DNA of 64,000 bases from Sycon ciliatum (Eukaryota; Porifera; Calcarea; Leucosolenida; Sycettidae): positions 14,050,231-14,114,230 of the forward strand of contig NC_088647.1 of NCBI RefSeq assembly GCF_964019385.1, read 5' to 3'. The notes under the pieces are model-generated. The model did not search any database. It was not told where the DNA came from and saw only the letters and a list, made by a program, of their open reading frames with translations. Below, piece by piece: positions 1 through 64,000 of this stretch (its first letter is position 1; each line of letters starts with the position of its first letter). Position numbers and translations under genes: made by a program.

Positions 1-2285
1 TGTTGCTGGTCGCGTCCGCCGATAACCATGAAATTCTCCGACGAGAAGAAGAACAGGAACTTCTCAAACCAGTAGAACTTCCGTGACTTGCGGATGTTGA
101 TAATCGTGGCAGAGTCCTTGACAATCTGCCGTGTCTTCTTCTCGGCTGACTTCAACGCCTGAGTGCCACAAGGACGACAGAGGACAATGGCCGTTACTGG
201 ACAAGTACAAGTACATGTAGGGAGCTTCAAACCCACCTGACCGATAGCAGTGTTGGTAGAACACAACCTCAATAACAAAATGAGTGCAAGGCACCACTGT
301 CAATATTACAAATTGAAGACTCAATACAGAGCAAGCAGAATCTGCACATGGATAGAATCCACGTTGTAAAAAGCAACACCCACTGGCCCCAAACTTCCAC
401 TTTACCTGGAATACTGACGAGATATGACTGGAGACCTTGGACCTTGGTTACGGTGAGAAAGAAATGCCCCCCCCCCCCCCCCCCCCCCCGCGCTAACAAA
501 TATGCCAGAAAGAGCTGGCACCGGTCATAGAAGCATCAAATGAAAAAGAGGGAGACGTGGAACAAAAACGATAGCCAGAAAGTGGGAGAAAAAAATAATT
601 GCACTGGGTGGATGTAGGCCATACCTTCGACGACGAGCCAAGAGTTTTCTCCTTCTTCTGTGCATTGTAGCGACGGCTATCGTAGTAACTAAACACACAC
701 AATCCGATAAAGCACACAGAAGTAAGCAGCGGGCAACATGTTAGTCTAGGCAAGCGGACCATAACTAGAAACAGGAACCCCAACAGCCAATACAGTCATG
801 TACCGTAATGTTGCGTATTAAAGCCGGGCTTATTCCTGTAGAAGCCGATGTCAGAGCCAGGTTTATATTCACATCAGGCTTCTATTCAAACCCGGTATTT
901 CTATGTGTGTCAACACTAATACCAGGCTTATGAGCTGGCAGTGTATCTTGAAAATCAGGCTTCTATATGAGATAGGCTTTAATACAAGACACTACGGTAT
1001 GCTCTACGGCTATCGGAAGATACCAGTCTTTGCAGCAGCAGCAGCAGCGATGGCGCAGATCGCAAGTTAACACGCACAGCACATAATGGTTGCTCACAGC
1101 AAGGCTTCAGATTCCAGACAACTCACTACTCACCGTTTGGCGTTGGCATACGCTGTGAGCGACAGATCAATCTCCACCTTCTTGCACTGCTTGCGCAAAG
1201 CCTGAAACACCATACCAAGGGTGAACAGAAGGCACAGGGCAACAAACCAGATCAGCCAGGTGTAACAACGCTCAGCATTTAAATTGGCAAAAGCAGCCCA
1301 AGAGGTCCATGCACTTGTCCACGTGTGTTACTCGTAAACCCAAACTGGAGCCCCAAAGTCTCAAAATCATGCCTGTATGAGACATTGCACAAATGTTTCA
1401 CTGAACACGTCTGTGAAGACTACTGCATTTTCCGGAATACAAGCCACACATTTCACACTCGCAATTCAACCAAAACAGTCAGTGCAGCTTATACTACGAT
1501 GATCAAATGAACGGTGACATACATTAACAGGGTGGATGTCTGTATTTCATACAGGGTGGATGTCTGTATTTCATACAGGGTGGATGTCTGTATTTCATAC
1601 AGGGTGGATGTCTGTATTTCATACAGGGTGGATGTCTGTATTTCGTGACCAAAATCTAGCTGTGGCTTATACTCCAGTGCGGCTTATTCTCTGGAAAAAT
1701 ACGGTAAGCCTGCTACAGTATAAGTAGGGTAGCATAGCAGGAGCTAACACTGTTCAATAGTCATTCCAAGAGCAGAATACTATTCGGGTCAACTACACGT
1801 TACATGTACATGCATTACAAATATGCAACGCCTCTTACTTTCGCTCGTGCCTTCGCCTTAGCAACTCGCTCCCCCTCAGACAAATCCGTATCGTCATCAT
1901 CTTCGTCGCCCGAGAGCTCCTCAAAGGGATTCCTGCGCAACACATCGCAGAGAGGTACGTGAGCATGATAAGGACAAGTCATTGTACATCAAGACAATGG
2001 TCAGGGACCTCAGGCAATGTACATGTACATGGCACTGTATGTGGAACAGAATAGAACTTCTCATTGGCACATTTACTGGTCCAATGTACAACGTAACACC
2101 TACCCTACACCACGCCACTGAGGGGGAAACACTGAGGGGGAAACATATGTTCCCTTTTGGGAACATTGGCCAAATTAAGGAAAATTAAATAAATTTTAAA
2201 AACGATTACAGACGCAGCAAAATGTTAAAACATGGAAGCATGCACTCATGCATGCATGTGCACACACATGCACACATACACACAC

Positions 2286-2343
<58 letters not shown>

Positions 2344-2635
2344 TTCAGACATCTCACCGCAGGGACATGACGAAGGCATTCCTCTCAAAGCGCAGATCAG
2401 TGATGGTACTGGCCACAGGGTCACCCTGCTGCTTAGCCTCTCGTATCATTACAGCTATGTCGGCCCAGTCGGCAGCACTGGCAATCGCACTGTTGAGTAC
2501 CAACAGAGCACGCTCAACCTGCAAGATAAAACAAAAACCAGAACTCATCCACCTCATCATTTGTAAACCAACTCAAAAGTGAACATTCAAAGTTTGTGAC
2601 AAAAGTTCGCTGAAGCTTGGAAATGATACATCGAC

Positions 2636-2719
<84 letters not shown>

Positions 2720-4186
2720 ATGAGTGAGAGGGGCACACACACGCACGTTCCCAGCACTAACCAAGTCAACATTCATCTCAATCAAGCCAGCTTTCTCTTC
2801 ACTCTCCTCCTGAGATGGCAGAATGGACAGAACAGATACAGGGCCGTCGACAGATGACGTTACAGGACAATACTGGCACATGATCATCAATTTAGCCGAG
2901 TAGTTACCACAGTAACACTAACAGTAACACAAACATGCACAATCACCTTTGCTGATAACTGGCAGAATCTGGTCACCTGGGTCTCGCATTTTAATCACAC
3001 CACCACTCTACAATGCGCTCTCAGCCGACCCATTCCACTTGCACATCACCGCCACAATGAGGACAATTCCGCTGAGATAATATGATTTTGCAGGCCCTCG
3101 ACATAGCTGTTTCGCTCCAGCAGAGCTCATCAGTGGAGGGAATATCAACATCTCAACAGAGTTGTCCTCGCTATGGTGGCGATGGTGTGCAAGTGGAACG
3201 GGTCAACCAGAGAGGTGGAGTGGATGACACGATTCAATTCGCTTATTAAAGCGGAAAAAAGGCACCTACTGGTCGACAATCCCCCGAATCCCCAACAAAC
3301 TGGTGGATTTTACATATGACCCCAGTCATGGGCGAGGACAAAGTGCAGAAAAAGGACACACGCATACATACCATTACATGTACTTCAAGTACATGAGTAC
3401 ACACATCCAGTTGCGCTCACTGAAATCCGACCCAAAGTGCAAAACTGGCGCCCTGGACCAGTTCCGATTACATCGCTGTACTTGTACAGGTGTTCGTCCA
3501 GCAGCATTCGTACCACCTCCAAGCTATCAAGGGCCGTGCAAGTAAGATGACGGCGCGAAATAAGCACTTGGGGTCGGATTTCACCGAGCACAACTGTACA
3601 GTCATGTACATACTGTGTAGATAGAAACTGGCAGAGAAGCTACATCACTTCCCAGTATTGATAGTTGAACACATACTACAGGACCATCACACTTGCACAC
3701 AATCACAATGATTGTTCGCCCACCAATGCACCCTATAGGCTATACCGTCCTGGACAGGAACATGACTTTTGTGATTGTAGACATATCAACTCCAACAAAC
3801 CTCGCCACGTTGTAAGGTATCGACACGCTGCTGAATGTCCTTGCGGACATTGTCCAACTTCTTGACAGCCTGCTTCTCCTGGACAGAATACACATAACAT
3901 TAGAGAGTATGAGGAAGGTCAGTCTACGGCAGCAACCATAAAACTATCTATGTACTCCCCCCCCACACACACCCACCCACACATAATTAATGAGCAGGCT
4001 ACTCCATGCATATGTTGTACCAAGAAGAGCCTTCACGGAGGAAAGTTCAGCCTCCAAAGCTAAGTCCATGCATAGCCAACAAAGTCAATGTCCCAAGTAA
4101 TGCTGAGAGCAGTTAAACCAACCTGATTCAGTTGCTTCACGTCAATCTTTTGTTCCTCCTGTTTGGAGAAGTATTCATCACATGCC

Positions 4187-4266
<80 letters not shown>

Positions 4267-5179
4267 TATACAGTTACACATTACGGGCCATCTGGCGATA
4301 TCGATAATTTCACGGGACAAAAGAGTTTAGTTACGGCCCACCCTCTGAAGTGAAAAAATCTGAAACGTGGTACACAATTATTTCAATAAGGGGTCGTCGC
4401 AAAAGTTTTTTGTCGTCCCTGAAACGAACATGATTCGTTTGGGGGGGGGGGGGGGTGCGAGCCAAAATCGCAAGCCGACCGACACTGTACATATGACACG
4501 TACATGCATGCGATTTTCGTCGTCCAGCATAGCAAGCTGTGTTCGTTTCAGAGGGAGGGAAGGGAGTCCGGGTACGAAATGAACGATGTTCGTTTCAGGG
4601 ACGACAGAAAACTTTTGCGACGACCCTCAAGCTATCGACATTTTTAAAACAAAACTGGTCTGGACCCACCCATAAACGAAGTTTTTAGTACAAACATCGA
4701 TAAATAACTCTTCTTCCATCCTACATCAGCTCACCATCTGGGATGAATCGATAAACAATTTTTAAATTTATGGATGGCCCATTACTGAGCAACTAACCAC
4801 TCGGAAAAACATATCGCAGGGCAGAACACTTGTACATTTGTGCAACGATCGTCCCGTCATGTTCAAAAGCCAAATCTGAAGTCTCCATTACCCAGATGTT
4901 TGTCCGTTTAGCACAACGCAAAACATTCGCAGTGTATGCTACCAGGTGCTTAATAATGACTACTCGCTGCTACTCCACTATGCCCTCTCCCTGAGCCAAA
5001 GGTGTCTCATCCCTACCTGATTCAAAGTTTGAAACTGCCTGTGGGGCTGTTCACTATGCTGTGAAAATAGTATAGGATGGAATTCATCATACCTACGTAC
5101 GGAAGCACAAATACACCCACATACACACACACATAATTATAATAATTATACACACACACACATGCAGAGGAGAGAGAGA

Positions 5180-5245
<66 letters not shown>

Positions 5246-5444
5246 AAAGAGAGACTGCCCAAATTGGCTATACGTGTGTGATGACAACAAACAGCAACAG
5301 GACAAAGACAGTAGCAATGAACACCATAGTTGACATGTGCACAGAGCTGCTGCCGGATAATCACTTTGGCCGTTTACAGGGTGAACTGACACTAACATAC
5401 TGCAGTCAGCACATCTGCTCATCAAACTTACGTCACGTGAATAT

Positions 5445-5479
<35 letters not shown>

Positions 5480-8234
5480 CCAGAATCTTCAGCAGTGTCC
5501 TTGGCTGCTGCCTTGCCACCAGCTATCTGCGGCTTCTTCCTCTCTTTCTGAATGATGAAACCCTGTGATGTGACAAGACAAGGGAAATACACACGATCAC
5601 GCCATATCATTAAATACGTCACGTGCACAGATCCACAAACAGACATACAAGCGAACACATCGACAACGGGTTTGCCAATGTTTCCTCAAATACACTGGTA
5701 CATGTGTTAGCAAGGCAGGCAAGCACAGAGTCAGTACATGAGTGAAGTCAGTTCAGAACCACACATTGACCAAGCATCATAGATAGGGCGTCATGCACCA
5801 CCGCAGTGCGTAAATGACACACTTCCATTTTAATGTTTATGAAGACCACAAGCACCAGGTTAGGGTCTAGAGGGGCGCTTTTCATCTCCTGGCATCAGAA
5901 TACTAAAATATCAATCATTCACCAAGACCTTGCAGACTACCACTCCTACTGCATTCGAACACCGCACATCAAAGACAAAACATGACACATGTACACACGC
6001 ACACATACGCACGGATGAAGACATGGGACAAAGAAATGTCCTGCACGATTTTTAGGACACAGACATGCCTCGGTCAGTGTCCCCCAAAGATCGACAGATT
6101 TTAGTGTCCGTCCGCCTTTACAGCGAGCGCGTATTCAGACAAGAGGCGCCCACCAAGATTATAAACGTTTTAGGCAGCATCACAAATGCAGCTGACCCCT
6201 CGCGAGGTCTGGAGTGGTGTCCACAAAGTCTTGGAAAGTCGTCATGATAGTATTTCTCATCATTTGCCAACTGAGGAAAAGCCTAATGTTGGTGCTGGGC
6301 ACATACAAAAGTACAGTGCTGCTAAACGAAAACCGATCGCATGAGTCAAGTACTCGTCGGGCGCTGTGCAGCCCTAGAGCTGAGATCACTGGGATGCTCA
6401 CTGGTGCATGGCGCAAAGCTGACTCACTCGATCGGATCTCATTGAGCAGCACTGCACAATGCAGCAGAGTGCTGAAAAGCACTTAGACTGCATTAGTACG
6501 TCAACAGATCTGCTACATACCTGGGGCTGAGAGCCGACGTCTTGCATGAGTTTCTCGGCGGCACTCATAGCAGTGAAGAGCTGCACTTGGTGCTCCTCTA
6601 CACAACACACATCACCAACAGCACAGCACAGAGCAGAGCAGGAGAGATTTGCTTGAGTTGTTCTTGCAAGAATCGCCTAGCTTTTTTCTCCTTCCCATGC
6701 ATAGAAGTGCAGAAAACTCATGCCCATACACCAACAATAATGCCCTACTACTAAACACACCAACCTGCCAAGAAGGTCATTTCAGCCGTGATCTTTGTGG
6801 ACAGAGTATGACCGACCATCCGGAGGCAATGGTCCATGAGTTGTGGCCCGAACACTGCACGAAACAAAGCCAAGATAACAACATACAGTGATATTATAGT
6901 GCCAATAATAGAAAAAGCCACCCAATGATGAACAGAAGAAATGCTTCTCATGTAGCATTGCAAATAAATTAGACAGTACAGGTCCAGTCCAGATACCAAC
7001 ATATACTGCAAAACAGGTCATTACTTTAGCGCCGGTGATGTTTTAGCGATTTTAGCGAAAGGAGTGCTTTTCGCTAAAGTTTTACCGCGCCAATCGAAAT
7101 TTTGCATGTACAGTACTAGGCATCTTTCTTTTTGAAATTTGTATCGCTAAAATATTTCATCGCGAATTGGTCCTGATTCAGAAAATACAAAAACATTTAC
7201 CCGCTGAAATTAGCCGTTCTACAGCAACCTCCAGATATGATATCCAAGGCACTCAAGCTTCCGATTTTTTTTATTATTCACGGTTCACGTGAGACTCGGT
7301 TAGATCTATATATATATACATGTATAGAGAGAGGCCGAGTTTTCCGCATCCGTAGGAACGCCACCACCCTTCAAGGATCAAGGCGCAGATGCAGCTCCTA
7401 AAGCGGTGGGAGGTGAGTAGATCAGCTCACCAGCATGTGGTCAAAGACCGAAAATCCCATTCACTGCATCCATGTTTTCCTCGTGCCAGGCCACGAGTTC
7501 CCAATTAACTGTGTGGCTTCCGATTGCCAGCATAATAATGCATATACGAACACATCACACTTCCCAGGTAATCACACTCCAATAGAGTGGTTTCACACCT
7601 ATTACATGTTATTTACAACACAAGACCATACGAGACAGCCATGTTGATTCCAACCCTGTATTTTTGGAACGTAAGAAGGTCCTGCATATCTGTTCTGGGT
7701 ATTTACTATTTACGATCCCAACGCAAATCCATTACACGCACTGTGCTTATGATGGAGACTCTTATATTAGGGCATGCCCACCGGAGAGGACAGCCACTCG
7801 TAGTTTCACATACATACATGTACAAATTACAGGTATTACAAGCTAACACACTTGTATTTGTACTTGTTGCTCACTGCCAAAACTGATCACGTGGGTCTCC
7901 CCGGGAGAGGGGAGAGAGACTCAAAAGGAATCTTAGAAAGATGACTCAATTGGCTATTGAACCGCCCAACGGCCGACACCCCCTGAAATCCCCAAAACTC
8001 TGGGTGGACTTCAAAATGATCCCACTTATGGGCTCACCACGCCTCAGTAAGTGGGTGAGGACAAGGCGCAGAAAGAGGATTGACGGCATCATGGTATCCG
8101 TCCCGGGATCCAACTGCAGTTACCCTTGCCCCCAGTGAAGGTAATACTTGCTACTAGTGTGGGTGGCTAAATCAAAGTGGATCTGATATAAGCGTCACTA
8201 GCACCATTGATTACACAAGAGTTAATCTAGCTAA

Positions 8235-8290
<56 letters not shown>

Positions 8291-8450
8291 ACACTCAGAC
8301 ATGCCCATCGCGGAAGCGATGATAGCGAACAGCTATGTTAGACATAGCAACTTGTGCTGGGATTACACCATTCAACAGCTTGCAAGGCTGATGAATTGAC
8401 CGCCACTAATTTTAGCCTGGTATCCACCACACAGCTGACTGAAGTGACCA

Positions 8451-8492
<42 letters not shown>

Positions 8493-11400
8493 ACATACAC
8501 ACACACACACGCCACAGCTGTACAATCCATTTCAAACGCAACTAACCATAATGTGGACTGAGAATCTTGCGCAGTGTATCACCAGCCTGTGCTCCCTGCA
8601 CAATACTCAAGATCCTGAACAAAGTGCAAGCGGACAGATTTATATTGCCAGTGGCTCGGAAGGGGGGGGGGGGGGGGGCAAAAACGCCATTGGTTAGCCA
8701 CTTTAAGAAAAAAAGAATTATTCAATTGCCATTCCAATGACTCCATCAAGACGGGTGAAAAACAAAGACCGTGATGCAAGATCTCTATAAGCTCACCCCT
8801 CTCTTGTGACTGGCTCGGCCTCTCTGGCGTTGGACAGCGGGTAGGATTCTCGCACGGCAAAGCGCACATCCTCATTGTCCTTGTCCTTACGTCGGCGCAG
8901 CAAGTTGAGAATGGTGTACTGGTGGTCCGTCAAGACAACATTTCCCTACGGTGTGGCAAAGAGAAGGTACGACGACAACAGAACACGTGAATGCAAAGAA
9001 GTCAGTGTCGGACAACCAAAGGAAACGGATACTCCTTCCTGCCAGTGGCTATCCCACCCCTAGAGTGAGCGTGCTCGAATCTGCAAGATGAAAACACTGC
9101 ATGCCCCAATCATCCTGTACAGAAACAAAGCCCCTGTACCCAGCCACCATTGCTAGTGGGCAGTTCTGGAAATTTCCGTGAACAAACTTGTGCGGCCTAC
9201 GGAATAACCATAGACCCTGTACTAAATTGAACCACTTATTGACAATTCTACTTCATTAAAATGTTGTTGTTCTGGTCTCTAGCATCAGATTACTAAAGTA
9301 TCAATCACTCCTAAAGACTAAGCATTCACCACAACTACATCTGAACACTGCGACACTGAGGACAGGAACAATGCGTGCACACGCACACATACGCACGGAT
9401 GAAGACACGGGACAAGGGAATGTTCTGCACGAGTTTTAGGACACAGACATGCCTCGGTCAGTGTCCCCTAAAGATCGACAGATTCTAGTGTCCGTCCGCC
9501 TTTACAGCGAGCGCGTATTCAGACAAGAGGCGCCCACCAAGATTAGAGACGTTTTAGGCAGCATCACAAATGCAGCTGACTCCTTGCAGAGTCCAGAAGT
9601 GGTTTGAATGCATAGTCCACCACACGGTCTTGATCGCACTTATCATCACCTGCCAGAGACCAGAGCTTATGAAATTGAACAAGCAGAAGCAACGAGCACC
9701 CGGCTACAGCCCCAGCGTGTCAAACGCGCGTCACTCACTCTATCGTAGAGCTCAACAATGAGGTGATAGGCTGCCTCATCAGTGCCAAACTGTAGATCAA
9801 TGATACGATCCCCGCCGAGCTGCCGCACACTAACGAGACGGCGTGACTTCAGATGCTTGCGACACTGCAACACAAAAACAAAGAGTGAGCAACTGAATGA
9901 GGACGAAGCAGCAAGGCGAAAGCAGCACACCTACAATAGGTTCCTGGCTCCCTATCGGATGGGTGCCAGTGTCTGTGCTGCTATTGACATTCTAGGCGTA
10001 TGGAAGAGATGCACCGAAAGTAACGGAAATACAAGTACACTGAGCATTCGTGAAGTTACAGTAATATCCCAACACACATCAGGTGTGCAACGTACATGTA
10101 CATCAGTAGGACATTGAACTTACTTTCAATGAGAACTGCGACGGCATGTTGGGTTTGGGCCACTCAAAGTCGGTGCTATGAATGCGTATGCCGGATTCAA
10201 AAAGCAACATCTTCTTCAGATCGGGCCTGCCACGGCAAAATCCAAAAGGAGCAAGAATCAAATAGAAACTAGTCTGGTCTGAGTTACATAGTACATAATC
10301 AATGTGGACAAAGATCGATGCCAACATCAAAGAAAATGCGCCATCATCACCAACGCACATTACAGAGGTTGCGCACAACGAAAATTCGTAAGATTTCGAC
10401 TGTCCGGGTTCGAGTAACGAAAGTTGCTGCGAAGATCCGTCCAATTGAGACCGAAACAGAGCAGATCTACGAAAAAAATCGTTACCTGGAGTACTAAAAT
10501 ACTGATATTTTACAACTCCCTGTCTTGACTCTTCGCACCCGCGTGGCCGCTGCGTCGGCCCACTACGAAAGAGTTCACGCGTTGTGCGCAACCTCCCGGT
10601 TTACGAATATTCGTTAGCTTTTTTCGTTTAAAATATTCGTTATGGCGCTACGAATTTTCGTTGTGCGCAACCTCTCCATTATTCAGATCTTCTGTGCTAA
10701 CCCACATTCGGCTGCACCAGAGATTCGTAATTCAATGCAATGGAACATGGATTTTCCACTATAGAAACCATCTAGCAGCAGTGTATGTGCCACGCGGATA
10801 GGTGTTCATGCTAAAGGTCAGCGGCAGAGCGAGGTGAAATTCGGAGCACAGCCAGCCCAAGCCAGTCAGATCTCGTTTACACTATGCTGCATTATGCACA
10901 CTCGCTCTCTGTCACCAACCAATCTGGCGGCTAGGCAGGGAGCCTGGCAACTGACTAGGCATTACGATGGCCTTGAATAACATGCCAGTTCCAGGTGATT
11001 TTCCACCAGTCGGTGAAGAACCGAATAAACAAGGTTCGGCCGCGGAGAAAACGTAGAGCCCTCCACGGTTCAACAGTGTTCGCCATGTTCCACCAGCAAT
11101 ACATGTAGAGTGGTTTAACATCTCTGTCACATGACCATACGGAGCAGCCATGTTAGTTCCAACTCCACACAAACCCTGCATCTATGGGTCACATGATGTC
11201 GGCCATGTTGGTTGCACTGTCCACATGCCATGATCACTTTCTCCACAAACTTAGTCACATGACAAAGATGTGAAACCACTCTATACGGTGTGAAATGCGT
11301 TGGCCAGCAATGACTTACTTTGCTAAGCGAATGAGGTATGTCTTGTTGTCCACATCATACACATTGACAACTCTCAAGCCGAGTAGACTGCAACAACATG

Positions 11401-14268
11401 ATCAACAAGTGAGAGAACACAGCAATAATGGCACAAACAACATTCGCGGCAAGGACGCCAACAGAAGCAGCACCAATACCAGCAAACAAAGAGACTTGAC
11501 ATGGTGCAATTGTTCAGCTGTCAGTGGACACAAATCCAGTAAGTGTAGTGCTGTACTGATGCTGCTATATACACTTTGACCTGTACAAACATGTACACAT
11601 CCATGTACGACAAGCAGCTAAAACAAAGCGGCTAACGCTGGGCACACCATGCAAGAACCCGGCCACTCCATACGGACCATAGATTTCACAGACTGAACCA
11701 GTAGCGCCAGCAAAGCCCTGGCAGGAACCAAGGATCCGATATCAGTGGTACCAAGAGTGCGCAACTCGACGACTCTCCAGCCCATGGCAGAATTTTTGTA
11801 TGACATCAGTCATTGGGCTTACTCATGCCATAAAGCGCAGCTAGAGATTAAAGTACAAATACTACAGTGCTAGCAACTGAAATCCAACACCCTGAGCGGT
11901 GGGTTCACATTCTTTGCGATGTGAGCGCACAGGGGGTCGGATTTCAGTTGCCAGCACTGTAGCAACTTGTACATCGCAGCTGTGGTAGTCGGAGCAGAAC
12001 AACGAACAGTAGATCAATGCGTCCTGAACACGAGGAACTGACACAGTGTATCCACAAGACAAGCGCTGAGAAGCATACTCACTTGATTCTACTTCTTCTG
12101 GCAAAAAAATAACGCACGATGAAAAATTCCGCCGTGGGTGACCTCCACCGCAGCTCGAGATAGTAGTCGCACACTCTTGGTGGTACAGTCAGACCTCGCT
12201 TCAACCGCACACATCCGTTTTCCACAAAAAAATATCCGGATAGGCGAGGGAACCGGATAATCGAACACCAGTTATGTTGGATGCATCACGTATGTTGTAA
12301 ATCTGTAACCAGCTATTTTCTTGCGGATGGCGAGGGATCCGGATAAAAGAGGACCGGATAAGCGAGGTCGTACTGTACCACCCATGCCCTTGCTACCAAC
12401 GACGCCACAGCACTGGTGCCATTGGGAGTCATGGCTGGGTTTGAGTGACCATGAACATGTAGCATGAACATCACTTTCGGACTTGCGCCCAACACCAGAG
12501 CAGGCTGCTCCAACACAAAAACGGTCCAAGACATGACGGACAGGCCACCTAAGCATATTTGCATTCGGTTCGGTATAAGAATAACAATACACGTACAGTG
12601 CAGCCTCTCCTTCTCCGCACCTCCCGCACCCAGGCACCATGTAAGCAACCAGGCACCCTGTCAGCAAGTGAATGTAGTCAAATCTTGTAATTTTCTACGT
12701 CTTCGTGGCGGTCAGCTCAACTACTGCACCACATAGAGGATTTTATTATGCAAAAGACGTTACTTCAGTAACGTCTGGCGCTAGCCAGGGTCCACACAGC
12801 TTTAATTCCGTGTTTGTGTGCTTGTGCTGTCGGCATGCCTGGCGCTATCCCGTACCTGTCCCGTACCGTACCATCAAAGACAGCTGGCCACAATATTCAA
12901 ATAGGGCTTTCAAATGAAAGATCATAACGTGAAGCAATTTGGAAGAATGAGTATGTATACGAAGTGTATCGGGGGAATGCATGCAGGGCGATAGTGCGGG
13001 TTCAAATCCTAGGTTATGTCTTGAAAAAAAAATAGAAGAAATGAAAAATTTATAACATCCCTATGCTTTTTGCCTAGGTCATCAAGGTGGTAGACAGTGT
13101 CGTATTACCCTCAAATGCAAAGAGAAAGTTTATTTCTTTCGCTCAGGGCCCTACGCTATGCTTTTTTGCCTAGCTCATCATGCATGTTATTCAAACAGAT
13201 GGAAACTTTTCGCAATACATGTACAATGATATAGCCGATCAGTTCGTTGTGGTATGGTTGGGCATTGTAGTCGTCATGGTCGACGTAAAACACTATTTAC
13301 ATACACAAACTCGGGGAGCAAAAGTCTCTCTGTCCCATCAGCTGCCACATACCAACTAAATACAAAAAGCATAGCATAGGGCCCTGAGCTTCCAAGCTCT
13401 ATCGTTTATTCAGACATCTCCTGGCACGCCAAAAGACGGCCAATTAATTAAACCTGACTCACTTGTGAGGTCTGCATTCGCCACTAAAGTGAAAAGGCAT
13501 AGTGGTGGCCTGCGGAAGCGAAGGCTACTGTACAGGCAGAAAATTTCGTCGGTCAATAATTTCGTCTAACTCCAAAGAAAGGGATTTCGTCCGGTTGAAA
13601 ATTTAGTCCATGGACTATAACAGTGTATTGAAACGCTGGACAAATCGACATTCGTCCGTCATTTAATTTAGTCCCAAAGCTCCTTGGACGAAAAAGACGA
13701 AATTAAATTCCAGACGAATATTTCTGCTTGTACAGTATATAGCTTGGGTGTTTCTGAACATTCAAGCGATGCTAACGCGGATCCCGCGAATATTATTAAT
13801 TGTCATTAGGAAAATACAAGTTACACGGTCAGTGTCGTGCAATGTTATCGCAAGAGCTGATTGTTTAGTAACTGGTGGTGTTAGTGGACATTTAATTTAT
13901 AGCGTAACTAGTAGTTTCTTGGTCCTTTTTTCTTTATTATAAATGTGTTTTTATTGTTCGTGCTGATGGTGATACATGTATTCCTGAAGACTGTCACAAA
14001 AAAAACATTTCAATCTGTACAACTCTTTGCTCCAATGCACTGCGGGCATGGCATGTATACATGTATGGGATGAATGAGTGTATTCCTACATCTCCAACTT
14101 TACAAACCATTATGAGAAGCCTGGTGAAGGAAACACAACGCAGCGGAAATTTAAAAGTCACAGTAGAACGAGGGAAATGTAAAGGAAACAGGGACACGGC
14201 ACTTACGTCAACTCCTGAAGTTCAGCTACAACAGCTCGAACATCTAAAGCAGTAAACCGGGACTTCAT
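1..14268 (-). CDS. NEMF: NEMF (Rqc2 / NFACT family) ribosome quality control factor, 18 exons, 3' part missing
   Basis: Orthologue of NEMF/Rqc2, which binds stalled 60S subunits carrying peptidyl-tRNA, recruits the E3 ligase Listerin and adds C-terminal tails to nascent chains. Exons in coding order: 14207-14268, 11319-11387, 10124-10226, 9739-9864, 8770-8945, 8547-8591, 6765-6854, 6521-6597, 5432-5562, 5017-5092, 4123-4185, 3801-3878, 2762-2809, 2358-2518, 1839-1932, 1134-1201, 625-688 and <1-158. They join in phase, exon 5 excepted, to about 562 residues. The NFACT-N start [17 protein letters not shown], the segment [14 protein letters not shown] and the catalytic D97-R98 pair ([12 protein letters not shown]) are visible. 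A coiled-coil middle region follows ([15 protein letters not shown]), then the start of NFACT-R ([21 protein letters not shown]). The rest of NFACT-R and NFACT-C lie beyond the left edge. Introns are full of microsatellites and TIR elements. Confidence 0.95.
803..997. mobile_element. TA-flanked TIR element (MITE) in a NEMF intron
   Basis: Left end CCGTAATGTTGCGTATTAAA is matched in inverted form by the right end (TTTAATACAAGACACTACGG). TA lies directly outside both ends, as expected of Tc1/mariner-type insertions. There is no coding capacity, and several internal AGGCTT motifs repeat. Confidence 0.65.
1423..1704. mobile_element. TA-flanked TIR element with internal minisatellite
   Basis: The termini (left TGCATTTTCCGG, right inverse CCGTATTTTTCCAGAG) and the subterminal 'aagccaca/gcggctta' motifs are inverted relative to each other, and TA flanks both ends. 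This terminal type is widespread in animal genomes. A 24-bp tandem repeat lies inside. Confidence 0.55.
1528..1644. repeat. 24-bp minisatellite, almost five copies
   Basis: The unit begins CAGGGTGGATGTCTGTATTT and is essentially identical in every copy, with the last one slightly truncated. It contains the dyad CTGTATTTCATACAG. The period is a multiple of three, so it gives a spurious repeated peptide MSVFHTGW in one frame. I do not regard that as a gene. Confidence 0.85.
2252..2343. repeat. NEMF: (CA)n microsatellite beside a NEMF splice donor
   Basis: A perfect CA run fills about 2294-2342, and CA-rich sequence precedes it. On the minus strand it becomes a UG repeat starting about 15 nt inside the intron, after the donor of exon 14 (exon edge at 2358). 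Confidence 0.9.
2639..2720. repeat. (AG)n microsatellite
   Basis: A nearly perfect AG run with one AAAG interruption, in the NEMF intron between exons 13 and 14. It lies on the donor side of exon 13 (2762-2809). Confidence 0.9.
4123..4185 (-). CDS. NEMF: NEMF exon 11, with a microsatellite as its polypyrimidine tract
   Basis: Twenty-one codons, [21 protein letters not shown], from the start of the coiled-coil middle domain. On the minus strand the intron ends in about 17 TG units followed by about 21 TC units and CCAG, directly abutting the exon. The dinucleotide repeat is therefore the polypyrimidine tract of this acceptor. Confidence 0.9.
4189..4264. repeat. Compound (GA)n(CA)n microsatellite
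   Basis: GA units occupy 4189-4230 and CA units 4231-4264. On the minus strand this reads (TG)n(TC)n and ends at the 3' splice site of NEMF exon 11. Confidence 0.92.
4390..4627. mobile_element. TIR element with long inverted ends
   Basis: The left end GGGTCGTCGCAAAAGTTTT, followed by GTCGTCCCTGAAACGAACAT, is repeated in inverted form at the right end (ATGTTCGTTTCAGGGACGAC, then AAAACTTTTGCGACGACCC). The inverted ends are about 50 bp each, with a poly(G) tract in the centre. No open frame of note and no clear target duplication. Confidence 0.6.
5169..5243. repeat. (GA)n microsatellite
   Basis: GA run with one GTGA interruption, in the NEMF intron between exons 9 and 10. Confidence 0.9.
5432..5562 (-). 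CDS. NEMF: NEMF exon 9 with a ten-alanine trinucleotide repeat
   Basis: Encodes [16 protein letters not shown], a Lys/Ala-rich linker, then ten GCT-coded alanines and DIHV. It matches the family segment between NFACT-N and the coiled-coil middle, where homologues have a short variable linker. The pure (GCT)n run is a coding microsatellite and probably varies in length. The donor is GTAAGT just left of 5432, and the next exon (5017-5092) continues [11 protein letters not shown]. Confidence 0.88.
5880..6210. repeat. Dispersed repeat copy A with a possible transposase remnant
   Basis: About 320 bp shared in direct orientation with 9272-9600, both in NEMF introns. The conserved core reads on the plus strand [19 protein letters not shown], then a short segment ending in ITNAAD, in the same frame in both copies. 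Residue pattern and length recall the N-terminal helix-turn-helix of DDE-type transposases, but this is inference. Confidence 0.55.
7941..8115. repeat. Dispersed repeat, copies also at 17640-17860 (inverted) and near 3265-3355
   Basis: The segment around GATGACTCAATTGGCTATTG, with a downstream 'gggctcacca' motif and GTGGGTGAGGACAAGGCGCA, reappears inverted in 17640-17860. A diverged partial copy lies near 3265-3355. No TIRs identified. Confidence 0.5.
8237..8290. repeat. (AC)n microsatellite
   Basis: Perfect AC run in a NEMF intron. A second AC run follows at 8457-8491, about 55 bp from the donor of exon 6. Confidence 0.9.
8770..8945 (-). CDS. NEMF: NEMF exon 5 with a one-base frameshift
   Basis: Part of the NFACT-N region. 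It reads in frame from [16 protein letters not shown] to AEPVTRE and then meets TGA. Dropping one G from the run of four at 8796-8799 restores GELIEILHH. That aligns residue for residue with the family, and the exon then joins exon 6 ([15 protein letters not shown]) in phase through a donor at 8769/8768. A tempting GTGAGC donor at 8796-8791 exists, but using it gives no in-phase join to exon 6. I read this as an extra base in a homopolymer, either a sequencing error or a real damaging allele, and cannot tell which. Confidence 0.75.
9272..9600. repeat. Dispersed repeat copy B with a possible transposase remnant
   Basis: Direct-orientation partner of 5880-6210, about 3.4 kb away in another NEMF intron. 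The shared frame survives in both, with only a few differences (for example KIIN against KIRD) before each diverges and stops. Confidence 0.55.
10364..10675. mobile_element. TIR element, ends AGAGGTTGCGCACAACGAAA
   Basis: The left end AGAGGTTGCGCACAACGAAA and the right end inverse match for about 27 bp. An internal partial copy of the right end occurs near 10578-10600. There is no transposase. It sits in the NEMF intron between exons 2 and 3, and its ends resemble those of 28472-28813 (GAGAGGTTCCGCA). Confidence 0.6.
11105..11284. mobile_element. TIR element, ends TAGAGTGGTTT
   Basis: The left end TAGAGTGGTTTAACATCTCT and the right end inverse agree over about 29 bp, including GTCACATGA. A related left end occurs at 7582, with downstream similarity through CAGCCATGTTGATTCCAAC, so the family has at least two copies in NEMF introns. 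Confidence 0.55.
11865..11959. mobile_element. Short TA-flanked MITE, ends CAGTGCTAGCAACTGAAATC
   Basis: Ninety-five bp with about 30-bp inverted ends and TA on both sides. Same family as 17212-17351, with a diverged relative in 3407-3597. Confidence 0.7.
12186..12375. mobile_element. Pogo-like TA-flanked MITE (CAGTCAGACCTCGCTT)
   Basis: 190 bp. The ends CAGTCAGACCTCGCTT and (inverted) CAGTACGACCTCGCTTATCC carry repeated TATCCGG motifs, with TA on both sides. A second copy lies in inverse orientation at 53039-53243. CAGT-type ends with TA duplications fit pogo/Tigger-like members of Tc1/mariner. Confidence 0.7.
13528..13735. mobile_element. TA-flanked MITE, ends CTGTACAGGCAGAAAATTTC
   Basis: 208 bp. 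The right end inverse (CTGTACAAGCAGAAATATTC) matches the left, with several TTTCGTC/GACGAAA motifs inside and TA on both sides. It lies in the first NEMF intron. Confidence 0.65.
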
Positions 14269-14857
14269 GATGTATTGGCCGACTCACAGAATAGTGAATA
14301 CAGAACTACAATACAAGTCTAGCCATGTGTCTTTTCACTACGTAAAGACTTGAAAGAGGCTGGAGAAGAAGTCACTGGCTACTTTACTGGCCTGAAAGTG
14401 ATAGCTCTCGAAGTTAGTTCGCGAAGGTCTACAAATAGTAGTTCGGGGTTCGCAATGTCTTTTTTGAGTCTTTTTATCCGGCCATTGGCTCGAAAAAAAT
14501 GTATGTACGTAGATCTACATTTTGTAGCTACGATCATATGCGCGCACGTGCACACGCGATAAAAATATTTTTACTTTTTTGATTACTTTGCGTCTTTATA
14601 AATTTACCTGATAAATTAAAATTATTTATACAGATAACAAGGCAGCACAAGTCCGGGATCCTTTCCATGTCGTTGAGCATTTACTACAACAATTACAAGT
14701 ACTGAGTCTGTTCCGGTACATGTACAGGTTAGTTGTGGCCTGCTCAGGCTTCTGCCGCTGAGGCATCAGTTGGAGCTCTTCATCGTAAATAGTAGGAAAG
14801 GTCACACAAATCATAAAGTGGAAGGTGTCGGCTGAGTGATCGTGAAAATAAGTGAAG
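14269..14857. promoter_or_regulatory. Divergent promoter region between NEMF and the 568-aa gene
   Basis: The two start codons face away from each other with 589 bp between them, so both transcription start sites must lie here or in untranslated exons. No TATA box or CpG-rich block stands out. The region is AT-rich around 14560-14640. Promoter function is inferred from geometry only. Confidence 0.5.
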
Positions 14858-16564
14858 ATGTTCAGCTGTACCTGTGCGTCCAGAATCGCCCGACTTAGTG
14901 GTTTGGAATTGTTTCGAAGCTATCGGCCAGCTGCAGCGAGATACACCAGCACTGATTCCACCAGTACCAATTTTGTCGATGATGGCAAATGGCCGGGCCC
15001 ATTCACGAAGAAGGGTTTGCCTTCAATGAAAAATGCATCGAATAAGCACAGGCTTGAAGAGCTGGGCTTCAATAATTTAGATGAGCTAATTCAGAGCCAG
15101 GTACCTGCGGCTGGTGGTCACATTGAAGACTCTGCTTCTCAGAGTCAGTCGAATGAGGTTGGTGATGAGAAGGATGTGTCAAAGGCTACCTTGCCTTCTG
15201 GTCATACTGAATACTTGGAAGTTAAGTACGTCGCCCATTTGAAATGGCTGTTGGGAAACGGCTTTGTGGATACCAGTGGATGTTCTCTGTTCTTCGGTCC
15301 TGATCCGAGAAGTAGGGGCCATAAGACCATCCAGATAGTAGGCATTGAAGAAGATGTAAAGCGATGCAAGGACTCCGTGGCCACTCTATTGCACGGCAGT
15401 CTACCTGTACGTGCCCGTACGGTCTCTGAGCACTATCCAGCCTACGTTCCCGTTCGTCCACCAGGCCAACCAACCTCACGGGCAAGTCCTGCTACTGTGT
15501 ATTCTCACATTCCTGTTTCACCTTGGTTCAAGCCCCCCGTGTTGAAATTCACCAACGCGGTGTTTAACAATTCTGAGCTGGACATTGCGTATGGCGTATT
15601 GTACAGAGATGGCGCTTTGCTTCGACGTGCCCAGGTGCCACCTATGTCGGAAAGGGATAGAAAGCTGGCTACTCAGGCATCCGTTGTTGATCAATTATCA
15701 AGTACTGTCGCAGACATCCAGGACCAGATTCGCAATGTGATGCAGACGCCTATTTTCAGGCCGTCGCTTAACATCAGTGCACGCGTAGGTCATATGGGTA
15801 GTCCCGCGCACCCATCCGTCTTTGTGCACCGATCCAGCAAGGTACCAGGTCTTAGGGCCACATTCCAGCCATGTATGCCATCTGAAGCTGATTGGAAGGA
15901 ACAACTGCCAGAGAGGACATCGACCGACACAACATTGACAGTAATGGGCACTATTCTCGGGTCATCAGCATTTGCCAACCAACTTTTTTCAGCTCAATAT
16001 GTGCTTGATGGAGAGTCGTTCGTTAATCAAAGCGTATCCAGGTGCACATCTGCTTGCACCACACACCACTTCAACAACTTTCTGCCGCATCTCCAGCATG
16101 ATTTGCGCTTCACCGTACAAAATCATGGCGGACTGCAGCCAGTATCCGAAGAGGAGAGAGCCGAGGTGACCAGGAGCATTGGTAGCGTGACATACCTGGG
16201 CGGTGGACTATTGATGCATCAACAGCCGCGCACCACTGCTCAGTGTCAGCCAATATTCCTTTCGAAAATGGTAGTGAGATGCATTGAGCTCTATCCATTA
16301 GCCGATGATGTGTCTCTGGAAAAAGGCACGTTACATTTCTCTACAACCCGTGGAGGAGTCCTGAGGCCCCGCATGACTGTAGATGTTTTCGATGTTGTAC
16401 CGAGCGCCTTCTCTTCGCATGATCAGGTCAGGCATGCCCATCAGCAGCTCAGTTCAGATGACTGTGAGCAGCTTGTGAGCTCTGTGCCATCATTGGTGGA
16501 GCATGGGTTGCGCTTTTGCGGCATGCGCACAGGAGCTGCAACGGCAGCTGCCACCCAGGCCTGA
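14858..16564 (+). CDS. Intronless predicted mitochondrial protein with KH-like segment, 568 aa, family unknown
   Basis: I do not recognise this protein. The start is the ATG at 14858; the GTG two codons upstream is not needed. The first 30 or so residues (MFSCTCASRIARLSGLELF onward) are rich in Arg, Ser and Ala and nearly free of acidic residues, as in a mitochondrial presequence. Around residues 118-181 a strand-helix pattern ending in TIQIVGIEEDVKRCKDSV resembles the last strand and helix of a KH domain, but without a clear GxxG. The rest is a long region with strand-like segments (SKMVVRCIELYPL, MTVDVFDVVPSAF) and an Ala/Thr-rich tail. One uninterrupted frame among intron-rich neighbours suggests intron loss or a retroposed origin. 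A Sls1/mitochondrial gene-expression factor is one possibility, at low confidence. Confidence 0.85.
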   Translation: MFSCTCASRIARLSGLELFRSYRPAAARYTSTDSTSTNFVDDGKWPGPFTKKGLPSMKNASNKHRLEELGFNNLDELIQSQVPAAGGHIEDSASQSQSNEVGDEKDVSKATLPSGHTEYLEVKYVAHLKWLLGNGFVDTSGCSLFFGPDPRSRGHKTIQIVGIEEDVKRCKDSVATLLHGSLPVRARTVSEHYPAYVPVRPPGQPTSRASPATVYSHIPVSPWFKPPVLKFTNAVFNNSELDIAYGVLYRDGALLRRAQVPPMSERDRKLATQASVVDQLSSTVADIQDQIRNVMQTPIFRPSLNISARVGHMGSPAHPSVFVHRSSKVPGLRATFQPCMPSEADWKEQLPERTSTDTTLTVMGTILGSSAFANQLFSAQYVLDGESFVNQSVSRCTSACTTHHFNNFLPHLQHDLRFTVQNHGGLQPVSEEERAEVTRSIGSVTYLGGGLLMHQQPRTTAQCQPIFLSKMVVRCIELYPLADDVSLEKGTLHFSTTRGGVLRPRMTVDVFDVVPSAFSSHDQVRHAHQQLSSDDCEQLVSSVPSLVEHGLRFCGMRTGAATAAATQA

Positions 16565-17211
16565 TGGAGCTGCTGTGATCTTAACTGTGTGCATGTTGGT
16601 GCGTGCGTGTGTGTGCGTGCGTGTGCGTGTGTGTGTGTGTGTTGCTAGTGTTGACCACACCGGTGGGTGAAGCACTGGTGGTGACATCCAAAATGCTGGA
16701 ATGTGTTTTGTGTGTCTTATACACTGGTGTATCTCCCCCATGGCAACTACCAGCATTGGTGGTTTTCAGCCAATTCAGGTGTACTTCTGCTCGCTCGGAC
16801 AAGAGTTGTTTTTAGGTTTGGCTGGCTTTATTGGATTGCTACATATTGCTTCAGTTTCAGAATCACAGTGTCGGCTTATCGAATTAGCCCGCTTCGCAAT
16901 ATGATCATTGTACCGATACCCTTGTGGCCTTGACTCCGGTTTGATTGACCTGCTCTCCATGCTTGAGTATAATGTCGTGTGGGTTCAATGTTCGGATTGC
17001 ACCAGACCAGGGTGTGTACTGTCTTTACTGCTGCTGCTGAGGCTGCTAATCTGCACTGGTGGCAGTGGCAAGGTCTCAGTTGGACCTGATGCGATCTTAA
17101 CTCCTTTATACTGACTTCGGAATCTTCTGTCCGTGTATTCAAGAAAGAGCTGCGCAAACATTCCTGTAAGTATTCACGTCTACTCGCTGGCATGCCGCTA
17201 CCTTGTTCATA

Positions 17212-17351
17212 CAGTGCTGGCAACTGAAATCCGACCCCTGAGCGGTGTGCTCACATCGCAACGACCCAGCACGGGATTGTAAAACTACGAAATAGAGACC
17301 GCTAGAATGTGAACATACCACTCAGGGGTCGGATTTCAGTTGCCAGCACTG
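17212..17351. mobile_element. Short TA-flanked MITE, ends CAGTGCTGGCAACTGAAATC
   Basis: 140 bp with inverted ends of about 33 bp that run through CCGACCCCTGAG, and TA on both sides. Same family as 11865-11959. Confidence 0.75.
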
Positions 17352-17448
17352 TAGTAGTCCCCTTTCCCAATCTGTACTCTCTTGTACCATCATCCTTTGA
17401 TGCGACAGATCGGACCCCACGATTGGTGGTCAGCCTTTGCGTCATCCT

Positions 17449-17454
17449 AATAAA
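17449..17454 (+). promoter_or_regulatory. Candidate polyadenylation signal AATAAA
   Basis: First AATAAA downstream of the 568-aa gene, about 885 nt after its stop codon. A T-rich stretch follows within 30 nt. The implied 3' UTR would contain the small MITE at 17212-17351. Confidence 0.4.
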
Positions 17455-17476
17455 GTTGTTATTATTATTATTATAC

Positions 17477-17515
17477 CAAGAGTACAGCTGTGATAATATT
17501 ACGACTGTACTCTTG
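17477..17515. mobile_element. 39-bp inverted-repeat insertion-like unit, CAAGAGT type
   Basis: Starts CAAGAGTACAG and ends CTGTACTCTTG, the same termini as the CAAGAGT family, but the flanking seven bases do not match. It is either an eroded ultra-short copy or a chance hairpin. Confidence 0.35.
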
Positions 17516-17889
17516 TAATTACATTGTACATGTACAGTGAGATTTCAGTATAAAAATAATTAATACGACTCGTACTGTCCCTGAAAACGGTGAAAAGTAT
17601 CTTGTTTTCTAGCCCCTTCCAGTATCTAGATCTGTATCCCGAGACAGATACTTTGATGTCGTCAATCCCTTTCCTGCACCATATCCTCGGCCACTTACTT
17701 TGGTGCATGTGGTGAGCCCGGAATTTGGATGATTTCCAAGTCCGCCCAGAGTTCGGGGATTTCAGGGGGTTTCGGCCGTTGGGAGATTCAATAGTAAGTT
17801 GAGTCATCTGTCCAAGATTCCTTTTGAATTTCTCTCCCCTCTTTCGGGAAGACTCACATGACCAGTTTCGCAGTGAGCTTGTACACGTA

Positions 17890-18122
17890 CTGTAAAAGCG
17901 GAAATTTTCGGTGGTGTAATATTTTCGTTATTCTCCAAAATCGGCGGTTCGGTAGAGGGAAATTTTCGGTAAAACCCGTTCTCCAGGTAAGTGTACTACA
18001 ATGTACCACTACTTGTATACAGTATCGGTTGTACCGAAATTTTCGGTGCGTTTTATCGGTAAAAATTGCTGGCACCGAAGTTACCGAAAATAAGACACCA
18101 CCGAAAATCTCTGCTTTTGCAG
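17890..18122. mobile_element. MITE, ends CTGTAAAAGCGGAAATTTTC
   Basis: The left end and the inverse of the right end (CTGCAAAAGCAGAGATTTTC) continue into GGTGGTGT on both sides. Several GAAATTTTCGGT motifs lie inside. The left flank is TA and the right flank CA. Confidence 0.6.
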
Positions 18123-18257
18123 CATGTGGAAGAGCCTATATCCCCCCCCCCCCCCCCCCGTTATCCTGGCAAATTGCTTAGACATGCCTGCACATCGTCA
18201 TCCGTGCCTTTCGAAGGCCGTGCAGCCAAGGCGCCTGACAGACACAATGCACGGTTG

Positions 18258-18887
18258 CAAGAGTACATAAACCAGAGTGTGCAACTGTGCAATCAGATCT
18301 GAAACAGCGCAGTTCGTGCTCTACGTTGCCCTGATGTGTGGGAACTGAACTATTATTATCGATATGTGCAATCATGTATTTAGCTCCTCATTGATTTTTT
18401 ACCAGGTGTGGGCCATCCCCTGATTTCATAGGTGCCAGACATTTTACGTTTTTCATTCACTATTTTTTTCATATAGCGTGGTTGACCGATTCCTGATATG
18501 GACACGTGTACGTGCACGGAAAATATGCGTACTTTGAAATGTAAAAAAAATGAGGTCAGCCAAGCCGCGACTTGCGTACAGCTCACATTTTTCGTGTTTC
18601 ACAGCCCAGAAATCAGCCAAGTTTCCATGATTTTAGACGTCCTGTTTTAGGATTTTGGTGTTTTGGTGTGACTGCGTACGCTGCGTACATCCGCTGGCAA
18701 GTAAATTCAGCAGGCCATCCGTATCAAAAAACCGAAATCGGGACAAACTCAGTGATCTGCACCAACGTGACTGGTTACGCAACTTTTCACCGTACCTGTG
18801 GCTTACCATGCTGTCAGAAATGACACACTGCACGGATTACGCTCCCACAGGAACCATCCTGAGTTGCACACTCGTTATGTACTCTTG
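18258..18887. mobile_element. CAAGAGT-family element, 630 bp
   Basis: The left end CAAGAGTACATAAACCAGAG is followed by TGTGCAAC. The right end is its inverse (GAGTTGCACACTC, then TTATGTACTCTTG). Seven-base flanks are ACGGTTG and ACGGTGG, a duplication with one mismatch. No convincing transposase frame. It lies just beyond the 3' end of DDOST. Confidence 0.7.
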
Positions 18888-19044
18888 ACGGTGGCGATTG
18901 CAATATATGGCAACGTGTACACTCATTCAAATATCATCTAATATGCAGTAAAAACGGGAGCAAATGCACTGATAGAGATCAATCGAATTAGTACTGGTGT
19001 TAAACTTGGAGAAAAAGAAAAGGCTGAACAAAACGAATATGACC

Positions 19045-20646
19045 TCATTCAGTCTTGGACTTTTCACTAGGTGCGTTATGAAAAAGGAACACCGAGGAGA
19101 AGAGGATTAGCCCAATCATCATTGAGAAGGCGCCAGCATAGTACGGGAAAGCACTGACAATGAAGCGTTCATACTGTACATGTGTCTTTGGCCTGACTGG
19201 TACCTACATGTAAAGAACACACACAGGCATAATAATTGATAAATAATCTACGTGAAAATCACATGGAAACAAGTTATGAAGCAACTATCCACGACTGTAA
19301 CAAGATAATAAGCAGTCAGAAAGTACGATAACAGGGCACAAGACTGACATGATACTGAGACATTCAACGACCTGAGACCTAGCTCTCACACACCTCCAGT
19401 GCGCAAACCAACAGCCTTCCAGCTGGGAAGGTTCAAGGTTTTGGTAGGACCTATGAGGGACTTAGCTTGTGCACATTTTCACTGCGCTCACCTTCGCCTA
19501 ATTGGTCCTACCATAACCTTGAACCTTCCAAGCTGGAAGGCTGTTGGTGTTGGTTTGCGCGCTGGAGGTGTGCAAGCTAAGTCTCAGGTCGTTGAATGTC
19601 TCAGTAACATGTCAGTTTTGTGCCCTGCTATCGCACTTTCTGACTGCTTATTATCTTGTTAGAGTCGTGGATAGTTGCTTCAATCTACATGGAGATAACA
19701 ATTTAAAGGGGAAGTTAAGGCAAAAATCAAAATTTCACCAGTTGTAGTCTTCGGGGTGCTGAGTCGAATGGTCTTGGTCCGAGAAAGCTGAGACGCTCCC
19801 TTCCTACTTGAATCCCAATCGAACTCGCGCACTTCCACCGAAACTGGGTGACTGCGCCCTACGAGATGGGGATTTGTATGCAAAATGTCACTAAAAGCGC
19901 CATTTCGTTCTTATAAAAAGCACGGATGACCGCGATTGGCCCATATGTTGTAGTCTTTTGGACGCTGAGTCGACTGGTTTTGGTCCGAAAAGGCTGCGAT
20001 GCAGCGTTCCACCTTTATTCCCAATCGAACATGGTTGAACAAGCGGTCACGTGCTCCTGCGTACACCAGTCACCTGGTCACCGTGCCTGCAGGGCACAAC
20101 TTACTAGCCTGCTTGACCTTTTTTGGGTGCAGTCCTGTCACTCGAGTTGAACCTTGGTGTGAAAGTTGTCGCCTGCTGGCGTGGTGACCAGGTGATTTGG
20201 GCACCCAGGAGCACGTGACCGCTTGCTCAACCACGTTCGATTGGGAATAAGGGCCGAACGCTGCATCGCAGCCTTTTCGGACCAAAACCAGTCGACTCAG
20301 CGTCCAAAAGACTACAACATATGGGCCAATCGCGGTCATCCATGCTTTTATAAGAACGAAATGGCGCTTTTAGTGACATTTTGCATAAAAGTCCCCATCT
20401 AGTAGGGCGCAGTCACCCAGTTTCGGTGGAAGTGCGCGAGTTCGATTGCGATTCCAGTAGGAAGGGAGCGTCTCAGCTTTCTCGGACCAAGACCATTCGA
20501 CTCAGCACCCCGAAGACTACAACTGGTGAAATTTTGATTTTTGCCTTAACTTCCCCTTTAAGTAATGCTATGAATAATGTGTGTTTGAGTATGAGTGCAC
20601 AGATTATTTGTTCAAAACATAATAATTGACATTTAAATTTTTAAGT

Positions 20647-20708
<62 letters not shown>

Positions 20709-22796
20709 GCATTCTAAAATAGTCAAATGTACAATGTGGAGAGAAAATTATATACATGAACGCTCTGCCTTGGGCCGGAGCGCTATCTCGCAGAAAGGAC
20801 CCCAGACACTAAGGGGCCGTCTGAGGTTACCGATTGTTTTTACAAAACGAAACGTTTTAGCAAGAGTTCATAACCCCCAAGAGTGTGCAACGGGCATAGA
20901 CCCAGCGCTCGGCGAAATTCCTACATTACGTCATGCGCAGCTTGTCATCCGAGGTAAATTTGGGTTCTTTGCGATTTATGGAAACTATACCCTGAACCGC
21001 TCCTAACTCAAGGCTGTAGCCTCGACTTTTCGAAGCTTTTTTTGAAGACATTTCGGACGTACAAGTCGTACTTTCTCAAAAACAAACTCTTTCTCCAAGA
21101 ATCCATGGACATCGCGACAGGAAGAAGTGAGGACGCTGCTAAAAATATTGCATTGCCGTCGAGGACAATCATTCTGATAGCTGTGCAACTCAGCCGCGCA
21201 AAAATGCTCCTTCGACGTATTCTCTCAAGATCCTCAACCATTTGAAATCATCTTCGAGGAAAGCACCGGAAATATGCCGATGGCCTGGGGAAGAAATTGT
21301 TCTTGGAGACTGACTGCACTGGTGAAAGAAGAAGGCCATGAAGAATCACCATTGCATCGAAAAAATAAATAGTTTTGTCTTTACAATCGTGTGCTTTGTT
21401 TCACTTTTGCTTCTTGAGGCTCAGACTCAGACTAGAATCGCAGTTTAGGCAGTTTACCCTGGGGAAGCATCCTGGTTTGACTGTAAATTTTAGAAGAATT
21501 CATCGGCGTGACTCATCGCACTGCACCAAAAATGACGCAATGAAGGAATTCCGCCGAGCGGGCTTCCATACAGGGACTGATCAGGAGTTGCACACTCTTG
21601 GTTTTAGTATTTTCAGCCCCACCCACCCACCTTTTCTGCAGGTAAAGCAAATTCCGATAAAATATTGATGTCAATTTTCGACACCCAGAAGCAACTGGGC
21701 ATTCACCATCTGCATTCAATAATTATTATTTTCAAAACGAAACTCTATCAAACCCACCCACCCCCAAACGAAAACTTTTCGTTTTGAAAATATTATTGGT
21801 AACCTTAGTCCACCTCACGCCACATACAGATCTAATTCGCTAAACTTGGCAGGAGATCGACAGAAGCACGTAGCACTACTGCCACTAGCAACGCGGAACA
21901 CCAGACACGCTTATCCATACAAATGAATAAGCACAATGTTCCCATCCCCATACTAGGCACTGCTGGCTACAAGGTTGCAGATGCATGTTCACTGCAGCCT
22001 GTCTGCACTGCATGGTGCATCACCCCTTTCCAAGTGTTAGTCTAACCCACCACTCAAGTATTCATGTACAGCCGCCTTGCCCTGTCTGCACTGCATGGTG
22101 CATGACCCCTTTCCAAGTGTTAGTCTAACCCACCACTCAAGTATTCATGTACAGCCGCCTTGCCCTGGGTTTTGATACAGCATGCACGTTGCTTACCATA
22201 CTTCCACAGATTTTATAAGGCACATCCAATTCTAAGTCCCCCCCCCCCCCCCCTGCCCCTTTTAAAGTCACTATCACATACTAGTACAGTCCATTCAGAA
22301 AAAGATGATATCCTAACGCTTTTGGCCATAAATGGGTCAAATTTGAGTTTTTTAAACATTTTTTTCTGCAATCCCTCATGGAATGCTCTTCCGATTACGT
22401 TTCTGAAGTCCATTTCTCCGAAAAGCAAGCAAAATTAAACAAGAATAGGATTTCGGCCAGGTTTTGTCTTGTAAGCACTGAATTGGGAAAGGCCATGAAA
22501 ATCCAATCCGTTTCACTCGATTTTTATCACTGCATTGTCCGGTTCGAACCCCAGATAAGGTTCCTTTTTCGGACCCTTTTTCTAGCCTCAAATTTCGCGG
22601 CACTGCACTGTGTACAATCAAGAGTACATAACCCCCCAGAGTGTGAAACTCCCACATACCCAGCTGTCCCGACAGAATTTCAAGTTGACGTCATTATTTA
22701 TGACACAATGCTCCTTGCACCAGTGATTCTTCGCTTCATCGGATTTACAGGCAAGGAGAAGGCATCCTTGCCTGTAAATCTGATGAAGTAAAATAG

Positions 22797-22862
<66 letters not shown>

Positions 22863-25800
22863 TTACAACATGTGTACGGGTGTCAAAGCATCACACGTTT
22901 TTCTTTGCAATAATTTGTACAGGATCAGATCGGCTTCGGTCAACCACAGGTTCCGGATTCGTCTAATAATCTGTGTACAGTGCGCATTGCATCATCAAAA
23001 TGACGTCAACTTGAAATTCTGTCGGGACAGCACTCATAGTGGAGTTGCACACTCTGGGGGGTGGGGTATGTACTCTTGGTAGAGGGGACGGTTTCAAATA
23101 GGACATAGGTTGCAAACCGGAACGGACTCAATATTCACTTTCTCTCTTGGTATTTTGATTAGAAAACATATGTCACAGTGAGACTACGATGTGTCACACT
23201 CCGAGCCAAAATTTCATGGCTCTGCGATGACCAGAAGCGCCATACCAAGTAGGTGAGTTTTTGACGTGTTGCTTCGCACTGCGACTTGAGTTTTACGACT
23301 TTCGAAAAATCAACTTCTTGTCGCAGGTAAACAGCGGCTCGCCTCTCGCCAATAAAGCACCGCATACCAATCAAAACTAATGGAAGCACACACAAGGCTT
23401 ATTGTTACTCTGTACTGGCCGTCGTGGAGCGATAGCAATTACCACATTTCAGACCCAGAGTGAATTTGACGTGCACTCTAAAACGTGTCCGGTTTGGAGC
23501 CACCTCTGATTTGAACTTTTTTGAAGCGAAAAATTGGGCAACTTGGAGGCAATGGGTCAACACAAAGGAGTGGCTCAGTTCGATTGACTCTGGCCCCAGA
23601 GCAAACTTCAACATGCCAGTTTCCTTCCACAAACATATTTCGAGTGAAAAATCAACGCTGATGATCGGTTTGGGTCTATACAAATTTGGCTGTCAAAGCG
23701 TCCCGGTATCGAGCCGTCCCCTCTACAATAAAACCACGAAAAATCGCCAAATATGGGAGCTCTCCAGAACCCATCTTTTTATGAAGGGACTGCAGTTCCT
23801 GTGGGTTTACGTGAGTACTACTAATAAGTCATGCTTGATTGTACATGTAAGTTGTTCAACATTGGGGTTTGTTGCAAAAACGGTGCGATTTATCACCAGG
23901 AGACTACGGTACGGTAGCCAAGTTGTTTCTGCTCATATTTTCATTCTCCATCCGATGGTTGACTTTGTGTGTTCTCTTCGTTTGAAAATTGTTGTAAGCC
24001 AATACATCATGAGTTTGGTGCATTTCTAGAATTACTAGACACACAGTATGCACACTGACCTGACTGGCACTATACAGGAATGTATACCCCAAGCTACGAT
24101 AGTCCACTTGGAATCGGAACACGCCATACACATCAGGCAGCGTGAAGCGCACACTGAAGTCCCCATTGCTGGGCACGAGTGGCAGGCGGACAAACGGATC
24201 GATGCGATGGAACTCCATCTGCACATCCTTGCCAGCAAAGGGTTGCCAAACACCGTCGACCTTCTCTTCGATGTGGAGACTGAAGATCTGCAATGAACAC
24301 GGAGTAAGATATTGGAAAGTCTTTCAGTATTGAGTAGCTAGCAGCACAACACTACAGTGAATCTTATTAATTGGAATTCAGTCTGTTAAGAGTACTTGTA
24401 GTATTCACTATTCAATGTATCCCGCCGGACGGACCTTTACCAGTGTGCGTCTTCTTCTGTTGGATAATTCAATTCTTTTAAAAGGGAAGTTCACCCTAAA
24501 ATGAAAACTTTACAACCTGTAGCGAAAATGCACGGATTCCAATGGTGAAGGTCCAAGGTTGATCGGAAAAGCTGTTCTCGAGTTATACCAGCTTGAAGTT
24601 TGCACTAAATTTGGTGACATCATGATGATGTCATTAACGTGCCCGGCCTAGGCCGCATTTATGATGTCAGAGAGATAGACTTTGTATGGGAGGAGATAGG
24701 AAAATTTCAATACGTTGGCTCTCCGTTGCTCGAAAGAAGTCGGATCTTTTTAAAACTTCAGTATGGGACATATGACGCCCTACCGGTATCTCGACTGGAA
24801 GAAAAACTTTCTAGAGCGAAGTTCATTGTTGCAGAGAAACAAGAAAGAAATTGGTCCATGGTTAACAGGCATGTATACTTCAAATAGAAAGTATATGAAC
24901 CTGAAACCAGCAAAGGTAGCAGGTACAACATTACACCTTCAAGCAGCCGAGCCTGTTGGCAACAGACCGAAAACAATCTGGCATAAGTGTACCCACCAAC
25001 CGAACTAGCTGGCACACACACGCACACACACACACACACGCACACACAGACTAATAAAAAGCAACAGCATCGCTAGACAGACAAAGAAGGACGCAACACG
25101 TGCTTACACACCGGCAGACACACATGCCTGACACACCAACAAACACAAATGCCGACACAAGCGGAGAGGCATACATACCACATCATCTTCAATTGTGTAG
25201 AACTGTGGCGGTGTGCTTTCGCCGACAATGTGGTGCTTCACATTGGTATAGCGCAGCACACCAGAGTGATGGAACGTCCACGCAGACAGTGCACGGACAA
25301 AGTCCTCATTCCCGGACTTCTCAAACCTGGCAGCAAGAGCATGTTGAAGAAGATAATAACTAGAATTGTTTTGATGCTTCAGTCGTAATGATCCATTGCT
25401 TCGGTTCACCCGACCCATTGCTTTTTTCATTCTTTTTTTGTTTGTTTCATGCGACCACAAAATATTTGTTTGACTCTGTTCGTACACATTATTCTAAAAA
25501 GTAGCTGGCTGAACTCAGTTCTGCGAGGCTGTGTTTCCACTTTCCAGTAGCCATGTGCGCGGTCGACCAAGGTTGTCTTGCTTGGATGTTTTTTTCTCAG
25601 ACGGGCATGGACATGTCTTCGTTGTTACTAGCAACCCATGATAGAATTTGCTGGCGGCGAGAGTCCATAACCAACAGGTATGCAACTGTAGCCTCTCTTT
25701 TCTATGGGCCAGATGCGCAGCACGCTGATTTCAATACATTCCGTAGCTGAAATGCACACATAAAGGAACGGGCCGGAGATCATCGTAAAACCTTCCTCTT

Positions 25801-27949
25801 TACAGCTGGCATGGGTCCTTCTGTTCCTTACATTTGACCAGGATACGTGTGTAGCTTGTCACACTGCACCAGGTTATTCGTACGTCAAGGCAGTTGTCTA
25901 CATACACGCCAATGTAGAAAGACCTAATAATTATTCTGTCTTATGAGGCCGGTCGTGCCGGGGCCCAGATCATGTTTCTGCATACATTAGAACCTGTTTC
26001 AAAAGACCACCTGTCTATAAAGACCAGCATTCTGTGCAGCAATGGAGTAGGGGGGTTGCTACACACAGGATCCACGGAACAAGTAGGTATTCTTGGTCCA
26101 GCACAATAAAATCACCCCCCCCCCCCCCCCCCCCCCCCCGGGAATACATCTCTCACTACAACATACCTCTGAGATCCCGGGCGCGCACTCTCCACAGAAG
26201 CTGTCAAGAACCTGTCGTGCATACCAAAACGTAACCCAAACAACAGCAGACAGAATGTTGACACCAGCTGCCTATTAGAATGCACTGTTGCAGAAAGGAA
26301 CAGGAACGAGCAAACAAGACGATAAGCATTGCTGCCAACAAAACCTGCCTGCACTATCAACACAAACAAAACACAAGACAACAAAGGGGAAGGAAACGCA
26401 TCGCAGGAGTGTGTTCATACATTGGGCAACATGAGGCTGGAACGACTACAGTTGCGGGCAAGTGAAATATGGATACTCGCAGCGCCGAATGCCCCTGACA
26501 TCCTCAAGAAACCTCGACAAAGTGCACAGGATGTCACAGAAATTGGATTGCGGACCCGGAAGTGAACACTGGTCCACATTTCGCACGGCAACTACTCGTA
26601 CAAGTACAATGCTAAGTTAACGCATGTATGAATCTGATCAAGGGTACATACCCCCCCCCCCCCCCCCCCCCAGAGTGTGCAACGCCTGATCCAGCTCTGC
26701 ATAGGGTCTTGGTCGAGCGTAATTGGATCTTCTGATGTTATGCGTACACTCCACACCAGCGCAAGGCCGACCTCAAGGCAGGGCACCGTTGTTTTTGATC
26801 CGAGAGTACCCGCGATTCCCCGGGTTCCCCTCAGGCTCAGATGTGTACGGTATTATGACGCAAAGATCCGATTACGCTCGGCCAAGACCCTATGCAGAGC
26901 TGGATCTGGCGTTGCACACTCTGGGGGGTTATGTACTCTTGATCAGATCCATTATTCGCAGCAGTGAACATAACAGGGAAAACGTCAAATCCATTTTCTG
27001 GCATGGAGAAACTGCCTGGGACCAGCAGCACACCAGCACAAACAATGCACGTACAGTGAAACGTCAGTACAGCGTACCTCCAACGGCCGTAAAAATATGT
27101 ACTTTACAGCCGAGGTACTGTACATCCAAGGTCAGATGACTGGTATAGTACAATGCAGGGTTGTCGGAATAAGCCCATCGCGCAACGACGTAATTTGTAC
27201 CATAAACACCCCCACACAGCCACCTGGGCATGGCCGTCTGGGGTGTTGAACAGTGCATTCCTGGTCCCAGTGTACTCAGTTACTTACATACATTACTCAT
27301 ACCTTTCATATTTGGCAATGCGCAATGGGCTAATTGTACTTGATATCCCATATGTTATGCCCAGTGCATCTTATACTGAAGTTTCACTGCAATGTGTAAG
27401 TACTTCTCATTATAACACCACCCTCCAACATTCTCCACGTGCACAGTGTACATGTACATGTACGTTAACGTACTTGTCACTGAACATGTCCAGAGAACCG
27501 GCGAACACCACTCTGGCATTGTTGCGTGCCTGAACGGCAGCCACCAGTCCGGTTTTCCTGCCAACCGCGTGAGGGTACTGGACAAAGAGAACACGCACAC
27601 AGCACGCGCGCACACACACAGCACACACACAGACGAACAAGCACGCAATGAGCCACATACACAAAGCAAACAGGGTGCACCATGGCTGTGCAGAAGGCCT
27701 ATAAAGCTGTTCCGTTTATCTGTGAACATTGGTTTTGATTAGGCTCATCTCCATGGTCGGTCAGGTTGTCATACACACCAAGCGTCATGCTCAGCTGCCA
27801 GTCTCTTTTTCGCATGTACATCTTCTTAGTATGCAGTGCTTCGATCGAAAACATGTGCTTCTACATTGTAGTCCTAGTTTTCGCAGCTGCTTTGGTGGTT
27901 ATTGCTTTCATATCAATGCTTTGGAATGGATAGCGTTTGTTTCTGGTGG

Positions 27950-28018
<69 letters not shown>

Positions 28019-31000
28019 TGCGCGTGCGTGCGTGTGTGTGTGTGGATCTTATATACTGTGTGTTGAAAGAGAGCTGAGTATTAGCAGAGCTGGGGGCCTA
28101 GTCATTCATGCCTCCTACCCAATGACAATGATCAAATATAACTGTATACAACGCAAGAACTTTTCGACAACTGCATACGCATATACAGAGAAAGAAAGGC
28201 ACAGGCACACACGCACGCACACACACATCCTATAGTGTAACCTACCACTGTGATCTTTTCATCCTGGTAATAGGAGTAAGTGCTGCCGGAACCATGCACG
28301 ATGGTGGTCACCAGAGAGTTGTCTGGGTCAACGACAAGTCTGCAGAGCGGAGACAGAAAAAGAAAGGTAGGACAGCAGATGTCGTAACTCTAGCAAGGCA
28401 CGTACAAAGTCTACAGTACAATGCATTCTTTACAGGGTCAGGTTTGGGTATAATGGCATTGGTATTAAATAGAGAGGTTCCGCATAACGTAATTACGTTA
28501 GTAAAAAACGTAGTCGATCTACAGAAAGTCTTACGTAAACTGCATGTGCATCTGGGTTCCGCCATACGGAGTTTTCAAATCACGCAGCTGCCCTTGGCAA
28601 CTCCGAACGCGGCAGTGTACGACCAGATCGACATGGGGAGAGAGTCATAAATTTGTACCCCAATCCACTTACTGACCAGCTACGTTATCAGAGCCCTATC
28701 TACGTACTCTCCGTAGACAACTTTCCGTAAGTGGAGTGCAAACTCGCGAATTCACGGGTTTTTCCCGCCCACTAACGTAAAGTTACTCAACTTTACGTAG
28801 TGCGGAACCTCTCTAATAACGGCAGATCATAGCTCATGAGCCAGAGAACTCCTCTCTGTGTAACAACAGCTAAGGCCACACCAAGTTAATTCTATGTTTC
28901 GCGTTGGACATTTTCTGGAAAAGGCACATGGGCGGGCGGAAAAAAAACAAAACTACATTCTACATGTACGTGCACTGAGCTATGTTGCACAGAGAATACT
29001 GTAAAAGCCATATTGAAGTGCTAACTCTAACGAGTTAACGAGGAAAGATCTATCGTTAAAATAGAAATCGTTATACAGAAATCGATACAATACTGTTGCT
29101 ATTGAGCGTTGAGAATGAGTCAGAATCGTTACCTTTTGTTCACGTAAACTAGTCAATTTTAGGAAATCGTTCTATATGCGCCTCGTTAGAATACCGTATT
29201 TTACCGGTTGTAAGTCGACCCCCCTATCTGGAGGTCTCAATTCTGTGTTTTAAAGTTTTCACCCAAAGAAGCACTACTAACCACCTCCTGCTACTAACAC
29301 ATCAACAAATCATGTAAATATTCCTTATTGGAGGATATAACGGCCCAATCCTTGAAAAAGGCCCATAAACTGGCAAAAATGTATAAACATGGTGCACTCG
29401 TGCATGCAGTGCAGGTCATTTTTTGTAAGATACTGATAGTTCCCGGTTATAAGTCGAATCCCGGTTGTAAGTCGACCCCCACCCTTTCTCCTTCTATTTT
29501 AAGTCGTAAAAGGTCGACTTACAACCGGAAAAATACGGTAATGGCTTTTACAGTAGCACTACTAAACTGTCACCTATATCCAAAACGACAACACGTCACC
29601 ACAGGACAGCTGGCGAACTGGGTAGGAGCGATACAATAACAGATTTCATGGATGGCTCCTTCCGCACTTTGACATGAGTGGAGTGGAATTCCGCTCCATC
29701 ACTATCGTGGAAAATCTCGAAGTTCTTGACCCCTGAATCTCTGCTCACTTGGTGAGCAGGCCCTACACTGGCCTACAGTACGGCTTGGAAAAAAAGAAAT
29801 TTTAATCGCTCTCACCTTCTACGTACCATCGCCTGGAAGGCAAAATTCATCGAGAAGCAGATAACCTCTGATCTGCCATACTGGCTAGAGAATGCTGGCC
29901 AGAACAGCCATCGATTGACTCGTCTCGGTTCTTCTTTTTGTTGTTGTCAAGGATTCGAAAAGATACGCGCGCGGTGAAGCGAAACATAGAAATGACTTAG
30001 TATGGCCTAAATAGCAACACTGTTCCCCTGGTCTACAGCACATTGTTCACTTACAAAGTTGCCACCACAACACAAGCAGAAACAGTGAAACTCACCCGAC
30101 ACCACTGAATAGCAAAGGAGCCGAGAGAGGCTTGCCAGCGATGGGGACGTTCTTGATGACGTTGTCGGGGTCAACGACAATGCGCGAATGTTTGCCTTGG
30201 TCGGCAGTGTCATGATTGACGTGATCAATCACGCTAGTCTTGGTCTCATCAAATTCAATGCCACACTCACTTCCCAACTTACGCAAGGGCTCGTCTGAGA
30301 AGGAAAAAAAGACATGTTGCAACACGCCAACAAGCAACAAGGGATACTCTTGAACTAGCACAGATATCATCAATCACTCTAGTAAACATGCTTGGTGTGG
30401 CAAGATGGAGCGCAAGACACAATACTACAGCGTAGTCCAGGATAATACTTACATTCACACTGCCACCACAGGTCATAATACACCTTCCCTGAAGTTTGTC
30501 AAGCAGGCAGTCAGAGCTGGCACACTGATACACACAACCATCACAAGTCGTAATTATTTAATTTTCCTGGAGACTGTCAAGCTGGCTCAGGGCTGACACA
30601 CTGCCAGCTATGTCTAGCCAGGTTGATCTGTCGCTCAGAATCCTCACAAGAAACTCCAACATCCTGTATAACAACACGCTTCTACAAATGCCTGGCAATA
30701 CAATATTACCGATGGAAGGATTGGCAGCTACAAGAACATTTCCTCCGTCATCGATGAACTTCAAGATGGTCCGGACATTAAGCTTGCCACCAAACTCTGA
30801 AAGAAACCAAGACAGCAGAATACACAAAAATATACATGTATGAGACGGAGTTTCTGCACTCGGTAAAGCAGGTCAGATTCTAACGATTTTAACTTCTTAG
30901 CTGAAACAGTCTCCAGGAAGAAAGACGAACAATTCTGGTGGCAGTCTAGATTTGTACACTCTAAAAAGGCTGAAAATCAAAGATGGAAAATTGATGTTGA

Positions 31001-32624
31001 GTGATACACCAGTCGAAGGAGCACGAACAGCTGCTTACAGAACCTTAAGCTAAATCACATCAGTCATTCTAACGTTAAGGTCACATTCGTGTGCGTACAT
31101 CGCTGGGTGAACATCAGACAGCAATGCCATCATGACAGCATGGCGGCATAATTACCATCCGAGCGCACTGTCGCAAGGCTGCAAGCCATACTCCTGCTAT
31201 AAACCTAAAAAACCATTTTTTTACACAATGTATTCTTCTGCTGATTTCCTTTCGTGCTATGGCATATGCTTGGTGTGTTGTATCACCTCGTTTCTTTTTC
31301 CTGTTTTCACATGTTTACTTGTCCATATCAAAGTATCTTGCAAGTAGGCCCCCTTCCATTGTAACAATCATGCAGGTCAACAAATAAACAGTGCTCACGG
31401 CACGTCCTTCCTGTTGCTGAAAAAATCATCATAGATTTTCAAGAAAATATCGGGAATCCTCTTTATCACTTCTCTCAAAAGATAAAAGTACATATTTTGT
31501 AGTATGAACGCAGTGTCGACAACATAATAATACAACTCTGGCCCGGGCTAGTCTGTTTATATGTGCTTTTTCTGGCCCGCCTAGCCGGGATCCCGTCTCG
31601 CCGGGCCAGCCCGCTTGACATGTAAACACACAACATGTTTTGTGTGGATTTGTGTACACCCCCGAGATCCCGTTGCAGGCGGGCTGGCAGGTTGAGTGAT
31701 TGTTGCTGCTCCGCTCGTGAGTTCGTGTACAATACGCCATGTATATCCAAGGCGGAGGTGGGATTACAACGAGCATCAACTATTATTTTGTTCACAGCAT
31801 CAGGCAGCGACATTCATCATGTTCATACTATTTCTAGTCAACAGTAACAAGCAGTCCATTGAACCAGTAACTACAGCTGAAACTAGCACTACCTGAAGCG
31901 ATACCAAACATTGTACTGTCAAGTGTCAGAATGATCATGAGTGTTGGCATCGATAAACATCACTGTGATCAATGATCATCATGGTGATGTTCATCAGCTC
32001 TGTATACATGTAGTCATGGTACAAAGTCATGTAGTCTACATTGTAGTACTGCCTACTGGCAACCTGTCGGCTGCTGGAGCTGCGCATACAATCCACCCCC
32101 TAGTTGGCTTGATAATGGAGCATTGCTATTGAAAAAAATAATAGCACAGTCTCCAATAATAACACAGTCTCCAATAATAGCACAGTCTCTAATAGTAGCG
32201 CGGGTAGAGCTGTCACTGAAAAAATAAGAGCCCAGGCATCTTATTAGAGAAAATACGGTACACAATTTACAAGCATCCTACCTGTTACTGATGGAGAGAA
32301 AATGACCAAATGCTGGTAAATGTATTCACCATACTTCGAAAGCGCAAGGCCCGAGTTATCAGCTGTGGCGAATTCTAAATCAAAGCCACGATCTGAAACA
32401 GAGAAGTACGGACAGCTTATATATACGCGCCTGTAACCCATAAACCGATACGTCTAAAGTCCACCCAACTTTGAACATCTCTCACCTCTCAATGAATTGA
32501 AGAATATTGAGTGAGTGTAAGCTAAACTATGGTCATCCAACAGCACTAAAGTTTTATCTCCTGCGCTGGCAAGCTGCAAGCACACGCAGAGCACTGCTGC
32601 TACAAGCCATCTGTGAGGACCCAT
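19045..32624 (-). CDS. DDOST: DDOST / OST48, oligosaccharyltransferase 48-kDa subunit, 10 exons, complete
   Basis: Subunit of the ER oligosaccharyltransferase, which transfers lipid-linked glycans to Asn on nascent secretory proteins. Exons in coding order: 32486-32624, 32282-32392, 30710-30796, 30096-30294, 28246-28339, 27474-27577, 26167-26211, 25179-25326, 24060-24287 and 19045-19203. They join in phase to 437 residues, the usual family length. Visible features: a signal peptide (about residues 1-21, [16 protein letters not shown]), [76 protein letters not shown] and [15 protein letters not shown] single membrane span near residues 405-426 precedes a short polar tail. Introns are GT-AG, and the last (19204-24059) is almost wholly mobile DNA. 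Confidence 0.97.
19277..19682. mobile_element. Fold-back repeat with arms of about 190 bp
   Basis: The left arm from GAAGCAACTATCCACGACT and the right arm ending in its inverse pair along nearly their whole length, including AACAGCCTTCCAGCTGGGAA. A solo arm occurs at 58603-58760 in the PH-gene intron. It lies in DDOST intron 9. Confidence 0.75.
19707..20557. mobile_element. 851-bp TTAA-flanked fold-back element (piggyBac-like ends)
   Basis: TTAA directly flanks both sides. The ends are AGGGGAAGTTAAGGCAAAAA and its inverse. The two halves are near-perfect inverted copies of each other, with only a short centre near 20120-20150. Each half contains two diverged direct copies of one unit (starting GTAGTCTT and running through ATTCCCAATCGAAC in each inner unit), giving A-B-B'-A'. 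No transposase. Confidence 0.85.
20647..20705. repeat. (AG)n microsatellite
   Basis: AG run directly following the fold-back region in DDOST intron 9. Confidence 0.9.
20861..21600. mobile_element. CAAGAGT-family element, 740 bp, perfect 7-bp duplication
   Basis: Flanked by GTTTTAG at 20854-20860 and 21601-21607. The ends CAAGAGTTCATAACCCCC and their inverse (GTTGCACACTCTTG) extend into subterminal inverted repeats sharing GCTCGGCG and AATTCCT. Internal frames are short and unrecognised, so it is probably non-autonomous. Confidence 0.85.
21998..22163. repeat. 83-bp tandem duplication
   Basis: Two nearly identical copies begin at 21998 and 22081 (CCTGTCTGCACTGCATGG), in DDOST intron 9. Confidence 0.9.
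22619..23078. mobile_element. CAAGAGT-family element, 460 bp, duplication split by a later insertion
   Basis: Begins CAAGAGTACATAACCCCCCA and ends with the inverse. The left duplication GTACAAT is at 22612-22618. On the right, GTA (23079-23081) and CAAT (23726-23729) are separated by the TA-type element 23082-23723. A (CAA)n microsatellite lies at 22796-22861. Confidence 0.85.
22796..22861. repeat. (CAA)n microsatellite
   Basis: A perfect trinucleotide run of about 22 units inside a TIR element. Confidence 0.92.
23082..23723. mobile_element. TA-flanked MITE, ends GAGGGGACGG, copy 1
   Basis: 642 bp with TA on both sides (23080-23081 and 23724-23725). The ends are GAGGGGACGG and its inverse. 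A 533-bp homologous copy in opposite orientation is at 52110-52642. It lacks a transposase, and it landed in the target duplication of the preceding element. Confidence 0.85.
26639..26941. mobile_element. CAAGAGT-family element, 303 bp, long TIRs
   Basis: The inverted ends, about 90 bp, begin CAAGGGTACAT and end in ATGTACTCTTG. A poly(C) tract lies in the left arm, and both arms contain the segment CAGCTCTGCATAGGGTCTTG. Flanks are ATCTGAT and ATCAGAT, 6 of 7 matching. Confidence 0.75.
27955..28042. repeat. Compound (CT)n(CG)n(TG)n microsatellite
   Basis: CT units run to about 28004, then alternating CG/TG to about 28042, in a DDOST intron. The alternating purine-pyrimidine part is Z-DNA-prone. 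Confidence 0.9.
28472..28813. mobile_element. TA-flanked MITE, ends GAGAGGTTCCGCA
   Basis: 342 bp with TA on both sides. The ends match their inverse, with several internal ACGTAA/TTACGT dyads. It is in DDOST intron 4. Confidence 0.7.
28999..29553. mobile_element. TA-flanked TIR element interrupted by a second one
   Basis: The outer ends CTGTAAAAGCCAT and inverse are flanked by TA. The element at 29194-29538 sits near its right end. Confidence 0.55.
29194..29538. mobile_element. TA-flanked MITE, ends CCGTATTTTACCGGTTGTAA
   Basis: The right end inverse CCGTATTTTTCCGGTTGTAA continues into GTCGACC on both sides, with TA flanks. It is nested in 28999-29553. Confidence 0.7.
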
Positions 32625-33112
32625 TCTCCAGGGAGATTTGCTGGTGGCGATATCCCCACAAGAGGCAATTCTCTGTTATTGCAAATATTGCAATAAATAC
32701 AGCGTGAAAACATCTGCTGCACTTGCACTCCACATACCAAAATCAGTTGGCTATGCAGCGTCATCATCGAAAAACTCAGGAAAAAGCGAAAAGCGATACG
32801 GGAAGCTACCCAAGCGAGCGACGTAGCCATAACAATCAACATGGCGAGAGACAGCCATGACAACATGCGACGCTGACGTACATTCTCGTCGCACGCGGTG
32901 CACGCGGTGCATGCAGAGCATTGTTGTTTCGAGAAAGCTTTTTTTTGTGTGTCGTGCTGAGTGTGAATGAAATGAAAAGTTAGTTGTAGCCTTACTTCTG
33001 ATTTGATTTTCATCTCCCTTTTGCTTTACCAAACCAGGCAATGGTTTTGCTGCTGTGAGATCTCTTGTTCTTGTGAGTAGATCCACCGTGTGAGGTCGAG
33101 AACAGAACAAAG
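32625..33112. promoter_or_regulatory. Divergent promoter region between DDOST and XRN2
   Basis: 488 bp separate the start codons. Sequence near 32835-32850 contains CAACATGGCG, a YY1-type motif common in housekeeping promoters. The CG-containing stretch 32868-32915 includes TGACGTA and a tandem of GCACGCGGT. There is no TATA box. Function is inferred from geometry and motifs. Confidence 0.6.
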
Positions 33113-36100
33113 ATGGGAGTTCCTGCTTTTTTTCGCTGGCTCTCACGCAAGTATGCGTCAATTGTGGTGCATTGTCGGGAGGAGAAAGCCAGAGAGGTGA
33201 ACGGTGTAAAGATCCCTGTCGATACCACTGCTCCTAATCCCAATGACACCGAGTTTGATAACTTGTACCTGGATATGAATGGCATCATCCATCCATGCTG
33301 TCATCCTGAGGATCGACCAGCGCCGAAAAATGAGGATGAAATGTTTGAGCTGATCTTTGAATACATTGACCGGATCTTCGCCATTGTGAGGCCCAGGAAG
33401 GTGCTGTACATGGCTATTGACGGCGTGGCACCACGTGCAAAGATGAACCAGCAGCGCTCTAGGCGTTTCCGCGCCTCCAAGGAGTCTGTGGACAAGGTCA
33501 ATGATATTGAACGCATCCGGCGAGAGCTTCAGGACAAGGGTTGTCACCTGCCCCCACCCAAAGAGAAGAAAGAGCACTTTGATTCGAACTGTATTACGCC
33601 TGGCACCGAGTTCATGGCCAACCTAGCTGTTGCCCTGCGCTACTATGTGGCTCACCGGCTGAATAATGATCCGGGATGGAAGAATGTCAAAGTGATTTTG
33701 TCCGATGCGAACAGCCCCGGTGAGGGAGAGCACAAGATCATGGATTATATTCGTCATCAGCGATCGCAACCCGACCACGACCCCAACACACATCACTGCT
33801 TGTACGGCGCTGATGCTGACTTGATCATGCTGGGGCTAGCAACTCACGAGCCCCAGTTCACTATTCTGAGAGAAGAATTCAAGCCCGGCCAGGTGGTGAG
33901 GACGTGCGACATCTGCGGGCAACCTGGCCATGAGATGGCGGAGTGTGAAGGACTGCCCAAGGAGAAAATCAACACCGACGGCTTTGATCCAATGCCGGTT
34001 GCCGAAAAGGAGTTCATCTTCATCCGCCTGTGCGTTCTGCGCGAGTACTTGGAGAAAACCCTTCGTTTAGACGGTTTGACATTCCCGTTTGACTTTGAAC
34101 GTGCACTGGACGACTGGGTGTTCCTTTGCTTCTTCGTCGGCAACGACTTCTTGCCTCACCTTCCATCACTGGAGATCCGTGAAGGTGCTATTGACCGGCT
34201 GGTGGGTATCTACAAGGATGTAGTTCCCCGGTGCGGTGACTACCTCACTAAGGCCGGTCATGTCAATCTGCGCCAGGTGCAAATGTTGATGAAGGCGCTG
34301 GGAGAGATGGAAGATTCCATTTTCAAGAAGCGTCAGGAAGACGACAAGGAGTTTCGGCGGCGCGCCCGTGACCGTAAGCGCCAGGAGAAGCTTCGCCGTG
34401 CTGGCCGCGAAGTAGCGCCGGTGTTCATTCACGGAGGATCACTAGCTCCAACGCCTATCGGTCAGACGCCAACGCCAGTGCACGGTGCAAAGCAAGTGGC
34501 GGCTGATGCACGCATGCAGCGCTTGCCCACCACACCCTCAGGACCCGCCAGCGAGGCAACAACACCAAGCAGCAACACAGCGGCCGCCGCCGACATCCGC
34601 TCGCAACTGCGTGCAATCAGGAACCAGTCTGGCGAATCGCCGTCTTCTCAGGCAACTACGCCTGGCGGTGTGTCTGTTCCCGGTGATTCACCAAGCTCAG
34701 GCGGCGTCAAGCGCAAGCATAATCAAGTTGACGAGGACGAGGATGATGCGCCACCGGACAATGTCCGCCTGTGGGAAGAAGGGTGGCGTGCCAGGTACTA
34801 TGAGCACAAGTTTGGCATAGACGCACTGGAGGATGTCGTGGAGTACAACCGCTTCAGACGCGAAGTCGCCAATGCCTACGTTCAAGGTTTGTGCTGGGTG
34901 CTGGCTTACTACTACCAAGGATGTCCCAGCTGGAAGTGGTACTATCCATTTCACTACGCCCCGTTTGCGTCCGACTTCCCCGACATCACGGAGCTGGACG
35001 TTGCCTTTGAGGCCAATACCCAGCCCTTCAATCCGCTTGAGCAGTTGATGGGCGTCTTCCCAGCAGCCAGTGGCAAGTTTCTGCCTGAGTCATGGCGCAC
35101 GTTGATGTCTTCTGACGAGTCGCCCATTATTGACTTCTACCCGACAGATTTCAAAATCGATCTGAACGGCAAGAAGTTTGCCTGGATGGGCGTAGCACTG
35201 CTTCCGTTTGTGGATGAGAAACGACTGCTGGGCGCTTTGGCCGGGGTCTATGATGACCTGTCTCCGGAGGAGAAGTTCCGCAACAGCCGTGGTAGTGACC
35301 GTCTCTGCTTCCACCGCAGCAACTCAGCGTTTGACTTTGTCAACACGGCTGTGAACGAGTGCACAGATGGAGAGGAGGAGGCGAAGCCGGTTGCCTTGAA
35401 TGCAAAGCAAGCCCAGGGCATGGGCGGACTGGTTTGGAAGTGCAAGGATGACGTGACCATTGGTGGAGTTGTTGAGGCTCGCCCGTCTACCCTGGAGTCG
35501 GTCGACAACAACCAGTCCATATGCGTTCACTTCATCGACCCACCAGTAAGCGAAGGTTACACCTTTCCTGCGTGCATGCTAAAGAATGCGCAACTTCCCG
35601 GGAAGGTGTTGAAACCAGAAGATCATGACGTGGCGCAGCAGGGTGGCCGACGGGGTGGTCGTGGGGGATATCGTCCGCAAATGGGATTCACTCCGCGCAA
35701 CAACCAGGCACACCGCGACGCGTCCACCGCCAACCGCTTCATCAGAAACTCGATGCAGGGCGGAACAGAATCGCACGACGGCCGACGCTTCACGCCCACA
35801 CACTACAACCAGCGCGGCGGTTTCGGCCGTGGTGGTGGTGGCTACGGCCGCGGTGGCAGTGTCAGCGTGCCCAACTCTCCCCAGTACTGGGGCCACCATC
35901 AGCAGCAGCAGCAACCGTATGATCAGCGACACCACCAATACGACCAGCGGCAACATCATGATCCGCGACAGCAGCAGCATCATCATCACCAGCAGCAGCA
36001 GTACGGTCAGCATGGTGGCAATAATCGGCATAGCTATGGTGGTAATAGCGGCGGTGGCGGTGCCGGAGTTGCTGGTTACAGCCCATGGGCACATCACACG

Positions 36101-37128
36101 CCTAGAGGCGGCGGCGGTCGCGGCGGCGGTGGCGGTGACTATGGCAACGCCGGCAGCTATAGCGCCGGACGTGGTGGCTATCGGGGCGGTAACCGAGGCG
36201 GCGGCTCCCCGTACCAGCAATCTCCACAGTCTCAAGGTGAGTGTGCATAATGTTTTTATGCCTGAGGCCATGGGCATGTCTAACGTTTATATTCTCCTAG
36301 CTGTGCATGTCAGTATTGGCTTTTGGTGTGTACTAGTGTGTATGTGTGTGCACGGATATACTGGTACTCGTACTGTTGCGGACATTGAAATCCGTTGAGA
36401 AGTCAAGCGGCCACGGGCCACTGGCCGTGCAGCCGTGACCACTACAGGTCCTACTCGTACAGTGTTACAGTGTGTGTACACGCTAAGCAAGTAAGGACGT
36501 CGGCCCCAGTCATTCCACCGGACTTCTATGTCCCCACAATAGTACGGCCAACAGGCACCCAGGGGTGTTCTAAAAAGAACTTCTCCACCCAATACAGAAA
36601 TGCCATTGGCAGTGAGTGAATAGCATTGGCCCATGTGATCGTAAACTATTCTTCTTCAGACAGCTACTTGGAATGGGCAGGAACAGGGACATGAACTATT
36701 TACGAAGAAAAACATGGGTGTGGAACTGTGGATACATTGGCTGCATAGATTCTGTGAACCGTCATAATTATGGCAGCAGATCTAACCTCAGGAGTGATGG
36801 CATATCACTGGTGAAGAATGAGCTTAGCACAGCTAAGATACTTGATTGGATTTGAAGAGTCCCTGCTTCCTGCAGGTTGTACAGATACATTTCACGTGCC
36901 TGTTACTGCACCAAGTCCTTTGCTCAACCAATAGGCAATCCATTTCTGAGTACTAGTACTGTGTGGGTACTTCCTCAAGTGACAAAGCATGTTGTGTGTT
37001 GATTTGGTGTGTGTCTGCGTGTTGTCAATGTTGCTGTCACTCGTGCTGCATGTCCAGGACAATATGGTGGCTATCAGAACCAACGGTACCAGCAGCAGCA
37101 GCAGTCACCCTACAACCAGTACAAGTAA
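33113..37128 (+). CDS. XRN2: XRN2 / Rat1 nuclear 5'-3' exoribonuclease, two coding exons
   Basis: Processive 5'-3' RNase of the nucleus, acting in transcription termination and rRNA and snoRNA processing. Coding exons are 33113-36236 and 37058-37128, joined in phase to 1064 residues. Start MGVPAFFRWLSRKY is the family signature. Active-site segments are LYLDMNGIIHPC (D54), YMAIDGVAPRAKMNQQRSRR, SDANSPGEGEHK (about 197-208) and YGADADLIMLG (D234, D236). A CCHC zinc knuckle (C265, C268, H273, C278) separates it from XRN1. A low-complexity linker (about 430-560) precedes the second conserved half, and the tail is RGG-, Gln- and His-rich, ending SPYNQYK. Continuing past the donor at 36237 would read to TAA within three codons (ECA), which is an intron read-through and not the true end. 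Only one intron interrupts the coding sequence. Confidence 0.96.
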
Positions 37129-37508
37129 TGCTGCGGTCGCAGGCGGACTGCACGCCTCTCGGCTCGTCGTGTTTCCGGCTCCAGAATGCCGGTACAAGTG
37201 AGCCTTATTCGTTCTCTGTTTGTTCCCACATTTAGTGTTTAACATTTTCATTTTTAGTGATGTTTGAACTTTAACATTTACTTTGTTGGTTTTTGAAATG
37301 TTTCTACTGCTTCAAATTGCTTCTTCGCTATGTTTGGGTGAGCACCTTTCTTGCCTCTAACCCACCTTGAAGGGCAGCAGTTTACCTTCAAACATTAGTG
37401 ACTAAGTCAATGCAGTTGTCACGAACGATTTGTGACCACAGCAAGGATGGCCGGCTCTTTTGAGTGAGTAAAGTAACTATGATGGTGTGCTTTGCTGAGG
37501 CGCGCACA

Positions 37509-37509
<1 letters not shown>

Positions 37510-37592
<83 letters not shown>
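37510..37592. repeat. (CA)n microsatellite
   Basis: A perfect CA run of about 41 units, followed by a short ACAAACAT/CATA degenerate tail, downstream of XRN2. Confidence 0.93.
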
Positions 37593-37598
<6 letters not shown>

Positions 37599-38069
37599 TA
37601 CACAAACATACATACATACATACAGAGTACTATTTGTGAAGTAGTCTGGAACCGTACTGTCTTGTCACCGCTGGTACGCGGGCTGTCGCTAGACATACAC
37701 ATTGTACAGGCGTGTCTCAGCGTTCTGTCACTTCTGTGCGCTTTATTTAGCGTACGTGTATTATACTGTATATACTATGTGAGCAACATTCTGTGTATGT
37801 TCCATCATGTCTTGTATTTATGTTCCTACTGTACATGTACATGTACCCATGTACAATACATTGTGAACCGGTCCAATAGAAAACTGTTCATGTCCCAGGA
37901 GTTTTATGGTATCCCCATCTGGGGGGGGGGGGAGAAAGAGTGGTGCAATGGGCAGGTTCAATTAGTGGCAATCAAACGCGTCCAATGTGTAACAGCAAAT
38001 TTGTGGTTTCAGCGACCAGCCGAACTCTGAAACCAGAGTAATCCGCGAAGAGAAAATAATTATTAATTA

Positions 38070-38312
38070 CAGTAAAACTCCCCAGATATGGTCAGGTTGG
38101 GACCAAGCGCTGCCTGTAATCAGGAATTGCCCGTATCTCAGATTTTGTATACTTTATACTGCTTGCAAGAAAAGATTTTTATGCCCATCAATATGTCTGT
38201 TTTTGGGCTTTTTCCCTTGAAAAGCCATGTTGTGAGTGTAGATGGGTGAGAAAGGTGCCCGGTACACGGACGTGCCCCGACTAGGGACGTCTGCATCTGG
38301 GGAGTTTTACTG
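38070..38312. mobile_element. TA-flanked MITE, ends CAGTAAAACTCCCCAGAT
   Basis: 243 bp. Its ends match inverted over 18 bp apart from one position, with TA on both sides. CAGT ends with TA duplications suggest a pogo-like parent. Confidence 0.8.
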
Positions 38313-38373
38313 TACGCCTTTTCTTGTAGCTGGTGACATTCTGAGAACTTTTGGTTTTCAGGACAGTTGTAAT

Positions 38374-38767
38374 TAGGGCTGAAACGATCATCCATTTAGC
38401 CCAATCGATTACTCTTTATCATAACGATCGATTATTCAATTATAATCTTTAAGAGGCCGCACCTGGAATATGTACGTAGAATGGCCAAAAGTGGAAATAT
38501 GTACAAAATTTTGCACAAAAAAAGTGTTATGTATGCAGACCGGACGCGACCTTGACCTTCGAGCTTCATGCTCCAGCTTCATTGTACTACACTAGGACTG
38601 TTTTTCGATTTTGACAGCATGTAACAAGGCGAGTCGCGCGTGCAGTGCGTAAGAAATTAAAAATTTAAAAAACGCAAAATAATCGTAATTGGTAATCTAA
38701 ACGATTGCTCGATCGTTAGAGTTATCAAACGAGTACTCGATTATTCGGTATAATCGTTTCAGCCCTA
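38374..38767. mobile_element. Non-autonomous hAT element, perfect 8-bp duplication
   Basis: 394 bp. GTTGTAAT flanks both sides (38366-38373 and 38768-38775). The ends TAGGGCTGAAACGAT and inverse are the classic hAT type seen in many animals. AT-rich, without a transposase frame. Confidence 0.9.
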
Positions 38768-39217
38768 GTTGTAATGATCACGCATTGTTGTCTGATGATC
38801 GTCTGTTTGCGTGGAGCTCGGCGTTATAACCAGTAGCTTGTTCCATTTTGTCCACAGTGTGTACCCAGCTCTGCACGTTGTGTGTATGGAGCACTATCTC
38901 GGCAATAGTGCCTGCCTTTGTGTAAGTTTCGAATCATCCATGCACTTATCAAGCTTTGGCCCCAAGCTAGGTGTTAGAATAACTACATCTATACTCTATG
39001 GCCATACAGGCATACACCCTTGGAGAAACAAAACAAAATATTAATGAGTATGATTATGCCACCCTAGCCAATAGCCATGCAGTATGACTGTAGGCTACTG
39101 GTATAATTATGTAACTTCAGCCACCAGGGCCTATTATATTGATGGAGTCTCATTGGAGCAGTTGGTTGTACTCAGTTATATGGTCGACATTCATGTAGGT
39201 ACATGCACCGAGAAGAC

Positions 39218-39255
39218 CAGGGAGTCGTAAATATACGGTATTTTACGACTCCCTG
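39218..39255. mobile_element. 38-bp palindromic insertion, CAGGGAGTCGTA type
   Basis: Begins CAGGGAGTCGTAAA and ends with its exact inverse. The six bases GAAGAC directly flank both sides (39212-39217 and 39256-39261). Same termini as 47166-47191 and 57041-57062. Confidence 0.7.
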
Positions 39256-39469
39256 GAAGACAATATTCCATGCCACCGCACACTACGGCTATTCGCGGAG
39301 TGCTGGAGGTTTGTGATGCTACTCAGACTCGCCGGTATTAGTACACGTTGACCAAACCAACCAGTTCATGACTTTCAAAGTCAACTTGTAGTCCTTTGTT
39401 GGTGTTTTGGTTGTCAGATAAGTTTAGACCTAGAATTCCAAACTTCGGTGTGGATCATACTCATACCAG

Positions 39470-39505
39470 CAAGAGTCCATAAACATGTCGCTGGGTGCAC
39501 TCTTG
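39470..39505. mobile_element. 36-bp ultra-short CAAGAGT-family insertion
   Basis: Begins CAAGAGTCCATAA and ends GTGCACTCTTG, like the terminal bases of the long family members. ATACCAG flanks both sides exactly (39463-39469 and 39506-39512). Confidence 0.75.
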
Positions 39506-39661
39506 ATACCAGTAGGAGGAACACATTTGGGTATGGTTGTGGAGGTTCTAATCTGCTTCATGCTCATATCCCCTTGCAGGATGGCCACTGAATGTGCTGT
39601 TGTCAGCCGACAAAATCCACGCAGAACATCTGATATTGGCTGAGGAACTCATGCGTACCAC

Positions 39662-39680
39662 CAAGAGTTATGAACTCTTG
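39662..39680. mobile_element. 19-bp ultra-short CAAGAGT-family insertion
   Basis: The whole insert is CAAGAGTTATGAACTCTTG, two terminal octamers around a three-base centre. GTACCAC flanks both sides exactly (39655-39661 and 39681-39687). Confidence 0.7.
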
Positions 39681-39776
39681 GTACCACCGTGGTTTGGCGT
39701 GGGCTTGAGTTTCCATGTCACTGGGTGCAGTTAGTGCATTGTTGCAGGAATAATTTCATTGTACATGTACATGATT

Positions 39777-39864
39777 GTACATGAGTGTATGAAGTAATGT
39801 ACATGAGTGTATGAAGTAATGTACATGAGTGTATGAAGTAATGTACATGAGTGTATGAAGTAAT
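39777..39864. repeat. 22-bp tandem repeat, four identical copies
   Basis: Unit GTACATGAGTGTATGAAGTA plus AT. It starts inside a cluster of GTACATG motifs and may have grown from them. Confidence 0.9.
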
Positions 39865-40695
39865 GTAGAATTGCTACAGAAAGATATACAATGTGGGTAA
39901 GGCCACCCTTTGTTAATTCATTGTTTAACGTCCTTTTTTTCGCGAAAAGGTACGCGGGAGGGCGGAAAAAAATACAAAAGCCCATTCCAAAAACTGGAAA
40001 CCCCAATCAAACATTTTGACCAGTAAAGCATGTGATATATACAATATATCTGGGTCTAACGGCACTTGCAGGCATAGAACAACACTCTTTGATGGTACAT
40101 TGGAGCACATGCCTGATGAATCCAACAAAACAGGTACATAGCATGGAGTTAGCATGTCATGAATTCATTACATCTGGATTTTTACTAGGACACACACCGC
40201 GTACCGTACGATATTTAAAAGCCAACAAAAAAGAAAAAGAACACAAGACAAAGGCATGCCCGGGAGGCAAGATTATAAGTTTAAGGTCATGATCGGCACA
40301 CTGTGAAACTACACAATCATGTATTAACAACTTCGCATATTATTGGTACTAGTACTACTACTTTCTTGTTTTTTTTCCGGTCGGAGGCAAAAAGGTACGC
40401 GGGCGCGGACGTTAAACAACGAAAAAAGAAAGGGTGGCCTAATCAATACTCCCCGGTGTTGCACAGCTGGAGGTACAGTGTGTAGCCCCATACGTATGCA
40501 TGTACACCGTGCATGTAAAATTGTTTTGATCAAAGATGATAATTATTTTGATTGTGGTGCAAGGTTGGACTCAGTACCGACTGAAGGGCACATGCCATCA
40601 AGGGTGGACTAGAGATAGAAGTCAGTGCCTTGAAGTTGAAGAGTGAGGGGTGGACTAGAGACCTGAATTGATGTCAGTCACAAGAGTGAAGAGCA

Positions 40696-41043
40696 CAGGG
40701 CCGGAGGAAGGAGTTTGGGAGTGGTCCGGTCAACCTTTCAGGGGGGTCGGGGGGCCTCCCCCGGGAGAAATATTTAAATTTTACGTGAAATAGAGCGAAT
40801 TTGGGCATCTCTTGGCTCCAGAAAATGCAGAAAATTATAGTAAAAGAACCCATACAGTGCCGGTCGCGGAGTCCTGAGCTACTTCGAAGCACATCATATA
40901 TATCACACGTCGGCAGTACAGTCGAGTCATGTACCTCTGGATTTTTACACCGGTTAACCGTTTTGCACGAGTCACATGGACCATCCAGCTGGGAAAGTGG
41001 TCTGGCCATGGCCGGACCGGCCTGACCGGTTCCGCCGGCCCTG
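40696..41043. mobile_element. TIR element with CAGGGCC ends and 5-bp duplication
   Basis: 348 bp. The ends CAGGGCCGGAGGAA and (inverted) CAGGGCCGGCGGAA lie next to GAGCA on both sides. G-rich and C-rich blocks sit inside each end. Grouped with 55187-55388 and 61065-61214. Confidence 0.75.
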
Positions 41044-41420
41044 GAGCACCACGCGTGATCAAGGGTGTTGTTTCAACACTGCCCCCCCCCCCCCCCCCCC
41101 CAATATAGTAATAGGCATGCAGCCAGTGGGCCAGCCACATACACAGGCATGCAGCCATTGAGTAGTACATTGTACTGCACCAGTCTTAGTGCAATGGCAA
41201 TTGTTGCTCCTTTGGCCCACTCACCAAGTCCAATTGCTTGCTGTTTAGAAATCCAATAAGAGTGGCATGATTAGACCGTTTGGGTATTGATACAAGAGCC
41301 ACCAAGTCTAAGCAACTGACGTGCCAGACGCTGATGATGCTGATGATAAATAGAGAATCATATTAGGAGCAACAGTCCACTTGGGAATCAGTGTAGAGTT
41401 GTAGTAACGTAGTTGATGTG

Positions 41421-41523
41421 CATCCCAAAATCAAAAGTGCAACAGATGATTAATTTTGTAGGAGGTGGGGGCATCCCAAAATCAAAAGTGCAACAGATGA
41501 TTAATTTTGTAGGAGGTGGGGGC
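41421..41523. repeat. 51-bp tandem duplication
   Basis: Two identical adjacent copies of a unit starting CATCCCAAAATCAAAAGTGC. Confidence 0.92.
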
Positions 41524-41810
41524 ACACTACATGATTGTATCTGTTCCTCTGAAGGACTTAGTTGGGTGGGCAGCCAATAGTTGCAGCGTTCAGAGTAAAA
41601 AAACTAGATGCATGATTACTGCTACCATTAACCGATTGGAATGATGGGAGCATGGTGGAGGAGATGCTTGTACCATAATTATCATATGCCAGTCCATGTA
41701 CCAATGTATGATGCTGTAATTGATTGGGCATGTACACGATGATGCAGTTTCATAGTCACTTCACACTCAGGGGATTGCTTTGGTCACTCACAAGGCCTAA
41801 AATCATAAGT

Positions 41811-42526
41811 GATACTGTCTTGCAGCCATTCTTTCCAGCATGAGGTATCAGTGGAATTAGAATGATTCGTCTGGGATTCACATACATGATGGTATCTCTG
41901 ATTTAAAAGGAATTTGTGAATGTGCCTGGAATGATGCCGGGAGTATTACAGACGAACTTACTTCAAGTGCCTGCATACCGGTGATGGTCAATGCTATGGT
42001 GTACCGGCTAGGCCAGGGCAAGTGGGCCAGCCTCCAGAAAATATCATCCCGCCTGAGCTAGCTGAGTGATATGCTGAGAAAGTCATCTGTGATCAATTAT
42101 GGCCTGGAATTGAGGAGCATGAGAGCTTCACATGTAAAATGTGCCTGTAGGTCCACAAAGGAATATGATACTGTCTTGCAGCCATTCTTTCCAGCATGAG
42201 GTATCAGTGGAATTAGAATGATTCGTCTGGGATTCACATACATGACGATATCTCTGATTTAAAAAAGGAATTTGTGAATGTGCCTGGAATGATGCTGGGA
42301 GTATTACAGACTACTTGAACTTACTTCAAGTGCCTGCATACCGGTGATGTTCAATGCTATGGTGTACCGGCTAGGCCAGGGCAAGTGGGCCAGCCTCCAG
42401 AAAAATATCATCCAGCCTGAGCTGAGTCACGCTGAGAAAGTCAACTGTGATAAATCATGGCCTGGAATTGAGGAGCATGAGAGCTTCACATGTAAAATGT
42501 GCCTGTAGTTCCACAAAGGAATATGT
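41811..42526. repeat. 356-bp tandem duplication
   Basis: Copies start at 41811 and 42167 (GATACTGTCTTGCAGCCATT) and differ only by scattered substitutions and a few short indels. No coding content recognised. Confidence 0.9.
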
Positions 42527-45500
42527 GAATTAGGCCCAATGTGAGTAGAACCTAGCCTGATTCTAGGACTTGGAAGACAAGAATGTCCCAGCCTGACAAC
42601 ATACGGTAAGAGTGACCCGTCTTCTTGCAAGAATAACTCTACAGTACTCAGTACAAGTACTAGTAAGTGGTGGGTCAGTGTAACGGTCTCCAGTACAAAC
42701 CCATACTACAAAGAGTACATCAATCTGTATGTACTGCATGGAGTGTTTCTGTGCTGTACCGTACGTGTAATTTGCAGCGCTGCATACGGTCATAGTGGAT
42801 CTACTGCAGTGGATATGGCACATGGCCCCTTGCTTCATCAGATCATATGAATGTGTGTGTGTGTGCTGGGGGGGGGGGGGGGGGGGGGGGGGGGGCTCCG
42901 GAATTTGTTTATTTTAGGTACCATGGCTTGAGGGTATTATTGGAGAGGGTATGGACAGTTGTCCACCTGCACATGTCACTGAGGTCACCCGTCTACTCCA
43001 GTACTCCAGTGAATACAAAACCTCATTGACAATTACATCCTGGTATGGTTTGATGAACCACCCATACAATCATTACAAGGCCATACACACGTAGTACTAC
43101 TACTACTACTACTACGGAGAAACCAACTTTGATAAGACGTACATGCACATGATTGTGTGTAGCACAGGTACAGTATATCCAAGTTCAAACGACTGGTATA
43201 GTATACTGCAGGTCCTCCACATACTACTTACTGGTCGTAGTAACAGATTATCCTGAAGTTTCACTGCACACGTAGGATGATTCTCATGACGTGCTGCTTA
43301 TGCTCAGCTTCAAGCCTGAGTCCATCATAGACCTTGTAGATCAAGGTGACAGCAGTGCAAGTCCTTGCGAGGTCTTCCAGTGAAATAATAGAAACAGCTC
43401 GCATGTAGTCCATGACTGAGATCATCCATGGGGTTTTAACGCTTCTGTAGATAAATGAGAACAAAACGAGAAGAACGATACACATTCTCTCCATTCTGTT
43501 CTTGCAGGGGGAAACCCGGCCAAATTTTGGCATACTAGTAAATGAATACATATTCCACTTGTATTATGACGATGTATCTTCAAAGCCAAGTACTAGTACA
43601 TGTACTACTGACAAATGTTGTAAATAGCACAATGATGTAGGATGCCCCGGGGTGGTGACAAGATGTACCAAAAATCACATTATTGGTTACTGTGCTGCTA
43701 GCATCATTCACTCATCCCATTGTCAGTATTGAAGAGGCCCCTGCATATGCTGGGGAGGTGGTCACAAAGCTGATATGGGCCATAGTACTGTGAGTTTGAG
43801 CTCCAATATTAATGGGGGCGTTCTATTGTCACTCTTTGGATTTTCGAGGAGTTCCTTTTTCTGAAGAGGTGATTTATTGGCCGCTTCAGAAAACGAAAGT
43901 CTCCTCGAAACTCCACAGCCTCATCCAATGGCAATGGGAGAGGTGGATTAGCTTAGAAGACCTTGGAATATTCCCTGGAAAACTGCCTTTTGTAAGGGAA
44001 GCCCATTTTCACGTGGGAGGCACGCTTGGAAAATCTCATTGTTATGCCAATTCCAAAGGAATTAGTGAGGCTGGCAACAAGGGTTCTATTGGGGGGGGGG
44101 GGGGGGGGGGGGGAGTAAAATAATAAAATACAAATTCGGATACTTCTACCGATCTCTTCTAAGAATAGTAAGATGTTTCTTGAAAAGGTGATGAGGACAA
44201 TTCGAACGAACCCTAAGTCTTACTACATGTACAATGAGTGCAGTAGAATGACAAAGGCCACACCGTCGGAACAGAAAATTGCACGGAACAGCCTAGTATA
44301 AGTAAAGCTGTAAAAACTTCAAACTACCAGCGCCACCATTATCACTCTGAACAGGTCACATAACTTCATAAGCCAGCACCAACCTCTTTACACCTGAACT
44401 ACAATGTCTACATTGTAGTTTTGTACTGCCACATTTTAATTATTTGCACTCACAAAATGATCCGAGTATGAAGTAACTATTTATAACAAGTAACATTACT
44501 CATACTACCGGTAGTCTTAGTCTTACTTCTTGCTAGTTATCTTCTGAGTTCTGTTCCCCAATCCATGCATGGTTCACTTGTGATGTTATGTTGGGTAGTT
44601 GTGTGCTGAAGAGACATGTCAGTCACGGCATCGACGTGTGTAGCGAGTCGAAGCTGAAGCGGCCTGAATAAGAATCTAGACACCGTTCACCACCATACTG
44701 TCAAGCGCCACGGGCTAGGTCACCTTCTGAAGGAATGCACTTGCGGCATTCATCTCTTGCCCATTGAAACGCCAACGGGTTTGTACAGTCCTATCAAGGT
44801 CCCTACAAGTACAAGGATCAGGCAATGACATCGACTGCATCGTGCGATGAACGCGTTTCAAGAGGAGCTCAAGTGCCCAGAAAGTATCTGCCAGTTTATC
44901 CCGTGCTCCTCACTCGAGCACAGGATGGTCCAACGGTGGGCGCAAAGGGTTTGTCCTGACTCCTACCGGTTCGAGCAGCACTCCTCTCTCAAGTGTTTGC
45001 GTTCTGCAACGTTAGTGCCGTTCCCTCGCGCCACGTTCCTTTCAGTGTTTCACCCTCTCAGTTTTAGCCGTGACGCCGTCTGGAACACGGTCCAACCCCA
45101 GCAGCGTGCAGCGGGATATGTGCCCGTTTGAGCGCGTCATGCCACACACCTAGACCGGAGGGGCATCGTCGACACTCAAACTTCAAAGATAGAACTAAAA
45201 AGTCTCGGCTTGCGAGTTACACAGACAAGACATTGTTACTGACTGACATGCAAATCTACCGCCGCAGTGTAGACAGCACTCGGCATAAGCCGGTTTCTAA
45301 AACTAACCTTACACTGTCCACAGTACTACAGTACAGTAGAAAAGGAGAAAAAGAGCAAAGAACATCTCCATTCAAATTACCATACCCGCTGCTGTTTCGA
45401 GCTTTCACAGCCCGCAGGAAAGAGAAAGCAGAAGTCAGTTCTAGTAGTAGTACTTCTACGACATAGTCGTAGATCTACGTACTGCACATATGATACCGGA

Positions 45501-46306
45501 AGAACGACGGCGGACGCCGGAACACGTAGGTCTACGCCACATCCGTGGACCACGGCAGTGCATGTGTGACCAGCCGCTGCATGCAACAGCCTGATCGAAC
45601 AGGACCTGGACTGGAGTGGACGGATGGACGGACGGTGGTTCGCTGGCCCAGCTGCCGGGAGTCTCGATCTCGGACTCGGAGCCTAGCCGAGGCAGATCTG
45701 GCCTGGAAGTATTACGGGAACCGAAGAGGCGAAGTGGTGAAGTCGGAACTCGGCACGCTAGATCTAGGCCATAGGCTAGACTACATAGGCCATGATAGGG
45801 GCTAGTACGAGTAGGACGCGTCACTGGCTGAACTAGCACTGCTTCGAGGCTCATACTTGTGTGCCGGATACAAGCGTGCATGCTCCGTCTATTCGAGGTG
45901 GTGACTGCACTCAGTCTGTCTGAGCGATGAGAAGGGATAGGTCACACCGGTGCACCGCGATTGAACGCCGACTGCCAGTAGATTCTACATGATTGTAGTA
46001 CTGGAGTACTACTGCACTGCCACAACCACTGCCTGCCCTCCGCGTGGTGGACATTTTTGACAGCGCAGTTTTTACTTCATTCAGTGTTTTTGAGGAACGA
46101 TCAAGCAGTTCGGATTTGTTCCCAAGTACAGCAGTCTCTCCTTACGCCTAGAAGTAGAATCTCTGTGCAGTGGCACACAGTTACTGCCACTGCTCGGTAA
46201 CAACGTGTTGGTAACCCGTACAGGGTGGGATCGCGGTTGCTGAAATCGACCGAATCAATCGCACTGTTCACCGCAGTGTTTAGAGGCGCTGCTCCGCCAA
46301 AACACG

Positions 46307-60139
<13,833 letters not shown>

Positions 60140-61064
60140 GTTCCAGCAGCTCACGTTGTCTTGTGGGATTGCTGTAGGAGGTGAGATCCTTCCTCGGACA
60201 TTACAGTCAGTATTGACAGCAAATGCATCTTTAGAGGACTTATTGGCTGATTCATGAGGCTTGAACTATCTATCATTGACTCTTCCGCTTCCTATTTTCC
60301 GCGTAATTTCCGTTCGCTTTCGCAGCATTTTCCTTGAAGAATCACCTGAGCCTGTACTGTGTTCTTGAGTCACATAACTGTACTATTTCTAATCCATGTA
60401 TGTATATGTACGTACATTGGTCACTGAGTTTTGGCATGCTGCTCGAACGAGCGGAGCCCGTTTTGAGGAGCCTTGACCGTCATTTTTTTGTTAGGTTGAT
60501 ATGTAACACCGTAGCCTCAGTGTAATGATGTAGGTGTAATATTACAATATATTAGACTTATGAATGTTCAACGGTATGATGTGGCATACAGCACTCTGCA
60601 GTGCTGTGTTTTATCTCTCTATTGCTGCTATTCAAACAGAGCAGACAGACGCCTGTGTGTGTGTGTGTGTGTTGTCTGTATACTAGTATATTATACCAGT
60701 GAGTGGCATACCTGCTGGACCTTTGAGTCACTGAGTTCTAGCTAATGAGTTGTGGGACGTGAGTGTTTCATGTTGGGATGCCGCTGGTGCTGGTGCTGGC
60801 CGACAGGTGATCAGCTAAACTTAGTTGCATTACACACACATTCACAGGTGACCTTAGTTTGACAAATGAATGATCTTGCAGTCCTTGCACTTTTACTTCA
60901 TCAACTGAATCAGGTCACCCTTTCATGCATGTCTCTAGCTCTTATGATTTTGGGCTTTCAAAGGAGGTCAGACTCAGCAGACAGGAGGATTCACTCACCC
61001 TACTTTGTCCCTCACTCAGTCACTGTCAAGTGTCAAGACCTTGTTATTCTTCAACAGGAGCCAG

Positions 61065-61214
61065 CAGGCGCGTGCCCCGTATGGGTTCCTGAGTGCCCGG
61101 AACCCCCTTTTTCCCCCTAAAATTGCAGGATTTTGCTTCATTTTTTGAAAAATTTACCGTGGAGGCCCCGCGGAACCCCCCCCCCCCCTTGAAGGGCACC
61201 GGCGCACGCGCCTG
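61065..61214. mobile_element. TIR element, ends CAGGCGCGTGC, 5-bp duplication
   Basis: 150 bp with GCCAG on both sides (61060-61064 and 61215-61219). The ends are imperfect inverted copies, with a poly(C) tract and AAATTT centre like the other CAGG-ended elements here. Confidence 0.7.
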
Positions 61215-61277
61215 GCCAGTACTGTGAATGCATGCACTTTTTTCATCTTTAGTTTAGACATGTTTTTGATGACTACC

Positions 61278-61278
<1 letters not shown>

Positions 61279-61358
<80 letters not shown>
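61279..61358. repeat. (TAG)n microsatellite
   Basis: A perfect trinucleotide run of about 26 units. Confidence 0.92.
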
Positions 61359-61550
61359 TTTGGTCCCATGCACCAGGTATATTTTTTGCGCAATTGATGT
61401 CTAGTAATTTAAAAGTACTAGTATCTGGAAGTACAACTACGGTAATAAGCGGTCCTCATACTTGCTCTGTGATGCCCCGGCGGCCTTAGGGCTATGGGCT
61501 TATGATGATGATGATGATGATACTTGTACAATCATGTACATGTACATGTA

Positions 61551-61736
61551 CAGTCAACTTGGCTAATAACGACTGCGGATATAACGACAATTCGCCAATA
61601 ACGACAGAATTTCCATGCCCAGAGCAAAGTCCCATCCAACTGTAATACATAATGGGACTTTGGGTATAACGACACTTCGCGAATAAGGAAACTTTTCTGA
61701 TGCCCCGCCGAGTGTCGTTATACGCGAAGTTGACTG
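61551..61736. mobile_element. Pogo-like TA-flanked MITE (CAGTCAACTTGGC)
   Basis: 186 bp. The ends CAGTCAACTTGGC and (inverted) CAGTCAACTTCGC have TA on both sides. ATAACGAC motifs repeat inside. Confidence 0.8.
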
Positions 61737-63356
61737 TATACTCCTCGCTAGAGTCTCCCTCCTAAACTGGTCTACCGACCGTGTTTATACATGTAGCTGT
61801 CATAGCTGTTGCTAGAGGAACAAGCAGATATTATTATGATGCATAGAGCTAGAGATGTGCTATGGCACTGACACTGGGCATGGGAGATACCAGTGCCCCA
61901 CCCCCTCTCAGGAGCTGGCTCTGGGCCTGAGCTAGAACTTAGAAGAGTGTTGAGAGAAGAGATTGGAGTATGGAAAATTTGTGAAATTATCTTCGGCTGT
62001 ATGCACGAATCAGTACTAAGTACATGTATAATGGTATGATCGGACAGGGGTCCTTTTGTGCCCCCATGGCATTTTCGATTTTTTTATTTTTTTTATTGAA
62101 AAACCACAAACCTTCAGACATGTGAATGTGCACATGATATACAGTGTACATACATGTACAATGTACGTATGTATCGAGAAGGCAGCATGGAAACGGCAGT
62201 GGTGGTGAGGCCTGGGCAGCTCGTCCGACCGTGGGTCTCAGAGTCAACGATGTTGTTTTCAGTAGTACATTTGCAAAATTTAGGGGCCCCATGGACCCCA
62301 GTTACCCCCCCCCCCCCCCCTCCTGGGTCTGCCACGGATACCTGGAGTGCATTGTGAATTAAAGGGAAACTGAACGCCAAAAATAAGTATGGCTTATCCG
62401 AAGGAGAATTGGGCACTGATTCCGATGAGCTATGTCTCGAGCCGATCAGAGAAGAGGAACTGTGTCAAATTTCATAATTAACACCTCCCATATTTGGAAA
62501 TTGGCCTTGATGACGTGCGTACTGCTTAGCTGTCACCATGCTGTGCATGTTCAGCAGTGTAATCATGGTAATTGAATGGAAGAAAACAATTACTTTGGTG
62601 TTTTGCAGCTCTGTTTCGTTCCCTGACGGTAACCAAATCTAGATGTAGGAATATGTTGAACAGGAGAGTGACACATGTCTTCCCGAAGGCTGTCCAGGCT
62701 GCAGTGGTGATGAAGAAGACACGATCATCACCCCGAGATCGATCGTAGCGAATTGGAAAACTCATGGTGAATTTGCTTCCACTCCAAGGCAATGTCGAGG
62801 TATGAAGGGTGCTTGTACTGCCTTCCAAAGTGAAGAGGAGATGAACATGGCTTTGCATAGCTGTTGTTCTATGCCAACTTACCTACTCTTGCTGGTACCG
62901 TAGTGACGTATTGCAAATTTCGTGGACGAACAACTCTAGTCACTAGTGGCTAGTGAGCAACACTAACAGGTGAGATTTTTCAATTCGACAACAATTGTTT
63001 TTGTTTGAGAACTGGCAGTGGCAGTCATTAGACTCAGTAGGTGTCTTTGCTGCTTCTTTCCCTTCATTGGTAGGGTTGTGCTTGAATAGTACAAGTGCTT
63101 GAAGTAAAATAAAAAAAAATAGAACATGTGGAACATAAATCTAATCAAGCATCAGTACATGTATTGCGAATTTCAACTTCAAAGCACATGAAATCACAAT
63201 GATCACGAAGTTTATGTAATCAGGAGTACACCCTGTGTTCAACGAACACATACACCCATGCTGTATTGCGCACGCACATGTACACATGTGCGTGCAGCCC
63301 CACCCCATCCCACAGACACACGCATGCAGCGCGCACATCCATACACATGTGCGTGT

Positions 63357-63500
63357 ACCCCCCCCCCCCCACACACACATTCCTACCCATACACATGTGC
63401 GTCCCCCCCCCCCCACACACACACACGTGTGCACATACAGATACACAAACACACACGCACGAACACACACACACGCACGAACACACACACACAAGATACG
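63357..63500. repeat. Poly(C) and CA-rich low-complexity block
   Basis: Two poly(C) runs (near 63357-63370 and 63404-63414) embedded in CA repeats and copies of ACACATGTGCGT. It shows alternating purine-pyrimidine character. Confidence 0.8.
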
Positions 63501-64000
63501 TGTAAGTGTACATGGTCTTCCTGGTGCAGATGCTGAGCCAGCACAATGGAAATTACCTCCATCAAGATGCTTGATCAAGTGTTGTGATAATGGCACTGTT
63601 TGTTTGTTTTTACAAAGAAGTGTGGGAAAGATTACAATGCATTATAATTCATAATTGTTCTTTGCCTTGTACTGTGCAGACCAGAATGCTTCGCTATCAA
63701 CTCCTGGCTTTCCATCGGCATGGTGTTCAGCTGCAGCGGCATCTGGTCCGGGGAGTTCAACTTGCTGGATGGCTGCACTGACACAGGATGGGTTTGCGTT
63801 GGCAATGCGATACGGCAGTCATCCCACATCACGAGCTACATGTTTATGTAATGTATATTGTCGCTCATCCAGCAACGTCAAGGCTCTGCATGTAAACACA
63901 GGAGAACACCATAATACTACAGGGGATAATAATTTTGGATATCAATTTCGTGACAATTATTAGATTCACACAATATTCACAACGTATGCAACACGATGCT

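Follow-up and report, generated by a model that had tools for sequence, protein, structure and literature searches.

Two short inserts in the window

Within the window, by which we mean the whole 64,000-nucleotide stretch of Sycon ciliatum DNA analysed here, positions 39463-39512 read ATACCAG, CAAGAGTCCATAAACATGTCGCTGGGTGCACTCTTG, ATACCAG, and positions 39655-39687 read GTACCAC, CAAGAGTTATGAACTCTTG, GTACCAC. The initial annotation had described these as two CAAGAGT...ACTCTTG inserts of 36 and 19 bp, both flanked by exact 7-bp duplications, and this was borne out at 39470-39505 and 39662-39680. An XRN2-like 5'-3' exoribonuclease occupies one long open frame at 33077-36250, approximately 3.2 kb upstream of the inserts, with a GTGAGT near 36237 that resembles a splice donor; a short tandem repeat with a 22-bp unit (TGTACATGAGTGTATGAAGTAA) lies at 39776-39885, just downstream of the 19-bp insert. 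The features of the two inserts, labelled according to the reading argued below, are as follows:

39463..39469, no strand assigned: 7-bp target duplication ATACCAG, left copy (direct reading and flank scan)
39470..39505, no strand assigned: probable excision footprint of 36 bp, with filler between left arm CAAGAGTCCATAAAC and right arm TGCACTCTTG
39506..39512, no strand assigned: 7-bp target duplication ATACCAG, right copy
39655..39661, no strand assigned: 7-bp target duplication GTACCAC, left copy
39662..39680, no strand assigned: probable excision footprint of 19 bp, its 8-nt and 14-nt arms having 3 nt in common
39681..39687, no strand assigned: 7-bp target duplication GTACCAC, right copy

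The window was also scanned blindly for any insert of 16-60 bp bounded by perfect 7-bp inverted ends and a perfect duplication of 6-9 bp. Six inserts qualified: the 36-bp and 19-bp ones, two of a second family, CAGGGAGT, and two that are apparently due to chance. When all CAAGAGT/ACTCTTG pairs lying 14-4000 bp apart were considered, matching 7-bp flanks were found in five (428, 630, 740, 36 and 19 bp, the 630-bp pair with one mismatch) and a flank match at 5, 6, 8, 9 or 10 bp in none. The window's third short pair, at 17477-17515 and 39 bp long, showed no flank match, with four of the seven positions differing.

Longer elements and full ends

Both the CAAGAGT ends and the 7-bp duplication length are common to the short inserts and to longer elements of the window, as had been annotated. 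The size range originally given for the latter, 303-740 bp, was recovered in part: elements of 428, 630 and 740 bp are present, and no 303-bp element was found.

11752..12179, + strand: 428-bp CAAGAGT element, exact duplication GTGGTAC, inner-type ends only (CAAGAGTGCGCAACTC on the left)
18258..18887, + strand: CAAGAGT element of 630 bp, duplication copies ACGGTTG and ACGGTGG differing at one position
20861..21600, + strand: non-autonomous CAAGAGT element of 740 bp, duplication GTTTTAG

Long copies have ends of the form CAAGAGT-N-CATAA, followed by a C-rich or ACC spacer and then by AGAGTGTGCAAC; a second copy of the end motif lies approximately 17-19 nt inside such full ends, adjoining the outer unit, and the known CAAGAGT ends span approximately 30-36 bp, in which this motif occurs twice. 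Genome-wide, 2553 + 2529 full ends were counted versus 0 in the reversed control. For the 740-bp family, of which 40 copies were scored out of 222 candidates, the outer unit comprised exactly 17 nt beyond the inner motif in 36 of the 40. In the window's own 740-bp element, exactly these outer 17 nt are missing on the right, where an exact 7-bp duplication is nevertheless present, as though the element had used its inner motif copy as the end on that side. Its left 128 bp are 88% identical to the 5' end of an 803-aa transposase element on contig C1.

Transposase associated with CAAGAGT ends

The Pfam profile PF21787 (TNP-like_RNaseH_N, the RNase H domain of P transposases) matched in none of 14 controls but at 44 places in the genome, representing at least two lineages; PF12017 matched neither the genome nor the 14 controls and is consequently uninformative. 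Several of the P-type matches had equal frame lengths and E-values (983 aa four times, and 1002, 839 and 883 aa three times each) and may therefore be recent copies.

The higher-scoring P-type proteins (loci L045-L050) were rejected as the source of the CAAGAGT elements: no framing CAAGAGT ends were present within approximately 1.5 kb on each side, or within a longer distance for three of them, and a lineage of 803-889 aa was therefore examined instead. In all four fetched loci of this lineage, a full CAAGAGT end was found upstream of the open frame, at 233, 394, 419 and 651 bp. One element, encoding the 889-aa transposase, is complete, with both ends and the duplication GTATCAT (C14:16444594-16450612, 6019 bp); the far end of the other three was not found within the DNA examined.

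All four proteins of the lineage matched PF21787. A profile built from seven proteins (these four and three other P-type proteins) found the P transposase structures 6p5a/6pe2 with an E-value of 3.5e-9, the next PDB match reaching only 0.077, and a phmmer search of PDB with the 889-aa protein alone gave no match. Residues D465, D568 and E831 are invariant in all seven proteins, three of which belong to other lineages, and we take them to be the catalytic D, D and E from the alignment and general knowledge of such enzymes. The GTP-binding domain PF21788 was not reported in the four lineage proteins and scored below the cut-off in two of the three proteins of other lineages; a THAP domain was not matched in the seven open frames, upstream of which further exons may lie. 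Given a P-type transposase inside one complete element and the profile match to 6p5a/6pe2, the CAAGAGT elements are, judging by sequence, P-superfamily transposons.

Genome-wide counts and target duplications

The genome searched consists of 313 contigs totalling 538 Mb. It contains at least 5000 CAAGAGT-ACTCTTG pairs in the size range 18-44 bp, compared to 93 for the reversed-pattern control, with 1023 versus 83 at 45-74 bp and 502 versus 32 at 75-104 bp; these totals are pattern counts, and duplications were checked in a sample only. The size distribution, which the initial annotation had put forward as a check, thus contains the excess of very short copies. Among the matches listed for C1:1-7.04 Mb, 50, 11 and 3 places fell in the three size bins in the same order, and composites having an end in common with a short pair accounted for 4 of 11 places at 45-74 bp and 1 of 3 at 75-104 bp. 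Inspection by eye of 50 listed places of 45-74 bp revealed a further internal CAAGAG or CTCTTG in 23, no further internal end in the other 27, which are not plain composites, and the inner motif in three.

These data bear on the reading originally proposed, according to which internal deletion during gap repair would give rise to near-minimal transposons of 19-60 bp that are still able to insert. Retention of the ends and of 7-bp duplications speaks for such elements, as do the continuing counts above 44 bp and the 27 listed places that have no further internal end; the 23 places with internal CAAGAG or CTCTTG, however, are rows of scars or nested pieces as judged by eye.

Target duplications were assessed in a locus sample consisting of the window and 48 from among the 50 places listed first at 18-44 bp (two places at C1:7037569 were left out), which represents one end of one chromosome. 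Out of 56 CAAGAGT/ACTCTTG pairs 14-60 bp long, 23 had an exact 7-bp duplication and 33 had one with at most one mismatch, so that the flank match anticipated at other loci was recovered in these and failed in the remaining 23. Because a random-position control matched at a rate of 2.5% (11160/443500), an outcome that we attribute to tandem repeats within the loci, the comparison was made with other duplication lengths instead, and none of the same 56 pairs had an exact flank match at 4-6 or 8-12 bp. Some of the 23 pairs without a matching duplication, to which the window's 39-bp pair belongs, were composite, or lay within host repeats or palindromes; others may be decayed copies. Short CAAGAGT palindromes with no duplication, whose near flanks look like inverted repeats, were noted at L014, L015 and L016 (37-bp copies) and at L035:151-192. 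The consensus of the target, derived from 26 duplications with one 7-mer entered twice from two loci, is GTANTAC, with T at position 2 and A at position 6 in 23 each and position 4 free.

For one 32-bp CAAGAGT footprint (locus L028, C1:4422620-4422651), the window itself contains a paralogous empty site:

7359..7481, + strand: paralogous empty site for the 32-bp footprint, 82% identity

When the joined flanks of the footprint were compared to this site, one base was missing at the junction, and neither an insert nor a second duplication was present.

Arm anatomy of the short inserts

The arms of 33 footprints measured 8-19 nt, none being longer than 19 nt, and longest arms of 16, 17, 18 and 19 nt all occurred. 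Full-tail joins with an exact duplication were seen at 34 bp (17 + 17, L034), 32 bp (16 + 16, L021) and 38 bp (19 + 19, L041), while the 19-bp window insert, whose 8-nt and 14-nt arms overlap by 3 nt, exemplifies a join at a short match. The inner motif was absent from all 35 duplication-flanked footprints, both window inserts included, and was present at one listed place outside the sample (C1:7037569-7037605). Twelve of the 35 footprints are long enough to contain an arm of at least 25 nt; uniformly distributed internal breakpoints predict 5.35 such arms, and the probability of observing none is 0.0003.

Drosophila P transposase cuts one strand at the element end and the other 17 bp inside (PMC7776569); the excision products described by Chan et al. 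2010 (PMC2895639) consist of a duplication, up to 17 nt of the element, micro-homology or filler, up to 17 nt again and the second duplication. The 36-bp and 19-bp inserts have this arrangement of duplication, arm, arm and duplication, with arms no longer than the stagger, and they do not keep the whole terminal repeat by which a MITE or a near-minimal transposon would be recognised, the inner motif being part of 5082 full ends. Since the arms end where a P-type staggered cut would fall, we consider both inserts to be, very probably, excision footprints of P-superfamily transposons.

The same measurements tell against near-minimal transposons, given that arms end at or below 19 nt and that the inner motif is missing from every footprint in which internal deletion should often have left it. 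Moreover, as P transposase has binding sites located inside the element ends (PMC7776569), copies of 19 bp should, by analogy, be immobile. We regard the origin by internal deletion as highly improbable, and would speak of 'excision footprints' rather than of near-minimal insertions that arose by internal deletion.

Formation of the footprints could then be pictured as follows. An element with CAAGAGT ends would insert at each site, creating the 7-bp target duplication, and transposase would later excise it by cutting one strand at the outer end and the other approximately 17-19 nt inside, beside the inner motif copy. A single-stranded tail equal to the element's outer 17-19 nt would remain on each flank, and end joining would trim the tails, pair them via short matches or fill in with copied DNA, the product being duplication, arm, optional filler, arm and duplication. 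The upper limit on arm length, taken with the 17-nt outer unit, points to a 17-nt-class stagger made by the CAAGAGT transposase; the cut position, excision as opposed to failed insertion, and the repair route are what we infer from the anatomy.

The 36-bp footprint contains filler for which a nearby template can be proposed:

39484..39499, + strand: 16-nt match within the 36-bp footprint, comprising the filler together with 1 nt of left-arm and 4 nt of right-arm sequence; one mismatch to 39714-39729
39714..39729, + strand: proposed template of the filler

The filler segment and its match are 209 bp apart. With one mismatch allowed, the match was equalled in none of 200 shuffles; with exact matching only, it was not significant (p = 0.31). 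Copying was significant in one of eight fillers tested with one mismatch allowed and in none of 12 by exact matching, this one included, so that templating was not supported as a general rule. The 36-bp footprint fits a templated insert of the kind described in PMC2895639, and leaves the general rule unproven.

A second family with the same pattern

Pairs of the CAGGGAGT family 20-46 bp in length were counted 5522 times genome-wide versus once for the reversed pattern, and the commonest length among the matches listed was 38 bp, or 19 + 19 (15/50). Full ends with the inner word GGGAGAGGACACG numbered 174 + 179 (0 in the control), and in 100 out of 100 listed full ends this word stood at exactly 19 nt; where listed ends form pairs, most are separated by approximately 1.2-5 kb. 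A 19-nt arm followed by a base other than G was present at 386 + 418 places, with continuations that varied by eye among those listed. Six pairs of this family fell in the locus sample: three had an 8-bp duplication (one of them mismatched), one had a 7-bp duplication and two had none. The following members were recognised in the window:

39218..39255, no strand assigned: 38-bp CAGGGAGT insert, flank match of 6 bp only (GAAGAC)
47166..47191, no strand assigned: putative 26-bp CAGGGAGT footprint, 8-bp duplication GTTAGGAA
57041..57062, no strand assigned: putative decayed 22-bp CAGGGAGT footprint, right end ACTCCTTG, 8-bp duplication TTCTTGAC (by eye)

The family shows the footprint pattern with 19-nt arms and, as far as sequence patterns can tell, the same footprint logic. 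The earlier suggestion that more than one lineage yields tiny copies is borne out insofar as a second family has them too, stripped of their status as near-minimal insertions.

A few perfect palindromes of 34-38 bp, such as the 38-bp CAGGGAGT one, might alternatively spread as units in themselves, and identical 38-bp palindromes do recur among the listed CAGGGAGT pairs, as do identical CAAGAGT copies (L010, L011 and L012). The latter three, however, have common flanks and were thus copied within a larger repeat, many junctions differ from one another by eye, and potential sources are present in the form of CAGGGAGT full ends that contain the inner word. Self-movement of palindromes has even less to recommend it than internal deletion, and we think it scarcely credible.

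Rows of probable scars on one target

Genome-wide, ACTCTTG was followed by CAAGAGT within 30 bp at 1177 places, compared to 62 in the control, and the spacing was exactly 7 in 22 of the 50 places listed. At C1:18750370-18750506, four different units are separated three times by CTCATAT (read between units), and at L041 (151-215) two units alternate with three copies of GTTGTAG. Another row of different footprints on one 7-bp target was noted at C1:9139288-9139358. As the units within rows differ, simple tandem duplication is disfavoured, and we prefer an explanation in which elements were repeatedly inserted into, and excised from, one target.

The rows also weigh on aborted insertion, in which the element ends are joined to the target and the middle is lost at once. 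A duplication with short arms would be expected in this case too, but aborted joining alone does not explain the arm ceiling, and rows of different scars on one target need repeated insertion and loss; of all the alternatives discussed, this is the one we believe least.

Excision footprints in such numbers lead to a broader proposal, which we hold to be evenly poised between right and wrong. The genome would preserve an archive of approximately 10,000 P-type excisions from at least two families, with the transposase returning to its own scars and building rows of up to four footprints. The end motif would be repeated one stagger inside (at 17 nt for CAAGAGT elements of the 740-bp family and at 19 nt for CAGGGAGT), placing both nicks at the same word, and elements could adopt the inner word as a new end, as in 20861-21600, which lacks exactly 17 nt.

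Implications and comparison with known systems

If thousands of these scars are natural, germ-line end joining (micro-homology, fillers, full-tail joining) becomes readable from sequence, over evolutionary time and outside flies. Transposon turnover becomes measurable from the number of scars relative to that of surviving ends (5522 short CAGGGAGT pairs versus 353 full ends of the one type searched), and target preference can be tested where scars stand in rows on one target. MITEs are short, non-coding elements with inverted ends and a target duplication, a description that the 428-740 bp copies of the window fit; the short inserts examined differ in having no inner part of the terminal repeat (0/35), and annotators should be warned that excision footprints could be misfiled as tiny MITEs.

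Zebrafish Pdre2/THAP9 likewise has a P-type transposase with D, D and E catalytic residues, and excision has been shown for Pdre2 (PMC10983969). It differs in its 13-bp ends (PMC7776569), and in its 8-bp duplication and THAP protein (PMC10983969); according to the latter paper, Pdre2/THAP9 excision in fly cells gave larger flank deletions than those of the fly enzyme. Galileo, also of the P superfamily, has a 7-bp duplication with the consensus GTAGTAC (PMC2775673), which is compatible with GTANTAC here. Its ends are long and internally repetitive (PMC3573991), whereas those of the CAAGAGT elements extend over approximately 30-36 bp with the motif repeated once, 17-19 nt inside.

There is a close likeness with the Drosophila P excision products, which, according to PMC2895639, have flanking duplications, up to 17 nt retained per end, loss at micro-homology and templated fillers. 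A literature search, covering few subscription journals and hence a weak sign of novelty, found no paper on natural P-type footprints at genome scale. The Drosophila products were made in an assay, at one site and with 8-bp duplications, whereas those described here are natural and, by pattern count, number thousands per genome; CAAGAGT duplications are 7 bp, arms reach 19 nt and scars form rows at one target. P excision scars as such are already known from the Drosophila assays, and it is the presence of thousands of natural ones in a single genome that may be new.
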